The translations under genes were made by a program, and so were the position numbers. The notes below the pieces were generated by a model. The model saw only the letters and a program-made list of their open reading frames with translations. It was not told where the DNA came from and did not search any database. Shown piece after piece: positions 1-64,000 of a stretch of 64,000 bases of DNA (position 1 is its first letter; every line of letters begins with the position of its first letter). Source of the stretch: Roseivirga echinicomitans (lineage in GTDB: Bacteria > Bacteroidota > Bacteroidia > Cytophagales > Cyclobacteriaceae); assembly GCF_001592935.1 (NCBI RefSeq), contig NZ_LRDB01000001.1, positions 372,001-436,000 on the forward strand, read 5' to 3'.

Positions 1-3000
1 ATTAACGGAACACTTGCCACTGGCAAACCAAAATCCATAACCAACATGGCGTTGATTTTAAAGTCAGCAGAATCTAAATTTCCAGTGCCTTTGCCTGCCC
101 CTTGGACTGTCAACCCTTTACTCAGTGGGCTCACAAAATTCAGCTTTCCTTCAAAAGAAACGTCTTGGCTATCTTCGTTATATGAAAACATATTACCCTT
201 GTAAAAATTAGCCGGATCTTCTTGTTTATTGGGGTTTACGATGTTGTAAGAGCCTGTATTTTGATCATAGAACAGATTTCCGCCTTTTGGAATAAAAAAG
301 TCTTCATCATCCAAGCCTCGTTTTTCCGTTATAAAAGAAAGATAAATAGCTCCTCTATTAAAGTGAAGTCCAGCCGTGAGCGGCTCACCAAGCTCTGTTC
401 GGGCTTCATCAAAGTTGAAAACCACCTCCGAAATATCATCATTCGATTCGTATTCAATCCATACGTTTTTCTCTTTCAGTTTCTCAAGATTAAGCTTTAC
501 AGCTCCTTTTAACTCTAGTGCCTTTCTAAAGGCATACATAAAGACTGTTCCTTTATAGGTGAATCCTGGTGAAACAATTACACCACTGTCACCACTAATC
601 TTCCCGCTTGATTTAGTATAAAGCCCATGTTCTTGATCCTCCTCCAAGCCGAATTGATCAAATTTAATAGCAAAGGTATCCTGCAAAATCACCAGTTGAT
701 AAGTACCCTGGCCTCTAAAGCGATTTCGGGAAATAATTTCAATGTTGGCATCGTACAAACGGTGGTTCGCCTGTGCTGTATCAAACACGACAACCGCATT
801 TTCTAATGCACCAATTTCAGAATCTCCTAAAATCAATACCTCATTATTTTCTGGTGTGATCAGCGCATCGGCTACAATAATGTATGGGATACCTTCAACT
901 TTTAAGGTCTCTTTTTCAATGTCATAACTGGCACTTGTACCCATAAACACTAAGGAATCCATACTCTTTTTTGTAGAATAGAAAAAGGATTTTTCAAGGG
1001 CCACAGTATCTGGCTTTGTCATGGTAATCATATTGTTGGCAATATCCCATTCGGCTGTAGGAATGGAGGTTTTGTATTGCGCAAAAGGAAAGGTTAATGC
1101 CGCATTACCCTGTATCTCGGGTTGAATTATAGCCTTATTGTTGGCCAGATCGTAATTCACTCTTACATCGGCAGAACTCAATATTGGTTTTTTCGGATTT
1201 CCAGAACCCAACTCAAAGTCAGAGTTTCTAGATTCAAAAGAGGTTTCTTGCAGCGTATAATTCTCCGAATTGGTTTTAGAACCCCGCATCTTCATTTCCC
1301 CTTTACCATAAAGGCCGTTTGTAGACAAAGTGAGCATACCGCTAAATGCACCTAAGCTGTCATACATTTTAAATGGAGCTTCCAGGTTTCGTAAATTCAT
1401 ACTGTCCTTTTTAGGTAGCCAGTTTAGTTCATACCTAGATAGCTCTACGGAGGGGTATGAAACCCCATTGAGTGTTCCTGGATCAATTTTTCCTTCAATC
1501 CCTTTTTTCGAATACATGGAATCTAGATAAAAAGTAACCGATTCGGTATTGAAACCACCTGTTAAAAAGTCGATTTTACCTGGAGAGTTTAAGCCCGATT
1601 GATCCATGCTTATTTCACCATACAATTTTCCAGAAGTGCCATAGAGGCTATAACCCGAATCAGGAATTGAATGAATAAAACCAAAAGATCTATCAGGCAT
1701 CGCCCTAAGGCTTTCTTTGAACTCTGGAAAAATTCCATTTGAATAGAATGTCCCCTCAAAGGCATAATCAGAGGGGTCTGCTCTAGATGCACTGTCGAGT
1801 TTGAAAGGGGGTATGTCAAAATATACGGTACTATCATAGGCACCTCCCAGCACCCCATTTTTGTCAAACATTACACTAGTACTTTCATTAGAAGTAAAAA
1901 TGGGGTATTCTGGTTTCGAAATTCTTGCCGATTTATTATTGGGGTCGTTAATATTTAAAACCCCTGAAGTGTTTACCAACTGATTATTCAAAGCCTCCTT
2001 CTTTCCTTCTTCCAGTTCTACTTGGAGTTTAATTGAATCAATTTGGGGCAATTCAACCAAAAAATTATTGTAGTCAAATTTGAATCTTTGACCATTGAAC
2101 TGAAAGTTTCCTGCCTCCAGCGCGCCATCAAATTCTATCGTTCTGTTATTGGAAATTTTAACCACTCCGTTGGTTGGTGTAATCATAACATCAAGCGAAT
2201 CGCTTACGTAAAATTTCTCAACTCCTCGAACCGTTAAAGTATCGTTCACCAAGTTAATAGTAGCGTTGGGAGAAGAGCCTATGACGGAAGGGATGACGAG
2301 ATCGTCAAAATCAGATTCATCTCGCCCTGAATCGTAGTAGTGAAGCCCTTTGGCAGTAATAATTACTTTTCCGGTATATTCATTATAAAGCACCAAGCCT
2401 TTAGACATCAAGTCGTTCATACTCTTTTTCAGAATTCCGAGGCTTATTTTTCGGTCTTCGGAAAGTGATGAAATGTAAAACTCATTCTTTGGCTCATATT
2501 GCTGAGCCTGCCTCACCGAAAGGATCAAGGGATTAAAATTGTACAGTTGAGAAAGGCTGTAGAATCTTGAAGAGCTAAAGAAATTCTTTGACTCAACAAT
2601 CAGAGGGACTTCGCTTCGTGCTGAGCCAATGGTTAGATCCAACGAATCAGACTTCAAGTCCCAAATCAAGCGATCGCCCGTGAGGTCAACGCCATAAAAA
2701 GAAGAGCTAAAAGGTGTAGTTCCATAATCACCTTTATTAGGTTCGAGGTCCAAACGATATTTTCCGTAGTTATAGACCATTCCTACAGCAGGGTTATATA
2801 TAGAGTCTGTACCATGGAAAATGGTTACTTTCGCTACTGCAGAACTGACCATAGAGTCCTTTTTGTTAAAAACAAAGTTGGACGCTTCCGCTCTAAACTT
2901 CAATTCTCCATTCACAAAGCCCTCTATCCTAGAAAGTTCATTAAAAGCCGATTTACTATAAAAGTCTCTTCCCTGATAACTTACGCCACCTCGGTAGGTC

Positions 3001-4055
3001 AGGTCATTGGTTCCTAAGTCATTGATGGGTGCATCGGCAAAATCCGATATAAATTTGGGGTATGAATCTACTGTGCTTCGTTGTGGAGTCAGGGTAATCT
3101 CTACTGCTCCTACTATGGGCTCATCTAATTTTCCCTGATAGTGAAAATAGGCTTCATCGAACTTAATATCCGTCTGAGTAACAGAAAAAAAGTAATTGCG
3201 CAGTTTGGCATAAGTGGTTTCGGCAGGCAAGCCCACATTGGTCCAGTCAACCGCACCACCTTGCCCCTCAAACTCAAGTGTTTCAAAAGAGAAATTTCCT
3301 TGTGTATTTCTGAGATAGATTGTGTCTAGACGATTTACAAAAACGAGATCCAGTTTTTTGAACTCGATTACTGGTCCCATTCGGGTGGGCATGGCGGGCA
3401 AAGTTTCTTCTAGTTTAGTCTCATTGTTGATAACTTCTTCCTCGCCAGAGGTTAAACCTTGCTGCTTCATCAATAAAAGCTCAATGGCGTCAGGCCCTTT
3501 TTGGGCCTCGGCTACAAAAGGCTCTTCTTCCGAAAGATCTGCAGAACCGTTGAACTTTAAATCGAAATCTGCATTTTCGACATAAATACCATAACTACGG
3601 TCTTTAAAAACTGCCATGTCGCCCAAGAAGAACGCGGCATATTGATGAAATTGATCAATGATTTTCTTGTCGTAGTTTTCAGAAACGCTTAAGCAAGCTT
3701 TCACCAAATCGTCAAACTGTAACTGATTAAAACTGCGCTTTTCTTTGGCCAGAATTAGTGTGTTAAAAACTCCTTTAAAATCGAAACGGGGCCTAAAGCC
3801 CTTTTTTTCCATATTCAAAAGCGTTTGCCCTAATTGATTTTTTTGAGCTTTGGTGAAATCATTTGCCTGCCATGCCTCTATAAAAGGCGCATAGTCGGTT
3901 CCAAAACTGGTAGGGTTAGGAGTGGTGAGAATTCTGGCAATATCTGGGGTATAAACAATAGAGTCCGTTGGTGTCGCTTCTTGCGCAAAAGAGCTCGGCA
4001 GAAGCCACAACAAAACCAATAAACTATATAAAATCCTTTTGACCAGAAATTCCAT
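1..4055 (-). CDS. Very large secreted protein of unknown function (3' end outside window)
   Basis: One reading frame runs from an ATG at 4055 to the left edge, at least 1351 codons, so the C-terminus is missing. The N-terminus is a signal peptide: MEFLVKR, a hydrophobic stretch of about 12 residues, then PSSFAQ. After a helical N-terminal part of roughly 200 residues, the protein becomes a long series of beta-rich stretches. These carry recurring phrases of the kind I-EFDG-L-AG-FQF-G-F-FDY, which suggest a repetitive beta structure (solenoid or sandwich repeats). I do not recognise a characterised family; uncharacterised proteins of this size and style occur in Cytophagales. It lies 56 bp behind prmA on the same strand and could be the last gene of a tpiA-prmA transcript. 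The export and the beta-repeat reading are inferred from sequence texture; no function is claimed. Confidence 0.85.
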   Translation of the reverse strand, partial: MEFLVKRILYSLLVLLWLLPSSFAQEATPTDSIVYTPDIARILTTPNPTSFGTDYAPFIEAWQANDFTKAQKNQLGQTLLNMEKKGFRPRFDFKGVFNTLILAKEKRSFNQLQFDDLVKACLSVSENYDKKIIDQFHQYAAFFLGDMAVFKDRSYGIYVENADFDLKFNGSADLSEEEPFVAEAQKGPDAIELLLMKQQGLTSGEEEVINNETKLEETLPAMPTRMGPVIEFKKLDLVFVNRLDTIYLRNTQGNFSFETLEFEGQGGAVDWTNVGLPAETTYAKLRNYFFSVTQTDIKFDEAYFHYQGKLDEPIVGAVEITLTPQRSTVDSYPKFISDFADAPINDLGTNDLTYRGGVSYQGRDFYSKSAFNELSRIEGFVNGELKFRAEASNFVFNKKDSMVSSAVAKVTIFHGTDSIYNPAVGMVYNYGKYRLDLEPNKGDYGTTPFSSSFYGVDLTGDRLIWDLKSDSLDLTIGSARSEVPLIVESKNFFSSSRFYSLSQLYNFNPLILSVRQAQQYEPKNEFYISSLSEDRKISLGILKKSMNDLMSKGLVLYNEYTGKVIITAKGLHYYDSGRDESDFDDLVIPSVIGSSPNATINLVNDTLTVRGVEKFYVSDSLDVMITPTNGVVKISNNRTIEFDGALEAGNFQFNGQRFKFDYNNFLVELPQIDSIKLQVELEEGKKEALNNQLVNTSGVLNINDPNNKSARISKPEYPIFTSNESTSVMFDKNGVLGGAYDSTVYFDIPPFKLDSASRADPSDYAFEGTFYSNGIFPEFKESLRAMPDRSFGFIHSIPDSGYSLYGTSGKLYGEISMDQSGLNSPGKIDFLTGGFNTESVTFYLDSMYSKKGIEGKIDPGTLNGVSYPSVELSRYELNWLPKKDSMNLRNLEAPFKMYDSLGAFSGMLTLSTNGLYGKGEMKMRGSKTNSENYTLQETSFESRNSDFELGSGNPKKPILSSADVRVNYDLANNKAIIQPEIQGNAALTFPFAQYKTSIPTAEWDIANNMITMTKPDTVALEKSFFYSTKKSMDSLVFMGTSASYDIEKETLKVEGIPYIIVADALITPENNEVLILGDSEIGALENAVVVFDTAQANHRLYDANIEIISRNRFRGQGTYQLVILQDTFAIKFDQFGLEEDQEHGLYTKSSGKISGDSGVIVSPGFTYKGTVFMYAFRKALELKGAVKLNLEKLKEKNVWIEYESNDDISEVVFNFDEARTELGEPLTAGLHFNRGAIYLSFITEKRGLDDEDFFIPKGGNLFYDQNTGSYNIVNPNKQEDPANFYKGNMFSYNEDSQDVSFEGKLNFVSPLSKGLTVQGAGKGTGNLDSADFKINAMLVMDFGLPVASVPL

Positions 4056-4111
4056 ACGACCCTTCAACTGACCATTAATAACGATAAAAGGACGGAAATA
4101 ATACTTTGAAA

Positions 4112-4942
4112 CTACAGTTTCTTTAAAAGAATAGCCGCCCAGTTTTTCCTTTCGGTTGAATTCAACTTTTCGAAACCATTTGCAGCAGTACACTCCAGAA
4201 TATCGGCCTCATCGTGGGTATAAAACCCACTTAAGAATAAATGACCACCTGATTTTGTAAGCTTCGCATAGTGTTCCATTTCAGCCAAAAGCACATTTTT
4301 ATTGATGTTGGCATAAAGAATATCGAAAGGCGCATCAAAAGTAAATTCATCGATGGTGCCCAGCAAAACATCTTTTGGCTCAATTGCATTCAAGGCAAAG
4401 TTCTCTCTGGCGTTATCAATGCACCAATCGTCAATGTCGGTGGCCGATACTTCCGAGGCCCCAAGTTTTGACGCCATAATGGCTAAAATTCCTGTGCCAG
4501 CACCGACATCCAAGACCGTTTTGCCCTGATGGTCTAGTGTCATTTCTAGTGCCAACATTTGGTGAGTGGTTTCGTGGTGCCCTGTGCCGAAAGACATCTG
4601 TGGGTGGATGATGATTTCATGCTTAAAGCCCGGCTTCGATTCATGAAAAGTAGCACGCACAAAAATGTCGGTACCGACTTCAATCGGATCGTAATTCTTT
4701 TCCCACTCTTCGTTCCAATTTTGCTTTTCAATTTTATTCAACTCGTACCAAATGCGGGTTTGCTTTCGGTAATTGTTGAAAAGCTGCTGCAAAGCAGGGT
4801 GACTAAAAACATCTTCCGAAATATATGCGTCAAAACCCACCTCGGTTTCAACGAAGGTATCAAAGTCCAATTCGCCCATTTCGGCAATTAGTATCTCACT
4901 AAATGGCTGATCGCAATGGACTTTGATTTCTATGTAATTCAT
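4112..4942 (-). CDS. prmA: Ribosomal protein L11 methyltransferase PrmA
   Basis: A 276-residue cytoplasmic class I SAM methyltransferase that trimethylates ribosomal protein L11. The N-terminal third is the family's substrate-recognition domain. It is followed by MSFGTGHHETT around residue 120 and by SAM motif I, VLDVGAGTGILAIMA, around 145, and then by DILYANINKNVL, which matches the PrmA version of motif IV. A TTG nine bases further upstream at 4951 is in frame, but the ATG giving MNYIEIKVH fits the family N-terminus better. The gene begins 9 bp after the tpiA stop, so the two are almost certainly co-transcribed. Length and motifs are typical for Bacteroidota. Confidence 0.95.
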   Translation of the reverse strand: MNYIEIKVHCDQPFSEILIAEMGELDFDTFVETEVGFDAYISEDVFSHPALQQLFNNYRKQTRIWYELNKIEKQNWNEEWEKNYDPIEVGTDIFVRATFHESKPGFKHEIIIHPQMSFGTGHHETTHQMLALEMTLDHQGKTVLDVGAGTGILAIMASKLGASEVSATDIDDWCIDNARENFALNAIEPKDVLLGTIDEFTFDAPFDILYANINKNVLLAEMEHYAKLTKSGGHLFLSGFYTHDEADILECTAANGFEKLNSTERKNWAAILLKKL

Positions 4943-4951
4943 TGGTTTCAA

Positions 4952-5713
4952 TTAAAATGACTTAGCAATTTCTACAAAGTCTCTGGCTTTTAAAGATGCT
5001 CCGCCAATTAGGCCGCCATCAACATCAGGCTGAGCGAATAGTTCTTTTGCATTGTCTGGCTTGGCACTTCCTCCGTAAAGAATAGAGACCTCATCTGCTA
5101 CTTCTTGCCCAAATTGACCCGCTAAGAAATCACGCATCGATTTGTGCATGTCTTGTGCTTGTTGCGATGAGGCTGTTTTTCCAGTCCCAATTGCCCAAAT
5201 CGGTTCGTAGGCAATTACAACTTTCTGAATTTCATCTTCTGTGAGGTGGAAAAGGCTTTCCGTAAGTTGATTACATACATAACTCACTTCCTTGCCAGAT
5301 TCTCTGATTTCAAGCGATTCGCCACAGCAGAAAATTGGAGTTAACCCCATTTCTAAAGCCAAATCTACTCGCTTCGCAAGTTGATCGTTTGTTTCATTAT
5401 GGTATTCTCTTCTTTCGCTATGGCCAAGAATAACATATTCTGCACCTACAGATTTAATCATTTCGGCTGAAATATCGCCTGTATAAGCGCCAGCAGTGTG
5501 TTCACTCATGTTTTGAGCACCTACAAAAACCTTATCGCTTTCTTGGGCATTTTTTGCTACTTGGGCCAGGTGAATAAATGGAGAGCACATAATGACGATG
5601 ACGTCATCATTCAGTTCGTCATTCACAATGTTTACCACTTCAGATGCCAGTGTAAGGCCATCGCTGAAGTTTTTGTTCATTTTCCAGTTACCTGCAACAA
5701 TCTTTTTTCTCAT
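4952..5713 (-). CDS. tpiA: Triosephosphate isomerase
   Basis: A 253-residue TIM-barrel glycolytic enzyme interconverting dihydroxyacetone phosphate and glyceraldehyde 3-phosphate. All catalytic elements are visible: the lysine in GNWKMN at the N-terminus, the histidine in GHSERR near 97, the glutamate in the AYEPIWAIGTGKTA loop near 167, and the phosphate-gripping YGGSAK and GGLIGGASL segments. I chose ATG 5713 (MRKKIVAGNWKMN) over an in-frame ATG at 5749 because the longer form adds 12 residues unlike any TIM and would run through the -7 element. It is divergent from recX and heads the tpiA-prmA operon. Confidence 0.97.
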   Translation of the reverse strand: MRKKIVAGNWKMNKNFSDGLTLASEVVNIVNDELNDDVIVIMCSPFIHLAQVAKNAQESDKVFVGAQNMSEHTAGAYTGDISAEMIKSVGAEYVILGHSERREYHNETNDQLAKRVDLALEMGLTPIFCCGESLEIRESGKEVSYVCNQLTESLFHLTEDEIQKVVIAYEPIWAIGTGKTASSQQAQDMHKSMRDFLAGQFGQEVADEVSILYGGSAKPDNAKELFAQPDVDGGLIGGASLKARDFVEIAKSF

Positions 5714-5735
5714 TATCGGTTTGTTGTGTTTTGCC

Positions 5736-5743
5736 CAAAGATA
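5736..5743 (-). promoter_or_regulatory. Possible -7 promoter element of tpiA
   Basis: On the minus strand the octamer TATCTTTG matches the Bacteroidota -7 consensus TAnnTTTG and ends 22 nt before the tpiA ATG. No clear TTG-type -33 box is seen at the expected distance, so this is a pattern match only. Confidence 0.4.
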
Positions 5744-5763
5744 ATTCATTCTAACTTAGTTCG

Positions 5764-6267
5764 ATGGCTTTTCAATACGAAGAACACAAACCAAAGCGAT
5801 TAGACCCTAAAGTGGCCAAGCTCAAAGCGGCCGATTTTTGCGCTTATCAGGAGCGTTCGCAGCAAGAGGTGCGCGACAAGCTGTATGGCTATGGCCTTCA
5901 CCATGATGAAGTTGAGGAAATTTTATCCGACCTAATTACCGATAATTATATCAATGAAGAGCGTTTTGCAAAAGCCTATGTTGGGGGAAAATTTAGAATC
6001 AAGGGCTGGGGCAAACGTAAGATTTTGCAAGGGCTGAAGCAGCATCGCATCTCTGATTACTGCATGAAAAAAGGGTTTATGGAAATTGACCCCGATGATT
6101 ATTACGCCACCCTCATGCGTCATGCAGAAAAAAAATTACCGACCATTAAAGCCGAAAACCAATATACCGTGCGTGGCAAACTGACGCAACACTTGGTAAT
6201 GAAAGGTTTCGAAGGCGATTTGATCCGGGATGTAATTGAGGAGCTGCTCAATTCAACAGCTCCATAA
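5764..6267 (+). CDS. recX: Regulatory protein RecX
   Basis: A 167-residue all-helical protein of the RecX family, which binds RecA filaments and modulates recombination and the SOS response. It contains the repeated three-helix units, with family phrases such as RSQQEVRDKL in the first unit, ITDNYINEERFAKAYV near the middle and GKRKILQGLKQ after that. The start ATG is 50 bp from the divergent tpiA start. recA is not in the window. The gene ends 9 bp before the convergent DinB-family gene, with no terminator hairpin between them. Confidence 0.9.
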   Translation: MAFQYEEHKPKRLDPKVAKLKAADFCAYQERSQQEVRDKLYGYGLHHDEVEEILSDLITDNYINEERFAKAYVGGKFRIKGWGKRKILQGLKQHRISDYCMKKGFMEIDPDDYYATLMRHAEKKLPTIKAENQYTVRGKLTQHLVMKGFEGDLIRDVIEELLNSTAP

Positions 6268-6276
6268 TTATCACGC

Positions 6277-6771
6277 TTAGTTTCTCTCCCAGAAAAAAGG
6301 AGGCTCAATATTCAAAGTACGGAGGTAAACATATCCTTGGCCTCTGTGGTGAATTTCGTTATCAATGCAATAAAAAATCAGGGCATGGTTGGTGCCTTCA
6401 TATTGACCAAAAGCATTTTCAACTTCTTGAAAACGCTCAAGTTTGATATGAGGAAATAACTCATTCAATTTTTCCGTTGACTCGTCCCAAAGTTTGAGAA
6501 GTCCCGCTTTGGTGGTTGGTTTTTCTTCGGCCTCAGATTCGCCAAAGGATTTCCATTTCCCAGTGATAATTCCCACTACGCTGGGCACAGCCATGTGGAT
6601 CATTTCTAAGGCCAATTCAGAAAATGGACGCATTCCGCCTACTGAATAACTAAAAAGTTTGTCTTCTGGGAAAGCCTCAATCACTCTGCGGGTAAGGTTG
6701 CGGTGTCCTTGCCATTGGGTTAATAAGTCGTTTGGGCTGATGACTACTGGTGCTAATGTTTCGTTTTTCAT
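6277..6771 (-). CDS. DinB-family protein
   Basis: A 164-residue protein of the DinB/YfiT-like four-helix-bundle superfamily. Members usually bind a divalent metal through three histidines, and some act as thiol-dependent transferases. Histidines in the expected helices are visible at QGHRNLT (about 23), LEMIHMA (about 59) and NEIHHRGQ (about 142), the last being the characteristic C-terminal signature. The protein ends in FFWERN. Substrate and partner cannot be read from the sequence. It stands alone between convergent recX and a 22-bp inverted repeat. Confidence 0.8.
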   Translation of the reverse strand: MKNETLAPVVISPNDLLTQWQGHRNLTRRVIEAFPEDKLFSYSVGGMRPFSELALEMIHMAVPSVVGIITGKWKSFGESEAEEKPTTKAGLLKLWDESTEKLNELFPHIKLERFQEVENAFGQYEGTNHALIFYCIDNEIHHRGQGYVYLRTLNIEPPFFWERN

Positions 6772-6887
6772 ATCGTGCGATTTAAGATTATGGTATAAAC
6801 TTAAAGTGCACTAGTGACAACCCTATGTCAGTAGGTTTTTGGTAAATGAAATTCTTTTGGATTTAGGCTTAGCTGAGAAGCAGACAC

Positions 6888-6958
6888 GGTCTGACCTTCG
6901 GTACCGACCGGTTGGTCACACTAGGCGCTTTTCTAAGGTCGGCACCGAAGGTCAGACC
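6888..6958. repeat. Long inverted repeat between the alkB 3' end and the DinB gene
   Basis: Two 22-nt arms at 6888-6909 and 6937-6958 are reverse complements with a single mismatch; each starts GGTC and ends GACC. They enclose a 27-nt spacer. There is no adjoining T-run, so it is a poor intrinsic terminator. It lies 15 bp past the alkB stop. It could be a REP-type palindrome, a structured 3' end for the alkB mRNA, or the remains of a miniature element. Confidence 0.8.
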
Positions 6959-6973
6959 TCTATATCAATTAAC

Positions 6974-7582
6974 TTACCTCATAATCGTTCTGAAGGTCAA
7001 ATTCACCCTTGGGGTATTTACTTTTTTGGTGGGGGGTAAGCGATGAAGCCAATGGCTTTGCGTAGTATCTTTCATAACCAAGAGGCTGCCGTGTTCTAAG
7101 AAAATATCAATCTTCTCTTTGGTTTCTTTGTGCTTAAAAGCGAATTTTCTTTCGGCTCCAAAACTAACAGAGGCGATGGCTCCATTTTTCTTCAAGTCCT
7201 TTTCGCCATCACTGTGCCAGGCCATTCCTTCTTCTCCAGAATGGTATAAATTGAGCAAACAAGAATTGAATTTTTCACCCGTTTTTTCTTCTACCAAAGC
7301 TTTTAAGCTTAGTAGTTCAGGCGTCCAAAGCAGGGCTTTTTTGGTGACGTTGGAATAACTGTATTCGTAAGGTTGATCTGCATACCAAGCCACTTTGCGC
7401 TTGGTAATAAAATGCTTGCCAAAAATGACAGCCTCATCATTTCGCCATTCAATAACATCGAAGAGTTTTCGGAAATAGAAATTCGCTTCTTCCTCGGAAA
7501 CTAGTTTTCCATAATAGTTAACCGTACCGTCTTTGGGTAGCCAGTTTTTGGTTTCGTCTATTTCTTCAGGGAACAGATTCAT
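6974..7582 (-). CDS. AlkB-family 2-oxoglutarate/Fe(II) DNA repair dioxygenase
   Basis: A 202-residue dioxygenase of the AlkB family, which oxidatively removes alkyl lesions such as 1-methyladenine and 3-methylcytosine from DNA or RNA. The HxD iron motif is in MAWHSDGEKDL around 128, the distal iron histidine in SHWLHRLPPTKK around 178, and the 2-oxoglutarate-binding arginine in NTPRVNLTFR at the C-terminus. Sequence style is closest to the short ALKBH2/3-like group common in Bacteroidota. Its first 13 codons are duplicated, with divergence, at 9128-9090 next to the ada operon, which suggests this gene was once the last member of that operon and has been separated from it by the 7611-8999 gene. 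Confidence 0.92.
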   Translation of the reverse strand: MNLFPEEIDETKNWLPKDGTVNYYGKLVSEEEANFYFRKLFDVIEWRNDEAVIFGKHFITKRKVAWYADQPYEYSYSNVTKKALLWTPELLSLKALVEEKTGEKFNSCLLNLYHSGEEGMAWHSDGEKDLKKNGAIASVSFGAERKFAFKHKETKEKIDIFLEHGSLLVMKDTTQSHWLHRLPPTKKVNTPRVNLTFRTIMR

Positions 7583-7610
7583 TCTCGTGGTTACGTTTTA
7601 AAAATCAGCT

Positions 7611-8999
7611 TTAATTTATTATTTCCCATTTCCCCCTTGTGCCTCCCGTACGCTTTATTTTACCTTCTTCCTTAAGTTTTTCTAAATGGTATTTAATTCC
7701 GTCTTCTGTAATATTACCGATGGCCAGCGCCAATTTGTACCTGCTTAATGATGGATCCTTGCTAAGCAAATCCAGTATCATTTGGGTAGTCATTTGGGTA
7801 GTCATTTGGGTAGTCATTTGGGTAGTCCCTTTTAAGGGAATCACGGTACTAAAAACATCCCCTTCTATAAATTCAGGTATTGCCCCGGTAGTATAAATGC
7901 CACAATACTTAAATGTATTGCGAACTCCTGAACCCAATTCATCCACCATTCCAATTTCTTTGAAGAATTTGGCGATTAGCGGGTTCTTAGGGTAAGGAGA
8001 AAAATTGAGCGGGTCAATAGCGCCATTATTATGAGGTCGATTCCAGTTCTCAACCACTACTCTATCTTTTTCGATAATCAACTTTGCAGGGAAGGGGTTA
8101 ATATATTCTCTGTGAATAATCAGATTACCGATTACCTCGCGAAAAATCCTATCTCTCAAACTTATGCGTTGCTCTCCCTCTTGAAAAAATTTATCTGGTA
8201 AATGCTTCCTAACAAAATCCGTTAACCTAGTGTAAGCATCTAAGAGGTTTGTCCGAATGTCATCTCGATCATCATAGCGATCTGTATTTTCCACCCTCAG
8301 CAAAGCATCAATTCTAAAATGAGGCAGAACACTTTGAATTACTTCATCCTTACCAAAAAGAAGTACAGCAGCCAGGGTAAACCCGCTGTTCCCTTTAAAA
8401 TGATCCATTCTAAATAGGCCTGCTGAGCGCAACAGGTCTTCATCCGTCATATTTTGCCAAGGATGGTTAGCCCTTTCATTTTTAGCTAACCTTCTCACTT
8501 TTTCAAATAAGTCTGGACGAAAATCATCAAGTTCAATAAACGGATAAATGCGATTTTCGGAATAGGTGGTTTGTTTTCTAAGATAAAGCTGTGTTACCTG
8601 TTCCGTTTGTCGCGTAATGTCGAAATCACCATCTCTGTTTCTATCAAAAATCTTTCCGTTGGTACTGTGAACCTGAGAGCTCTCTGGGACAACAACATAA
8701 ATTATCTTTTTGCCTTCTACTTCAATCAATTCGGTCGACAAATAATATGGAGGGTTAAGTTTTTGAGGGTTGTTGGCGTTATTCACCAAATTGCTAGCAA
8801 TATCCTCTAAGCAAGAATCCATGATGCCTTCAACAGTACCATCATTTCTAATTCCTAGGAATAGATGTCCTCCCTTTCGATTCAAGAAAGCACAAACAGA
8901 TTCAAATACATCTCTGTTAAGCTCAAACTGTGAGGTTTTGAACTCAACTTCAATATTCTCTCCGTTATTAAGAAACTCTTGAAGTCTTTCTGTGGTCAT
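7611..8999 (-). CDS. AlbA_2 (Schlafen-like) ATP-binding/transcriptional regulator-type protein
   Basis: A 462-residue protein with an N-terminal AlbA_2 domain (EVEFKTSQFE, then AFLNRKGGHLFLGIRNDG, residues about 15-120). A central region holds family phrases of the helicase-related/ATP-binding HATPase_c_4 type (RDRIFREVIGNLIIHREY, LGSGVRNTFKY). A C-terminal winged helix follows (LSRYKLALAIG, IKYHLEKLKEEGKIKRTGG). Between the last two lies a TTQM tandem repeat. Such proteins are usually called transcriptional regulators, and some occur in defence islands, but the function is unproven. It lies between alkB and an orphan alkB 5' fragment, so it probably arrived by insertion. No partner gene is adjacent. 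The stop is 28 bp before the alkB start. Confidence 0.85.
   Translation of the reverse strand: MTTERLQEFLNNGENIEVEFKTSQFELNRDVFESVCAFLNRKGGHLFLGIRNDGTVEGIMDSCLEDIASNLVNNANNPQKLNPPYYLSTELIEVEGKKIIYVVVPESSQVHSTNGKIFDRNRDGDFDITRQTEQVTQLYLRKQTTYSENRIYPFIELDDFRPDLFEKVRRLAKNERANHPWQNMTDEDLLRSAGLFRMDHFKGNSGFTLAAVLLFGKDEVIQSVLPHFRIDALLRVENTDRYDDRDDIRTNLLDAYTRLTDFVRKHLPDKFFQEGEQRISLRDRIFREVIGNLIIHREYINPFPAKLIIEKDRVVVENWNRPHNNGAIDPLNFSPYPKNPLIAKFFKEIGMVDELGSGVRNTFKYCGIYTTGAIPEFIEGDVFSTVIPLKGTTQMTTQMTTQMTTQMILDLLSKDPSLSRYKLALAIGNITEDGIKYHLEKLKEEGKIKRTGGTRGKWEIIN
7779..7826. repeat. Four perfect 12-bp tandem repeats encoding TTQM
   Basis: The 12-mer CATTTGGGTAGT occurs four times without a gap inside the AlbA_2 gene and encodes TTQM x4 on the minus strand, followed by a degenerate TTQMI edge. 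The unit is a multiple of three, so copy-number change would lengthen or shorten the linker before the winged helix without a frameshift. Many AlbA_2 regulators have a similar TTQ-rich linker. Confidence 0.95.
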
Positions 9000-9035
9000 T
9001 CGGGGTATTTATATTCCTTAAAGACTAAAGTAACG

Positions 9036-9128
9036 CTATTCATCTGAATTTGAAACAAGCGCAGACCTCCTTGTAGATTGAGTAAATCCGTTCTTGGTTT
9101 CGTCTATTTCTCTACTGAACAATTCCAT
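9036..9128 (-). pseudogene. Orphan 5' fragment of an alkB gene
   Basis: An ATG at 9128 opens a 30-codon frame starting MELFSREIDETKNG, which parallels the first residues of the intact AlkB (MNLFPEEIDETKNW). The stretch coding for EIDETKN differs at only one base (AAA versus AAG in the lysine codon). After codon 14 similarity stops and a TAG follows at 9038-9036. The fragment begins only 16 bp after the stop of the Ada-domain gene, as an operon neighbour would. I read it as the original 5' end of alkB left behind when the AlbA_2 gene was inserted. Expression as a short peptide cannot be excluded. Confidence 0.75.
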
Positions 9129-9144
9129 TTTTCCAGTTTTGATA

Positions 9145-9360
9145 TTAGGTTCTCATACAATGCCCACAGGGGCGAAAGCCATACAATTTAGCTTCATCCA
9201 GCGAATAGAAAAATACTCTGTTTTCCTTTTTCATCCTTTTTCCAGAACCACAGTTTAAGGTGCCGTAAATTTTCAGTTTTCTATTGCCAGCCCAGCGTAT
9301 TTCTCTTTGCCTTATTTTACCATATAATTCTGAATTGCTGATTTCAATATGTTGGATCAT
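9145..9360 (-). CDS. Free-standing Ada-type metal-binding domain protein
   Basis: A 71-residue protein made up only of the Ada N-terminal metal-binding domain, which in full-length Ada accepts methyl groups from DNA phosphotriesters. Key phrases are KIYGTLNCGSGKRM (Cys37), VFFYSLDEA and GFRPCGHC (Cys65, Cys68). E. coli Ada uses four zinc cysteines; here the equivalent of the second (four residues after the first) is Lys, so only three Cys remain. Zinc binding or methyl acceptance may differ. It is 3 bp behind the 2OG-oxygenase gene in the ada operon. Together with the downstream-domain gene at 10081 it looks like a split Ada. Confidence 0.82.
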   Translation of the reverse strand: MIQHIEISNSELYGKIRQREIRWAGNRKLKIYGTLNCGSGKRMKKENRVFFYSLDEAKLYGFRPCGHCMRT

Positions 9361-9363
9361 ACT

Positions 9364-10074
9364 TCAACTGATAGCATCATGAAAGATGACCCCTAACGTA
9401 TGCCTTTCTCCGCTTTGTACTTCGCTTACTCCGTGTTTCATATTGACACGATAATAACCCTTGCTGCCTTTCACAGGTCTAAAGTTAGTCGTGAAAATAA
9501 GTAAGTCTCCTTTGTTTGGCTTTAACACTATGGCTTTTGATTGTGCACGTGGTGTTTGTTGCGTCAACACAAATTCTCCTCCTGTAAAGTCTACCTCTGG
9601 TTGGTTTAAAAACAGCACGGCTTGAATCGGAAAATATACTTCACCGTACAAATCTTGATGCAGTGTGTTAAAGCCACCCTTTCCATATTTCAAAATTAAT
9701 GGGGTAGGTTGAAGTTGACCGCTATTATGACAAAGTGATTGTAAATCATCAAACGAATCAGGAAACTGTTTTTCGATATTCAGTACCTTCATCCAAAGGT
9801 TAGCAATAGGGGCAAGTTTTGGGTATAATTCTTCTCTAATGGTTTGAATAACTGATGGCAGCGGATAGTTAAAGTATTTGTATTCCCCCAAACCAAACCT
9901 GTAACGTTCCATCACTACCGTTTTACGGTAAATGGGTCGATTATAGTTTTCAATTAATTCGGAACAGGTATTTTCTAAAATGAAATTCGGAATAAGCGCA
10001 AAGCCTTTGGAGTGCATTTCTTCTGTCACATTCGACCAGCTGGTCTCTGCAATTTTTGCTTCTATACTTTCCAT
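9364..10074 (-). CDS. 2OG-Fe(II) oxygenase (prolyl-hydroxylase-like)
   Basis: A 236-residue member of the 2-oxoglutarate/Fe(II) dioxygenase superfamily. The iron ligands are His and Asp in NTLHQDLYGE near 139 and the distal His in NMKHGVSEV near 212; the 2OG-binding Arg is probably in GERHTLGVIFHDA near the C-terminus. GGEFVLTQQ is the usual strand following the HxD motif. It sits between the AraC-MGMT gene (6 bp upstream) and the Ada-domain gene (3 bp downstream), so it is very likely part of the adaptive response to alkylation. It could repair a lesion class different from AlkB's or hydroxylate a protein; the sequence does not decide. Confidence 0.85.
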   Translation of the reverse strand: MESIEAKIAETSWSNVTEEMHSKGFALIPNFILENTCSELIENYNRPIYRKTVVMERYRFGLGEYKYFNYPLPSVIQTIREELYPKLAPIANLWMKVLNIEKQFPDSFDDLQSLCHNSGQLQPTPLILKYGKGGFNTLHQDLYGEVYFPIQAVLFLNQPEVDFTGGEFVLTQQTPRAQSKAIVLKPNKGDLLIFTTNFRPVKGSKGYYRVNMKHGVSEVQSGERHTLGVIFHDAIS

Positions 10075-10080
10075 GGCCTT

Positions 10081-10929
10081 TTAAACTGCGGTGTCTATTT
10101 TTGCTGCCTCCCAACCAATGATAGCAGTTTTTCGAGTTGGCCCCCACATATAGCCACCTACTGTTCCGGTGGCTTGAATTACCCTGTGACAAGGAATCAA
10201 AAAAGCGACAGGGTTACTTCCTATAGCGGTACCCACGGCCCTGGAAGCTTTCGGCTTTTCAATTTTGGCCGCCACATTGCCATAGGTTGAGAGTTGGCCC
10301 AAAGGAATATTCAAAAGGGCTTTCCAGACTTTTAGCTGGAAGTCAGTGCCTTTGAGGTGCAATTTGATTTTATCAAGTTGCTGCCAATCGTGAGTGAAAA
10401 TGTACAGCGCATTTTGCTGCATCATATCTACTACCTGATTTAACTTGGCATTGGGAAAATGGCTTTTAAAGGTGTTGAAGGCAGCTGTTTCATTTTCTGA
10501 AAAAGCCATATAACAAATTCCTTTTGGGGTAGAAGCCACCAAAATATTTCCGAAAGGGCTTTCGGCAAAACTGTAATTAATGGTGAGGCTTTCTCCTCCA
10601 TTTTTGAATTCGCCCGGGGTCATTCCTTCAATCTGAACAAACAGATCGTGGAGACGGCCTGTGCCAGACAAGCCTGTTTCATAAGCTGCATCAAACAAAG
10701 TGGATTGCTTTTCTTTGAGCACCTGCTTGGCGTGTTCTACACTAATGTATTGCAAGAATTTCTTTGGACTTACTCCAGCCCATTCAGTAAACATACGCTG
10801 GAAATGAAAAGGGCTAAGGTTTACCTTTTCTGCGAGCTCTTCTAAGGTAGGCTGCGCTTTGAAGTTAAGCTTCAAATAATCAATGGCCTTCGCAACCCGC
10901 TCGTAATTAATTTGGCTTTGTTCGTTCAT
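10081..10929 (-). CDS. AraC-type activator fused to methylated-DNA-cysteine S-methyltransferase (Ada without its N-domain)
   Basis: A 282-residue fusion. Residues about 10-100 are an AraC-type double HTH (FHFQRMFTEWAGVSPKKF is the second recognition region). Residues about 115-275 are an O6-alkylguanine-DNA alkyltransferase with the acceptor Cys in the PCHRVI motif near 247 and the conserved KASRAVGTAIGSNP before it. It lacks the N-terminal metal-binding domain that senses phosphotriesters in classical Ada. That domain is encoded separately at 9145-9360 in the same operon. It probably both repairs O6-methylguanine and activates the operon, including the oxygenase gene. Start ATG 10929 gives the expected helical N-terminus. 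Confidence 0.93.
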   Translation of the reverse strand: MNEQSQINYERVAKAIDYLKLNFKAQPTLEELAEKVNLSPFHFQRMFTEWAGVSPKKFLQYISVEHAKQVLKEKQSTLFDAAYETGLSGTGRLHDLFVQIEGMTPGEFKNGGESLTINYSFAESPFGNILVASTPKGICYMAFSENETAAFNTFKSHFPNAKLNQVVDMMQQNALYIFTHDWQQLDKIKLHLKGTDFQLKVWKALLNIPLGQLSTYGNVAAKIEKPKASRAVGTAIGSNPVAFLIPCHRVIQATGTVGGYMWGPTRKTAIIGWEAAKIDTAV

Positions 10930-11006
10930 GATTTAGGGTTTCAATTAGAACAAAGGTTGCCTAATTGCCTAATGAGTAAAACCCGAAACTTGCGGGATTC
11001 TATTCT

Positions 11007-11429
11007 TTAATCGCGACTTGGCCCTTCAGAAGAATTACCACTTTTGCTTTTTACGCCTTCAATCTCGATTCCTTTGTTCACAAAATCATAGGCAGAGTGT
11101 ACAAAAAACACGGTTCCGTTAAGCATGGCAATTGGCGTTTTAAGGATATCCGGATGACGCTTTACAATCTTCATCATTTCTTCATTCGAAAAATTCTGGG
11201 CCTTAATTTCATTTAAAAAAGTGTCCGAAGTTTTATCGATTAAATCGAGAATTTGCAAACCCATGTCATTTGCTACTTGGGTCAGCTGTGTTTCTGTCAG
11301 TGGGTTTTTGTCAATGTTCCTTTCGTTCACTTTGTATTTCTGAATAGAACTTGCATAGCCCAGCACTTTTGCATCATGGGCTTTTCTCCCATTAAAAATA
11401 AAAAGAATTTCGTTTTCCTGTGGTCTCAT
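11007..11429 (-). CDS. ArsC/Spx-like thioredoxin-fold protein lacking the catalytic cysteine
   Basis: A 140-residue protein resembling the ArsC/Spx family. It has a beta-alpha start (ILFIFNGRKAHDAKVLGYA), a middle helical region, and the family's hallmark HPDILKTPIAML near 100, which corresponds to the segment before the substrate-binding arginine in arsenate reductases. No cysteine is present at the position of the CxxC or Cx5R motif, where the sequence reads NGRKAHD, so arsenate reduction is unlikely. The acidic, serine-rich tail is probably disordered. Redox-independent Spx-like regulation is possible but unproven. It is probably monocistronic. Confidence 0.65.
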   Translation of the reverse strand: MRPQENEILFIFNGRKAHDAKVLGYASSIQKYKVNERNIDKNPLTETQLTQVANDMGLQILDLIDKTSDTFLNEIKAQNFSNEEMMKIVKRHPDILKTPIAMLNGTVFFVHSAYDFVNKGIEIEGVKSKSGNSSEGPSRD

Positions 11430-11523
11430 AAAGAATGGGTAAAAAGTGAACTAAAGGGTAGATAAAGTTTGGAGCAGTGACAGAAATACAGCACTGCTCC
11501 ATGATCTATATATAGAGTAATGC

Positions 11524-11688
11524 CTATCGCCTACTGGTGACTCCTCTTAATAGAGAAACAACAAGCAATACCACGAAAATGAAGAATACAATTTTAGCTA
11601 GAGAAGCAGCGCCAGCAGCAATGCCTCCAAAGCCTAAAATACCGGCAACTATGGCTATAATTAAGAATGTGATTGTCCAACGTAACAT
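11524..11688 (-). CDS. DUF1328-family small membrane protein
   Basis: A 54-residue protein with two hydrophobic helices, [16 protein letters not shown] and [16 protein letters not shown], separated by [11 protein letters not shown], and a basic tail GVTSRR. This is the layout of the DUF1328/YtjA family of inner-membrane proteins, often stress-inducible and of unknown role. A longer frame begins at 11829, but the ATG at 11688 (MLRWTI) matches the family start, and the extra 47 residues look non-coding. Confidence 0.85.
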
Positions 11689-11865
11689 ATCTGTGGGGTT
11701 TAAGTGATTAATTGATTCACCCCTAGATATGGGAAAACTATGCCAAGCCGATTTATTCCAAATAATCAGCGTTTTTAGTAAATTTAATGAGACGTTAAGA
11801 CCCAGCTTGTGGAGATGTTTCCACAACAAGTTGTTTAAATTGAAGGACTTAGGAATGCAATTAGA

Positions 11866-13038
11866 TCAAGCCAAACCCTTCACCCATAAAAAGGCATACC
11901 TCACGGCCAAAAGTAACATGATTGGAAGTAGAGCAATAGAAAACACCTGAAGCTGGAAAACCCAAATAAAGGTCATTCCTATAAGCATAATAAAGAGTAA
12001 GCGAACATATACCCGTGTCCACCCTGGAGCTCTTCTCTTGGCTACATAAAAGGCTACAATGAGATTAGGCGCAAATGCCCAAAGTAAATTTAAGTTTTTA
12101 ACCGTGGCGGTATGGTCAGTAGCAAACCAAAGCAAGGCTACCATTACCCCAACTAAACCTGTAACGAACAAAATGGTGAAATCTAAGTACCTAGCCCTTG
12201 TATTATTAGCGGTATCCTTATAGGTGAAAACCACCACAATAATCATTAGGAACGAAAAGATCATCCAAGGTGAAATTGTTTCTTGAGGTGTTTCATAGTA
12301 ATCTGATTCGAAAAGCATGTTTGTTGACTTCACTACTGGAACTTCTTCCCCGTCTCTTGTGATCGTAGCATTGGCATAAGCCTTCATTATGTAATCAGGT
12401 AAAAACATATGCTCTTCTGGCGTGGCATTAACATCAATGACTGACCCTAAGGCAATGTCAATCCCAAAATCCCACCAAGGAAAGTTGAAAGTGTTTTCTT
12501 GAATCAGGTCACGAAAGGTCTTTTCTTCTGTGAGGTGATCGTTGTTGAATTTGAGTTTGTCCCCTAAAACATTGCTCACCACATCGCGCAACTTGGTGGC
12601 GCAGTTATCATAGAAGAAATCGTATAAATAGTAAGCGTTTTCAGGAATGGCGTTGTTCTCTATAAACTCAAATATTTGCTGTTTTTCAGCGTGATTAAGG
12701 CTCAAAACTTGTTCGGTTACCCAGCGGTTTTGGGCTTGATAATTCCCCAAAAAACGTTTGAAATCCTGAATTGACAGTTTATAGTTTAACTTACCCTGAG
12801 CAAACTTTACGTAGAAACCGTCTTCGAAAGAATCAAATGTTCCATAGTTATAGACCCTATCAAAACTTAAATACGGATCTTGAATTCGAATAGCACCGTG
12901 ACCAAAGCTGTCATACAAATTTGCCCCTGGGCCAATGGTGATGATACTGATTTCAGCTTGGCCAGACAAGGCTGGAAATTGAGCCTTCGCGCTAAAAACA
13001 AAAAGGAGTAAACTGAAAAAAAGTACAAACCGCTTCAT
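11866..13038 (-). CDS. DUF4105 (Lnb-type) periplasmic domain protein with membrane C-terminus
   Basis: A 390-residue protein with a signal peptide (MKRFVLFFSLLLFVFSAKA). Residues about 25-250 are a DUF4105/Lnb N-terminal periplasmic domain: YDSFGHGAIRI carries the conserved His and YDFFYDNCATKLRD the conserved Cys. The C-terminus has about four membrane segments between residues 255 and 385. In some Gram-positives Lnb transfers a lipoprotein acyl chain; in Bacteroidota the role of this common protein is not established to my knowledge. It runs divergently from the radical SAM gene with a 97-bp gap. Confidence 0.85.
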   Translation of the reverse strand: MKRFVLFFSLLLFVFSAKAQFPALSGQAEISIITIGPGANLYDSFGHGAIRIQDPYLSFDRVYNYGTFDSFEDGFYVKFAQGKLNYKLSIQDFKRFLGNYQAQNRWVTEQVLSLNHAEKQQIFEFIENNAIPENAYYLYDFFYDNCATKLRDVVSNVLGDKLKFNNDHLTEEKTFRDLIQENTFNFPWWDFGIDIALGSVIDVNATPEEHMFLPDYIMKAYANATITRDGEEVPVVKSTNMLFESDYYETPQETISPWMIFSFLMIIVVVFTYKDTANNTRARYLDFTILFVTGLVGVMVALLWFATDHTATVKNLNLLWAFAPNLIVAFYVAKRRAPGWTRVYVRLLFIMLIGMTFIWVFQLQVFSIALLPIMLLLAVRYAFLWVKGLA

Positions 13039-13135
13039 TCGTAATATGATTGTGTTGTACGAAGATAAAGAGACTTATTTGATTAAAAACCTTTAAGGGT
13101 TTTGAAAGTGAACTTTGCCAACCTAATTTGACGCT

Positions 13136-14158
13136 ATGAACAGAAATTTCACAGATGGGATGAATTACGCGTCAAAACTGACCCTCCTTCGATTGTGGAA
13201 TATGTTCCAATTGGTGGGAAGTTATTGGCTTTCTAAAATCACGAAAAGGGCAAACCATTCGGGAATGCCAATCAGCATCAGCTTAGAACCTACCACTTCT
13301 TGCAACTTACGTTGCCCCGAATGCCCTAGCGGAATTCGCAGTTTTTCTCGAGACACAGGAATGCTGACAGACGAAATTTTCCAAAAAACCATTGACGAAC
13401 TGGCGCCTCGGCTTACCTATCTTATTTTCTACTTTCAAGGTGAACCTTACTTAAACACCAGCTTTTTAAACCATGTAAAGTATGCTTCAACAAAGAAAAT
13501 CTATACAGCCACTTCGACCAATGCCCATTACCTCCACGATAAAAATGCTAAGGCGACAGTTGAGTCTGGTTTAGATCGACTTATTATTTCCATTGATGGC
13601 ACCACGCAGGAAACCTATGAGCAATACCGAATTGGCGGGAAGCTGAAAAAGGTAATTGAGGGCACAAAAAACATTATCCGTTGGAAGAAAGAACTGAAGA
13701 GTAAAACCCCCCATGTCATTTTTCAATATTTGGTGGTAAAGCCAAATCAGCATCAGTTAGACGATGTTCAAAAACTAGCCACAGCGTTGGGTGTGGACGA
13801 AGTCGCTTTCAAAACGGCTCAGATCTATGATTACGAAAACGGTTCGGAACTGATTCCAACCATAGAAAAATATGCGCGTTACCGCCAAAAAGCGAATGGA
13901 AAATGGGAGATAAAAAACCGATTGCTCAACCATTGTTGGAAAATGTGGCACTCCTGCGTAATCACTTGGGACGGAAAAGTAGTGCCTTGCTGTTTCGATA
14001 AAGATGCACATTATCAACTGGGCAGTATGCAGGCCCAAAGTTTTCAGCAAGTTTGGAAAGGAAAAGCCTATCAGAGTTTCCGTCAGTCGCTTATTAAATC
14101 GAGAAGTGAAATTGAAATGTGTAAGAATTGTTCTGAAGGAACGAGGGTTTGGGCTTAG
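13136..14158 (+). CDS. Radical SAM/SPASM domain protein
   Basis: A 340-residue radical SAM enzyme. The [4Fe-4S] motif CX3CX2C is in TTSCNLRCPECPSG near 58-65. The C-terminal SPASM-type region carries further cysteines in HSCVITWDGKVVPCCFDK and MCKNCSEG, giving auxiliary cluster ligands. SPASM enzymes commonly modify peptides, but they also include molybdopterin- and nucleoside-modifying members. No short peptide gene lies beside it, so it does not look like a RiPP maturase cassette. Its stop overlaps the convergent FeoB-associated gene stop by 4 nt. Confidence 0.88.
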   Translation: MNRNFTDGMNYASKLTLLRLWNMFQLVGSYWLSKITKRANHSGMPISISLEPTTSCNLRCPECPSGIRSFSRDTGMLTDEIFQKTIDELAPRLTYLIFYFQGEPYLNTSFLNHVKYASTKKIYTATSTNAHYLHDKNAKATVESGLDRLIISIDGTTQETYEQYRIGGKLKKVIEGTKNIIRWKKELKSKTPHVIFQYLVVKPNQHQLDDVQKLATALGVDEVAFKTAQIYDYENGSELIPTIEKYARYRQKANGKWEIKNRLLNHCWKMWHSCVITWDGKVVPCCFDKDAHYQLGSMQAQSFQQVWKGKAYQSFRQSLIKSRSEIEMCKNCSEGTRVWA

Positions 14159-14328
14159 TTCTTTAGGTGATCTGGCATTTTAAACTCTATTTTCTTCACC
14201 TCTTTAGAAATATCACAAGAGCCACAGCCTTTCGGACAGCCTTTGTCGGATTTATATTGATGATAAAAGTGCCTCCCAATAAAGAGTACCGCTATTAAAA
14301 ACACTATGCCCACTACTAACTCTTGCAT
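14155..14328 (-). CDS. FeoB-associated Cys-rich membrane protein
   Basis: A 57-residue frame. It starts MQELVVGIVFLIAVLFIGR, which forms a single membrane helix, and continues with KGCPKGCGSCDISKEVKK, the Cys-rich CPxGCGSC motif of the FeoB_associated family. Such proteins are often encoded with the ferrous iron transporter FeoB, which is not in this window. The start is ATG 14328. The stop overlaps the radical SAM stop by 4 nt on the opposite strand. Confidence 0.82.
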   Translation of the reverse strand: MQELVVGIVFLIAVLFIGRHFYHQYKSDKGCPKGCGSCDISKEVKKIEFKMPDHLKN

Positions 14329-14508
14329 TTCGCTGAACTTTTGAAAGGTTAACCCAAAACTCGCTGGCGAAGTTCGGTTTTATTTAGAATTATTCCAAAT
14401 AAAGCCCGTTTAGTCGATTAAAACTCTAGATCCTTCGTACCTCAGGAAAAAAAAAGGCTTTGTCACTTCAGGTTTACTGATTTTAGCTAAAGCTTTACCA
14501 TTCATTGC

Positions 14509-15291
14509 TTAAAACCAATGCTCTTGAATTAACTGCTGCATGGCGGGTTGCACTTCGTTTCCAGCAATGATTTGCCTTCCGAAAATATAGTCATCGCCTC
14601 CTTTGAAATCGCTCACCATTCCACCTGCTTCTTTCACAATTAAGGCCCCTGCTGCTACATCCCAAGGTTGCAAGTTGTACTCGAAAAACCCTTCGAAACG
14701 ACCACAAGCGGTATAGGCCAAATCTACTGCCGCACTGCCCATTCTGCGTAAGCCATGGGTAGATTTCATGAACTCATCAAGAATCACCAAATACTGCGAC
14801 ATCTGCTCAAAGTTGTAATAAGGAAAGCCCGTAGCCAATAATGACTTGTCCAAAGTTTTTATGGGAGAAACTGTAATAGGGAAGTGATTCAAGAATGCGC
14901 CTTGCCCTTTTACGGCATGAAAACATTCATCCCGGTTGATCTCATATACAACACCCATGGTCAATTCATTGCGTTTCATCAAAGCAATAGACACTGCGTA
15001 GACAGGAATGCCATGTGCAAAGTTGGTGGTGCCATCCAACGGATCAACAATCCAATTATAGGTGTCTGATTTTTTAGTGGAAGTACCTTCTTCAGCAATA
15101 AAACCAGCACCTGGAAGAATCTTGCTCAAGCCTGCAACAATTCGCTTTTCAGCCTCTTTGTCTACATAGGAAACAAGGTCGTTTTTACCTTTGTATTCGA
15201 TTTTTGAATGATCAAATTTTCTGGATTCTTGCCGAATGAATTCACCGGTTTCTTTGGCAAGCACGATGACATCTTGAAGTAGTTGCTGCAT
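14509..15291 (-). CDS. Inositol monophosphatase family protein
   Basis: A 260-residue Mg2+-dependent sugar or inositol phosphatase. Metal-binding motifs are FIAEEG near 61, WIVDPLDGTTNFAHG near 81-95, and QPWDVAAGALIVKEAGG near 213. It is a cytoplasmic protein of typical family length, so hydrolysis of inositol-1-phosphate or a related phosphate is likely; substrate choice cannot be read from the sequence. The first 46 or so codons recur as a decayed copy at 17179-17317, with two accessory genes in between. Confidence 0.93.
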   Translation of the reverse strand: MQQLLQDVIVLAKETGEFIRQESRKFDHSKIEYKGKNDLVSYVDKEAEKRIVAGLSKILPGAGFIAEEGTSTKKSDTYNWIVDPLDGTTNFAHGIPVYAVSIALMKRNELTMGVVYEINRDECFHAVKGQGAFLNHFPITVSPIKTLDKSLLATGFPYYNFEQMSQYLVILDEFMKSTHGLRRMGSAAVDLAYTACGRFEGFFEYNLQPWDVAAGALIVKEAGGMVSDFKGGDDYIFGRQIIAGNEVQPAMQQLIQEHWF

Positions 15292-15311
15292 GTTCTATTT
15301 TCTTAACCCTA

Positions 15312-15319
15312 CAAATATA
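15312..15319 (-). promoter_or_regulatory. Possible -7 element of the inositol monophosphatase gene
   Basis: On the minus strand TATATTTG matches the Bacteroidota -7 consensus TAnnTTTG and lies 20 nt before the ATG at 15291. A -33 box at the proper distance is not clear. Confidence 0.4.
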
Positions 15320-15386
15320 AGGGTTTCAAAATGCAGACTTTATGAAATTCTGTTTAGTATTCAAGCAAAAGCCACAAGTCAACAGC

Positions 15387-16178
15387 TTAATTCCAAACCG
15401 TAGTTTGTAGCCAAGTAATAGCATCCTTTACATAAGGTACGTAGTTGCACGGCTCGTAATGCCCAAGCCCAGTTGCCTCCACAAAGGTAATGTCGCTCCC
15501 TGCGGAAATAGACCCGTCCACCCATGCTTTAGTGGTTTCTATTGGGAATAACTGATCTTCTGAGCCATGTATTACATAAAGCGGAACATTGATTTTCCGG
15601 AAAGAGCCATCTTGGTTACGCGTGCTATATGAGCTGGCCATGGCAATCCCAGCAGAGAATAATTGAGGTGCGTTATCAGTAAAAAGCCAAGTTGCATTTC
15701 CTCCATTGCTGTAGCCCATGGCCACCACTTTATTTGGGTCTACCGACAGGTAGTCTTTGGCCAAACTAATCAACCCTTGAATCTGAATTTGATTGTTTTG
15801 ATCATACCATTGTTCTTGCCCTGCATTGGGTATTATCATAAATGCGTTGAGGCCTTCCAACCCTTCTTCTAAATAGCAATCGTATGAAGTTTGATGTGCA
15901 CTGGCAGCGCCACCCGATTCACCATGCATGTCTATAAATAATGGCGCGGTTTCGCCTGTCTCCAATTCTGGCACCACCAGCCTAAAATTCCAGAAAACAT
16001 TGGCTGCTACCTCAATAGAATGATCTTTAACCCCAGGCGAAAAATCGAGTTGACTGAAAGACAATTGAACATCTTCCCATGTAATTGGGTCTGGACCATC
16101 GTCTCCTCCGCCACCACAGCTAAGAACAAATATTGAAAAAAAGAGAATTGCTAAAAATGACCTGTTCTTGAGTTTCAT
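15387..16178 (-). CDS. Lipoprotein alpha/beta hydrolase (esterase of the LpqC/PHB-depolymerase type)
   Basis: A 263-residue surface or periplasmic lipoprotein: a hydrophobic start, LSCGGGGDDG with the lipobox Cys at about 21, then an alpha/beta-hydrolase domain. The nucleophile elbow is MGYSNGGNAT (Ser near 155), a probable acid is in HGSEDQLF, and the histidine is in GLGHYEPC near 242. An oxyanion-type HGESGG is near 87. A carboxylesterase role on an extracellular polymer or ester is likely. It lies within the accessory segment between the intact inositol monophosphatase gene and its orphan 5' copy. Confidence 0.82.
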   Translation of the reverse strand: MKLKNRSFLAILFFSIFVLSCGGGGDDGPDPITWEDVQLSFSQLDFSPGVKDHSIEVAANVFWNFRLVVPELETGETAPLFIDMHGESGGAASAHQTSYDCYLEEGLEGLNAFMIIPNAGQEQWYDQNNQIQIQGLISLAKDYLSVDPNKVVAMGYSNGGNATWLFTDNAPQLFSAGIAMASSYSTRNQDGSFRKINVPLYVIHGSEDQLFPIETTKAWVDGSISAGSDITFVEATGLGHYEPCNYVPYVKDAITWLQTTVWN

Positions 16179-16317
16179 ACCCTTGAAAATTAGATGCTAA
16201 AAATGACCTTATTTTGATTAAATATAGAATTTTTAAATCAATAAGGACCGATGGAATAAAAACAACCAAGCCTAGAAATCCCCTTAACTGTCGAAACTAT
16301 TGGCTTGGAATACAGTA

Positions 16318-16325
16318 TAATTTTG
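16318..16325 (+). promoter_or_regulatory. Possible -7 element for the 16412 gene
   Basis: TAATTTTG matches TAnnTTTG. A TTG lies 15 bases upstream, slightly short of the preferred spacing. The start codon is 86 nt downstream, which would leave a longish leader. Confidence 0.3.
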
Positions 16326-16411
16326 TGAAAAATAATGCTCAACTTATAATGTTTGAAGCATTTTAATGCCTTCTTTAGAAGAACAATTCCTTATTGAACG
16401 CTTTTAATTAA

Positions 16412-17179
16412 ATGAACAGAATTACCCTAAGTAGATACGTTTTCTTTATACTAGGTTTGATTTTTTCACAAGAGCTTTCCGCTCAGGCTTTATCAAACGC
16501 AGAGCAATACTATGCTTGGAATGTAAAGAGCACAGTGGTTTATGCCGAAACAAATACGGAATCCGAAGTTTTAGATAGCCTGGCTTTTGGAACGGAGGTT
16601 TTCATTAAAGATACTTCATACCCTAAGATCATTAGAGACTTTCAGGTCGAATCAGATCAAAATCAAATTGATTATTCCCTGAAAGGCCATTGGGTTAAAA
16701 TAGTTGCTGGAGATGTTGAAGGCTATGTATTTGACGGTGAACTTTCCAAAAGATTACCATTGAAATTGACTGAAAACAAGCGACCAGAAAGAGAAGATGA
16801 TTATTTAGAGCGTACTTTAGGAGAGGGAGTGGTTACGGAAGAAAACGAGCCACTAGGGACTGAACCTAACATTTACTACCGTTGGATTAAAGACATTAAA
16901 TTCGCTGACGGTAGTTATATTCATTGGATAAATCAAGAAGGCTGTGATATAGGAGAGTTTTTCATTAGTGGAGCCAGTATCAATCAAGTCTATTTTATGT
17001 TCACGGCATTTCTTTATGACAACAGATCACGCATCTACTTCCCAAATGCTGATATCGTTAAACTTACTAAAGTGAAGGGTACAAGGCTCGAGTTTACCGA
17101 TTCCGAAGAGTCTTATTCAAATCACATCACCATCAAGGAAGACGGGAAAGTTGTCTTTGGTGGTGGCTTGTGCGGTTAA
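16412..17179 (+). CDS. Secreted SH3b-like domain protein of unknown function
   Basis: A 255-residue protein with a signal peptide (ILGLIFSQELSAQA). Residues about 35-120 have the look of a bacterial SH3 domain: a beta strand WNVKSTVVYAETNTESEVL, then LAFGTEVFI, and later GHWVKIVAGDVEGYVFDGEL. The remaining C-terminal half is beta-rich with no family I recognise. Such proteins usually sit at the cell wall or in the periplasm. The gene ends where the decayed inositol monophosphatase copy begins, so it belongs to the accessory segment 15292-17178. Confidence 0.7.
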   Translation: MNRITLSRYVFFILGLIFSQELSAQALSNAEQYYAWNVKSTVVYAETNTESEVLDSLAFGTEVFIKDTSYPKIIRDFQVESDQNQIDYSLKGHWVKIVAGDVEGYVFDGELSKRLPLKLTENKRPEREDDYLERTLGEGVVTEENEPLGTEPNIYYRWIKDIKFADGSYIHWINQEGCDIGEFFISGASINQVYFMFTAFLYDNRSRIYFPNADIVKLTKVKGTRLEFTDSEESYSNHITIKEDGKVVFGGGLCG

Positions 17180-17317
17180 ACCTCTTTGCCTACATAAGAA
17201 ACTAGATAACTTCTCTATTTGTATTCAATTTTGGATGATCAAATTTCGGGATTCTTGTCTAGTCAACTCACCAGCCTCCTTGGTAAGGAAAATGACATCT
17301 TGAAGTAGTTACCGCCT
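17179..17317 (-). pseudogene. Decayed 5' copy of the inositol monophosphatase gene
   Basis: This 139-bp stretch aligns along its length with 15151-15289, the first 46 codons of the intact gene; shared blocks include GATGATCAAATTT and ATGACATCTTGAAGTAGTT. By eye identity is about three quarters. The start codon is lost (CAT became CTT-like sequence), and a one-base deletion in the codons for RKFDH breaks the frame. It is a relic of a duplication of the gene's 5' end. Confidence 0.85.
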
Positions 17318-17385
17318 TGAATTATATGAATGGAATCTATATGGAGGATAATAAATGAGTAATTTCAAGAATACATTCACAAGCC

Positions 17386-18165
17386 ATGAACTACCTTCTC
17401 AGTTTTCTCGTATTCTCAATACTTTGCTCATGTCAGCCAAAAGAGCTGCCCAAAAACGAGGTGATCATTATGGGGATGATCCACGGTGGACACAGCACCA
17501 ACCCTAATTATAACATTGAAGTCGTAAAACAACTTATTCGTGAGATTGACCCGGACTTTATTCTAACAGAATTACCTCCTGACCGATACCCTGTAGCACG
17601 TAAAGAGTTCGATGAACTAGACACCATTATGGAGTCGAGGGTACGTGTTTTTCCTGAGTATGTAGATGCTGTTTTTCCTTTGACCCGAGAAATGGATTTC
17701 GAAATTATTCCTACTGCAGGATGGACCAAACCCATGAATGACTTTAGAAATAAAAGGCTGCGTGAAATTCAGGCCGATACGGCTTGGACTGAGCGATGGG
17801 CAGAATACCAAGCAGCTGGCAGAAAATCCAGCGAAGCATTGAAAGCCGCAGGAGACTCAAACGACCCCTATTTCATTAATTCTGATGCATATGATGCTGC
17901 CAACGAAATTCGGTACGAGGCTTATAACCGCATTCTTAATGATGAATTGCTCTTGGGCGGTTGGGACAACATTAACATAGCTCATTACTGGAACATTGAA
18001 AAAGCACTGAACGAGCACAAGAATGAGGGAAAACGATTTTTAATAACTTACGGTGCAGGCCATAAAGGTTGGTTTTTACGTGAGCTTCACAAACGTGATG
18101 ACATTAAAATTATTGAGATGAAGCCTTATTTAGACAAGGTGCTAAAAGACAAAGCCAGCAAGTGA
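17386..18165 (+). CDS. TIKI/TraB-like lipoprotein, function unknown
   Basis: A 259-residue lipoprotein (hydrophobic start, lipobox Cys in FSILCSCQP near 14-16). The body begins IIMGMIHGGH and has DFILTELPPDR and, near the C-terminus, ITYGAGHKGWFLRE. The two Gly-x-x-His segments and the ELPP element recall the TIKI/TraB/DUF5694 group of putative metallo-hydrolases, but I am not certain of membership. It overlaps the convergent FGase-like gene by 24 nt. Confidence 0.6.
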   Translation: MNYLLSFLVFSILCSCQPKELPKNEVIIMGMIHGGHSTNPNYNIEVVKQLIREIDPDFILTELPPDRYPVARKEFDELDTIMESRVRVFPEYVDAVFPLTREMDFEIIPTAGWTKPMNDFRNKRLREIQADTAWTERWAEYQAAGRKSSEALKAAGDSNDPYFINSDAYDAANEIRYEAYNRILNDELLLGGWDNINIAHYWNIEKALNEHKNEGKRFLITYGAGHKGWFLRELHKRDDIKIIEMKPYLDKVLKDKASK

Positions 18166-18837
18166 CTCACTGAGCAAATACTTAATAGAATCTAACTCCT
18201 TATTAAAGAAGAACTTTTGATTGACTTCGATTTCGATGCCTGAGTAACTTTTAACCCCAAACTTCTTGCGTAAAGTGGTGGTAAAACCATCGTCAGTACC
18301 TTTGTAGGGTTCGTTCAGGTCGATGGTAAGCAAGGGCGCTAACCCCCGAAGTTTCTCGGTCAATTCCAGCGCAATCTTGTTTTCCAACCTTCTTTTGGGG
18401 TCGAAGAGAATACCGATATCGGTAGGGCGTTTTTTGCCTTCCCAAACAGGCGTAAACGAGTGTATGGAAAAATGAGCTACTTCCTTTTTGTCCTCTGTTT
18501 CTCTTTTAATCCAATCGGTTACTGCATTTCGGTAAGGGCGATAGTATTTATTCAGCAGAAACTGCTTTACCGAAGGCTCTAGGTCAATCGTGAATTCACT
18601 AAAGAGATGAGGGTGGTTTAAAGACCTATTCACCTCTACCAATAAACGCGAAGTGGGGTGCAGAAAAACAGGGGCGGCCAATTCAATTCCAAGGTAGCTG
18701 GCAAGAATAGCAGCACCAGGGTCCCAACCCCGGTGCGACTCCAACGCCTCTTTCCCTCTTTTAAATAAATATTTATAATTCTCAGGCAATTCGTTGCCTG
18801 CATGTTCGCAGGTAATTAGAATGCTCCTTCCAGACAT
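18142..18837 (-). CDS. N-formylglutamate amidohydrolase (FGase)-like protein
   Basis: A 231-residue member of the FGase family, zinc-dependent amidohydrolases. Family elements are ITCEHAGNELP at the N-terminus, SHRGWDPGA near 35, PTSRLLVEVNRS near 62, HFSIHSFTPVW near 125 and IEIEVNQKFF near the end. There is no histidine-degradation operon here. It is the last gene of a four-gene set with C39-like peptidase, RimK-like ligase and GCS2, and overlaps GCS2 by 22 nt. In that setting it more likely cleaves an amide made by the ligases than N-formylglutamate. Confidence 0.88.
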   Translation of the reverse strand: MSGRSILITCEHAGNELPENYKYLFKRGKEALESHRGWDPGAAILASYLGIELAAPVFLHPTSRLLVEVNRSLNHPHLFSEFTIDLEPSVKQFLLNKYYRPYRNAVTDWIKRETEDKKEVAHFSIHSFTPVWEGKKRPTDIGILFDPKRRLENKIALELTEKLRGLAPLLTIDLNEPYKGTDDGFTTTLRKKFGVKSYSGIEIEVNQKFFFNKELDSIKYLLSESLAGFVF

Positions 18838-20081
18838 GGATCAAACATTTGGTTGTTTTCCAAACAGTCAGTCAATTCACGATACACCATTTTTAAATTG
18901 CTGTGCTCGTAGTTGTCGTTGGTGCTGGCCAAAATTCTACTGGCCAAAGTGCCTTGATCTAGAATTTTATGAATTTGCTCGTACCAAGGTTCAAGCCTTT
19001 CAGGATACATCACATGTAAATTGATCAGCATTTTTCTCCAGAAATCACCAGCGGTTACTTCCTCATAAGGGTTAAAACCAAAGGCTTTTAGATATTCCTT
19101 GTCGTTGATTACAGTGTTTTCACCATGCCGAATTACTCCCTTGAAAATGGCTTGTAAATCCGTGGTTTTAAACTCATGCTGCACTTCTGTAGTCATGATT
19201 TTTTCCTCCGTAAGCATTTGCAAAAAGACAATGACCAAGTTGGCAATGGCCAAATCCGCAGCAGGGCATTCTTGAATATCAATGATCCTGATTTCAATCG
19301 CTCCACGATCGAAACGAGCAATTGCACCACGAGAATTCAACCAAATCGGGTCTAAAATTCCATCTGGATCATGCGGAGCAATGTCTTGTTCAATTTGGCT
19401 GTAAATGTACTTTCTGTAAGTCCTCTTTGAGAAAATAGCTTCCGGAATCACCTTCCCCGTAAGGGAAGGAATGATCTTTTGGTTGTTCTGGTAGTAATCC
19501 AAACGCTTGTCTAAAAAGTTGGTAAACTTACCCCCAATAATAGGCGAACTGGCCGATAAGGCTGGCAGCAAAGGCAATATCAAACGAATGGCGCCATGAA
19601 GTTTTGAGAACTCCTCATCGTCATAAAAGGGCAAGTTAATGTGCGTGCTTTGCAAGTTGCTCCAGCCATGACCTTTGCAGTTGAAAATCCTGTCGTAGGC
19701 AGCATAAATTTCACCATTGTCATGCGTCCAACGGAAGGATTCATTTTCAGGATCCATCCAAGGATGCGCAGCCGTTGGCATTAATCGCGCATGAAAAGTG
19801 CTCAAGAGCTCATTCATTTGCTCAATGGCTTCTTGAAAATCTACGCCCAATTGCACCAAGTCTTTGGTTGGGTAAGAGCATTTAAGTTCTAGCACGTGCA
19901 AAGCCAATTCGTTGGACCATGTTACTGGCCCCATGTTTATTTCTCCGGTATATTCTCCGGTCAAAGATTTGAACACCTCGTCTGCGATTGGCTTCACATT
20001 GAGGGTTTCTATATCCACAATCATGTATTCCAGCTCTATTCCAAATGCTTCGAATAGATGCAGGCGGTTCGTGTTGCTCAT
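18816..20081 (-). CDS. Glutamate-cysteine ligase type 2 (GCS2)-like carboxylate-amine ligase
   Basis: A 421-residue member of the glutamine-synthetase-fold GCS2 family, which forms an amide between a glutamate-like carboxylate and an amine using ATP. Visible elements are FGIELEYMIVD near 10, NELALHVLELK near 55, NLQSTHINLPF near 147 and RGAIEIRIIDIQECPAADLAIA near 265-285, the last in two ATP/metal-binding blocks. It starts 5 bp after the RimK-like gene. Whether the product is a gamma-glutamyl dipeptide or a modified peptide cannot be told. Confidence 0.85.
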   Translation of the reverse strand: MSNTNRLHLFEAFGIELEYMIVDIETLNVKPIADEVFKSLTGEYTGEINMGPVTWSNELALHVLELKCSYPTKDLVQLGVDFQEAIEQMNELLSTFHARLMPTAAHPWMDPENESFRWTHDNGEIYAAYDRIFNCKGHGWSNLQSTHINLPFYDDEEFSKLHGAIRLILPLLPALSASSPIIGGKFTNFLDKRLDYYQNNQKIIPSLTGKVIPEAIFSKRTYRKYIYSQIEQDIAPHDPDGILDPIWLNSRGAIARFDRGAIEIRIIDIQECPAADLAIANLVIVFLQMLTEEKIMTTEVQHEFKTTDLQAIFKGVIRHGENTVINDKEYLKAFGFNPYEEVTAGDFWRKMLINLHVMYPERLEPWYEQIHKILDQGTLASRILASTNDNYEHSNLKMVYRELTDCLENNQMFDPCLEGAF

Positions 20082-20086
20082 TTTTC

Positions 20087-21535
20087 TTATTTCATTTTTA
20101 TGCGCTCCAGCATAATTTCCATGATGCGTTCGTAGAGCTTGTTCTTGATAACCCTATCTTCCACACCCGAATCAATGTTCGGGTTGTCGTTTACTTCTAT
20201 TACATAAAATTTGCCATTCACTTCCTTGATATCTACTCCGTAAAGTCCGTTACCAATCAGTTTTGTAGCCTTTAACGCCGTTTGTAATAAGCCCACCGGA
20301 GCTTGCTCTACCGCCAAGGTGTCGGCATTACCCTCCACATGCTTGTCGCCTTCTTTCCAGTTTACAATTTGCCAATGGTCGCGCGCCATGTAATAGCGGC
20401 ACACATAAAGCGGCTCGTTATTGATAATTCCCACTCTCCAGTCGAAAGGCGTTGGCATAAATTCTTGCGCAATCAGTAATTCCGACCCTTTGAAAAAGCC
20501 CTTTAAAAGCGCTTTCAATTCCACTTCATTTTTCACCTTTTTCACGCCTCTTGAGAAAGCGCCATCAGGTTCTTTTAGAATGAAAGGGAACTGCAATTTC
20601 TCAGTGTCAGGCGTTGAGTTATCTTTTGAAATGATCGTGGATTTCGGCACAGGGATTTTGTTGCTAGTCATCAACTCGTTCAAATACACTTTGTTGGTGC
20701 ATCTCAAAATCGACATTGGGTCATCAAAAACCACCAAGCCTTCGGCTTCTGCTTTTTTGGCAAAGCGGAAAGTGTGGTTGTTTACGTTCGTGGTTTCCCT
20801 TATGAAAAGCGCATCGAACTGGGTAAGTCTGGCGTAATCGTTTTTGGTAATTATTTCCGTATTGAAACCCGTTTTTTCCGCAGCTTTTACAAACTTCTGT
20901 AATGCTTTAGCATCTGATGGTGGGTTGTCATCTTCTGGATTCACCAAAATAGCCAAGTCGAATTTTCTTCTTGGATTGCTGGTTCTCACTACCATTTTCT
21001 TGGTAAGGAAAAGACCCAGTTGTTCACTTAAAGTAATGCGTTCTTCTTCATTTAAGTCATGAATGTTGAGTGGCTTCAATAGCTCCAAAGCCCACTTTTC
21101 CTTCTTTACAAAAACCACTTTTAAGATTGGCGTTTGGAAAAGGTTGAAGAGCAAAAGGCCGAGTTTGCCCGTGTGGGCACTGCCGGTAAAGCCAAAATAT
21201 ATCCTTAGTTCAACCTTAGTTTCGGTACTTCCTTTAAAGGTCTTTTGAATCACTTCATCAAAGTCTTGCGCATCGTCCTTGATCATGGCTGGGTAGCGGA
21301 AGTCTTGAATGGTGGAAGCTTCTGGCAATACTTTGTGGTTTCTAGCTTCCGCTAAAAGCGACACATAGTATCCCGTGCTTTGATATTGGTATGATTTGCA
21401 AAGGTTAATTACCTTGACCTTGTTCAGGTGTCTTAAACCTTCGTTTGCAAAGTATTCTCTGGCGGAAATAACCTCTACGCCAGGGATATTAAAATTCCAT
21501 TTCTTTGGGTTCTCTGTAACTATTAGTTTCGACAT
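20087..21535 (-). CDS. RimK-like ATP-grasp ligase with N-terminal RLAN-type domain
   Basis: A 482-residue protein. Residues about 1-180 are the RimK-like ATP-grasp N-terminal domain (SAREYFANEGLRHL, YYVSLLAEARNHKVLP). Residues about 200-480 are an ATP-grasp ligase: DALFIRETTN, IPVPKSTIIS, FPFILKEPDGAFSRGV as the nucleotide-binding segment, and YGVDIKEVNG...VIEVNDNPNID as the metal-binding end. RimK relatives add amino acids, often glutamate, to protein or peptide C-termini. Its start overlaps the stop of the C39-like gene (TAATG), indicating translational coupling. Confidence 0.9.
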   Translation of the reverse strand: MSKLIVTENPKKWNFNIPGVEVISAREYFANEGLRHLNKVKVINLCKSYQYQSTGYYVSLLAEARNHKVLPEASTIQDFRYPAMIKDDAQDFDEVIQKTFKGSTETKVELRIYFGFTGSAHTGKLGLLLFNLFQTPILKVVFVKKEKWALELLKPLNIHDLNEEERITLSEQLGLFLTKKMVVRTSNPRRKFDLAILVNPEDDNPPSDAKALQKFVKAAEKTGFNTEIITKNDYARLTQFDALFIRETTNVNNHTFRFAKKAEAEGLVVFDDPMSILRCTNKVYLNELMTSNKIPVPKSTIISKDNSTPDTEKLQFPFILKEPDGAFSRGVKKVKNEVELKALLKGFFKGSELLIAQEFMPTPFDWRVGIINNEPLYVCRYYMARDHWQIVNWKEGDKHVEGNADTLAVEQAPVGLLQTALKATKLIGNGLYGVDIKEVNGKFYVIEVNDNPNIDSGVEDRVIKNKLYERIMEIMLERIKMK

Positions 21536-22266
21536 TACTGGTTTTTATCTCTTGGTTCAATAATTAATAAATTGGCATCGTAGGTGACTATGCCCAACAT
21601 AATCGCATTGATCAGGCGGTGGATTTCTACTTTGTAGTGTTGCTCACCGTTGTTCATGGGGTTGTTCTTTAGCGGGTCGGCAATTGACACCATTCCCGTT
21701 TCTTCAGAATAACCATTCAGTACCACAAAGTGACCCACTGGTAGACCTCTCAAATCGTCATATTCGGTTACCGTTTCACCAATTTCACGTTTGCTGCCAT
21801 ACAAATAGGTGGCACTTAAGCCTGTTAAAATTGGTTGCTTCGCGAAGAGGAATTTCTTGATCAAATCAGGACTTAAATCTTGAAATTTTATTTCTCCACC
21901 ACGCTTCAGAAACTTCATATAGGCCACAGATGCAAATTGAATTCTGCGCTGTGGTTTATATTTCTTTTGCAGTTTCAACTTCTGAAGCAAATCCGGCTGT
22001 TCTTCTTCAAACCATGATGGATCAAACAGGTTGAGGTTATAGGTGTAAAGTGTGGCTTTGTAACCGCGCTTTAATGCATGGTTGCCTAAGTTTACCGCTA
22101 ACGTTCCTCCACTTTTCAGCTCTTTTACCTCCCCAATAACATCTGTTAATGGGCTGTAATCGTCATAGTATTGATATACCGCTTGCAAACAAGTGGGACC
22201 ACAAGTGGAGTCCGTTGGCTGCGGAAGCATATCAATACCAAACCATGCTTTATCTAAAACGATCAT
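21535..22266 (-). CDS. C39-like cysteine peptidase
   Basis: A 243-residue papain-fold C39-like peptidase. The nucleophile is in DSTCGPTCLQAVY near 22, the histidine in LPVGHFVVLNGYSEE near 178, and the aspartate in SIADPLKNNPM near 197. Unlike ABC-exporter peptidases it stands alone, with no transporter and no signal peptide, so it is probably cytoplasmic. It is the first gene of the ligase operon and would be suited to trimming a peptide before or after ligation. Confidence 0.85.
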   Translation of the reverse strand: MIVLDKAWFGIDMLPQPTDSTCGPTCLQAVYQYYDDYSPLTDVIGEVKELKSGGTLAVNLGNHALKRGYKATLYTYNLNLFDPSWFEEEQPDLLQKLKLQKKYKPQRRIQFASVAYMKFLKRGGEIKFQDLSPDLIKKFLFAKQPILTGLSATYLYGSKREIGETVTEYDDLRGLPVGHFVVLNGYSEETGMVSIADPLKNNPMNNGEQHYKVEIHRLINAIMLGIVTYDANLLIIEPRDKNQ

Positions 22267-22413
22267 GTATTTTTCTACCTTTAATACTCCTTTGACGAAG
22301 GCTTAATTAAAAGTCACTTTTGGGAGGGAATTTATGAGATAAAAGCGCTGTTGTTGGGGTCAAGTAGACGCAATCTCAACAACCTTTAAGCCGCACTTTT
22401 AAGTTAGAACGAT

Positions 22414-23007
22414 ATGAAATTTTCAATAGAAGAAACCAATAAGCTGCTCCGAAACCGCAGGTCGATATATCCAGCCATGTATTCTGAAGTGCCCGTGGAT
22501 GACGCCATCATCAAAGAGATGCTTGAGAATGCCAATTGGGCACCTACCCATAAACTTACCGAGCCTTGGCGCTTTGTGGTTTTCAAAGGGGAAGGCTTGA
22601 AGAAACTGGCTACTTTTCAATCGGAGTTATACAAAGAATTGGCGACCAAGGCTAGCAATTTTGACGCCTCTAAATTTGAGAAGTTGGCGACAAAGCCATT
22701 ATTGGCTTCGCATATTATTGCTATCGGCATGAAGCGCGAGCCCAATGTATTGGTGCCAGAAATTGAAGAAATTTCGGCTGTGGCCTGTGCGGTGCAAAAC
22801 ATGTATTTAACAGCTACTGCACATGGCATTGGTTGTTATTGGGGCTCGGGTGGAATTACTTATAAAGAAGAAGCCAAAAGCTTTTTTGGCTTGGGTGCCG
22901 AAGATAAACTACTTGGCTTTCTCTATGTAGGAAACTTAAAAACAGATAAATGGCCAGCAGGAAAGCGCGGACCAATTGAAGAAAAAGTGAGTTGGGTAGA
23001 AAGCTAA
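22414..23007 (+). CDS. Nitroreductase-family flavoprotein
   Basis: A 197-residue FMN-binding nitroreductase-like protein of the YdjA type. It begins with the FMN-binding LLRNRRSIYPAMY, followed by NANWAPTHKLTEPWRFVVF near 45 and HGIGCYWGSGGITY near 142. It is a cytoplasmic NAD(P)H-dependent reductase of unknown substrate. It is divergent from the peptide-ligase operon and followed immediately by a strong hairpin. Confidence 0.9.
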   Translation: MKFSIEETNKLLRNRRSIYPAMYSEVPVDDAIIKEMLENANWAPTHKLTEPWRFVVFKGEGLKKLATFQSELYKELATKASNFDASKFEKLATKPLLASHIIAIGMKREPNVLVPEIEEISAVACAVQNMYLTATAHGIGCYWGSGGITYKEEAKSFFGLGAEDKLLGFLYVGNLKTDKWPAGKRGPIEEKVSWVES

Positions 23008-23014
23008 ATATGTC

Positions 23015-23047
23015 AACCCTCCAAGGGTTTGAAACCCTTGGAGGGTT
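23015..23047. terminator. Perfect 16-bp hairpin between convergent genes
   Basis: Arms 23015-23030 and 23032-23047 are perfect reverse complements around a central G, followed on the plus strand by a T-run. It probably terminates the nitroreductase gene and, from the other side, the methyltransferase. A 25-base core recurs exactly at 56828-56852, so it is also a dispersed palindrome. Confidence 0.8.
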
Positions 23048-23062
23048 TTTTCTCTTCGAAAA

Positions 23063-23752
23063 CTAAAAAATCAACTGCCACCTAAAAGCCCACATCCAGC
23101 GCAACTTGAAAAACGGAATTTCGGCTTGATTCATGATTTTCTCTAGTTCTGCTTTTTTGAAGGCCCGCCTTACCGAAAGCGGAGCATCGTTCTTTACCAT
23201 TTCAGATTTGGAGAAAAAGCGAGTCAGCCATTTGATTAAAAACTCGGCCAAACCATGGCGATGCAAATCATTAATAACGGTTCCTTTTTTTGCTTGAGTC
23301 TTAAACTGATTGAAAATATTGATGAGTTGTTCATCGGTAAAGTGGTGTGTAAAGAGCGTACAAAGAATAACATCGAATGGCCTTTCTTTAAATTCTTCTG
23401 AAAAAATATCACACACTTCGAAACGGATGTTCGGGTAGGCTTTACAGTTATCAATGGCATATTCCACAATTGCAGGATTGGCGTCAAAGCCTATCAATTC
23501 AACTTCCAGTTTTCTCCGTTTAGCCCATTGTGCAACGAGCTTCAGCATATCTCCTCCGCCACAACCCAAATCAGCAATCACGAGTTTCTCCTTGGTTTTT
23601 GACCGAACAAGCTGATCCAAACCATTAATCGTCACAAAGTTTCCACCGAGCCATTTATTGATGGTTTCAAGCTCCTTTAGCGTCTGAGGAATTACTTCGC
23701 CTGAGGCCTCAAGGTCATCCATTAATTCTTCTTCGTATGATCGGTTGCTCAA
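23063..23752 (-). CDS. Class I SAM-dependent methyltransferase of the type III PKS locus
   Basis: A 229-residue methyltransferase with SAM motif I VIADLGCGGGDMLK near 75, acidic loop ELIGFDANP near 100, and DVILCTLFTHHF near 130. In many Bacteroidota a close relative follows the type III PKS gene, and it would be expected to methylate the aromatic polyketide. Here it is separated from the PKS by the BamE-like gene and a 2.9-kb insertion. It starts 26 bp after the BamE-like stop. Confidence 0.85.
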   Translation of the reverse strand: MSNRSYEEELMDDLEASGEVIPQTLKELETINKWLGGNFVTINGLDQLVRSKTKEKLVIADLGCGGGDMLKLVAQWAKRRKLEVELIGFDANPAIVEYAIDNCKAYPNIRFEVCDIFSEEFKERPFDVILCTLFTHHFTDEQLINIFNQFKTQAKKGTVINDLHRHGLAEFLIKWLTRFFSKSEMVKNDAPLSVRRAFKKAELEKIMNQAEIPFFKLRWMWAFRWQLIF

Positions 23753-23778
23753 TGTGTTATTTTAAAGGTCAATATTTT

Positions 23779-24099
23779 TCATTCAAAGTAGACAATCCTT
23801 TTTACTATCCCCAACGAGTCGAAATGGACAAAAATACCATCAGATGAAAAAGCTGGCGGCTGATAATAGAACCTAGTAATATTGTTCTCTGAACCATAAT
23901 CACTTCTTGCGTCAGGCTCACCCATTATTTTCTTCACCTGCAATGAGTCCATTCCTATTTCCAGCTTTTCGGAGTTGATCACATTTTCTTTGCCTTTTCT
24001 GGCAGCGGCACTCCATTCTGTAAAGTAGAAGAACACTAAAACCAACAGAGAAACTAAAACGCCAATAAATATGAAAACCTTTTTCCTTACCCTAAACAT
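23779..24099 (-). CDS. BamE/SmpA-like membrane-anchored protein
   Basis: A 106-residue protein: N-terminal helix VFIFIGVLVSLLVLVFFY, then a small SmpA/BamE-like domain with LEIGMDSLQVKKIMGEPDA and the closing strand GIVKRIVYFE. A longer frame from 24162 runs backwards through the PKS repeat and is not plausible. The ATG at 24099 overlaps the stop of the orphan PKS end as TAATG, which shows that this gene was translationally coupled to the PKS before the insertion. Confidence 0.72.
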   Translation of the reverse strand: MFRVRKKVFIFIGVLVSLLVLVFFYFTEWSAAARKGKENVINSEKLEIGMDSLQVKKIMGEPDARSDYGSENNITRFYYQPPAFSSDGIFVHFDSLGIVKRIVYFE

Positions 24100-24261
24100 T
24101 AAACTATTTCTAACACCATCGACTCCAAAGTAAGGCCGGGGCCAAAGGCTACGGAAAGACAATGCTCGCCTTTTGTAGGCTTTTCTTCCATCAACTTTTC
24201 TAACACAAAGATTAAAGTGGCAGAAGACATGTTTCCATAATTCTGGAGCACCTCATAGGCA
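24099..24261 (-). pseudogene. Orphan 3' end of the type III PKS gene
   Basis: This stretch carries the last 50 or so codons of the type III PKS in the right frame and ends in its own stop at 24101-24099, with terminal residues ESMVLEIV rather than the ESMVLGV of the intact gene. It lacks any start and begins abruptly at 24261 in unrelated sequence with a TGA upstream in frame. It is identical to 27055-27201 over 147 bp, so it cannot be old. It looks like the original end of the gene, displaced by the inserted cassette. Confidence 0.9.
24115..24261. repeat. 147-bp perfect direct repeat, left copy
   Basis: Identical base for base to 27055-27201. Identity stops sharply on both sides. The two copies are 2940 bp apart and flank the peptide/propeller cassette. 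The repeat is the 3' part of the type III PKS gene without its last few codons. Confidence 0.97.
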
Positions 24262-24284
24262 AAGGCCTGTATTCATTAAGAAGC

Positions 24285-25019
24285 TTATTTACCTACAACA
24301 AGATAATCTAACTCTTTAACTCCCTTTTTTAATGCCAGACCATAATTTTTCTGTAAGAAATCATGAAGTTTTTCACCTGAAAGGCCTTTGGGTATACTAA
24401 AGGCAAAAACTCCTTCAAATGGTTCTGCAAACACATAATCACTTAAATAGTGTTTTGCCAACACAAGGCCGAGGTAATTAATGTCACCAATAATATGCAA
24501 GGTTTCTTTGTCCATTGATACACTTTTCACTACACCAATAGGAACATCTATACCCATTAAAGAAGTGATTATACTTTCATTTACGATCGTAATCTCCCAC
24601 ACTTCTGCTGGAACCTTTTCTTCTTTCAATACATACCCCAACTTCTTCATTATTTGCTTAGAAACATCGAGGCCTATGTCATTCATTATCGTCATTTCAG
24701 AGGTTTTCAATTCTAAAAAGTATAGATCCTTAGAGCGAAAAACCTTAGTCTTGATAAATTTACCCGGGTTTAGTTCAGTTAAAATTTTAGAAATGTCACC
24801 TCCTACTTTGAGTAAATTACTGCCTTTACTCAAGCTCGTATTCGTAACTCCTTTTTGATCGAATTTATATAGTTTGAGGTCATAGCCTTCTTCTTGGTGA
24901 TTAAGAATTAGGCTCATTTCTGCAACGGGCATCTGGTCTATATCAATGTTTTGACCTGTGAGCGAATGAGATACCAATAAAAGAAGTGTAAATGCCAGAG
25001 TTTTTTCAACGTTTTTCAT
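24285..25019 (-). CDS. Secreted protein of unknown function in the peptide cassette
   Basis: A 244-residue protein with a signal peptide (TLAFTLLLLVSHSLTGQ). Its body alternates strands and helices and ends KLHDFLQKNYGLALKKGVKELDYLVVGK. That end has the feel of DUF3738-type proteins, in which two related half-domains each finish with an LxxxxGLxL segment; the first half shows a matching KQIMKKLGYVLKEEKV. I am not sure of the family. It overlaps the propeller gene stop by 4 nt (ATGA) and is the last gene of the cassette. Confidence 0.65.
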   Translation of the reverse strand: MKNVEKTLAFTLLLLVSHSLTGQNIDIDQMPVAEMSLILNHQEEGYDLKLYKFDQKGVTNTSLSKGSNLLKVGGDISKILTELNPGKFIKTKVFRSKDLYFLELKTSEMTIMNDIGLDVSKQIMKKLGYVLKEEKVPAEVWEITIVNESIITSLMGIDVPIGVVKSVSMDKETLHIIGDINYLGLVLAKHYLSDYVFAEPFEGVFAFSIPKGLSGEKLHDFLQKNYGLALKKGVKELDYLVVGK

Positions 25020-26188
25020 TTCTCTTTGTATAAGATTAATATTGGATTTAAATCTTCGTTTAAAACTTGGTGGGCTGTTTTCAAGAACTCAATATCATTC
25101 AAACCATTGATGATTTTTTGCTCTTGTGTTTCAAGCCATTCACTGGTAAGAACTGAGACGAAATACCCATTTGAATAGTTGTTAGGGGCTACAATATCTA
25201 TTTTGATTTTGGAGTCTATTATGTTTTTACTCATGAATTTGATTTTGTCATCTTTCAAATAAACCCATCGAAAATTCATATCGTACAGAATTACAAAGGA
25301 CTGAGACTTGGGTGTTAAGAAATTAAAGAAAGGGCCTACGTGAATTTCTGAATTCCTTGACAATAGTTCTTCTGGAGACGGTTGAAAATGAGATTTATTT
25401 AAGTCATTGGGTATAGAAGGGCGCGATGGGAACCCAATATTCACGCCTGTTAACTCTCCATTGCTCAATATATAAAGTGAGTCATTTCTAAACCCATTGC
25501 TATAAATTAACGATGAACCATCTCGTCCAAAAGGCCTGTCTAATCCAATCAAGTTTTCTGTAACTCCAGATTTAACCTCACCCTCATATGGCAAGTAGCC
25601 TCCCATTATATTTCCTTCCTTATCTGTCGTGATTATCTCATACTTATCGGTTCCGTTCAAAAGTGGATTTAACCTGTTGCTCTTGTGAAAATAGAACATT
25701 TCATTGTCATATTCAAAGGAAGATCCACCTCTGAACTGCAAAGGTATGTATGAGACAAAAGAGAAGTCTTCTAGATTATAGAATAAAAGCCGATCACTTT
25801 TGTTGTCCAGAATTGCCAAACGGTTGTCGATTAGCTGAAAATCGGCAATTCTTTGATATTCTGACGGCCCAAAACCTTGTTCGTTCAATCTTCTGAGAAA
25901 CTTTCCTTTTTTAGAAAATTCCGTAATTTCATCACCTGACTCAACAAGTATAGAGGTGTCCAAAACGACTATTCGGCCTACGTTGTTAATGATACTTTCC
26001 TCATGATTTTCTAGCGTTACATAAGTAATATCTTTAAAGAAATTACGCAATTCAACATCCCTGAACTCTTTGTAGTCTATAACTAAGCTGTCTGATTTTA
26101 CTGACTTATCGCCTCCACAGGAAGAAGTACCTGATACTGCTAAAAGCAGTATCAGGTACTGAAATGGTAAAACCTTATCCTTTTTCAT
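25016..26188 (-). CDS. Six-bladed beta-propeller lipoprotein
   Basis: A 390-residue lipoprotein (signal helix, then SGTSSCGGDK with the lipobox Cys near 24). It belongs to the Bacteroidota 6-bladed beta-propeller group. Blade signatures include ITYVTLENHEES, GRIVVLDTSILVESG, KFLRRLNEQGFGPSEY, FQLIDNRLAILDNKSDRL and NEMFYFH. In other Bacteroidota such propellers are encoded right beside small NVEALA-type secreted peptides, as here. It starts 3 bp after the peptide stop. Its signal-peptide codons contain a perfect 16-bp hairpin. Binding or surface display of the peptide is a guess. Confidence 0.85.
   Translation of the reverse strand: MKKDKVLPFQYLILLLAVSGTSSCGGDKSVKSDSLVIDYKEFRDVELRNFFKDITYVTLENHEESIINNVGRIVVLDTSILVESGDEITEFSKKGKFLRRLNEQGFGPSEYQRIADFQLIDNRLAILDNKSDRLLFYNLEDFSFVSYIPLQFRGGSSFEYDNEMFYFHKSNRLNPLLNGTDKYEIITTDKEGNIMGGYLPYEGEVKSGVTENLIGLDRPFGRDGSSLIYSNGFRNDSLYILSNGELTGVNIGFPSRPSIPNDLNKSHFQPSPEELLSRNSEIHVGPFFNFLTPKSQSFVILYDMNFRWVYLKDDKIKFMSKNIIDSKIKIDIVAPNNYSNGYFVSVLTSEWLETQEQKIINGLNDIEFLKTAHQVLNEDLNPILILYKEK
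26126..26160 (-). promoter_or_regulatory. Perfect 16-bp hairpin inside the propeller gene's signal-peptide codons
   Basis: Arms 26126-26141 and 26145-26160 are exact reverse complements with a 3-base loop, so the mRNA would form AGUACCUGAUACUGCU paired with its complement. It begins 28 nt into the propeller frame, just after the peptide gene. No U-run follows. It may hold down translation or transcription of the propeller relative to the peptide, or protect the peptide mRNA's 3' end. Confidence 0.7.
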
Positions 26189-26191
26189 AGT

Positions 26192-26446
26192 CTAAAGTAC
26201 TCCTCCATTAGGGATGCAAACCGCGGTGTTTGGCCCGCAACAGGCATATGTGTCTCCCGTACAAGTTACACTTGGACCTGTTTGGTCAATAATGGGTATT
26301 CCCAATATGGTAAGACTCCTCTCAAATTGACATTCAGAGGCACCAGGCCCTCCTGCCGCACAAGTTTCGTCAGATGCCAATGCCGCACCACTGAAAGTAA
26401 ATATAAACATCACGATAAATAAAGTACTAAATATTCTTGCTTTCAT
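26192..26446 (-). CDS. Small Cys-rich secreted peptide, NVEALA-like
   Basis: An 84-residue precursor: a long hydrophobic signal (TLFIVMFIFTFSGAALAS), then about 59 residues with six cysteines at 29, 39, 62, 69, 70 and 77. Features are CAAGGPGASECQF just after the signal and DTYACCGPNTAVC near the end. The ALAS/GGPGA--C/YACC pattern resembles the NVEALA family of small exported Bacteroidota peptides, a similarity judged from memory. Six Cys could make three disulfides after export. It is the first structural gene of the cassette, 143 bp after the HTH gene, with an AT-rich leader. A signalling, toxin or adhesion role is unknown. Confidence 0.75.
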   Translation of the reverse strand: MKARIFSTLFIVMFIFTFSGAALASDETCAAGGPGASECQFERSLTILGIPIIDQTGPSVTCTGDTYACCGPNTAVCIPNGGVL

Positions 26447-26589
26447 AATTAAATTTTTTTGTTAAAAATTAAACTCATAGCCAACCCATTGTCTAGAATT
26501 TTGAACTTGCTACTTACCTATAATATTATGAGCTAACACTGACAAAATATGACATTACTATAATTAAATTAATTACTCAATATATATTT

Positions 26590-26829
26590 TTAATACGTCT
26601 TAATTAATTTTTTAAACCCAAAAGACCATTCTACCTCATACTCATAACAGTAAGCCCGGTAATAAACTTCATAATAAACAGGTGCACCAAGTTCTTTCAT
26701 CAAGTCCAATAAACGATATAATTGTCTCTCACTAATTTCTAATTTTTCAGCACACTCCTTAGGGGTTCCAGTAGCTTTCAATCTGATTAAATTATGTAAA
26801 CGCTCTATTCTTTCTATTTGCTTTTCCAT
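26590..26829 (-). CDS. HTH regulator of the peptide cassette
   Basis: A 79-residue protein: MEKQIERIERLHNLIRLKATG, then GTPKECAEKLEISERQLYR as a helix-turn-helix of the DeoR/HTH_11 type, followed by LMKELGAPVYYE, a tyrosine-rich stretch and YEVEWSFGFKK. Very similar small HTH proteins stand next to short secreted peptide genes in other Cytophagales and Flavobacteria (from memory). The ATG at 26829 is preferred over one at 26850. It is probably the transcriptional regulator of the peptide gene. Confidence 0.78.
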   Translation of the reverse strand: MEKQIERIERLHNLIRLKATGTPKECAEKLEISERQLYRLLDLMKELGAPVYYEVYYRAYCYEYEVEWSFGFKKLIKTY

Positions 26830-27041
26830 ACTTATCCCTATCCAGAACAACTACTTACCGTAATTTAATGGATAAAGTGCAATAATCACAGCTTATTATT
26901 GTTTTTTTGATTTTAAAGATGTTCAAAAAAGTAAATCAGACAATAAAATTGACTTTTTTTATGAAATGAGATGACAGCAGGCTAACTGAAAAGATTTAAG
27001 CGGCAATTAGGGAGTTACTCATTAACCTTGCTATTGATGGT

Positions 27042-28130
27042 TTAAACCCCCAGTACCATCGACTCCAAAGTAAGGCCGGGGCCAAAGGCTACGGAAAGAC
27101 AATGCTCGCCTTTTGTAGGCTTTTCTTCCATCAACTTTTCTAACACAAAGATTAAAGTGGCAGAAGACATGTTTCCATAATTCTGGAGCACCTCATAGGC
27201 ATGACGATTATCATTTTTGTCAAGATTCAATTCTTGTTCAATCACTTCCAAAATCCGTTTCCCTCCTGGGTGTATGGCATATCGTTGAATAGAATTTCCT
27301 CCCATTTTCGTTTTCAATTGGTCAATCATTCCAGCAATTCCCGACTCAATTAGTGTAGGTACGTAAGAAGAAAGCTTCATTTCGAAACCGAAATCGCCAA
27401 TGTCCCAAGCCATGCTCTCGCCACCATCGTTCAGAATTTGATTATGAAAAGCGACAGGCGATAAGCCTTTACTTCCTTGTTCCGAAGAAGTCATTAAAAG
27501 GGCGGCAGCTCCATCACTGAAAAGTGCATTGGCCAGTAAATTATCCTCGTCTGTTTTATTCTGAAAATGGATGGTACAAAGTTCTGTTGAAACCACCAAA
27601 ACTTTAGCCTTTGGGTCGGCTTTGCAAAAAGCATCAGCGGTACGAATACCCGTTATGGCTGCATAACAGCCCATAAAATTGATGCAAGTACGCTGAACAT
27701 CCGGTCTTAATTTTAGTCCATTGACCAAATCAATATCTAAACCAGGGGCATACATACCTGTGCAACTGATGGTGATCAAATGGGTGATTTCCTCCAGCTT
27801 TATATTCGATTTCTGAATACAGTTCTTTACTGCCTGCATAGCCAAGTCTGGCGCTGCTTCTTTATATAAAATCGATCGTTGTTGGGTCGTTGGAAAAGGA
27901 CTCAAGTCTTTACTTTTGGGATAAAAAGTCCAACCTTCCATATTCAGACTACTGTAATCCGGAATTACAGAATGACGGGTTTGAATTCCACTGGCACGGT
28001 AGAGTGCTTTCAGTCGGGTTTTATCCTTACCTTCAAACCCATGGGCTTTCGCCATGAATTCAAAGATTTCGCTTTGAGGGATTTTGTTTTCTGGAACTGC
28101 GGTGCCTATGGCTGATATGACTGATCTCAC
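27042..28130 (-). CDS. Type III polyketide synthase (chalcone/stilbene synthase family)
   Basis: A 362-residue thiolase-fold enzyme that extends an acyl-CoA starter with malonyl-CoA and cyclises it to a resorcinol, phloroglucinol or pyrone. The Cys-His-Asn triad is complete: NFMGCYAAITG near 155, YAIHPGGKR near 286 and NYGNMSSATL near 317. The start is GTG at 28130 (VRSVISAIGTAVPENK). The 3' end lies in the 147-bp direct repeat and finishes ESMVLGV, whereas the orphan end finishes ESMVLEIV, so the last codons were replaced when the cassette entered. It is divergent from the UbiA gene with a 50-bp gap. Confidence 0.95.
   Translation of the reverse strand: MRSVISAIGTAVPENKIPQSEIFEFMAKAHGFEGKDKTRLKALYRASGIQTRHSVIPDYSSLNMEGWTFYPKSKDLSPFPTTQQRSILYKEAAPDLAMQAVKNCIQKSNIKLEEITHLITISCTGMYAPGLDIDLVNGLKLRPDVQRTCINFMGCYAAITGIRTADAFCKADPKAKVLVVSTELCTIHFQNKTDEDNLLANALFSDGAAALLMTSSEQGSKGLSPVAFHNQILNDGGESMAWDIGDFGFEMKLSSYVPTLIESGIAGMIDQLKTKMGGNSIQRYAIHPGGKRILEVIEQELNLDKNDNRHAYEVLQNYGNMSSATLIFVLEKLMEEKPTKGEHCLSVAFGPGLTLESMVLGV
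27055..27201. repeat. 147-bp perfect direct repeat, right copy
   Basis: The copy inside the intact type III PKS gene; identical to 24115-24261. The last four codons and stop of the PKS lie to its left and are not shared with the other copy. Confidence 0.97.
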
Positions 28131-28180
28131 GTTCTATATTATCCTTTTTTCCGCTAAATTGTTCAGTATAACTTCCACAT

Positions 28181-29086
28181 ATGTTTAAAAAGTCGACCTG
28201 GTTACATCTAAGAATTCCGTTTAGCTACTTTCTTCTCCCTATCTATTTCTTTGGAATTTCTATTAGCCCCAACCTAAGTGAGCCCAGCCTGCTCTGGCTT
28301 TTTATCATTCTTCACCTTTTTATTTACCCTGCTAGCAATGCGTTTAACAGCTATTTTGATAAAGATGAAAAGAGCATTGGTGGCCTGAAAAGCCCACCAC
28401 CAGTAGATAAAAACCTGCTTTACATGGCTTGGCTTTTCGATATTATTGGAATTTCACTTTCCATTTGGCAGTTCAAAAACAACTGGACATTGACGCTTAT
28501 GCTACTTGTCTATATTTTGGTATCGAGAGCATACAGCCATCCTTCAATTCGATTAAAAAAGTATGCTTTCCTGAGCTGGTTCATCGCTGGCCTTTTTCAA
28601 GGCGCTTGGGTAGTTTGGATCATTTACATTGGCCTCAATAACTTCGAATTCAGTCATATTTTAAAACCTCATGTCCTTATTCCTGGGCTTATGGCCTCTG
28701 TTATTTTGTGGGGGGCTTATCCTATGACCCAAATTTATCAACATGAAGAAGATGCCAAAAGAGGTGACAAAACCCTCAGTATAAAGTTGGGAGTTAAGGG
28801 CACCTTCTTGTTCACCGCTGTCTTTTTTGTGATGGCATCGGTACTCTATTTCTTCTATTTTGAGGCCTATCATCAAGCCAAATATGGCTGGACGTTTATT
28901 CTCGCAATGACCCCTATTGTTCTCTTTTTTGTAGGCTGGTTTTTAGCGGTGCTTAAAAATGGAGACAAGGCGAATTACAAAAATACAATGTGGCTGAATT
29001 TCATTTCGGCCACCTGTTTGGGTGGATTCTTTCTATACTTTTTTCTCAACTCCACCAATATTTTAACGGCAGTAGGTCAATATTAA
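28181..29086 (+). CDS. UbiA-family prenyltransferase
   Basis: A 301-residue integral membrane protein with about nine helices. The first Asp-rich motif is NAFNSYFDKDEKSIGG near 50, the second QIYQHEEDAKRGDKTLS near 190. UbiA enzymes attach a prenyl chain to an aromatic acceptor. Beside a type III PKS, a methyltransferase and a flavoprotein, the likely acceptor is the polyketide phenol or resorcinol. Its stop overlaps the FAD gene's by 4 nt on the other strand. Confidence 0.9.
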   Translation: MFKKSTWLHLRIPFSYFLLPIYFFGISISPNLSEPSLLWLFIILHLFIYPASNAFNSYFDKDEKSIGGLKSPPPVDKNLLYMAWLFDIIGISLSIWQFKNNWTLTLMLLVYILVSRAYSHPSIRLKKYAFLSWFIAGLFQGAWVVWIIYIGLNNFEFSHILKPHVLIPGLMASVILWGAYPMTQIYQHEEDAKRGDKTLSIKLGVKGTFLFTAVFFVMASVLYFFYFEAYHQAKYGWTFILAMTPIVLFFVGWFLAVLKNGDKANYKNTMWLNFISATCLGGFFLYFFLNSTNILTAVGQY

Positions 29087-30198
29087 AACGGCTTTCCGTG
29101 TGTGTTTTTCATAATCTGATTCGCTAGCGCAGGGGAGTTTCTCATTACTGAAAGCGCTACATTACTGCTCCATTTTGAACCAAAAAAGGACTGGGTTTTT
29201 CTTCCCACCCAAAGCCGCCTTTTAAAAGTCGCATTCCACTTCTCACTGTAGGCACTTTCCAGCCTTTTTCTATCCCATTGTTCTGAACTGGCATGGTCAG
29301 CAATGGCATCAGAGAGGATTTTAGCGGAGTGAATAGCCATGGCCATTCCATTGCCGCACAAAGGAGTAATCAGGCCAGCAGTGTCTCCAGACATCAGAAT
29401 GTGATTTTCAATCAGTTTTTTGGGACGAAAAGAAAAGGCATTGATCACCACGGGCTTTTCGTGCACAAATTCAGCATTATCAAAAATGGACTTTAGAAAT
29501 GGATTGGCTTTAAGCACTTTCTCTTCCATTTCTTCTACAGAACCTGCTCTTTTCAAATCTTCTCTTCTGCCTAAATAACAGAGGTTAAATTGATCGTTTT
29601 CAATGGCCACGATTCCGCAATATCCCCCTTCGAAATTATGTAAGGCCACCAAGTCTCTAGGGAAGTCTGTTTTGATGTGGTGTTTTACACCAATAAATGG
29701 CGCTTCAAACTTCAAATGATTCCGCTCAAGTTTTTTATCCAGCACGCCATTCTTACCATAGGCGCCAATCACTAAATCGGCATGATAAACTTCACCTGAA
29801 ATAGACTTAAGTTCAAATTGATTTTCGATGAATTCTACTTCGCTTATCGATGTGTTTTCTATAACCTGAGCACCAGATTCTCTTGCCTTGTTTGCCAAAA
29901 AATCATCGAGCACATAACGGCTAATACCAAAACCGCCTAAGTCAAGTGGCATTGTTAAGGACTGACCCGACAAAGCACTCATTTGAAACCTCGAGATTTG
30001 TGGAAAATCATCGTTTTTAGGCATTAAATCCTCCCTTTTCATGAAGTCTAACACTTCATTTGAAAGGTATTCGCCACAAACTTTATGGAAGGGATACTGC
30101 TTTTTTTCAAAGAGCAAAACCTCGAAAGTCAAACGAGAAAGTCGTGCAGCAGTCACTAAACCTGCTAAACCGCCACCAATTATTGCTATTTTTTTCAA
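29083..30198 (-). CDS. FAD-dependent oxidoreductase (geranylgeranyl-reductase/PHBH-like)
   Basis: A 371-residue flavoprotein: dinucleotide-binding IAIIGGGLAGLVTAARL at the N-terminus, FHKVCGEYLSNEVLDF near 45, and the second FAD motif ILMSGDTAGLITPLCGNGMA near 268-287. This combination is typical of the geranylgeranyl reductase and monooxygenase group. Within the PKS-UbiA locus it would either hydroxylate the aromatic ring or reduce a prenyl chain. Confidence 0.88.
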   Translation of the reverse strand: MKKIAIIGGGLAGLVTAARLSRLTFEVLLFEKKQYPFHKVCGEYLSNEVLDFMKREDLMPKNDDFPQISRFQMSALSGQSLTMPLDLGGFGISRYVLDDFLANKARESGAQVIENTSISEVEFIENQFELKSISGEVYHADLVIGAYGKNGVLDKKLERNHLKFEAPFIGVKHHIKTDFPRDLVALHNFEGGYCGIVAIENDQFNLCYLGRREDLKRAGSVEEMEEKVLKANPFLKSIFDNAEFVHEKPVVINAFSFRPKKLIENHILMSGDTAGLITPLCGNGMAMAIHSAKILSDAIADHASSEQWDRKRLESAYSEKWNATFKRRLWVGRKTQSFFGSKWSSNVALSVMRNSPALANQIMKNTHGKPF

Positions 30199-30260
30199 TT
30201 TTACATTCCCCTTTTATAATTCTAAAGTGCCTTTCAAGTAATATAGGCTGAACCGTATAA

Positions 30261-30279
30261 CTTAAGCAATTAGCTTAAG
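30261..30279. promoter_or_regulatory. Palindrome upstream of the DUF5117 protease gene
   Basis: CTTAAGC and GCTTAAG face each other across five bases (30261-30267, 30273-30279), 25 bp before the start codon at 30305. The size fits a dimeric repressor site, but no regulator is identified. Confidence 0.35.
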
Positions 30280-30304
30280 CGACAATTATTAAACCACTAA
30301 AGGA

Positions 30305-32785
30305 ATGAAAAAGATTAAAACGATTGCACAAAGGCCATTATTGGTTGCTGTGGCCGTCTTATTTTTGCTCACAGGGTTCGCAGATAACTCTTATGGGCAA
30401 ACTAGGAAGGAAAAAAGAGAAGCTGCTGAAAAAGCGGCCGCAGCTGCTGCTGCACCAAAACAAGACCCTAAGCCTAAAGTTAAAAAAGGCGAACCAAAGC
30501 CTTATAATGAGGTAATTACAAAAGATGCCGTTTCAGACGAAGGTCTTTTCCAAGTTCACAAAGTCGAAGACAAGTACTTTTTTGAGATCCCTAATGATCT
30601 TTTAGGAAGAGATATGCTTATGGTCTCAAGAATTGCTAAAACTGCTTCAGGCATTGGTTTTGGTGGTGGAAAAACAAGCACGTTAATGCTAAGATGGGAA
30701 CGTTATGAGAATAAAATTCTTCTCAAAATTATCTCAACTCAAGTAACAGCTGATGATTCTCTTCCAATTAGCGAAGCGGTTAAAAACTCAAATTTAGACC
30801 CAATCTTGGCGTCTTTCCAAGTTGAAGCTTTGTCTAAGGATGGTAATGGAGTAGTGATTGATGCTTCGTCATTATTGACTAGTGACATTAAGCCTCTTGG
30901 CATGCCTCAGCGTTCAAGAACACAATACAAAGTTTCAAGAATGGATAATGATCGCTCTTATGTGACTAGAGTGAGCAGCTACCCAGAAAACATTGAGCTT
31001 AGACACGTTAAAACTTATTTAGCGAGTGCCTCCCCTTCTTCTAGAGAGGATGGAGCCATCACAATAGAAATGAGTAACTCAATGATTCTTTTGCCAGAAG
31101 TACCAATGCAAAGAAGGCTTTATGACGAAAGAGTTGGTTGGTTTGCCAGAGGAACAACTGACTATGGCTTAGACGTTCAGCAGTCTAAAGATGTTAGATA
31201 TTTGGACAGATGGAGACTTGAAGTAAGAGATGAGGACTTGGCTAAATTCCGTAGAGGAGAGTTGGTTGTGCCTAAAAAACAAATCGTTTATTACATTGAT
31301 AGAGCTACGCCTACAAAATGGGCACAAGCAATTAAAGATGGCATTGAAGATTGGCAAGTTGCTTTTGAAGCCGCAGGTTTCAAAGATGCTATTATTGCTA
31401 AAACACCTCCTACTCCAGAAGAAGATCCAGATTGGAGCCCTGAAGATGTTAGATACTCAGTTGTTAGATATTTGGCTTCTCCAATTCCAAACGCAAACGG
31501 ACCTCACGTAAGTGATCCACGTTCTGGTGAAATTTTAGAAAGTGATATCAACTGGTACCACAACGTTATGACTTTATTGAGAAGATGGTTCTTTGTTCAG
31601 ACATCTGCAATCAATCCTCAAGCACAAAGCCCAGAATTTGACGATGAAGTAATGTCTCGTTTGATTCGCTTTGTATCTTCTCATGAAGTAGGCCATACTT
31701 TAGGTTTACCACATAACTTCGGTTCAAGTAATGCTTATCCTGTAGATTCTTTGAGATCTGCGGAGTTCACTAAGCGAATGGGTACGGCTCCATCTCTAAT
31801 GGATTATGCTCGTTTCAATTACATAGCACAACCGGAAGATAAAGGAGTTGCTTTAATGCCAGAAGTGGGAGTGTATGATAAATACTCAATCGCATGGGGT
31901 TATAGACCAATTTTAGATGCAAATAGCCCAGAGGCTGAGTTACCAACTTTAAGAAAGTGGATTGAAGACAAAAATAGCGACCCACTTTATAGATACGGAC
32001 GTCAAGGTAATAGCAATGATTACACTGCTCAAAGTGAAGACTTAGGTGATGACGCTATGAAAGCGAGTGATTACGGGATCAAAAACCTGAAAATAATCAT
32101 GAACAACCTTAAAAAATGGACTTATGTACAAGGTTCTGATTATACCGAATTGGAAGAAATGTACGGAGAGGTTCAGTCTCAGTTCAACCGTTACATGGGT
32201 CATGTAGGACGTTATGTTGGTGGTGTAAAAGAAGATTACAAAACAGTTGACCAAGAAGGTGCTGTTTATACTCATGCTCCAAAAGCCAAACAAAAAGAAG
32301 CTGTTAAGTTCTTAAACGATCAATTGTTCAATACTCCAAAATGGATCCTTGACAATGAAATTTTGAACAGACTTCAAGATGATGGTGCTGTTACTGCCAT
32401 GAAATCTATGCAAGTGAGAACTTTAAACTCTGTTTTAGAGCCAAGAAAACTTGGTAGAGTTATTGAAAACGAAGCTTTAAACGGAAACGCTGCTTACGGA
32501 ATGCTTGAATTATTCAGCGATGTAAGAAACGGTATTTGGTCTGAATTGTCAGCTGGTAAGACAATTGATACGTACAGAAGAAACTTGCAAAGTGGCTATA
32601 TCGACAGAATGGCAACATTAATGAACGATGCTACTCAATCTGATATTTCATCAGTAGCAAGAGCTGAGCTGAAAACTTTACAGTCTAGAATTAAAGCTGC
32701 TATTCCAAGAACTTCTGATAGAATGTCTAAAATACATTTAGAAGATGCATTGGAAAAAGTGAATACTATTCTTGATCCAAAGTAA
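30305..32785 (+). CDS. Secreted zinc metalloprotease of the DUF5117/DUF5118 family
   Basis: An 826-residue exported protein: signal peptide (VAVLFLLTGFADNSYGQ), a Lys/Ala-rich linker, the DUF5118 region with DLLGRDMLMVSRIAKT near 100, the DUF5117 region, then the zinc site SSHEVGHTLGLPHNFGSS near 458-475, a gluzincin/metzincin-like HExxHxxGxxH. DUF4953-type sequence follows (SLMDYARFNYIAQPED). Codon use is strongly biased, which suggests high expression. It probably degrades or processes proteins in the periplasm or outside the cell. It is monocistronic and ends at a strong terminator. Confidence 0.9.
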   Translation: MKKIKTIAQRPLLVAVAVLFLLTGFADNSYGQTRKEKREAAEKAAAAAAAPKQDPKPKVKKGEPKPYNEVITKDAVSDEGLFQVHKVEDKYFFEIPNDLLGRDMLMVSRIAKTASGIGFGGGKTSTLMLRWERYENKILLKIISTQVTADDSLPISEAVKNSNLDPILASFQVEALSKDGNGVVIDASSLLTSDIKPLGMPQRSRTQYKVSRMDNDRSYVTRVSSYPENIELRHVKTYLASASPSSREDGAITIEMSNSMILLPEVPMQRRLYDERVGWFARGTTDYGLDVQQSKDVRYLDRWRLEVRDEDLAKFRRGELVVPKKQIVYYIDRATPTKWAQAIKDGIEDWQVAFEAAGFKDAIIAKTPPTPEEDPDWSPEDVRYSVVRYLASPIPNANGPHVSDPRSGEILESDINWYHNVMTLLRRWFFVQTSAINPQAQSPEFDDEVMSRLIRFVSSHEVGHTLGLPHNFGSSNAYPVDSLRSAEFTKRMGTAPSLMDYARFNYIAQPEDKGVALMPEVGVYDKYSIAWGYRPILDANSPEAELPTLRKWIEDKNSDPLYRYGRQGNSNDYTAQSEDLGDDAMKASDYGIKNLKIIMNNLKKWTYVQGSDYTELEEMYGEVQSQFNRYMGHVGRYVGGVKEDYKTVDQEGAVYTHAPKAKQKEAVKFLNDQLFNTPKWILDNEILNRLQDDGAVTAMKSMQVRTLNSVLEPRKLGRVIENEALNGNAAYGMLELFSDVRNGIWSELSAGKTIDTYRRNLQSGYIDRMATLMNDATQSDISSVARAELKTLQSRIKAAIPRTSDRMSKIHLEDALEKVNTILDPK

Positions 32786-32807
32786 CTCAAGAAAAATAAC
32801 TGATGTG

Positions 32808-32842
32808 AATAGGGCTGCCTTTTGGTAGCCCTATTTTTTTTT
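32808..32842. terminator. Terminator after the DUF5117 protease gene
   Basis: A 12-bp stem (32808-32819 with 32824-32835, one G-T pair), a TTTT loop and a following run of Ts. It lies between convergent genes; the last Ts touch the stop of the minus-strand protease gene, so it probably works both ways. Confidence 0.85.
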
Positions 32843-34085
32843 AAAGCAGTCGCTTGTGCTTTATATTGAACTGCATAAGCTCACCATCTCTACGAATAAT
32901 CAACTTAAGTCGCTCGCCAGGGGTTCGTTTCAAAACTGAAACAACTTCATCCAACTTATAAAAGAATGCAGGGTTATTATTCATTGCAATAATTTCGTCC
33001 CCTATCTCCAAGCCCGCTTTATCTGCTGGTGAGTCTGCAATAATATCATTTACATAATATTCATTAAGTCGCTCCCCGAAGGCCATTACATTCATACCAA
33101 CAGTATTGAATTGAAACCTATCACGAATGTTATTGTTTGGCTTTAAATACATGTACCCTTCGGAGTAGTTGAAGATTACGTGGAATCTAGAGAGCACATC
33201 GGAACCAATGGTTCCATATCGGATATCCTCCTTTTCTATTTCACTATCCGGTTTAGACAACCCCCAATCGTCTGGGTAAGAGGTCAACACTTTTTTAAAT
33301 TTGTATTTACCCAGCCTGATTTTCTTTACCCTACCTATTTTTCCTTTTACAATTCCTGCAAGGCCTCTTCCAATAGTGTGGTCAAGCGTTCTCTCAGGCA
33401 AAACAATGTCTTCATTAGAACCCGCATCTAGAAAAAGTGCACTGCTAGCCCCTGTATCAATAAGCAATTTTACAGTGATCGCCTTTTCTCCCTTTTGTTT
33501 TACTGTAACATTTACGTACGGACGAAAATTCTCAATTGTGATAGGAATTTTTTTGTATTTCTTAGGTCGTTTAAAGTCCTCTGGATGGGTCAGGTTAATT
33601 CTTCTTTCTGCATAATCGATATCCACAACAAAGCGATTGAAGATTTCTGAACCCAGGATTCCATGGGCTTCGACCCCAAGCACATTTTCTATATCCACGA
33701 AATTACTTTGAAGGACTAACATAGATTGGTCCTTCCCATGTACTCCAGCAAAATTCACCCTGATGTCATTCGCTACCCAAAGATCCGTAACCTTATTGCC
33801 ATCCGCAGCATAAATTGGAATTGTTCTGGCATTCATTAAGTTATTTTCCCCAATGATCAGTTTATCAAAAATCATCCCCGATTCGGAACCGGTGTCCAAA
33901 ATGAAATTGAAGGGGCCTTGCTCATTTATTTTGATCGGAACGATCATCAGATTACTTTCATTTCTGAAAGACAAGGAAACCCTGCTAGCCCCGTTTTCTA
34001 GGCCGAAACCAATTGAATTCTGGGCATTGAGATTTGTAATATGGAAGAGAAAGACGGAGAAAAGTATAATTGGCAGATATTTCAT
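32841..34085 (-). CDS. Retropepsin-like aspartyl protease with PDZ domain
   Basis: A 414-residue exported protein: signal peptide YLPIILFSVFLFHITNLNAQ, then two aspartyl-protease halves with FILDTGSESGMIFD near 65 and LLIDTGASSALFLD near 210, and a C-terminal PDZ domain (IIADSPADKAGLEIGDEIIA near 355). The DTGS/DTGA pair gives both catalytic Asp residues in one chain. I start it at ATG 34085 because the frame opening at 34118 adds a hydrophilic stretch before the signal. The substrate is unknown. Confidence 0.88.
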   Translation of the reverse strand: MKYLPIILFSVFLFHITNLNAQNSIGFGLENGASRVSLSFRNESNLMIVPIKINEQGPFNFILDTGSESGMIFDKLIIGENNLMNARTIPIYAADGNKVTDLWVANDIRVNFAGVHGKDQSMLVLQSNFVDIENVLGVEAHGILGSEIFNRFVVDIDYAERRINLTHPEDFKRPKKYKKIPITIENFRPYVNVTVKQKGEKAITVKLLIDTGASSALFLDAGSNEDIVLPERTLDHTIGRGLAGIVKGKIGRVKKIRLGKYKFKKVLTSYPDDWGLSKPDSEIEKEDIRYGTIGSDVLSRFHVIFNYSEGYMYLKPNNNIRDRFQFNTVGMNVMAFGERLNEYYVNDIIADSPADKAGLEIGDEIIAMNNNPAFFYKLDEVVSVLKRTPGERLKLIIRRDGELMQFNIKHKRLL

Positions 34086-34174
34086 ATGAGTGGGTGTCTT
34101 GTGTTCTGAATGAATCAATTAAATAACACTCTGAAAAACGTAAACCCTTACCAAAGTATAAGAGTTGAGTTTTC

Positions 34175-34612
34175 TCAATCTCTAAACCACTTTTTATATA
34201 TTGGTTTTCTATATATAAATTGGAAGTAAACTAAAGGGTATAAAACATAGTTCAGAAGTATGAATGGTGTTGAATATTCAATGTCATCAACAATCAATGA
34301 TCCCGAATCCATACGCTTAATTATGTGCCTATGCTTCCATTTCCTTATGAAAGTAGGAAGCCTTCTGCCAACATCAACAAATTCAAAGAGCTCCTCAGAG
34401 TCGGTTTGATCTACAATTTCACTCACCCACTCTTGTTTGAATATACCAAAATTAAGTGAGAGCGCGACAATATCTCCTGGCTCACAACCATCATATCGGT
34501 TTAACTCAACTTTTGGAAAAGGAGGGCTCAAGCTAATAAAGAGCCTTTCATTAAATCCATTCTTTACTTTCGTCAAGTCTTGCTCTACCTTGGTGGAAAT
34601 TTTGATTTTCAT
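34175..34612 (-). CDS. SRPBCC (START-like) ligand-binding-type protein
   Basis: A 145-residue protein with the look of the SRPBCC cyclase/dehydrase fold: an N-terminal strand, LFISLSPPFPKVELNRYDGC, EPGDIVALSLNF, QEWVSEIVDQ, and a C-terminal long helix ending YRKPIYKKWFRD. Such proteins bind hydrophobic ligands in a deep pocket. No signal peptide is seen. It is divergent from the TPR-CHAT gene. Confidence 0.65.
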   Translation of the reverse strand: MKIKISTKVEQDLTKVKNGFNERLFISLSPPFPKVELNRYDGCEPGDIVALSLNFGIFKQEWVSEIVDQTDSEELFEFVDVGRRLPTFIRKWKHRHIIKRMDSGSLIVDDIEYSTPFILLNYVLYPLVYFQFIYRKPIYKKWFRD

Positions 34613-34719
34613 AACCGATTAACTACTCTTTCGTCCAAAAGTTTGTCGCATTCCCTTATTTGGAACTACAGCCTATTCTTCCTATTTTTCATAATATTTA
34701 CTCTACTCAACCCATTGTA

Positions 34720-37700
34720 ATGTCTCTACTAACGAGATGCTATTCTAAAGCTCCTCTTCTAAGCTGGCTTTTACTTATATTTCTATGTACCCCCTTAGGA
34801 GCGCAGCAAAGTGATTTTAATAAAATAAAAACCCCTTTTGTACTTAAGAACTCTTGGACTGACAAGCTAAATGAAAAGCTCAAAGAAGATCGACAAAATC
34901 CATCTTCCATGAATGCTAAGAGTTTAGAATATATTCAATCGGTACTGCCTCAAATTGAAGAAGAAAAAGATTATGAATCACTCTCTTATCTTTTGGAGCG
35001 AAATGCCGCAATATTATGGATTTTAAGAAGGGATTCTTTGGCCCTAGTTTCCGTGACAAAATCAATTGAGACTGCAAAGAAACATTTACCCACTAATCAC
35101 TTTTTACTTTCGAGAGCATATTTTAGAAGAGGCTATATAGAGCACAAAATTGCCGACTTCTACGCGGCTGGCTCTGATTTAGATTCTGCTCAAGCCATTT
35201 ATAAGTCCTCCAATAACTATGATTCTGCTCTTTATCATGATTTAATTGAGTATAAATACTATGCCTACAGTTATGGTGAAATGAATTTAGACACTTTAAC
35301 TAAGTATTTAGATGAACGAATGGAGGAGCGTTTAAGTAAACCTAAAACAAAGCCTGATGATATTCTATACTTAATGAACGACTATGCGAAAGTGTATATG
35401 CAAAAGGGGGATTATGCGCAAGCTTTAGCCTACGCGATTGAAGAGGTGGCCTATTCTAAAGAGAAGTACGATTCGGTACTAAAGTCGCGATATATAGACT
35501 CTAGATTTAATTTGGGAAATGTACTTTATAGAATGAAGGACTTCGAAAGAGGCTTAAGGGTGTGTAACGAATTACTTAATGAAACTGAAAACATTACTAA
35601 GTTCTTTGGAGTACTTTCTCCTGAAGAAACTCAAAGTGTTAAAGGTAAAATTATTGGAATGAAATCGCTCAGGGCAGCGATTCTCTTGGGGTTAAGAAAA
35701 TATGAAGAGTCTATTAAAAGTCTACAAGAAATCATTGACACAAATTCTGGAGAGTCTCGGTTCATTATTCAACAAAAAATTAATATTGCCAATGGACTTC
35801 TAAGTCTAGAAAAATATGATGAGGCGAAAGCCTTGATCGAAAATATATTGACTGAGCTAAGGCCCACCTTTCCTAATAAGCAGGCTGAATCCCTGTTTAG
35901 TGTAGCAGGTTCGTTATATAATGAGCTAGACAAATCTGATCTTTCATTTGACTACTATGATTCTGCCGTAAGAAATAGTATTCCAGAATACTATAAGTCT
36001 GACATTCTCAAGTTTCCGGAAATTAAGAATCAAAAAATAACCATTGATGCAATGGCATCCTTACGTGACAAAGCCAGATCACTTATACGGTATTACAACC
36101 AAAGCCTACAGGATAGCTTAAGTGTCCTGTTGGCCGCGAGTTCTTATGCTAGTAACACACACAACCTTTTGATGGGCAGTAGGCAAGAGTTAATGAGAAC
36201 CGAGGGCAAGCTATTTCTATCAGAGAACTTTAAGTCATTGTATGAAGCAGGGATTGAGGCCTCATATTTAATGTTCAATCTGGGGAGTAAAAAAATTGGC
36301 TTTGAAAATGCCTCTGAGTTTTTCAGGTTAAGTAAAGCAGTATTGTTCTTGGAGCAATCAGGTGAGTTCGGAAAAATTCAGAATTCAAATGTGCCGCAAT
36401 ACCTAAGGAGTGAATTTTACCAATTAAAAACTGAAATAGAGAGCCTAAATATCACCTTCTATTCCATTCTAGACAAATCTTCGCCTACCAGTGATTCGGT
36501 AGGTAGAATCAATAATAGGTTACTCAATGCGAGTGAAAAACTGAAAGAGTTAAAAGACAGTGTTTCTCTCTTTTTGGTTGATCAGTCCGATGACGACAAC
36601 CTTGTGTTCAAAAATCAGCCGCTTGACAAAATAGGCCGTAATAAGGCTGTAATTGAGTTCTTTGTAGGAGAAAACCAAGTTTTTATACTGGGAAAGTCAG
36701 CCAACAAGCAGGTTTTTGAGCGTGTGAATATTGACGAAAGGTTCAAAAATTCCTTTAATGATTTAATCGTAGAGGTTGGTAATAGGCCTCAACTGGCCGA
36801 TTATGAAAACAATCTTAAGGCTTTTAATACGAACTCCTACTATATCTATAGCCTATTGCTGAAACCGATAATTGATCAGTTTGATGGCGCAATAAACGAT
36901 CTCACTATTATTCCAGATGAGTATTTGTCACGACTTCCATTTGAAACCCTTATTACTTCTAAAGCCGAAAATCCAAGGTCGTTTAAAAACTTGCCTTATC
37001 TCATTAACGACTACACTATTAATTATCAGCTTTCCTCAAATCGGGATTTTGACAAAGCGGTGGCTAAAAAAGCGACAAAAAACCTAATTGGAATAGGTTA
37101 TAGTCAGGGAGATAATGATTCAGGATTTGCAGCATTACCAGGAACTGATAGAGAAATTAAGTTTCTACAATCTAAAATTGAAGGCGACTATTACCTCGGA
37201 AATGAAGGCTCTAAAAGTGTTTTCTTAAAAACAGCAAAAGACTATGATGTGCTTCATTTGGCCATTCATGGAGTAGCCGACAGTACTGGAAAATATGAAT
37301 CGAAACTGATTTTTAACGGCATTGACAATATCTTAAAAACTGGTGATCTTTATTTGGCTGGACTACAGGCCAGATTGGCCATTCTAAGCGCATGTGAAAG
37401 TGGAGTAGGAGAAATTAATAGAGGAGAGGGAGCTTTTAGTATTGCCCGAGGTTTTGCCCTTGTGGGTGTTCCTTCCATTGTAATGAGCCTTTGGAGTGTA
37501 AATGATAAAGTCACTTCCGAATTAATGGTAAATACGCATAAGCTGCTAAATGAAAAAATTCCTATTAATATGGCCATTGCTCAAACCAAACGAGACTATC
37601 TACAAAATTCTGATAATTACACTGCACACCCATATTATTGGGCCGCATTCATATCATTGGGCTCCCCAATCACTATTGAAGGTAGAAACCCTATCTGGAT

Positions 37701-37794
37701 GAAGATAGTAATCATCGGCTCTATAGTGATCTTAATACTTCTTCTTTTAATGTTTTGGAGAAAGAAAAAAGCAAATCAACCATCTGGCTTTTAG
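34720..37794 (+). CDS. TPR-CHAT protease-like protein with C-terminal membrane anchor
   Basis: A 1024-residue protein: signal peptide (LLSWLLLIFLCTPLGAQ), several tetratricopeptide repeats (for example AYFRRGYIEHKIADFYAAGSD, YAQALAYAIEEVAYS), a long helical middle, and a CHAT caspase-like domain. The catalytic His is in LHLAIHGVAD near 849 and the Cys in LSACESGVGE near 892, both intact. A helix at the very end (IVIIGSIVILILLLLMFW) is followed by a basic tail. The ATG at 34720 is better than the frame opening at 34660 because it begins with the signal peptide. The domain thus seems to face the periplasm, anchored in the inner membrane. Target unknown. Confidence 0.88.
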   Translation: MSLLTRCYSKAPLLSWLLLIFLCTPLGAQQSDFNKIKTPFVLKNSWTDKLNEKLKEDRQNPSSMNAKSLEYIQSVLPQIEEEKDYESLSYLLERNAAILWILRRDSLALVSVTKSIETAKKHLPTNHFLLSRAYFRRGYIEHKIADFYAAGSDLDSAQAIYKSSNNYDSALYHDLIEYKYYAYSYGEMNLDTLTKYLDERMEERLSKPKTKPDDILYLMNDYAKVYMQKGDYAQALAYAIEEVAYSKEKYDSVLKSRYIDSRFNLGNVLYRMKDFERGLRVCNELLNETENITKFFGVLSPEETQSVKGKIIGMKSLRAAILLGLRKYEESIKSLQEIIDTNSGESRFIIQQKINIANGLLSLEKYDEAKALIENILTELRPTFPNKQAESLFSVAGSLYNELDKSDLSFDYYDSAVRNSIPEYYKSDILKFPEIKNQKITIDAMASLRDKARSLIRYYNQSLQDSLSVLLAASSYASNTHNLLMGSRQELMRTEGKLFLSENFKSLYEAGIEASYLMFNLGSKKIGFENASEFFRLSKAVLFLEQSGEFGKIQNSNVPQYLRSEFYQLKTEIESLNITFYSILDKSSPTSDSVGRINNRLLNASEKLKELKDSVSLFLVDQSDDDNLVFKNQPLDKIGRNKAVIEFFVGENQVFILGKSANKQVFERVNIDERFKNSFNDLIVEVGNRPQLADYENNLKAFNTNSYYIYSLLLKPIIDQFDGAINDLTIIPDEYLSRLPFETLITSKAENPRSFKNLPYLINDYTINYQLSSNRDFDKAVAKKATKNLIGIGYSQGDNDSGFAALPGTDREIKFLQSKIEGDYYLGNEGSKSVFLKTAKDYDVLHLAIHGVADSTGKYESKLIFNGIDNILKTGDLYLAGLQARLAILSACESGVGEINRGEGAFSIARGFALVGVPSIVMSLWSVNDKVTSELMVNTHKLLNEKIPINMAIAQTKRDYLQNSDNYTAHPYYWAAFISLGSPITIEGRNPIWMKIVIIGSIVILILLLLMFWRKKKANQPSGF

Positions 37795-37818
37795 TTTAGA
37801 CTGAAGGTATAACAAAGA

Positions 37819-37853
37819 AAAAGCCCAGAGCACGATATGCGCTCTGGGCTTTT
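37819..37853. terminator. Bidirectional terminator between the CHAT and M1 peptidase genes
   Basis: A 13-bp perfect stem (37819-37831 with 37841-37853) with A and T tracts on its flanks and a 9-base loop, between two convergent stops. Confidence 0.88.
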
Positions 37854-37873
37854 CAATTCCTATTTGAGGTAGT

Positions 37874-40216
37874 CTAATTTCCTCCGTTGGCTTTTTGCAT
37901 TGGGTTAGAACCAGTGGCTTGGCCTCTGGCACCAGCACCTCCGCCTCTAAACATCTCGAAGCGAGAAGGCTTGTTTACTCTTGGGAAGTAATTGTTGTCT
38001 TCATTAGTATCCGCTGTCTCACGTTTAGGGTCAATACGAATCTGAACCACTTCTTTATCTTTCATAAAGGCCTTGGTCACTTTGTCTTCGTTCTTTCTCC
38101 AGATGTAAGCAGGAATTCTCTCTATTTCAGTCGTGCCATCAGCGTAAGTCCATTCAATAATGATTGGCATCACTAAGCCTCCTTGGTTAGAAAAATCTAT
38201 TTGATAGAAGTTCTTGTTACTACCCAACATGGCTCTTTCTTGATCGCTTAACGAAGCACTGAATCTCTGATATGCATTTTTAGCCTCTTCAGTCACTTTA
38301 AATTCGTCATAAGAATAATAGAAGTCCTGAAGCCCTTTGTCCTTCTCAGCATAGTAAATCATGCCTTCTTCCTTATTCTTATCCTTTCTGATGTCATAAT
38401 CCGCTTCTGCTGCTTCTGCCTTCATTCTTGGATATTCAACTGCAGGGTTTTTTGTATCCAATTTGTACCATTGTACATCGTCAATCGCGATATCCGTATT
38501 GTCAATAGTGAAGTACCAGCCTCTTATAAACCAATCCAAATCTACTGCCGAAGCATCTTCTAAGGTTCTAAAGAGATCGTCTGGAGTTGGGTGTTTAAAT
38601 GCCCAACGTTGCGCATACTCTTTAAAGGCAAAGTCGAAAAGCTCACGGCCCATAATGGTTTCTCTCAATATATTTAAGCCTGTAGCCGCTTTCGCGTAAG
38701 CATTATTACCAAACCCAATAATGTTTTCTGAGTTGGTCATAATTGGCTCTAATTGATCTTTAGGCAATCCCATATAAGGAGCAATTTTATGTGCTGGCCC
38801 TCTTCTTGAAGGATAGTTTTCATCAAACTCTTGCTCGGTGAGGTACTGCATAAAAGTGTTAAGTCCTTCATCCATCCATGTCCACTGACGCTCATCAGAG
38901 TTCACAATCATTGGGAAGAAGTTGTGGCCTACTTCGTGAATAATCACACCAATTGCACCCCATTTAGTCGACTCTGGATAAGTGCCATCAGGCAAAGTCC
39001 TACCATAGTTAAAGCAAATCATTGGGTACTCCATTCCATTCGAAGCCTCTACTGAAATCGCTACTGGATAAGGATAAGGAATAGTGTATTTAGAGTAAGT
39101 TTTTAAAGTATGTGCTACTGCTTTGGTTGAATAGGGAGCATAAATACCATAAGCTTCTTTCGCATAATACGACATCGCCATTGGCTTATCACTTCTGCCT
39201 TCAATAGTTACGGCCATCGCATCCCAAACAAATTTTCTAGAAGAAGTCCATGCAAAGTCACGAACGTTTTCAGCTTTGAAATTCCAAGTTTTCTTGCCGG
39301 TTGGTTTTCCTTTTTCAGCTGCTTTAGCCTCTGCCAAAGTCACAATTTCAACGGGTTCAACTTCTGATTTTTTTGCTTGCTCCCATCTTTTTCTTTGCTC
39401 AGCAGTGAGCACAGTGTTAGGGTTTTGAAGCACACCTGTTGATCCTACAACATGGTCGTTTGGTACCGTCATTTTCACATCGAAATCTCCGAAGGTCAAA
39501 GCAAACTCTCCACGTCCTGTGAATTGTTTGTTGTTCCAACCTTGAAAATCAGAATAAACGGCCATTCTCGGGTACCAGCCTGTAATGGTATACATGTAGT
39601 TTCCATCTTCAGGGAAATACTCATAACCACCTCTAGCGCCCGACTCATCTCTTGGCGTTGTATTGTACCACCACTTAATTCCAAATGTCATTTTATCACC
39701 TGCTTTTAAGGGCGAAGGGAGATCAATTCGCATCATGGTCTCATTGATGGTATAGGTCATGTTTCCACCTTTGGCATCTTTCACTTCGGTAATGTGAAAA
39801 CCCCAGTCATTATCGTGACCGTTTAACGCTTTAATCTGATCATAGCTCATTCTGTTTCGGATAGCGCTTTCTTCCCACTTATACACGGGGTTATCGGGCT
39901 GTCTTACATTCTCGTCTAAAGAAATCCACAGGTACTCAAGTGGGTCAGGAGAGTTGTTGTAATAGGTAATTTTTTCAGAACCTGTCAGTCGCTGATTGGT
40001 ATCATCCAATTCAGCTTCAATAACGTAATCTGCCTTTTGTTGCCAATATTCATGGCCTGGGGCTCCAGATGCGGTACGGTATACACTTGGGTCACGGAGC
40101 ATTCGCTCCAATTGCTCAAAACGTTTACCGTGGTTGCTATTGATCACTTGGGCCAAAGATTGGCCTGAAATGAAAACAACCGCTGTTACTACGAAAAGTA
40201 ATCGTTTCATATTCAT
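37874..40216 (-). CDS. M1-family metallopeptidase
   Basis: A 780-residue exported zinc peptidase. It has a signal peptide (LLFVVTAVVFISGQSLAQ), an N-terminal beta domain, a gluzincin motif VIIHEVGHNFFP near 426 with the downstream zinc Glu in WMDEGLNTFMQY 19 residues later, and the upstream ISVEASNGMEYPM in the place of the GxMEN motif. The C-terminus is Gly-rich (FRGGGAGARGQ). It is a periplasmic or surface aminopeptidase. It sits upstream of nothing on its strand but neighbours HupE and DUF6702, as in other Bacteroidota. Confidence 0.92.
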   Translation of the reverse strand: MNMKRLLFVVTAVVFISGQSLAQVINSNHGKRFEQLERMLRDPSVYRTASGAPGHEYWQQKADYVIEAELDDTNQRLTGSEKITYYNNSPDPLEYLWISLDENVRQPDNPVYKWEESAIRNRMSYDQIKALNGHDNDWGFHITEVKDAKGGNMTYTINETMMRIDLPSPLKAGDKMTFGIKWWYNTTPRDESGARGGYEYFPEDGNYMYTITGWYPRMAVYSDFQGWNNKQFTGRGEFALTFGDFDVKMTVPNDHVVGSTGVLQNPNTVLTAEQRKRWEQAKKSEVEPVEIVTLAEAKAAEKGKPTGKKTWNFKAENVRDFAWTSSRKFVWDAMAVTIEGRSDKPMAMSYYAKEAYGIYAPYSTKAVAHTLKTYSKYTIPYPYPVAISVEASNGMEYPMICFNYGRTLPDGTYPESTKWGAIGVIIHEVGHNFFPMIVNSDERQWTWMDEGLNTFMQYLTEQEFDENYPSRRGPAHKIAPYMGLPKDQLEPIMTNSENIIGFGNNAYAKAATGLNILRETIMGRELFDFAFKEYAQRWAFKHPTPDDLFRTLEDASAVDLDWFIRGWYFTIDNTDIAIDDVQWYKLDTKNPAVEYPRMKAEAAEADYDIRKDKNKEEGMIYYAEKDKGLQDFYYSYDEFKVTEEAKNAYQRFSASLSDQERAMLGSNKNFYQIDFSNQGGLVMPIIIEWTYADGTTEIERIPAYIWRKNEDKVTKAFMKDKEVVQIRIDPKRETADTNEDNNYFPRVNKPSRFEMFRGGGAGARGQATGSNPMQKANGGN

Positions 40217-40374
40217 TCGTTTGTTTGATTTTTATGATTTACTCGATCCCCTTTTCCTCAAAAGAAGACTTTTCCTATTTGAAAAATAGAAGAAACGGGG
40301 ATTCAATTTATAAAAGGAATTCTAGAATTGATAGAGATAGTTTAATCTCTTTCCTGTTAAAACAAATAAGGTGC

Positions 40375-40959
40375 CTACCAAAACTTCATCTCAATCATCA
40401 TGGTGATTGCAATACCAGCGATGGCCGAAGAAACCACCAAATTCCAATCTCTTCTCGAGACACTAAAAAGGCCGGTAAAGACTGCTGAAATAATCATGAA
40501 AAGGGCCACGATTATCACCTGACCCAACTCAAGCCCTATATTAAAGGCCAATAACTGGGTAATGATACTTTCATTTTTACCCAAGAGACTCTTCAAGTAA
40601 TTTGAAAAACCCAAGCCGTGGATCAAACCAAAAAACAGTGCAAAAAAGTAATTAAGGTTTAATACCGAAGGCTTAACCGAGTTTTGCTTTCGAATAATAT
40701 TGCTGAAAGCAGTAATGAAAATCGTAACGGGAATTAAAAACTCGATAATATCGGTACGAAAATTGACTAGTTCGAAAGTGCTTAAAGCGAGTGTAATCGA
40801 ATGACCAATGGTAAAAGCAGTGACTAAAATCAGTACTTTTTTCCAATCTTGCGCCATGTAAATGGCACAAAGCGCGATCACAAAAAGTATGTGGTCGAAA
40901 CCATAGATGTCGAGGATGTGTTCGTGTCCTAGTTGGAAATAAAGCTTAAACTGATCCAT
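40375..40959 (-). CDS. HupE/UreJ-family membrane protein
   Basis: A 194-residue protein with about six helices. The family signature is visible at the N-terminus (LGHEHILDIYGFDHILFV) and in TAFTIGHSITLALS, each with conserved histidines as in nickel or cobalt permeases of the HupE group; LIHGLGFSNYL adds another. Metal transport is likely but the metal is not known. The ATG at 40959 (MDQFKLYFQLG) is the family-like start. It is divergent from the DUF6702 gene, with which it is normally associated. Confidence 0.85.
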   Translation of the reverse strand: MDQFKLYFQLGHEHILDIYGFDHILFVIALCAIYMAQDWKKVLILVTAFTIGHSITLALSTFELVNFRTDIIEFLIPVTIFITAFSNIIRKQNSVKPSVLNLNYFFALFFGLIHGLGFSNYLKSLLGKNESIITQLLAFNIGLELGQVIIVALFMIISAVFTGLFSVSRRDWNLVVSSAIAGIAITMMIEMKFW

Positions 40960-41049
40960 TCTTGTATTTTGATGACTTGCTGACAGATTTTCACTTAGCT
41001 TTGCAATAATAAAACTTAATTTTTGAAGCACATACAAATAGCGTAATCC

Positions 41050-41547
41050 ATGCCTCATAAGCTTTTATATACGGTGATAATTGGACTCTTTTGGAATTTA
41101 CATCCTTTTCATGTGAGTGTGTGTGATATGGAGTACAACAAAGAAGCAAAGGCACTTCAAATCAGCCAACGTATATTTATGGACGATCTCGCCACGGGAC
41201 TTCAAGGCTTCCATAAAATGGATTACATCGATACCTACAAACCTAAAGATCCAAAAAAGCTAGACAGCTTGATTAACGAATACATTCAGGCCAAGCTTTT
41301 TATTACCATTGACGGCAAAAAAGCCAAGCTCGACTATATCGGTAGCGAGTTAGAAGGAGATGCCCGTTGGTGCTATATCGAAGTAAAAAACATAAGCTCC
41401 ATTTCTGAGTTAGACATTTCGAACGTTGTATTATTTGAGTCCTTTCCAGAGCAAGAAAACATTATTCACCTGAAAGTGAACGAGCAGCTAAAAAGCTATA
41501 AACTCAACAAAAAGGAAATTTCACATCTCTTTAAATTTGCCCAATGA
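41050..41547 (+). CDS. DUF6702-family exported protein
   Basis: A 165-residue protein with a signal-like N-terminus (YTVIIGLFWNLHPFHVSV). HPFHVSVCDMEYN and ALQISQRIFMDDL are the marks of the DUF6702 family that accompanies HupE and M1 peptidase genes. The function is unknown, possibly metal-related. Its last codons overlap the next start by 4 nt (ATGA). Confidence 0.82.
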   Translation: MPHKLLYTVIIGLFWNLHPFHVSVCDMEYNKEAKALQISQRIFMDDLATGLQGFHKMDYIDTYKPKDPKKLDSLINEYIQAKLFITIDGKKAKLDYIGSELEGDARWCYIEVKNISSISELDISNVVLFESFPEQENIIHLKVNEQLKSYKLNKKEISHLFKFAQ

Positions 41548-42380
41548 AACCTTTAGGTTTTTTATCAATACTACTTTTACTTACCGCTTGTGAGTTTGGA
41601 AAAAAGGAAAGCGTAACCACTGCCGAAGTGGTTCAAGCTATTCCGAAAGCTACTTTTGTCAATTACGAGCTCAATAAGATTTCAGAGAAAAAAGGGCCCT
41701 GCGTAGCCGATGGAAAGGGGGAGAAATGCTTGAGTATAGAAATTCAGTACCCTACTCTTGATAGCGGAGCCTCTGCCACTGTGCTCGATTCAATCAACCG
41801 ACAAATACAGCATGACATTTTGAATTACGCTTTTATCAGCGAACCTAAGGATGACTTCAAATTGCTGATTGAGGAAATGAGCCAAGAGTACAAAAAGATT
41901 TTGGATGAAAACAAAGACTATAAAACGGGTTGGCTTTTAGAAATTAGCTCTGATATCATTCATCAAGATTCAAGTTTTATCAGTACAGCCACTACAATTT
42001 TCACCTTCACGGGTGGTGCGCATCCAAACTCAATGCAGGTGTACCGTAGCTATGATTTAACTACGGGCAAAGTGTTAGAACTAGGTGATATCCTTGTGGA
42101 AGGGTATGAGGAAGAATTAAATAAGTTGGCTGAAATTGAATTCAGAATGGACAAGCAAATTCCACCAAGTGAGCCCTTGGATGAGCAAGGCTACTTCTTC
42201 GAGGATGGTAAGTTCCAACTCAACACCAACTTTGCTATTATGAACAAAAGCTTATTGTTCTATTACAACGCTTATGAAATTGGGCCATACGCCATGGGCC
42301 CCACCGAGCTAGAGCTCAAGTTAACAGACTATGTAAGCCTAATTAAACCCTCTGGAGTAATTGGCGATCTGAAAAATTAA
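41544..42380 (+). CDS. DUF3298/DUF4163 (RsiV-like) lipoprotein
   Basis: A 278-residue lipoprotein with lipobox LLLLTACEFG near 15. The body has the DUF4163/DUF3298 pair found in RsiV and PdaC proteins: SIEIQYPTLDSG and, in the second half, TFTGGAHPNSMQVYRSYDL and GKVLELGDILVEG. RsiV relatives bind lysozyme; a peptidoglycan- or ligand-binding role here is only an analogy. It is translationally coupled to the DUF6702 gene. The stop overlaps the RluD-like stop by 4 nt. Confidence 0.85.
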   Translation: MKPLGFLSILLLLTACEFGKKESVTTAEVVQAIPKATFVNYELNKISEKKGPCVADGKGEKCLSIEIQYPTLDSGASATVLDSINRQIQHDILNYAFISEPKDDFKLLIEEMSQEYKKILDENKDYKTGWLLEISSDIIHQDSSFISTATTIFTFTGGAHPNSMQVYRSYDLTTGKVLELGDILVEGYEEELNKLAEIEFRMDKQIPPSEPLDEQGYFFEDGKFQLNTNFAIMNKSLLFYYNAYEIGPYAMGPTELELKLTDYVSLIKPSGVIGDLKN

Positions 42381-43405
42381 TTGTGTTGCACGTAGTGCTC
42401 CCACTTTTCGAGTACCGCTTTAAAGTCTTCGGGCAATTCTGAATTGAACTGCTCAAACTGACCCGTTACCGGATGAACAAAACCCAACGATTTGGCATGC
42501 AGGGCTTGTCTCGGCATAATTTTAAAGCAGTTGTCTACGAAAGATTTGTACTTAGAAAAACGAGTACCTTTCAATACTTTATCTCCACCGTAAGCGGCAT
42601 CATTAAAAAGTGGATGCCCAAGGTATTTCAAATGCGCTCGAATTTGGTGCGTTCTTCCTGTTTCCAGATTACACTGAATCAAAGTCACATAACGCAGCCT
42701 CTTTAAAATCTTGTAATGCGTTACCGCATGGCGGCCACGGCTTCCATCTTCAATGGCTACGGTGATCCTGCGGTCTTTTTCACTACGACCAAGGTTCACA
42801 TCAATAGTGCCCATTTCTTCACTGGGTTCGCCCCAAACTAAAGCATAATAAGTACGCTCTATGGAGTGATCGAAAAACTGTTTGGCCAAACCAGCCATGG
42901 CTTTTTCGCTTTTAGCGATCACCAATAAGCCAGAAGTATCTTTATCGATTCGGTGTACAAGGCCCGGCCTGCCTTCATTATTCTGCATGGTAGGCAGGTT
43001 CTGAAAATGGTAAGTCAGTGCATTTACCAAAGTGCCCGACCAATTGTTATAAGCAGGATGCACCACCATGCCTGCTTCTTTATTTACGATCATCAAGTGA
43101 TCATCTTCAAAAACGATATTGATTGGAATATCCTCTGCAACAAGTTCGGTGTCGCGCGGAGGTTCTGGTAACGCCACTACGATTTCATCGCCCGGATGTA
43201 CCTTATAATTAGGTTTTACCGCTTCGCCATTGACGAGTACAAAGCCATCTTTAATGCCTTGTTGCACCTTGTTTCGGGTCACGTTGGGCAGTCTGTCCAT
43301 CAAGAATTTGTCGATGCGATAAGGCACTTGGCCTTTGTCGGCCACAATTCTATGGTGTTCAAAAAGTTCGTCTTGTTCGTCTATGTCTTCCGCGTAATTC
43401 TTCAT
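42377..43405 (-). CDS. RluA-family pseudouridine synthase (RluD-like)
   Basis: A 342-residue rRNA pseudouridine synthase. It has an N-terminal S4 RNA-binding domain (YRIDKFLMDRLPNVTRNKVQ near 27-55) and a catalytic domain with the Asp in HRIDKDTSGLLVIAKS near 153 and the GRTHQIRAHLKYLGHPL motif near 265. With an S4 domain, the likely target is 23S rRNA helix 69, as for E. coli RluD, but this is inference from family resemblance. Confidence 0.92.
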   Translation of the reverse strand: MKNYAEDIDEQDELFEHHRIVADKGQVPYRIDKFLMDRLPNVTRNKVQQGIKDGFVLVNGEAVKPNYKVHPGDEIVVALPEPPRDTELVAEDIPINIVFEDDHLMIVNKEAGMVVHPAYNNWSGTLVNALTYHFQNLPTMQNNEGRPGLVHRIDKDTSGLLVIAKSEKAMAGLAKQFFDHSIERTYYALVWGEPSEEMGTIDVNLGRSEKDRRITVAIEDGSRGRHAVTHYKILKRLRYVTLIQCNLETGRTHQIRAHLKYLGHPLFNDAAYGGDKVLKGTRFSKYKSFVDNCFKIMPRQALHAKSLGFVHPVTGQFEQFNSELPEDFKAVLEKWEHYVQHN

Positions 43406-43520
43406 GTATTCCTATCTGGCTACAAACTTCCGCTATTAAGGCTTATAAAGCAAGGTGGCCTTTGGCCATTAGTTGAACAGTTATTAGGGATGAGGAAATC
43501 AGGGAGCTGAAAGTTTATAA

Positions 43521-44156
43521 TTACTCATACCCCGTTCCTTTCAGGTTATACTTCTTTTTGAATTCTTGAATTTCCTCGTAATCTAGACTCTTACCTAAAT
43601 AGGTTCTTCCAAGTTCTTGAACAAACAAGCCTTGCTGGTAATAATACTCAAGGACTTCAATTATGTCATGAACGTGGTTGCTGTTTAGAATCATAAAATT
43701 ATAGGAAAGGGTCTCCGCTTTCGTTTGGAGGGTTATCTCATTTTCAATACCTGACATATAGTAGTAAAGTGTGTACCTACTATGTACTTTCTGATCTTTG
43801 TAACGATTAAACCCAATCTTCAATGATTGAATTTCGGAAATTGGGAATGACCTACCTAAGAGTGTAATTTGGGATTCTTCCAGAATTATTTCTCCTAAAT
43901 GTGTACCAAGGACTGGCCTTTCCCCAGTATCTAAATACTGACTAAATAACGCAGACATTCCACCAAAAAAGATCAACCAATTAAAATCCTGCTCTTGAAT
44001 TAACATGATTAGGTAACCAATAGCAGCTATTAGAATGGAAATAACTCGGCCATAAGTCCTTTTGGATGGTCTTTTCCAATAAGGAGCTTCGTAAATACTG
44101 GATTCGAATTTTGCCAATTGCGAATGATTAAAAACGAATATAATCAAAGCGGGCAA
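43521..44156 (-). CDS. Membrane protein of unknown function (PH-like domain?)
   Basis: A 211-residue protein with two adjacent hydrophobic helices (VISILIAAIGYLIMLI and WLIFFGGMSALFSQYL, residues about 38-75), then a soluble part with LGEIILEESQITLLGRSFPISEIQSLKIGF, written here in two strands, that recalls a bacterial PH-like domain. It has a helical tail ending KKYNLKGTGYE. No family recognised. Confidence 0.6.
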   Translation of the reverse strand: MPALIIFVFNHSQLAKFESSIYEAPYWKRPSKRTYGRVISILIAAIGYLIMLIQEQDFNWLIFFGGMSALFSQYLDTGERPVLGTHLGEIILEESQITLLGRSFPISEIQSLKIGFNRYKDQKVHSRYTLYYYMSGIENEITLQTKAETLSYNFMILNSNHVHDIIEVLEYYYQQGLFVQELGRTYLGKSLDYEEIQEFKKKYNLKGTGYE

Positions 44157-44227
44157 ACTAATAACCCTCCTTTAGCCTAGAAGGATGCTGAGACACTCGG
44201 AAGTTTCAGGGTTTGCCTTTTTCCAAC

Positions 44228-45547
44228 CTAAACAAAGGCACTAATGCCAGTAATGTCTCTGCCTACAATCAGCGAGTTCACTTCTTTGGTACCTTCATAA
44301 GTATAGAGTGCTTCGGCATCTGCCACAAAACGGGCAATATTGTACTCCAGCAAAATTCCATTTCCGCCAAAAATCTCACGCGCATGACCGACAATTTCTC
44401 GGGTGTGTTTTGTACAGGCTACCTTGGCCAAGGATGCCTGCTGGTCAGTCATGGTGCCTTCATCCTGTAATTTTGAAAGGTGAAAAGCCATGCTCTGAAT
44501 GGCGGTTAAATCGGTAAGCATTTGCACCAATAAGTCTTGCACCAGCTGGAAACTCGCAATGGGTTTTCCGAATTGGTAACGTTGGGTAGAATATTCTAAA
44601 GCACATTCATAAGCACCTCTGGCGCAACCCACCGCCTGCCAAGCCACACCAGCTCGAGTAGCCTTTAATACTTTGGAAGTGTCCTTAAACGAGTTGCATT
44701 CTTGCAGTCTGTTTTCTTCGGAAATCTCGCAGTTAGTCAAAGTAATCAGCGCATTCTGAACGGTGCGTAAGGCCATTTTATCTTCTTGTTTTTCGGCCTT
44801 AAAACCCTTGGTTCCTTTTTCTACAATAAAGCCTTTTACCTGATTATCGTCCAGATCCCTCGCCCAAATAATGGTCAAGTCAGCGAAAGTAGCATTGCCG
44901 ATCCATTTCTTTTGACCGTTCAGCAGCCAGCTATCTCCGTCTCTTTTGCAGGTCGTTTCCAGTCCGCCCGCCACAGCCGAACCAACGTTGGGTTCTGTCA
45001 AACCAAAGGCGCCAATTTTCTCCATCTTTTGCATGGCTGGCAACCATTTCCATTTTTGTGCTTCACTTCCGCAGAAGTAAATACTGCCCATGGCCAAGCC
45101 ACTTTGCACCCCAAAAAAGGTGGAAATTGACGTATCAACCCTGGCCATTTCCATCGTAATAAAACCTTCGAGCAAATAACTTCCCATAGGGCTGTCGTAA
45201 CCTTCATAAGTCAGACCAGCAATGTTGAGTTCTGCCATTTTTGGAATCAGCTCCATCGGAAATCTGGCTTTGTTCCAGCAGTCGTTAGCGATGGGCTTTA
45301 CATGCTCGTTCATGAATTCACGTACTTTCAGCTGAATTTCTCTTTCTTCTGGAGAAAGAAAACGGCTGAGGTTGTAATAGTCGCCATTGATTTCTGGAGG
45401 AACAAATTCCTTATTCTTCGACTTGATGATTTTCATGATTTGGTAAAGCTCGGTTTGATTGAGTTTACCTAGGGCTTCAAGCGTTTCGGAGATATCGAGT
45501 TGCGAAACCACTTTACCAAATTTGCGCAGGCTGGAGAAAACAGACAT
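44228..45547 (-). CDS. Acyl-CoA dehydrogenase (glutaryl-CoA-dehydrogenase-like)
   Basis: A 439-residue flavoenzyme. FAD and substrate motifs are FGLTEPNVGSA near 178, and the catalytic base is in ALYTYEGTKEVNSLIVGRDI near 420, where the YEGT--V and the C-terminal GRDITG match the glutaryl-CoA or short-chain group. It contains EIFGGNGILLEYNIARF near 390. It probably oxidises a short acyl-CoA. It stands alone in the window. Confidence 0.9.
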   Translation of the reverse strand: MSVFSSLRKFGKVVSQLDISETLEALGKLNQTELYQIMKIIKSKNKEFVPPEINGDYYNLSRFLSPEEREIQLKVREFMNEHVKPIANDCWNKARFPMELIPKMAELNIAGLTYEGYDSPMGSYLLEGFITMEMARVDTSISTFFGVQSGLAMGSIYFCGSEAQKWKWLPAMQKMEKIGAFGLTEPNVGSAVAGGLETTCKRDGDSWLLNGQKKWIGNATFADLTIIWARDLDDNQVKGFIVEKGTKGFKAEKQEDKMALRTVQNALITLTNCEISEENRLQECNSFKDTSKVLKATRAGVAWQAVGCARGAYECALEYSTQRYQFGKPIASFQLVQDLLVQMLTDLTAIQSMAFHLSKLQDEGTMTDQQASLAKVACTKHTREIVGHAREIFGGNGILLEYNIARFVADAEALYTYEGTKEVNSLIVGRDITGISAFV

Positions 45548-45612
45548 AGTTTATAGTTTAGCTTATAAACTGGGTTTCTGATTTAAGGTTTAGGTAGTTA
45601 AAAATACCCGTC

Positions 45613-45633
45613 ACCCTGAACTTGTTTCAGGGT
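45613..45633. repeat. REP-like palindrome at a gene end
   Basis: ACCCTGAA and TTCAGGGT form an 8-bp perfect stem around CTTGT, overlapping the last codons of the 45627 gene. The sequence CCCTGAACTTGTTTCAGGG is familiar as a dispersed palindrome in many Bacteroidota genomes (from memory). Confidence 0.6.
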
Positions 45634-46022
45634 CTGTTTGACCCTTCTTCTAATGTTTTTATTTTGGATTGATATTCAGTTAGGCAGTCTTGGAAAATGG
45701 GCAATAGGTTTTTTAATTGTTCCTCCATTGGCTTTTTGGACAAAGCCAGATATCTCTGTTGTGTAAGACTACTTTGAATTTTATCAGATGAACAAATGCA
45801 ATAATCGTTGGTAAATTCAGGATATTTTTTGGCCATATCTCCTGAGTCAGAAATACATCTATCAATCAAAATTTGTCGACTGCCAGAAGCCCATTCTTTT
45901 GTATCTGATTCGGTCAAATTAGTCAGTCCATAATAGACCCCTAAACTAGAGACTATACAGATAAGTACAATTACCCAGTGCTTTCCTGACATGAAATTTT
46001 TGTTTTCGATATCTGATTTCAC
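45627..46022 (-). CDS. Membrane-anchored small protein of unknown function
   Basis: A 131-residue protein with a single N-terminal helix (HWVIVLICIVSSLGVYYGL) and a helical soluble part with four cysteines, DRCISDSGD, DYCICSSDK and FQDCLTEYQ. The spacing resembles small four-Cys helical bundle proteins of the periplasm, but no family is identified. The stop lies within the palindrome at 45613. Confidence 0.65.
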   Translation of the reverse strand: MKSDIENKNFMSGKHWVIVLICIVSSLGVYYGLTNLTESDTKEWASGSRQILIDRCISDSGDMAKKYPEFTNDYCICSSDKIQSSLTQQRYLALSKKPMEEQLKNLLPIFQDCLTEYQSKIKTLEEGSNRP

Positions 46023-46090
46023 GCTTTTCCTGTTTTCCTGATCAACCGATTTCCTGATCCCTGATCAACTCTTAACTAATTTCCCAATAA

Positions 46091-48952
46091 CTACCCCAAT
46101 TCCTCTTTCAAAAACTTAGCGGTATAGCCTTTCGTGCTTTTGGCTACTTTTTCGGGCGTGCCTTCGGCTATAATCATTCCACCTTTGTCACCGCCTTCTG
46201 GACCTAAGTCAATTACATGGTCTGCGACTTTCACCACATCCATATTGTGTTCAATCACCAAAACCGTATTGCCTTTGTCTACCAATCGGTTCAGTACATC
46301 CAGCAAATGCTGAATGTCTTGGAAGTGAAGTCCAGTGGTTGGTTCATCCAAAATATAGAGCGTTTTTCCTGTGTCCTTTTTGGAAAGTTCTGTGGCCAAT
46401 TTCACGCGTTGCGCTTCACCGCCCGAAAGCGTAGTGGCATGCTGGCCAAGCGAAATGTAGCCCAAACCAACATCGTTCAATGTTTGTATTTTGCGGAGGA
46501 TTTTCGGCATGTGATCGAAAAATTCTACCGCTTGTTCCACCGTCATATCGAGTACATCAGAAATCGATTTTCCTTTGTAACGCACTTCCAAAGTTTCGCG
46601 GTTATAGCGTTTTCCTTTACAGGTTTCGCAAGGCACGTGAACGTTCGGCAGAAAGTCCATTTCAATCAACTTCATTCCAGCACCCTCACAGGTTTCGCAA
46701 CGGCCACCCTTTACATTGAAAGAGAAACGCCCGGGCTTATAGCCTCTAATTTTCGCTTCTGGCAATTCGGTAAACAGTGAACGAATATCGCTGAAAACGC
46801 CAGTATAAGTGGCAGGGTTTGAGCGTGGTGTTCTACCAATTGGTGACTGATCTACTTCAATTACTTTATCAATGTTTTTGATGCCATCGAAGCTATCGTA
46901 CTCCAAAGGTGTTTTTCTAGAACGGAAGAAATACTGGTTTAGCAGAGGAAAAAGTGTGTCGTGAATCAGGGTTGATTTTCCACTTCCAGAAACGCCTGTA
47001 ATGCAAATCATTTTACCCAAATCCAGTTTGAGCGTTACGTTTTTAAGGTTGTTTCCTTTCGCGCCCTTAAGCACTAATTTTTCTCCGTTGCCTTCTCTTC
47101 TTTCTTTCGGAACCTCAATTTTCTTGATTCCTTTCAAGTAATCGGCCGTGGTGCTGCCTTGCGTTAAAAAGTCATCTGGTACGCCTGCTGCCACTACGTG
47201 TCCGCCATGACGACCCGCGCCTGGGCCAATATCGATGATGTAATCCGAAGCCAACATCATGTCTTTGTCATGTTCTACCACGATAATCGTGTTGCCAATA
47301 TCACGCAAATCCTTCAGCGCTTTGATCAGCTTCACATTGTCTCTTTGATGCAGCCCAATACTCGGCTCATCCATGATATAGAGCACTCCCACTAGCTGTG
47401 TGCCAATTTGGGTCGCTAAACGAATCCGCTGTGCTTCCCCGCCAGAAAGGGTTCTGAGCGGTCTGTCCAGCATGAGGTAGTTTAAGCCTACATCGAGCAA
47501 GAAGCCGATACGTTTTCTAATTTCCTTAAGTACTTCCGTAGCAATAATTTTCTGCTTATCCGTCAGTCGCTCTTCTAGGTTTTCGAACCATTCCCAAAGG
47601 GTATCAATGTCCATTTGAGCCAGTTCAGAAATGTTCTTTTCTGCAATTTTAAAATGCAGTGATTCTTTCTTTAGCCTTGCACCATTACATTCAGGGCAGG
47701 TTTTAATCGACATAAAGTCTTCGATCCACCTACGGGTTTTCTCCGTTCCTTCGTCTTTTTGTTTTTCTAGAAAAGAAATTATGCCTTCGAATTTGGTGTT
47801 CCATTCCGTGCCCGGATATTTCTTTGAAGTTACTGCCACAGCCACATCATCGCCATACAAAAGCGTATGCATTACCTCCTCAGGAATGTTCTTTATGGGT
47901 GTGCTCAGGCTGACTTTGTAACGTTTGAGGATGGCTTCGATTTTCTTGAAAATCCAGATGTCGCGGTAATCGCCAAGGGGTGCAATTCCTCCACGGCTAA
48001 TGCTCAATTTATCGTCTGGAATTACCGCTTCACGGCTGATTTCTTCTACTTTTCCCAGCCCATTACAGTTAGGACAAGCGCCATAAGGCGAATTGAAAGA
48101 AAAGGAATTTGGAGCGGGTTCGTCATAAGACAAGCCACTTTCCGGGTCCATCAAATACTTAGAGAAATGATGGACTTGATCATTCTCATCACTCACCATA
48201 ATGACACCTTTTCCATGAGTCATGGCGGTTTTTACGCTTTGCGAAATGCGGTAACGGTCTTCTTTCTTAGCGACAATTCGATCGACCACAATTTCAATAT
48301 CGTGGGTTTTGTAACGGTCCACTTGCATCTTCGGCTCCATGTCCATCACTTCGCCATCGATACGCACTTTGGTGAAACCCATTTTGCGAATCTGTACAAA
48401 GAGTTCGCGATAGTGCCCTTTTCTACCTTTGACGACTGGCGCCAAAAGGATCAGTTTCTTTCCTTCGAAATTTTCAATCAGGTGGTCAATCACTTGATCC
48501 TCCGACTGACGAATCATTTTTTTGCCTGTGTTATAAGAATAGGCTTCGCTCGCACGGGCATAAAACAAGCGGAGGAAATCGTAAATCTCAGTAAGCGTAC
48601 CCACGGTAGATCGCGGGTTTTTTGATGTCGTTTTTTGTTCGATGGAGATTACCGGACTAAGGCCGTTGATTTTGTCTACATCGGGCCTTTCCATATCGCC
48701 AATAAAAGAACGGGCATAGGCCGAAAAACTCTCCATGTACCTGCGCTGACCTTCAGCATAAATGGTATCGAAAGCCAAGGACGATTTTCCAGAACCAGAA
48801 ATACCGGTAATTACGACCAGTTTATTTCGCGGAATTACCGTGTCAATGTTCTTGAGGTTGTGTTCTCGCGCCCCGAAAATTTCTATGTATTCATGACCAG
48901 AAAGGTCTATTGAAGCGAGATCGATTTTTACGTTTTCCTTGAGTTTTTCCAT
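46091..48952 (-). CDS. uvrA: Excinuclease ABC subunit A
   Basis: A 953-residue ABC-type damage-recognition subunit of nucleotide excision repair. There are two ATPase modules: Walker [17 protein letters not shown] near 52 and [16 protein letters not shown] near 650, with signature segments [12 protein letters not shown] and [15 protein letters not shown]. Zinc-finger cysteines are in [24 protein letters not shown] and [20 protein letters not shown]. The ATG at 48952 (MEKLKENVK) is preferred; an in-frame ATG at 48976 would add eight residues. uvrB and uvrC are not in the window. Confidence 0.97.
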
Positions 48953-49060
48953 GGATGTGCTGCCAAAAACAGACAATTGGCAAAGGTCAGGATTTACAGA
49001 TGGAATTACAACTTAGGGTTGATTATTAATGTTTGGATGAAGGGCTAATTATTAGGTGTA

Positions 49061-49555
49061 TCAACGGCTCACTTTTTTCCAACGTTTGAGATTCACCTTG
49101 TTTATATCAACTTCTCGAACCCATTGAAACCAAGGCGTGAAGTCAGATACCATGATAGTTCGCCTTTGATGTGAGTCATAGTTCTCCTCAAGAATGATCT
49201 TTCTATCCGAATAGTACTTGTGCTCATATAGAACTCTTTCTAGATCGTTGGAACCTTCACCGAGAAAAACGAAAATCATGGCCGTGACCCAAGTGAAGAA
49301 GGCAAATCCAATTCCTAAAATAAAACTAACAAACCAATATCGCTCTTTTCTATTTTTTAAATAGTCTATAAGCACTATGAAAGCCGCAGCTACAGGTGTG
49401 CTAAATACAACGAATATTATAAAATCGGTTTCAAAGCTATCATCTCTGAATATAAAAGGGGAGTACTGTCTCAATAATAAATACCCCAACATCAAAGGTA
49501 TGTAGCACAAACAGAGTTTGAAAACTCTTCTCATTGCCAATTCTCTATCCATCAC
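49061..49555 (-). CDS. Membrane protein of unknown function
   Basis: A 164-residue protein with about four hydrophobic segments (LCLCYIPLMLGYLLL, FIIFVVFSTPVAAAFIVLI, FVSFILGIGFAFFTWVTAMIFVF) and a C-terminal soluble tail. No family recognised. Its start overlaps the end of the EEP gene by 4 nt, so the two are probably co-translated. Confidence 0.65.
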   Translation of the reverse strand: MMDRELAMRRVFKLCLCYIPLMLGYLLLRQYSPFIFRDDSFETDFIIFVVFSTPVAAAFIVLIDYLKNRKERYWFVSFILGIGFAFFTWVTAMIFVFLGEGSNDLERVLYEHKYYSDRKIILEENYDSHQRRTIMVSDFTPWFQWVREVDINKVNLKRWKKVSR

Positions 49556-50550
49556 ATCCCCTTCAATTCATAAGTGCCCATAATGGCGAGGTGATCTGAA
49601 GTAATTTTGACAGAGTCCAAAGAGCGACAGCCGATACCCTTGGAATGGAAAATGTAGTCAATCGGGATTTGGGCCAAGTAAGGGTTCCAAGCTGGAAAAG
49701 TTGGCGTCAGCTTTTTGCGGCTGTCCTGTAACTCGGTGGTCGATTTGAAATTCTTCAATCGGTTGTCCCAAGGCACAGTGTTGAAGTCGCCAAGCACCAG
49801 AAACTCACCTTTCTTTTCACTGATGTATTTCTTGGCGATATTCAAGTGTTCGTTGCGCGAATTCCACTTTAATCGAGTGGTTGGCGAACGGGTATGCAAG
49901 GCCAAAAAGTTAATTTCCTCCTCATGCATTTTCACCTTTCCGATGATATTGGTGGTGCCGGCCCATTCCACAATTTCAGTATCTATTAATGGATGTTTGC
50001 TGAACACCGCAATGCCTTGGCTGGCATCATCATTACTCACCACTTTAGAAAACGGATAATCAATGGCTAGCCCTTTCTTTAATTCGGTTGCCCATTCCGC
50101 ACTTACTTCTTGAAAAGAAACAAAATCTGGCGAGAGCTGGATCACCCGATCAATCGTGCTTTCGTAGGCTTGATTGGTGGCCAACACATTGAACTGAAGC
50201 ACTGTCATCTGCTCTTTTCCTTGGTTGATTTGATAGCCCAGACCAATAGGACTATTGATCTTTATCAGCACCAAGAGGTAAATAGAAAAGTTGATGCCCG
50301 CCAAGCGGTAATGGTGCCGAATGATCCACAAGATACTTAACAGGCCATAGACCAACATGGCCTGAAACAAAAAGGATTGAAACAGGGTAAGTGTAAAAGT
50401 ATACGTTGGGATCAGCAGCAAAAGCGCAGGCAATAGGAGCACAGCCGCCAAAGCCCTTTCCTTATTTTTAGGCTGACGCATGAGGCAGTACATTCTTAGC
50501 AAGAAGAGCCCGATACGGATTAATATTTTGAGTTTTAACTTATGATGCAT
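49552..50550 (-). CDS. Endonuclease/exonuclease/phosphatase-family protein with membrane N-terminus
   Basis: A 332-residue protein. The N-terminal 100 residues form about three helices (ALAAVLLLPALLLLIPTYTF, FLFQAMLVYGLLSILWII). The rest is an EEP domain: MTVLQFNVLAT, FVSFQEVSAEWA (metal-binding Glu), INFLALHTRSPT, LVLGDFNTVPWD and the final SDHLAIMGTYEL with the catalytic His. It probably acts outside the cytoplasmic membrane on nucleic acid or a phosphoester. I start at ATG 50550; upstream frame residues look non-coding and overlap creD further. Confidence 0.85.
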   Translation of the reverse strand: MHHKLKLKILIRIGLFLLRMYCLMRQPKNKERALAAVLLLPALLLLIPTYTFTLTLFQSFLFQAMLVYGLLSILWIIRHHYRLAGINFSIYLLVLIKINSPIGLGYQINQGKEQMTVLQFNVLATNQAYESTIDRVIQLSPDFVSFQEVSAEWATELKKGLAIDYPFSKVVSNDDASQGIAVFSKHPLIDTEIVEWAGTTNIIGKVKMHEEEINFLALHTRSPTTRLKWNSRNEHLNIAKKYISEKKGEFLVLGDFNTVPWDNRLKNFKSTTELQDSRKKLTPTFPAWNPYLAQIPIDYIFHSKGIGCRSLDSVKITSDHLAIMGTYELKGM

Positions 50551-51889
50551 GGCTAATGATTTCTTTAGATTTGATATTGTACCAATCAACTTTTCTGGAT
50601 AAATACATACAGACCCCGAGCACCAAAACGAGGCCAAAACTGCCTACTAAAAGGGCAAAATCTTCGAGTTGAAGGATGATGAAAATGAAGGAATAGATGA
50701 GGGTGAAGAAGCCAAACATGACCATTGCCAGCTTCGAGCTTTGTAATATTGATTTAGCGTAGAGCGAAACCATACCCACAATAATGGTCGAGGCGATTAA
50801 GTAAGCATTGTTAAACCCAACTTGCTCCGAAAGAGAAAGCAACAAGGTGTAGAAAACGGTCAAAGCCAATCCAACAAGAATGTATTGAACAGGATGAATT
50901 CTCTTTTTATTCAGAATTTCAACAAAGAAGAAGGTAATAAAAGTGAGAAACAGAATGAGGATGGCATATTTAGCCGACCGTGTGTTGCGCTGATAATTAT
51001 CGACTGGCTGATAAAGATCAACGCCAAAGCTAGAATTGCTGATCTGATGTGCCCTTCCTTCCCATTGTTGAGGATAGTTTCGATTTAGGTCGAAGACCGA
51101 CCATTCCGCAGTAAAACCATTGTCGGTAATGTTATAACTATCGGGTAAAAACTGACCACCAAAGCTTGGGTGTGGCCAAGTGGAAGCCAAACTAATATTC
51201 GTGGTTTTGCCAATTGGGTTGAAGGAAAGCGACTCGGTTCCATTGATATTTAAATCGAAGGAAAAGGGAATAGACTTGCTCTCCGAATCAATTGCGACTT
51301 TACTATTAACACCAGAACTCAATAAGTCCTGAACAGGAATTCCCGAACCCGCACGATAAGTGTTTTCTCCAAATTGGATCTGAATATCAGATTGGATACC
51401 CGCCATGTCGGGAATACCGATAGACACAAAAGCTTCTGACCAAAGAATGCTTTCCTTTTCCACTTGAAAATTGCTGAAGTCCAAGGCCTCAAATTGACCT
51501 TCTGCACTAAGTTCAGAATTGTAAACGATGACTTCGTAAATACCCCGTTTCCGTTTTTCAGGGTTCAGTTTACCTTTAACATCCAGCTGCGAGGGAAGAA
51601 AATGTGCGTAGTGCTTCGTGGTATAAGGACCATCAACTCCTTTATGAGTTCTGTTAAACGGAATGGTGAGAATTGGCCCAGTGATCTCAACTGGTGCACC
51701 CCATTTTTGAGAGACTTCTTCCACCGCTTCAATCTGATTAATTTTCCTTTCGCTGATCAGCGATTTGATCATTGAATTGGGAATTAATAATACGGCAATT
51801 AGAAAGCCGATGGACAGCAATTTTATACTTACTGAGGTTTTAATGTTGTTGTTAACTTTTTCGAAAATTGACTCTTGTTTTTCTTCCAT
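50540..51889 (-). CDS. CreD-family inner membrane protein
   Basis: A 449-residue membrane protein of the CreD family, linked with envelope integrity and beta-lactam response in Gram-negatives. One helix is near the N-terminus (LLSIGFLIAVLLIPNSMI), followed by a large periplasmic domain (VSQKWGAPVEITGPILTIPF, TWPHPSFGGQFLPD) and about six helices at the C-terminus (YAILILFLTFITFFFVEI, YILVGLALTVFYTLLLSLSE). The ATG at 51889 begins MEEKQESIFEK; a longer frame from 51922 is unlikely. It follows the wHTH gene by 53 bp and the EEP gene overlaps its end. Confidence 0.9.
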   Translation of the reverse strand: MEEKQESIFEKVNNNIKTSVSIKLLSIGFLIAVLLIPNSMIKSLISERKINQIEAVEEVSQKWGAPVEITGPILTIPFNRTHKGVDGPYTTKHYAHFLPSQLDVKGKLNPEKRKRGIYEVIVYNSELSAEGQFEALDFSNFQVEKESILWSEAFVSIGIPDMAGIQSDIQIQFGENTYRAGSGIPVQDLLSSGVNSKVAIDSESKSIPFSFDLNINGTESLSFNPIGKTTNISLASTWPHPSFGGQFLPDSYNITDNGFTAEWSVFDLNRNYPQQWEGRAHQISNSSFGVDLYQPVDNYQRNTRSAKYAILILFLTFITFFFVEILNKKRIHPVQYILVGLALTVFYTLLLSLSEQVGFNNAYLIASTIIVGMVSLYAKSILQSSKLAMVMFGFFTLIYSFIFIILQLEDFALLVGSFGLVLVLGVCMYLSRKVDWYNIKSKEIISHAS

Positions 51890-51942
51890 GATAATTGAGA
51901 TTAAAAGTACTTTGCACTTCAAAGTGATAGGATAAAAAAATA

Positions 51943-52251
51943 TTACCCTCTCCCTGTTTGTTCTTTAATTAAAGCCTCCAACGCATCAATATGCACCATA
52001 AAAGCCACCTTGCCAGCTTTCGTGGCCACGTATTTCGTATTGGGTTTTCTACCCACAAATGATTTTTGCACTTCTATATATTCTTCTTTTTCCAAGGCCT
52101 TTAAATGGCTGGCCAAGTTACCATCCGTTACTTCCAGTATTTCTTTCAGGCGGTTAAAGTCCATCTCTTCGCCTGCTATCAATGCCGACATGATGCCTAA
52201 CCTCACCCTGTTTTCAAAGGCCTTATTTAATGAATGTATGTTAACTTTCAA
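51943..52251 (-). CDS. Winged-helix transcriptional regulator
   Basis: A 102-residue wHTH protein with the run FENRVRLGIMSALIAGEE, the recognition helix LEVTDGNLASHLKALEKEE, and the wing QKSFVGRKPNTKYVATK. It is of the type that often precedes creD in Bacteroidota. It probably controls the 52868-49061 operon, including itself. The start overlaps the stop of the upstream membrane protein by 4 nt. Confidence 0.85.
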   Translation of the reverse strand: MKVNIHSLNKAFENRVRLGIMSALIAGEEMDFNRLKEILEVTDGNLASHLKALEKEEYIEVQKSFVGRKPNTKYVATKAGKVAFMVHIDALEALIKEQTGRG

Positions 52252-52868
52252 CGTTCGTATTTAAAGTACATTACCGCACCGTATACAATGTGCATTACGC
52301 CAAAACCCAAGGCCCAAATGAGCAATCCATATCCAGGGCTAAGACAAGCCAAAAGCCCAAGACCTGCTTGAATAATTCCCAAATAGCGAATATCTCTAAA
52401 GGTATATTTGCTGGCGTTAATCAATGCCATACCGTAAAAGATAAGCGTGGCAGGAGCCATGAGCGAAATAAAGCCACGAGTATACAGAATGATCACGAAA
52501 AGGCCACCGATTACCAGCGGAATCATCAGGTTAAGAATTACTCTTTTGGCACTTTCATCCCAAGTTTTAACTCCGTGCTTCTTTGCTTTTTTAGTGGTGA
52601 AATACACCCCTGTGCCCACTGCCAAAACAAATACGGCCACTAAATCTACAATCAGCCATGTCAGGTTTTCTGACACTTGGCGCTGACTGAGCAGATCATT
52701 ATACAGCACAGTACTGCTGTTATAAATCAGCTTATTCGCTATGAATGCACCAATCAACGCATAAATTCCAGCCAAAACCCCCGTTAACCCACTCAGCGAA
52801 ATAAACCGTGAGGATTTCTCCATAATGGAGCGAATCTCGGAGATGTCTTTCAAGTAATCCTTTTCCAT
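52248..52868 (-). CDS. Membrane protein co-encoded with the wHTH regulator and CreD
   Basis: A 206-residue protein with about five helices (LTGVLAGIYALIGAFIANKL, WLIVDLVAVFVLAVGTGVYF, LNLMIPLVIGGLFVIILY, LMAPATLIFYGMALINA, IIQAGLGLLACLSPGYGLLI). No soluble domain and no recognised function; relatives commonly stand before a wHTH and creD. ATG 52868 is chosen over 52997 because the extra N-terminus is Cys- and Ser-rich and non-membrane. Confidence 0.8.
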   Translation of the reverse strand: MEKDYLKDISEIRSIMEKSSRFISLSGLTGVLAGIYALIGAFIANKLIYNSSTVLYNDLLSQRQVSENLTWLIVDLVAVFVLAVGTGVYFTTKKAKKHGVKTWDESAKRVILNLMIPLVIGGLFVIILYTRGFISLMAPATLIFYGMALINASKYTFRDIRYLGIIQAGLGLLACLSPGYGLLIWALGFGVMHIVYGAVMYFKYER

Positions 52869-53041
52869 ATTAAAAGTACTTTGAAACACAAAGTAAATGA
52901 TTTGTTTTGATGGTGCAATATTATCTGAAGAAAAAAATGTTCTAGTTTTACAGCAAGAAGTCCAAGCGAGCTTTTGTTGTAGACTTCTGAGGTTCAATCA
53001 TTCAGGCGCTTAATGAATAAGCATTTTTAACCGAGCATATT

Positions 53042-53614
53042 TTGACCGATAAAGCATTAATTGACCAAATCAAAAACGGAGACGAACGTGCTTTCGAAAG
53101 CCTATTTCGAGAGTACTTCAAAGTGCTTTCCGTTTTCGCCAAGAAATTTCTGAATGACCTGGATGCTGCGCAAGACGTTGTTCAGGAAGTCTTTGTCAAG
53201 TTTTATGAGCAGAGAGAAAAATTGGAAGTACATACTTCGCTCAAGGCGCTGCTGTACCAATCGGTGCGCAATCGATGCTTGGACCAGATCCGCAGCACAC
53301 AAACCCGAAACGTTCATCATGACAATATTCTAGCGGCTTCTTTCGGAACCGATATCGATACTTCTGATTTTATGGAGCAGGCGGAACTGGAACAAATGAT
53401 TTACAATTCCATTGCCCAGTTGCCCGAACAATGTCAGCTTATTTTTAAGATGAGTCGCTTGGAAGGAAAGAAGAACCAGGAAATAGCCGATGAGCTCGGA
53501 ATTTCGAAACGCACAGTAGAAACCCAGATCAGCAATGCGCTCAAACGCCTTCGACTCGATCTTTTTGAATACCTAAAAGCATTGATAATCATTGCTTTAG
53601 AAATTCTTTCATAA
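53042..53614 (+). CDS. ECF-type RNA polymerase sigma factor
   Basis: A 190-residue sigma-70 factor of the FecI-like group. Region 2 has AFESLFREYFKVLSVFAKKF and DLDAAQDVVQEVFVKFYEQ; region 4 has AQLPEQCQLIFKMSRLEGKK and ADELGISKRTVETQISNALKR. The start is a TTG at 53042, since the only upstream ATG (53012) is followed by a stop within six codons. It is paired with the FecR gene 57 bp downstream and would be released by it on a surface signal. Confidence 0.93.
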   Translation: MTDKALIDQIKNGDERAFESLFREYFKVLSVFAKKFLNDLDAAQDVVQEVFVKFYEQREKLEVHTSLKALLYQSVRNRCLDQIRSTQTRNVHHDNILAASFGTDIDTSDFMEQAELEQMIYNSIAQLPEQCQLIFKMSRLEGKKNQEIADELGISKRTVETQISNALKRLRLDLFEYLKALIIIALEILS

Positions 53615-53671
53615 AATTTTCAATCTGGTCTACGTGTGTTTTAGCACCGGGCCGTCATATTACTGAACTCA

Positions 53672-54655
53672 ATGAAAAACAGAAGCACCATAGACGAACA
53701 CCTGCTGCTTTCCTACTTAAAGGGGGAGGCCACTGAGGCTCAACTTCAGCAAGTGGAAGCTTGGTTGGCGCTCGATAAGGGAAATGCTGCTTTGCTCAAT
53801 AAATGGAAACAAGCTTGGCAGCATGCGGGTGCCATGGCCGATTTTGCCGCAATTGATGTAGACAAAAATTGGTCGCAAGTGCAAAGCAAGGTTCAACCTA
53901 AAAAAACCAAGCAGGTATTCTTGTTGCCAAAAATTTGGCGTGTGGCTGCTGCCATTTTGCTGATTGCTACGGTAGCGTTTCTAGGAAGAGAATTTATGAA
54001 CAGCTCTGCTGGAGAAATGCAGACCCTAATGGCGGCCAGCCTCAATGGAGAAGCCGCTGTACTTCCAGATGGTTCGCAGGTTTGGCTAAAAGAAGGCTCT
54101 TCGATTAGTTTTCCAGAAGAATTTTCTTCCGTGCAAAGAGAAGTGACCTTACAAGGAGAAGGCTTTTTTGACGTGACGCATAATCCTGAACAGCCTTTTA
54201 TTGTAAAGGCCAAACAGACAGAAACTCGGGTTTTAGGTACCTCATTCAATCTAAATGCTTCGCAAGAAGGGGAAAGAATTGAGCTGGTTTTAATAACAGG
54301 AAAAGTAAGGTTTTCTACCCAAGAAGAGGTGGTAGTTTTAACTCCTGGCGATCAGGTAATGATAGATGAAATTGGAAAGCTATCGAAAAAGGAAAATTCA
54401 AACGGAAACTTCCTGGCTTGGAAAACAGGCACTTTGACTTTCGAAAATACGTCTATGCATCAAGTAATGGAAGACATTGCCAATGCTTATGGCATCACCT
54501 ATGAGTTCGAGAATTCAGCCTTTATGAATTGCCCACTGACGACAAGATTCGAAAATGAATCCATAGAAAATGTGTTGCAAGCCATTGAAGCCCTCTTCGA
54601 TATAGAGATTAATGAAAATAACGGAACCTACATCATTAAAGGAAACGGATGTTAG
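53672..54655 (+). CDS. FecR-family anti-sigma factor
   Basis: A 327-residue inner-membrane regulator: N-terminal cytoplasmic part (DEHLLLSYLKGEATEAQ), one membrane helix (VAAAILLIATVAFLG near 92), and a periplasmic FecR domain with AVLPDGSQVWLKEGSSISFP and EVTLQGEGFFDVTHNP. The C-terminal DUF4974-like part has TFENTSMHQVMEDIANAYG. It should hold the upstream ECF sigma factor until a partner carrying an STN domain, here 55518-56807, signals. Confidence 0.93.
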   Translation: MKNRSTIDEHLLLSYLKGEATEAQLQQVEAWLALDKGNAALLNKWKQAWQHAGAMADFAAIDVDKNWSQVQSKVQPKKTKQVFLLPKIWRVAAAILLIATVAFLGREFMNSSAGEMQTLMAASLNGEAAVLPDGSQVWLKEGSSISFPEEFSSVQREVTLQGEGFFDVTHNPEQPFIVKAKQTETRVLGTSFNLNASQEGERIELVLITGKVRFSTQEEVVVLTPGDQVMIDEIGKLSKKENSNGNFLAWKTGTLTFENTSMHQVMEDIANAYGITYEFENSAFMNCPLTTRFENESIENVLQAIEALFDIEINENNGTYIIKGNGC

Positions 54656-54778
54656 CGTAGAATCAATTATCAAAACAACATAAACGCTTTGCTTACCAGA
54701 GATTGGTCGTTGACGGTGGCAAAACGAAAAAGGTCAAAAACTCAAAAAATAATTCAACAACAGTCAAAAACAAAAATT

Positions 54779-55414
54779 ATGAAAACAACAATTTTATCAA
54801 TCGCACTTCTATTATTTATTGGCTTTGGTGCATTTGCCCAAGAGCCCGATCAGGAATTCAGAACAATTTTCAACAACAACGGTATCCGTAGCAATGGCGG
54901 CTACGGAGGAATTACCACTGGTTATAGCAAAATTGCTGACAGAGATGCCATCTTAATTGGAGGACATGGCGCTTGGCTCATCAATCATCAGTTTGGTTTG
55001 GGTTTTGGCGGAACTGCCTTTGCTACCGAACGCAAAACCGACACACAATTGAACAATCGATATTCAATAGCAGGCGGATACGGTGGACTTAGAATGGAAG
55101 TTATCCTGATGCCCAAAAGCCCAATTCACCTTTCATTCCCAATCTTAGTTGGTGCTGGTGGGGTTACTTATGTAGAATCAGGCAGAGACTATGACTTTGC
55201 ACGTGAAGAAGACAGCCAAGCGTTTTTTGTAACCGAGGCTGGAGCAGAGATAGAAATAAACGTAATCAAGTTTATGCGTCTTTCATTTGGTGCGCACTAC
55301 CGCTATACTTCCGACATCGGCTTGACTTATCTGGATGGTGGCGCACCCATCACTGATAAAGATGCGCTGCGCGGAATGAGTGGAAAAATTAGCCTCAAAT
55401 TCGGTAAGTTTTAA
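54779..55414 (+). CDS. Predicted small outer-membrane beta-barrel protein
   Basis: A 211-residue exported protein with a signal peptide (TILSIALLLFIGFGAFAQ). Alternating strands (ITTGYSKIADRDAILIGGHG, YSIAGGYGGLRMEVILM, IHLSFPILVGAGGVTYVES) and a final aromatic residue (KISLKFGKF) suggest a small beta-barrel. It is paralogous to the C-terminal 200 residues of the next gene. ATG 54779 is chosen; a longer frame from 54689 lacks a signal peptide at its start. Confidence 0.75.
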   Translation: MKTTILSIALLLFIGFGAFAQEPDQEFRTIFNNNGIRSNGGYGGITTGYSKIADRDAILIGGHGAWLINHQFGLGFGGTAFATERKTDTQLNNRYSIAGGYGGLRMEVILMPKSPIHLSFPILVGAGGVTYVESGRDYDFAREEDSQAFFVTEAGAEIEINVIKFMRLSFGAHYRYTSDIGLTYLDGGAPITDKDALRGMSGKISLKFGKF

Positions 55415-55517
55415 GAAATTGTTAAACCCAATTATATTTTTAAACTAAAATCCGACCTTTGGTCCAGTAATTTATACTGGGCTTTTGGTTTTTCAAACTG
55501 ATATCAATTTAAGCATC

Positions 55518-56807
55518 ATGTTCTCTAAGGCTTTCCTCATTTGTTTATTTATGCCTTTTGCGCTTATGGTCATGGGGCAAGAGGGAAATGATGTACTGGC
55601 GCGAAAGGTAACTTTGAATATTCGGGAAACCTCAATTGAAGATATTCTGAAGCAGATTGAAACGGAAGATTTTGCCTTCACCTATTCGGCTGAAATATTT
55701 GATGTGAAGAAAAGAATTTCCATCAATGTGAAAGACGAAACCATTGGCAGTGTTCTAGATATTTTATTTCGGGGCCAAGGAATGGAATGCCAGCAACTGG
55801 GGAATAAATTATTGATTAGGAAGAAACGAGTTCCGAAGGAAACTGTGTCAAAATCTGACACTACAAAAAAAGAAATTGCTTCCGCATTACCCGTTAAGCC
55901 TATTGTTCAAAAAGTGGAGCCCTCTGTTGTTGAAAAGGAACGTGAAGAAACCCCGGTAACAGAACCAAAAAACGAAAAGGTAACTCCAATCATTGCAACA
56001 CAAAGGAGCGACTCAGCCATCGGAAATTCGACTCCCTCCTCCGAAGCCTCGGGCTCAGAATTAGAAAATGCCAGAACTGAGTATTACCAAATAGAAAGAA
56101 AGCAAACTGAAGCTATAGTGGCGGCTTACAAAAACCATGAGCTTGCACCATTGCTTTTTGTACCTATTTATGATATACACCCAAGAAGCCTGCTTCCTAT
56201 CGAATTTAAGGGTGAGATTGCTGCTGAAGAGGCCCCTAAAAAGGTAAAAGAGCCAAAACCAGAAAAACCAGCAAAGGATAATAAGTTTAGAATCAACTTG
56301 GCACCATCGGTTGGTTATACTGAAATTGGTAACCGTGATGCAATTCTCCTTGGTGGTCAATTGGCTTATAACCCCAATAAAAGTTTTGGTTTAGGTGTAG
56401 CGGGTAAGGCGTTTATTACTAGGGCGGAGCCTGACGCTCATTTGGGTGCAGATTATTCTTATTCTGGTGGTTATGGCGGTTTACTTTTAGAAGCCACACT
56501 TTTTCCTAATAAACCCTTCCACCTTTCCTTTCCAGTAATTTTTGGTTTGGGCGAGATAATGTATAATAGCTTACAGCCAATCACCGGATTAAACACAATT
56601 GAAGATCGAAGAACAGTTTTTGTGTTCGAACCTGGTGCCTATTTAGAAATGAATGTTATTAAATACTTGCGCATTGGATTTGGCGCTACTTATCGCGATG
56701 CCTCAAGTGCAAATTTAAAGTACAGTTCTACAGAGCAACCCATCATGGATAAAAATGGCTTAGACGGATTGAGTATCAATGTCATGTTGAAATTCGGGAT
56801 TTTCTAA
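55518..56807 (+). CDS. STN-domain protein with a C-terminal barrel-like domain and no TonB receptor
   Basis: A 429-residue exported protein. It has a signal peptide (FLICLFMPFALMVMGQ), an STN domain (residues about 25-100; RETSIEDILKQIETEDFAFT, SVLDILFRGQGMECQQLG), a long Pro/Glu/Lys-rich linker, and a C-terminal region homologous to the preceding barrel (VGYTEIGNRDAILLGGQLAY, YSGGYGGLLLEATLF, PFHLSFPVIFGLGE) ending in Phe. In standard FecR systems the STN domain is on a TonB-dependent receptor. Here it is fused to an 8-to-10-strand type barrel. It probably relays a surface signal to FecR. Confidence 0.82.
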   Translation: MFSKAFLICLFMPFALMVMGQEGNDVLARKVTLNIRETSIEDILKQIETEDFAFTYSAEIFDVKKRISINVKDETIGSVLDILFRGQGMECQQLGNKLLIRKKRVPKETVSKSDTTKKEIASALPVKPIVQKVEPSVVEKEREETPVTEPKNEKVTPIIATQRSDSAIGNSTPSSEASGSELENARTEYYQIERKQTEAIVAAYKNHELAPLLFVPIYDIHPRSLLPIEFKGEIAAEEAPKKVKEPKPEKPAKDNKFRINLAPSVGYTEIGNRDAILLGGQLAYNPNKSFGLGVAGKAFITRAEPDAHLGADYSYSGGYGGLLLEATLFPNKPFHLSFPVIFGLGEIMYNSLQPITGLNTIEDRRTVFVFEPGAYLEMNVIKYLRIGFGATYRDASSANLKYSSTEQPIMDKNGLDGLSINVMLKFGIF

Positions 56808-56822
56808 TTCATATATTCAAGC

Positions 56823-56857
56823 AAACTCTCCAAGGGTTTGAAACCCTTGGAGAGTTT
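56823..56857. terminator. Perfect 17-bp hairpin between convergent genes
   Basis: Arms 56823-56839 and 56841-56857 are perfect reverse complements around one G, with A and T flanks. The inner 25 bases are identical to those at 23019-23043. Confidence 0.82.
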
Positions 56858-56858
56858 A

Positions 56859-57518
56859 TTATTGCTTTATAATTAACTTAAGCTTTCTAGCCAATTCCTT
56901 ATGACTATGGGCTACATCATAAACGCCCAACTGTTTCAGTTTTTCGCCATGGCCGGGCTGAATGTGACTTCCGCCTAAAAAACCAATAGTGGTTAACCCC
57001 GCAGCCAAAGCTGCCTGAACACCAGTATAGCTGTCTTCCACTACAATAATTTCTTCCTTTGGAACTTGAATGGTATCCATCGCCAACCGATACACCAAAG
57101 GGCTGGGCTTGGCAAGCGCTACCATTTCAGCCGAAAAGACTCGATTTCCAAAATGATGACTTACCCCAATTTTTTCGAGCGCCTCAACCACATAACCTGC
57201 AGCACTATTAGATACTACCGATTTTGAAGAGGAAATGCGATCGAGTAAATCTGATATACCTAAAATTGGTCGAACCCTGGCTTTAATTTGATCATCGAGC
57301 AGAGGCACTATGGCCTCTGTTTTCAAACTTGCATTAAGGTAACCTTCCGCTTTAAGTTGATTGATAATATTGGTGAAGGTTTTACCCGTGTGTTCAAGAA
57401 TAAACTCCTCCACAGAGATGTTCACCTTTTCACTGTTCAACCAATCTACGGTTACCTCGGCCGCAACTATTTCGGTATCAATTAATACTCCATCGCAATC
57501 AAAAATGATATGCTTCAC
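56859..57518 (-). CDS. HAD-superfamily phosphatase (beta-phosphoglucomutase-like)
   Basis: A 219-residue HAD protein. Motif I is IIFDCDGVLIDTEIVA at the N-terminus, motif II KSVVSNSAAG near 104, the Lys is in LAKPSPLVYRLA near 144, and motif IV is IVVEDSYTGVQAALAAG near 164. The alpha-helical cap after motif I is of the CbbY/PGMB type. It is probably a small-metabolite phosphatase. It starts 3 bp after the LOG-family stop. Confidence 0.9.
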   Translation of the reverse strand: MKHIIFDCDGVLIDTEIVAAEVTVDWLNSEKVNISVEEFILEHTGKTFTNIINQLKAEGYLNASLKTEAIVPLLDDQIKARVRPILGISDLLDRISSSKSVVSNSAAGYVVEALEKIGVSHHFGNRVFSAEMVALAKPSPLVYRLAMDTIQVPKEEIIVVEDSYTGVQAALAAGLTTIGFLGGSHIQPGHGEKLKQLGVYDVAHSHKELARKLKLIIKQ

Positions 57519-57521
57519 AAA

Positions 57522-58226
57522 TTAGAAGTTCGGAGTAAGTAGGTATTTAGAATAGAACTCATCAATAACCGTCACCGCCTCAGTTGGGGTATCAACAATG
57601 CTAATTAAGTCTAAATCTTTCGGGCTGATATTTCCCTCTTCTAGCATTGTACCTTTAATCCAGTCGAACAATCCAGACCAAAACTTTCTGCCCACCAGAA
57701 CAATTGGGAATTTCCCGATTTTATTGGTTTGAATAAGCGTAATGGCTTCGAACATTTCATCTAATGTGCCAAAGCCACCCGGCATAATTACAAAGCCTTG
57801 AGAGTATTTTACAAACATCACCTTTCTTACAAAGAAGTAATCGAAGGAAATAAGTTTGTCTGGATCAATGTACATGTTATTGCCTTGCTCATGTGGCAAT
57901 TCAATATTAAGTCCCACCGATTTTCCTTGTTGCTTTTGTGCACCCTTATTACCTGCTTCCATAATTCCGGGGCCACCACCGGTAATTACCCCATAGCCAT
58001 GGCGCACTAATTTGGCGGCTATTTCTTCAGCCATTTTATAATATTCGTGGTCTGGTTTGGTTCGGGCTGAACCAAAAATAGAAACACATGGTCCAATCTT
58101 GGCCATTTTTTCAAAGCCTTCTACAAATTCGGCCATTACCTTAAAAATCACCCAAGAATCATGGGTTTTAATCTCGTTCCAATCTCTGTCTTCGAACGCC
58201 TGTTTAATTTTATCTTCGTTTGTCAT
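57522..58226 (-). CDS. LOG-family (TIGR00730) protein
   Basis: A 234-residue Rossmann-fold protein with the LOG signature VITGGGPGIMEAGNKGA near 80 and MPGGFGTLDEMFEAIT near 145, the PGGxGTxxE motif of cytokinin riboside 5'-monophosphate phosphoribohydrolases and related nucleotide hydrolases. The substrate is uncertain in bacteria. It shares a transcript with the HAD gene. Confidence 0.9.
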   Translation of the reverse strand: MTNEDKIKQAFEDRDWNEIKTHDSWVIFKVMAEFVEGFEKMAKIGPCVSIFGSARTKPDHEYYKMAEEIAAKLVRHGYGVITGGGPGIMEAGNKGAQKQQGKSVGLNIELPHEQGNNMYIDPDKLISFDYFFVRKVMFVKYSQGFVIMPGGFGTLDEMFEAITLIQTNKIGKFPIVLVGRKFWSGLFDWIKGTMLEEGNISPKDLDLISIVDTPTEAVTVIDEFYSKYLLTPNF

Positions 58227-58382
58227 TTTCTCTAATTTTTATGGCGCAGCAAATTAATGGGCTTTTCCCAAATTCACCGTCCTTATTTTGTTGATTATTT
58301 TATTGAGGTCAAAATGCTTTCTTGCTTATGTAAAAATGGAAGAAGGCTCTTCCACAGTTAAAAAACATGACCACTCTTCAAT

Positions 58383-59294
58383 CTACTTGTTTTTTGCCAA
58401 ATCTTCTAAAGCATTTTGAAGCTTAACATATTTAAAATCAAAGCCTGTCTTATTTATTTTGTAAGCACTCACTTTGTTTCCTCCTGTTACTACTTGTGCC
58501 ATTTCGCCTAAAAAAAGACTCAGCGCAAAGGCTGGAACGTGAATCGGCAAATAGAGTTTCCCAAATGCCTTTGCTGCCATTTTGGTAAACACTTTATTGG
58601 TTAGTGGCTCAGGAGCAACTGCATTATATGGACCAATCATATTTTCGTCCTCTACAGACTTTCCTAAAATTCTAACCAGATCATCCATGTGTATCCAACT
58701 CATGTATTGTTTGCCGCTGGCCAGTGGGGCAGCAATTGGCGGAGACAATAGCTCAGGCAAAGCACCCCCGTCATTACTTAACACCACACCAATTCTAATT
58801 TGAACTACACGAATCCCCAGCACTGTAAAGCGGCTGGTGGAATCTTCCCAAGCTTTAACAACATCGGCCAAAAAATCGTGCCCCGCTGGCGAATCTTCTC
58901 TTAAACTCACATCGCCAGTGTCCATACCATAATAGCCCACGGCCGATGCGGCTACCAAAGTTCTTACTGAATGATCTGTGCTTTTCAGCTTTTCATACAA
59001 CAAGTCAGAAGTCTGAGTGCGGCTGTCCAATATTTCTTCTTTTCTTTCCTTCGTCCATCTTTGATCGGCCACGCCAGCACCTGCCAGATGCACTATGGTA
59101 TCAACGCCATCAAACGCACCTTCTTCTATGTAGTCATTCTTATAGTCCCACTGGAAAACAGGAGGGGTTTCTCCCTTTCCTTTCGAGCGGCTTAATAGGC
59201 GCACTTGGTGGTCCTGTTTTTGAAATAGTTTGATCAACTCGGAACCCACAAGACCTGTTCCGCCAGTAATTAAAATGGATTTAGACGTATTCAT
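58383..59294 (-). CDS. TIGR01777-family NAD(P)-binding protein
   Basis: A 303-residue short-chain-dehydrogenase-like protein of the TIGR01777/YfcH family: ILITGGTGLVGSELIKLF at the N-terminus, DTIVHLAGAGVADQRWT near 65, the LVAASAVGYYGMDTGD segment near 115, and the family C-terminal DUF1731 region. Catalytic role unknown. It is divergent from the TonB receptor gene with a 272-bp gap in which I see no clear promoter motif. Confidence 0.88.
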   Translation of the reverse strand: MNTSKSILITGGTGLVGSELIKLFQKQDHQVRLLSRSKGKGETPPVFQWDYKNDYIEEGAFDGVDTIVHLAGAGVADQRWTKERKEEILDSRTQTSDLLYEKLKSTDHSVRTLVAASAVGYYGMDTGDVSLREDSPAGHDFLADVVKAWEDSTSRFTVLGIRVVQIRIGVVLSNDGGALPELLSPPIAAPLASGKQYMSWIHMDDLVRILGKSVEDENMIGPYNAVAPEPLTNKVFTKMAAKAFGKLYLPIHVPAFALSLFLGEMAQVVTGGNKVSAYKINKTGFDFKYVKLQNALEDLAKNK

Positions 59295-59566
59295 AATTTA
59301 GGCCTTTTTAGTGGGACTGATTTTGAAGTAATATATAGAGTTAACCCGTCATAAACAGAATGGTTTTGTCCAAAACTTGACGCCTCATGAAAAGTGGCTA
59401 AAAACCAGTATTACGAACAGTTAATCGTTAAAATCTATCTATTGCGTGTATTGGCTACTTTACGTTACGTCAATGTTAAGTAGGCTGTTCTGAATATAAC
59501 ATTAGTCTCATAAACGTTTAATACAGGTGTAACCTACACTTTACCTCAGTACCCGTTCTTTGTGGT

Positions 59567-62332
59567 GTGAAATATAGAACAGTACTTATGAGATTATTTT
59601 TGTTTTTATTAGTCATGAGTTGCTCATGGATGGCAGCAGCTCAGGAGGTCGGAATTATAGCCGGCAAAATTACAGACAAAGACGCGAACGATGAACCACT
59701 TCCCTTTGCCACTGTATTTGTTCAAGGCACGCAAAAAGGTGCAAACACCGATTTCGATGGGCTTTTCAGAATTGATGGTGTAACGCCAGGCACTTATACA
59801 GTAGAGGTAAGGTTTGTAGGTTACGAGACTTTAGAATTAGCCAACATCGTTGTAACAGCAGGAAAAGTTACCGAGATCACTGCCTCTATGAGTGCAGGCG
59901 CAACTAGCCTAGAAGACGTGGTGGTCACGGCCAAAACGGAAAAGGATTCCGACATCGCCATGATCATGCTTCAAAGAGAGTCGCTGCAAATGCTACAGTC
60001 TATTGGAGCAAAAGAGCTTTCAAGAAAGGGAGTAAGCAATGCCGAAGGAGCCGTTACCAAAGTAACTGGCGTAAGTAAGCAGCAAGGTGCTAAAAACGTA
60101 TTCGTTCGCGGTTTAGGCGACAGGTACAACAGCACATCATTGAACAACCTTCCTCTTCCTTCTGAAGATCCTGAATACAAAAACATAGCATTGAGCTTTT
60201 TTACTTCAGACATCATTAACAGCATTGATGTAAACAAAGCATTTGGTGCTAACCTTTATGGCGATGTAGCCGGAGCAAACATCAACATTACTTCAAAGGA
60301 ATTGGGCAACGAAGACATTTTCCAAATTGGCATTTCTTCTGGCATCAATACTCAAACCATTTCAGAAGACTTTTATAGTGCTAGCGGAACAAGCAGATTA
60401 GGGACTGTCGATAATCCAACAACTCCGATTACAGACTTAACCAAATACGATTTTACAAACTCATTTGAGCCCACTAAAATCAACACTCCAATCAACTTCG
60501 GTTTATCATTAAATGCTGGAAAGAAGTTTCAAGTGGGAAACAATACCCTAAGCACTTTCTTGGTGGCTTCTCACAGTTCTGACTTCACCTACCAAAATGG
60601 TGTGACAAGAGATATTTCCCCAGAAGGTGGTGCGGGTAAAAATTTGACCTTCGAGAAATATGAATACCATGTGTCTCAGGTGTTGATGGGAAATTTCAAA
60701 TACGAAATAGGCGATAATAACTTTATAGCCTACAATGGAACTTACATTCACGATAACAATCAAAATGTAGGTAACTACAACGGCTTTAATGCCACCATTA
60801 ACGATAATGACGGAGTAAACGCAAACAAAACATTCATTAGACGACAACAGGAAAACAACAACAGGCTTTACGTAAATCAATTGTTGTCTTACTTTGAGTT
60901 GAATGATATAATGTCTTTAGACCTTAGTGGTTCTTACAATATTGTGCAAGGAAATGAGCCTGACAGAAGAACGAACAGTTATTCATTTGATGGCACTAAC
61001 TACAGAACCGTATCTGGTTCGGCCGCTGCTAACCATAGGTTTTATTCTGAACTAGAAGAAAAAGATGCCGCAATCTTAGGATTACTTTCTATAAAACTAG
61101 ATTCTGAGCAGTCATTGAATAAGCTTCAATTGGGTGGAAATTTTAGAAGTACAAAAAGAGACTTCTCTGCGCAACAATTCAACTTCAACTTTGCCAGCCC
61201 AACTGTAATAGACAGAAATAATCCGGATGCACTGTTCAACCAGCAGTCTATTGACAATAATACCTTTAGCTTGATTACAAGTAATGGTAGTGGGAGCCGT
61301 GCATTTATTCCAATTACTTATAGCGGTGACCGTACTATTTATGCTGGTATCGCAAATTACACTCGTGAGTTTAGCTCATCTCTTTTATTGAACCTTGGAT
61401 TACGATACGAGAATATTGAGCAGGATGTGATTTGGGACACCAACCTTGATCCAAACACTTTTAACAACAACATCAATACCGTATCTGAATCTTACATATT
61501 GCCAAGCATCAATGTAAAGTATGATTTTACAGATGACAAAACTTTCAGATTAGCCGCTGGCAAAACATATACACTTCCTCAGTTTAAAGAAGTGGCTCCA
61601 TTCCTTTATGAAGATGTAAACTTCTCGAGCTTTGGTAATCCATTCTTACATGCTTCCAATAACTACAATATTGACTTGAAATATGATTGGTATTTCACCA
61701 ACACCGAGTTGGTTTCAGTTACTGGTTTCTACAAAAGAATTGAAGATGCATTGAATAGAGTTCAGGTAAACTCTGCTGCCAACGAACTTTCTTATGTAAA
61801 CACAGGAAACGCAAACGTTGCAGGTATTGAATTGGAATTTAAAAAATCGTTGATCCAGCAATACGGTGACGACAACAGTATGAAACTATTGAACTTTGGT
61901 TTTAATGTTTCATACCTCTATTCAAACCAAAAGTTAGTTGATGTACCTACCGATGCATTAACCGTGAGATTTACAAATACAGAAGATAAACTTGAAGGCG
62001 CTTCTCCATTATTGATCAACTCTGACCTTACTTATCAGCTTGAGAAAGATGGTTTAGACTTCTCAACTTCATTAGTGTTGAACTACTTCAGCGATAGAAT
62101 TTTCTCTTTGGGAACTGCCGGAAGCCAAAACATTATGGAAAAAAGTGTTCCTACTTTGGACTTCGTCACAAGAACAAAACTAGGAGAGCATTTGGGCCTA
62201 AATCTGAGTTTAAAAAACTTATTAAACCCAGCATTTAAATTGACCAAAGAACTTAACAACGGTAACGAAACCATCATCAACAGTTACAAAAGAGGCATGA
62301 ATGTTTCTTTTGGAATAAATTATACATTTTAA
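59567..62332 (+). CDS. TonB-dependent receptor with N-terminal carboxypeptidase-like domain
   Basis: A 921-residue outer membrane receptor. It has a signal peptide (LFLFLLVMSCSWMAAAQ), a CarboxypepD_reg-like domain (IAGKITDKDANDEPLPFATV, DGLFRIDGVTPGTYTVEV), a plug with VTGVSKQQGAKNVFVRGLGD near 160, then the barrel with alternating strands, ending NVSFGINYTF. No STN domain is present. The start is GTG 59567 or ATG 59588; both leave the signal intact. It is followed 31 bp later by a lipoprotein gene that is probably the surface partner. The substrate is not visible. Confidence 0.92.
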   Translation: MKYRTVLMRLFLFLLVMSCSWMAAAQEVGIIAGKITDKDANDEPLPFATVFVQGTQKGANTDFDGLFRIDGVTPGTYTVEVRFVGYETLELANIVVTAGKVTEITASMSAGATSLEDVVVTAKTEKDSDIAMIMLQRESLQMLQSIGAKELSRKGVSNAEGAVTKVTGVSKQQGAKNVFVRGLGDRYNSTSLNNLPLPSEDPEYKNIALSFFTSDIINSIDVNKAFGANLYGDVAGANINITSKELGNEDIFQIGISSGINTQTISEDFYSASGTSRLGTVDNPTTPITDLTKYDFTNSFEPTKINTPINFGLSLNAGKKFQVGNNTLSTFLVASHSSDFTYQNGVTRDISPEGGAGKNLTFEKYEYHVSQVLMGNFKYEIGDNNFIAYNGTYIHDNNQNVGNYNGFNATINDNDGVNANKTFIRRQQENNNRLYVNQLLSYFELNDIMSLDLSGSYNIVQGNEPDRRTNSYSFDGTNYRTVSGSAAANHRFYSELEEKDAAILGLLSIKLDSEQSLNKLQLGGNFRSTKRDFSAQQFNFNFASPTVIDRNNPDALFNQQSIDNNTFSLITSNGSGSRAFIPITYSGDRTIYAGIANYTREFSSSLLLNLGLRYENIEQDVIWDTNLDPNTFNNNINTVSESYILPSINVKYDFTDDKTFRLAAGKTYTLPQFKEVAPFLYEDVNFSSFGNPFLHASNNYNIDLKYDWYFTNTELVSVTGFYKRIEDALNRVQVNSAANELSYVNTGNANVAGIELEFKKSLIQQYGDDNSMKLLNFGFNVSYLYSNQKLVDVPTDALTVRFTNTEDKLEGASPLLINSDLTYQLEKDGLDFSTSLVLNYFSDRIFSLGTAGSQNIMEKSVPTLDFVTRTKLGEHLGLNLSLKNLLNPAFKLTKELNNGNETIINSYKRGMNVSFGINYTF

Positions 62333-62363
62333 AAAAACCTAATCAAAAATTATAATCCATTTT

Positions 62364-63566
62364 ATGAAAACTCTTAAGAATTACTTTGCAATGGCCGCAC
62401 TATGTGCCGTTATTTTCGGATGCTCTGATGACGATCCAGCTCCAGTTCAAACAAAGGATGGTGTAATCTCATCACAAAGCGATGTTGATCTTGATGCCGC
62501 TGATTTAAAAGGAAGCATTACTGCTAACATTACATTATCTGCCAGCCAAGAGTGGAACCTTACGGGCCCTTTAAGTGTAGCGAGCGGAGCTAAGTTAACC
62601 ATCGAAGCGGGAACAGTGATTAAAGCTTTGGCTGGTGGAACTAACGTTTACATTGCTGTTGAGCAAGGTGCTCAAATTGAAGCCAATGGTACTGCTGCTG
62701 CGCCAATCAAAATGACGTCAAGTGCTGCAGCTCCTGCTTCAGGTGACTGGGGTGGTCTTTTACTCATGGGCAGCGCACCTATTTCTGGTGGTGGAACCGC
62801 TACTACTGAAGTGGTAGATTACACTTATGGTGGAACTAACGCAACAGACAATTCAGGTACTATTTCTTACCTAATGATTGAATACACTGGCGCTCGTATT
62901 AATGGAGACAAAGAATTCAACGGTCTTACGCTTTACGGTGTAGGTTCTGCAACTACGATTAGCAATGTTGCTGTTCTTTACGGAGATGATGATGCTGTTG
63001 AATGGTTTGGAGGAACAGTGAGTGTTTCTAACCTTTTGGTAGTAAATGCTAAAGATGATATGTTCGATTGGACTCAAGGTTATACTGGACAGAACAACAC
63101 TAACTTCTATGGTTTGAGAACTGCTGGTTTTGTTGCTGTAACTGAAGATCCAAGAGGTATCGAAGCTGACGGTAACTTAGATGGTAAATCTCCAGGAGAT
63201 GCTGGACAGTCTAACCCTAAAATTGATGGGATTACGATCATCCACAATGCTGCAGTTGAAATGTCTGATATGGTAAAAATCAGAAGAGGTTCTGGTGCTA
63301 CTATCACTAACCTTTATGTTGCTTTAGGCGCTGGTGCAACCGCTGGTGACTTAGTAGATTATTATGACTCTAGAGGTGTTGCTATTGATGCTACTACTGT
63401 TTCTGGTACTGCTAACCCTGCAAACGGTTTAAATATCGCTGATATTAAAACTTCAGGAACTACGGATGGTGTTACTTTGACTACTGCAGCAACGACTACA
63501 ATTACTTCAGGAACAACTTCTGCTGTAAACACTTCAATCTTTGCTTGGACTGGCTTTAGCTTCTAA
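62364..63566 (+). CDS. Parallel beta-helix lipoprotein, partner of the TonB receptor
   Basis: A 400-residue lipoprotein: ALCAVIFGCSDDDPAP with the lipobox Cys near 20 and the Asp-rich tract that directs surface export in Bacteroidota. The body has short repeated strands and turns of a right-handed parallel beta-helix (LTIEAGTVIKAL, YIAVEQGAQIEANGTAAAP, DWGGLLLMGSAPI, GATITNLYVALGAGA). Codons become very Ala/Gly/Thr-rich and uniform, as in a highly expressed gene. A role in ligand capture for the upstream receptor is inferred from position. Confidence 0.85.
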   Translation: MKTLKNYFAMAALCAVIFGCSDDDPAPVQTKDGVISSQSDVDLDAADLKGSITANITLSASQEWNLTGPLSVASGAKLTIEAGTVIKALAGGTNVYIAVEQGAQIEANGTAAAPIKMTSSAAAPASGDWGGLLLMGSAPISGGGTATTEVVDYTYGGTNATDNSGTISYLMIEYTGARINGDKEFNGLTLYGVGSATTISNVAVLYGDDDAVEWFGGTVSVSNLLVVNAKDDMFDWTQGYTGQNNTNFYGLRTAGFVAVTEDPRGIEADGNLDGKSPGDAGQSNPKIDGITIIHNAAVEMSDMVKIRRGSGATITNLYVALGAGATAGDLVDYYDSRGVAIDATTVSGTANPANGLNIADIKTSGTTDGVTLTTAATTTITSGTTSAVNTSIFAWTGFSF

Positions 63567-63598
63567 TAATTTAGAAGATTAGCATATATTTCACAACT

Positions 63599-63626
63599 AA
63601 GGCGCTCAGCAATGGGCGTCTTTTTT
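63599..63626 (+). terminator. Terminator after the lipoprotein gene
   Basis: A 9-bp stem (63599-63607 with 63614-63622, two G-T pairs), a six-base loop, and a T-run. It ends the receptor-lipoprotein operon. Confidence 0.8.
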
Positions 63627-63800
63627 GGTTTTGGGTTATTGGGGAGTAAGTAGATTGTTAACTAGTTTCCAGTGTGTACCAAGCTTAAATCATGCACTTA
63701 AAGTGCATTTCAAAATAGGCACTCACCACAGGTGAGCACCAGTTACAGTAGTGGTCAAGTGAGCCATAGTTCATACAAGACCATCTTCTTTTTACAGCAC

Positions 63801-63832
63801 AAAAAAAGGCCACAATTCACATTGCAGCCTTT
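63801..63832 (-). terminator. Terminator of the T9SS-cargo gene at the right edge
   Basis: On the minus strand, a 12-bp stem (63832-63821 with 63816-63805, two G-T pairs) with a 4-base loop, followed by a T-run at 63807-63801. It lies 31 bp after the stop of the right-edge gene. Confidence 0.8.
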
Positions 63833-63862
63833 GATACTTTTCATTCTGGTTTTTATTCTTGC

Positions 63863-64000
63863 TTAACCCGTAACCACGATCTTAAACTTATGCAACTCAC
63901 CATTGACCACCATGGTCAGTAGATGCACTCCTTGGCCGATTCGGCTTGGCCTAATCGCCAGTCTGTCTCCAACTCTTTCTGTCTTTATCTGCACTTCCTT
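63863..64000 (-). CDS. C-terminal end of a type IX secretion system cargo protein
   Basis: The frame is open from the right edge to a TAA at 63865-63863, 45 residues. They read KEVQIKTERVGDRLAIRPS, then QGVHLLTMVVNGELHKFKIVVTG. This is the closing part of a Por_Secre_tail (type A) sorting domain: G-hydrophobic-hydrophobic in the middle and K-hydrophobic-V-hydrophobic at the end. The body of the protein is beyond the window, so its nature is unknown. The tail shows that the organism uses T9SS. Confidence 0.72.
   Translation of the reverse strand, partial: KEVQIKTERVGDRLAIRPSRIGQGVHLLTMVVNGELHKFKIVVTG

Follow-up and report, generated by a model that had tools for sequence, protein, structure and literature searches.

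Glutathionylspermidine synthetase/amidase combines, in a single fused protein acting on glutathione and spermidine, an ATP-grasp ligase with a papain-fold amidase that undoes the ligase's bond, a pairing like that in the operon described here, which draws on another ATP-grasp family. Sets of GNAT-DUF3335 with RLAN-ATP-grasp proteins, and the four-family set of this operon, belong to a class that Iyer et al. (2009) reportedly predicted, in comparative genomics of amidoligases, as makers or modifiers of peptides. In the accessible text of a 2023 review, Iyer et al. (2009) are credited with the suggestion that fusions of DUF3335 (C39-like) to GNAT are possible peptide ligases or acetylases. RimK and RimB, described in the available part of their source as an amino-acid ligase and an opposing peptidase in one operon (PMC12239564), set the precedent for such a pair.

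Here, we analysed a window of 64,000 nucleotides from Roseivirga echinicomitans in which genes for a C39-like peptidase, an RLAN-RimK-like ATP-grasp ligase, a GCS2 ligase and an FGase run head to tail on the minus strand from 22266 to 18142 (Table 1), all four proteins exceeding their Pfam cut-offs. Searches of an open library of papers recovered none on this four-gene operon and no product for it. The operon resembles RimK/RimB in placing an ATP-grasp amino-acid ligase, of related fold (Z 26), beside a putatively opposing peptidase, but RimB is retropepsin-like, unlike the operon's C39-like enzyme, RimK lacks RLAN (its residue 1 aligns to residues 190–192 of the operon ligase) and the accessible text describes no GCS2 or FGase with RimK/RimB. 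LysX/ArgX, which works with LysW, is structurally closest to the ATP-grasp part; however, the operon's 1-kb flanks hold no conserved short carrier-like ORF, and it has the additional RLAN domain and other partner enzymes. The GCS2 protein shares its fold and several invariant glutamates and arginines with YbdK/plant-type glutamate-cysteine ligases, but forms a distinct subfamily. Finally, the C39 double-glycine leader peptidases of ABC exporters are fused to the exporter, whereas the operon protein is not.

Table 1. Positions of the four operon genes in the window
Feature	Position	Strand	Basis
C39/papain-like cysteine peptidase, first operon gene	21535..22266	-	ORF, 243 aa; Pfam Peptidase_C39_2
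RLAN domain + LysX/ArgX/RimK-like ATP-grasp ligase	20087..21535	-	ORF, 482 aa; Pfam RLAN + RimK
GCS2 carboxylate-amine ligase, distinct subfamily	18816..20081	-	ORF, 421 aa; Pfam GCS2
FGase-family (N-formylglutamate amidohydrolase-like) hydrolase	18142..18837	-	ORF, 231 aa; Pfam FGase

Gene order and its conservation

The window DNA bears out the four ORFs and the three junctions reported in an initial annotation: TAATG at 21535 between the C39 and RLAN genes, a 5-bp gap (20082–20086) between RLAN and GCS2, and a 22-bp overlap (18816–18837) of GCS2 and FGase. That annotation had also seen two amide-ligase families paired with two amide-hydrolase families, and these proved to be a closely coupled and widely conserved set. 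On the co-occurrence analysis it had proposed, the families are not scattered: strong matches to the GCS2 subfamily profile were found in 22 of 247 genomes of the phylum, all 22 adjoining an RLAN ligase, and the gene order recurs across phyla, so the four-gene association is not chance. Among the 80 most similar of at least 589 loci in the genome collection (17 phyla by record title), a sample whose proportions lean toward the window's type, C39-RLAN-GCS2 was present on one strand and in the same order in 60, and all four genes in 42. The three-gene order was kept in loci of 15 NCBI phyla and the four-gene order in loci of 12, by labels taken from record titles, which can be wrong because the loci are mostly MAGs. 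Median gaps, with gene starts estimated from alignments, were about 3 bp for C39-RLAN (65 loci), 7 bp for RLAN-GCS2 (67) and 6 bp for GCS2-FGase (44). Operon carriers in culture include Roseivirga, Pontibacter and Rufibacter.

No partner is obligatory. In non-GNAT loci that no contig end truncates, C39 was missing from 11/76, GCS2 from 9/76 and FGase from 25/70, and neither GCS2 nor GNAT was found at 10 of 109 RLAN loci (L083 among them cut by a contig end), which fall in nine places of a quick tree without bootstraps. In L072 and L107 other genes separate FGase from GCS2; L119 has its C39 gene broken into two pieces, and L122 has a short one. In whole-genome searches, G179 (L032) carried C39, RLAN and a GCS2 split over two frames; its wrong-frame ORFs entered sets A1 and A2 and the local search profiles. 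Sets A5 and A6 exclude L032; the tree and the residue counts exclude both L032 and L061, whose RLAN is split. Twenty-four of the RLAN rows went into A5; A7 was built from the window and 43 of the 80 loci, and A8 from the window and 42 of the 67 loci with GCS2.

The initial annotation had noted no peptide substrate gene, transporter or export signal and suggested an intracellular product. In the wider set of loci, neighbours (grouped by BLAST and annotated in part, so that non-homologous partners could escape) formed no recurring family above 8/31 loci, nor above 7/80 of the best 80 of at least 589, and no small ORF within 1 kb was shared by more than 6/89 loci. The suggested location is thereby made plausible. 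The largest small-ORF cluster (6/89) lies antisense inside a flanking DUF155 gene; DUF155 and AstE/AspA genes are lineage-specific neighbours, and an inositol monophosphatase, considered as a fifth partner, was confined to two lineages.

Domains and predicted folds of the four proteins

Active-site-type residues of all four proteins are nearly invariant among aligned homologues. The ATP-grasp protein carries an N-terminal RLAN domain (PF14401, Pfam residues 25–170; E 5.8e-43, 146.6 bits against a cut-off of 25) ahead of an ATP-grasp part of about residues 190–482 with a RimK domain (PF08443; E 1.1e-10, 41.9 bits against 21), and is thus a member of the RLAN-containing RimK-like ATP-grasp ligases. 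K282, K321, R367, D435, E447 and N449, which we take to be functional from the roles known for the fold, are kept in 109/109 aligned rows. In its AlphaFold model (pLDDT 83, pTM 0.62), residues 189–482, as used for the structure search, were closest by VIA-align to LysX/ArgX 5k2m (Z 28.1, rmsd 2.1 over 260 residues), with RimK 7qys at Z 26.1. The ATP-grasp profile likewise ranked LysX/RimK-type chains (best 4.5e-8) well above glutathione synthase (0.0096) among solved-structure chains. The protein falls below the cut-off of the NCBIfam RimK model TIGR00768 (79.2 bits against 143.4). The RLAN domain could bind a protein; its derivation by duplication of a pre-ATP-grasp domain drew no support (profile comparison probability 0.5 percent). 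As regards carriage by phages, two partial ATP-grasp matches in Yersinia phages were annotated as structural proteins and do not represent this system.

The GCS2 protein (PF04107; E 5.2e-24, 85.5 bits against 21) yielded a structure model (pLDDT 94, pTM 0.93) matching YbdK 1r8g (Z 39.0, 353 residues, rmsd 2.6), plant glutamate-cysteine ligase 2gwc (Z 33.1) and PafA/Dop (Z about 16 to 21). Pfam score and predicted YbdK/GCL fold together place it in the GCS2 superfamily. Identity to E. coli YbdK is 22 percent, and its profile found nothing at E 0.01 and weak matches only at E 10 among solved-structure sequences, where relatives were recovered by fold search. E16, E18 and E65 are present in 88/88 aligned homologues and H147 in 86/88.

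The C39-like protein (Peptidase_C39_2, E 2.4e-7) stands alone, with no other domain over cut-off in its 243 residues. H179 and D197 are found in 84/84 aligned homologues and Q16 and C22 in 82/84 (two gaps), all four presumably catalytic, from the roles known in the fold family. The FGase protein (PF05013; E 3.3e-22, 80.2 bits against 28.9) has a profile matching structure 2odf (E 2.6e-35) and retains E11, H12 and H126 in 59/59 homologues, but is not of the HutG type (TIGR02017, 12.9 bits against 278.75) and may act on another acyl group. It follows GCS2 closely: FGase was present in 58/88 GCS2-type loci against 1/21 other RLAN loci (11 GNAT fusions and 10 without GCS2 or GNAT), counts uncorrected for kinship and contig ends. 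At the single exception, L136, the GCS2 slot holds a 101-residue ORF, perhaps a GCS2 remnant, that resembles GCS2 N-termini over 29 residues (best E 0.001) but has no HMM match. Of 13 operon genomes searched whole, six held an operon-type FGase, always inside the operon (that of G235, absent from gene calls, was recovered by this search); in L097 a divergent FGase fills the slot.

GNAT in place of GCS2 and FGase

Other loci have, instead of GCS2 and FGase, a GNAT domain carried as a fusion on either RLAN or the C39 domain. GNAT is fused to 11 of the 109 RLAN ligases, the domain being confirmed in all 11, and these fusions occupy two places of the tree (without bootstraps), one of them deep; GNAT-DUF3335 fusions adjoin RLAN in L144 (Azospirillum) and L061. 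Such loci share the RLAN ligase with the operon and, in one form, a C39-like domain, but have GNAT for GCS2 and, in the loci seen, no adjoining operon-type FGase. Among the 247 genomes, the eight with GNAT-RLAN held no C39 of the operon subfamily, and one (G085) held a weak FGase, on another contig.

Proposed function and competing explanations

Judged from sequence and models, the four genes probably serve the synthesis and turnover of a single small molecule or tag of glutamyl type. We give about an even chance to a specific form of this, in which the module works in the cytosol, building and breaking down one small (iso)peptide of gamma-glutamyl type. GCS2 would use ATP to activate the side-chain carboxylate of glutamate and form gamma-Glu-X by bonding it to an acceptor X through the amine of X; the LysX/ArgX/RimK-like ligase would then phosphorylate a carboxylate of gamma-Glu-X and append an amino acid, usually glutamate in this family. 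The C39-like peptidase would cleave the bond formed by the ATP-grasp enzyme and FGase the acyl-type amide formed by GCS2, allowing the product to be trimmed back, recycled or set free as needed. The proposal draws on the gene set, its order and breadth, the conserved residues, the predicted folds, the alternation of GNAT with GCS2 and the tie of FGase to GCS2; from these we infer location, substrates, step order and which hydrolase reverses which ligase. In its favour, too, are the scarcity of shared small ORFs nearby, the genome's own RimK and BshC, and the RimK/RimB precedent. A free peptide and a peptide on a protein are indistinguishable from sequence, which counts against the gamma-glutamyl-peptide reading, as do the dispensability of each partner and the two separate tree positions of the GNAT fusions.

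Reversible tagging of a protein, which we regard as unlikely though the strongest competitor, would have RLAN recognise the protein, the ATP-grasp enzyme extend its C-terminus as RimK does on S6, GCS2 add a gamma-glutamyl group, and C39 and FGase erase both. The nearest ATP-grasp folds act on proteins (LysX/ArgX on the carrier LysW, RimK on ribosomal S6), the RimK/RimB pair acts on RpsF in the available part of its source (PMC12239564), and GCS2 also resembles PafA/Dop, a tag ligase and deamidase. Yet YbdK and plant GCL fit GCS2 far better, any tag or carrier ORF within 1 kb would be common to no more than the 6/89 loci above, and a separate, canonical-looking RimK (228.6 bits) lies elsewhere in the Roseivirga genome.

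A glutathione-like thiol pathway, with GCS2 making gamma-Glu-Cys, the ATP-grasp enzyme adding a third residue and C39 acting like phytochelatin synthase, is improbable. The operon does unite the enzyme classes of GshA and GshB, its GCS2 is nearest in fold to YbdK and plant GCL and is the genome's only one, and GSH-S_ATP matches amount to the RimK locus (76.6 bits) and a weak ATP-grasp (27.2 bits). However, a strong BshC match (422 bits) suggests bacillithiol as the genome's thiol, the ATP-grasp profile favours LysX/RimK-type chains over glutathione synthase, and GCS2 scores far under the NCBIfam glutamate-cysteine ligase cut-offs (TIGR02048, 30.1 bits against 249.05; TIGR02050, 59.9 against 176.4). 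We consider highly improbable a graspetide-like ribosomal pathway with C39 as leader peptidase and the ligases as cross-linkers of a core peptide: C39 peptidase-transporters and ATP-grasp enzymes are common neighbours within such loci, in the accessible text of PMC8939145, but here C39 stands alone, and the small-ORF and neighbour-family counts given above reveal no linked precursor gene.

If the operon does encode a gamma-glutamyl (iso)peptide module, lineages that have GNAT instead of GCS2 and FGase would perhaps cap this same amine by acyl transfer from acyl-CoA. A bacteria-wide cycle across some 15 phyla, in which an RLAN core would be joined by a GCS2 cap (with FGase as eraser) or a GNAT acyl cap to yield a common conjugate inside the cell whose N-cap could be switched, is a tentative extension that we hold possible, at clearly less than even chances. 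Four enzymes with near-invariant residues, in one order across 12 phyla, point to a common bacterial metabolite or tag. The exchange of GNAT for GCS2 offers a concrete chemical prediction, that both would cap an amine, and the operon is approachable in cultured bacteria that carry it, Roseivirga, Pontibacter and Rufibacter among them.

Operon architecture and conserved residues

The initial annotation had described a coupled operon of four genes for two ligases and two hydrolases; ORF calls returned its coordinates exactly (table), as a head-to-tail minus-strand array. The DNA also bears out the coupling: the C39 and RLAN genes meet in TAATG at 21535, 5 bp separate the latter from GCS2, and GCS2 overlaps FGase by 22 bp. 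The family assignments were likewise borne out by Pfam, all above curated cut-offs: Peptidase_C39_2, RLAN (PF14401) with a RimK-type ATP-grasp domain, GCS2 and FGase. Among the best 80 of at least 589 relatives, the closest named one was Roseivirga seohaensis (97 percent for the ATP-grasp protein), which assigns the window to a Roseivirga-like bacterium.

Aligned homologues retained H179 and D197 of C39 in 84/84 and Q16 and C22 in 82/84 (two gaps); K282, K321, R367, D435, E447 and N449 of the ATP-grasp protein were invariant (109/109), as were E16, E18 and E65 of GCS2 (88/88; H147 in 86, R265 in 85) and E11, H12 and H126 of FGase (59/59; H122 in 58). Which of these residues would be catalytic is judged from their families rather than from a liganded structure. 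In the RLAN-ATP-grasp model (pLDDT 83, pTM 0.62), the folds closest to residues 189-482 were those of LysX/ArgX (5k2m with Z 28.1 and rmsd 2.1 across 260 residues; 3vpb, 28.0), ahead of RimK (7qys with 26.1), with D-Ala-D-Ala ligases next at about 22 to 25; Foldseek E-values placed a D-Ala-D-Ala ligase first. The GCS2 model (pLDDT 94, pTM 0.93) matched YbdK (Z 39.0), plant glutamate-cysteine ligase (33.1) and PafA/Dop (16 to 21). The C39 profile had weak matches among the peptidase domains of exporters (E 2.1e-4 for the best) and the FGase profile matched 2odf strongly (2.6e-35). One Ignavibacteriales FGase (L134) carries a C-terminal region that is weakly HD-domain-like, below the Pfam cut-off.

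Coordinates of the operon and of other features, each in its own stretch
Feature	Stretch	Coordinates	Strand	Assignment
C39-like peptidase	window	21535-22266	minus	Pfam
RLAN/ATP-grasp ligase	window	20087-21535	minus	Pfam
GCS2	window	18816-20081	minus	Pfam
FGase	window	18142-18837	minus	Pfam
Lipoprotein-like gene	window	17386-18165	plus	weak TraB/DUF5694 similarity, below cut-off
84-aa protein	window	26192-26446	minus	
Inositol-monophosphatase family	window	14509-15291	minus	Pfam
Inositol-monophosphatase family	L062	12367-13146		BLAST cluster
Inositol-monophosphatase family	L063	11484-12263		BLAST cluster
Inositol-monophosphatase family	L064	11583-12365		BLAST cluster
DUF155 (RMND1/Sif2-like)	L052	5635-6420		Pfam
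DUF155 (RMND1/Sif2-like)	L054	7927-8715		Pfam
DUF155 (RMND1/Sif2-like)	L068	4747-5538		Pfam
FGase with C-terminal region	L134	10705-11961		
Solo RLAN ligase	L143	5902-7491		

Distribution and neighbourhood

RLAN was present in 31 of 247 genomes sampled evenly across the phylum. By profile searches and neighbourhoods of about 19 kb, GCS2 adjoined it in 22 of these, the window counted; eight held long RLAN proteins, all GNAT-RLAN fusions (L053, L055, L060, L046, L051, L057, L058, L059), and one (G155) a split RLAN beside a GNAT-DUF3335 fusion as its C39 protein. The initial annotation had proposed co-occurrence of the four families as a check; in a separate whole-genome search with the GCS2 profile, strong matches occurred in 22 genomes, every one at an RLAN-GCS2 locus (split across two frames in G179), with weak matches only (≤24.5 bits) elsewhere in the 247 genomes. 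C39 was present in 20/22, G179 being counted from a whole-genome subfamily search, and C39 of the operon subfamily was absent genome-wide from G226 and G198; FGase was present in 15/22, G235 included, and the operon type was found nowhere in the other seven genomes.

Public genome contigs yielded at least 589 relatives among at least 590 stretches. The 80 loci retained are those most like the window, so that proportions are biased towards its type, and span 17 NCBI phyla by record title, MAG contigs being possibly misbinned. Among these best 80, C39, RLAN and GCS2 occurred on the same strand and in the same order in 60 (15 phyla), and all four genes in 42 (12 phyla), with median gaps of 3, 7 and 6 bp in operon order (starts estimated via alignments; outliers L068, L072, L102, L107 and L119, other genes intervening between GCS2 and FGase in L072 and L107). 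With GNAT loci and contig ends excluded, C39 was found in 65/76, GCS2 in 67/76 and FGase in 45/70, in this window-biased set; a divergent FGase occupies the FGase slot of L097, scored as lacking it. A Legionella adelaidensis plasmid record has RLAN, GCS2 and FGase annotated consecutively from its first bases, with no C39 annotated in the two stretches examined.

BLAST clustering of neighbours, part of them annotated, returned no family beyond 8/31 loci or 7/80 (the best 80 of at least 589), and small ORFs of 25-110 residues, sought up to 1 kb from the operon, clustered in at most 6/89 loci, this largest cluster being antisense to a flanking DUF155 gene and inside it. The initial annotation had seen no substrate gene or transporter, and on this clustering no linked precursor, carrier or transporter was found to accompany the operon as a rule. 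An inositol-monophosphatase-family gene is adjacent to the Roseivirga operon or close by, and is immediately upstream of the GNAT-RLAN fusion at five further loci (L051, L053, L057, L058, L123; Pfam for the window, L053 and L123, BLAST cluster otherwise), an association restricted to two lineages that could be due to chance. DUF155 immediately precedes C39 in L052, L054, L068 and, by BLAST cluster, L056, L072, L073 and L075; in L065 one gene separates the two (Pfam). In the window, the lipoprotein-like gene is convergent with FGase, their 3' ends overlapping by 24 bp, and the 84-aa protein has six cysteines and a signal-like N-terminal stretch.

Apparent exchange of GCS2 and GNAT

The tree of 109 RLAN ligases comprised 88 with adjacent GCS2, 11 GNAT fusions (domain confirmed in 11/11) and ten with neither found. 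The fusions occupied two positions, nine nested among GCS2-type rows and two deep, and the ten were spread over nine (L083 at a contig end). In Azospirillum (L144) and G155 (L061), the RLAN ligase adjoins a GNAT-DUF3335 fusion, in which DUF3335 is the C39-like peptidase domain. Within the sample of 247, operon-type C39 was found in 0/8 GNAT-RLAN genomes, and FGase in one (G085), as a weak match on a different contig. FGase accompanied 58/88 GCS2-type loci vs 1/21 other RLAN loci; the exception, L136, has in the GCS2 slot an ORF that no profile hits and that resembles GCS2 N-termini over 29 residues (E 0.001 at best). On these distributions, GCS2 and GNAT appear to replace one another, and FGase accompanies GCS2. 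Both the GCS2 and GNAT families acylate amines, which suggests, without proof, that the same amine is capped by one or the other.

A solo RLAN ligase (L143), annotated as a RimK family alpha-L-glutamate ligase on a Pseudomonas aeruginosa plasmid record, lies near pagP and a gamma-glutamyltransferase gene, with GCS2, C39 and FGase absent from the 13-kb stretch.

Putative function

The window genome has a separate RimK (228.6 bits) and BshC (422 bits), and its glutathione-synthetase matches comprise the RimK locus plus a single weak ATP-grasp; the operon is thus probably dispensable for S6 modification and the main thiol. The reading we favour is that a small gamma-glutamyl-type peptide is made and broken down again in the cytosol; the ATP-grasp enzyme would extend this peptide, and the two hydrolases would reverse the two bonds made. 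A ligase and its opposing peptidase can occupy one operon, as described for RimK and RimB (PMC12239564). A protein tag is the chief alternative, since the closest ATP-grasp relatives act on proteins, and sequence alone does not discriminate between the two.

Iyer and colleagues reportedly predicted such amidoligase neighbourhoods in 2009, and we therefore rate the operon as of an already predicted kind. No account of this four-gene operon was recognised among the matches listed in open full-text literature, nor any mention of PF14401 in that searched. To the predicted kind, the present analysis adds the breadth of the operon, its conserved residues, the apparent exchange of GNAT and GCS2, and the link between FGase and GCS2.
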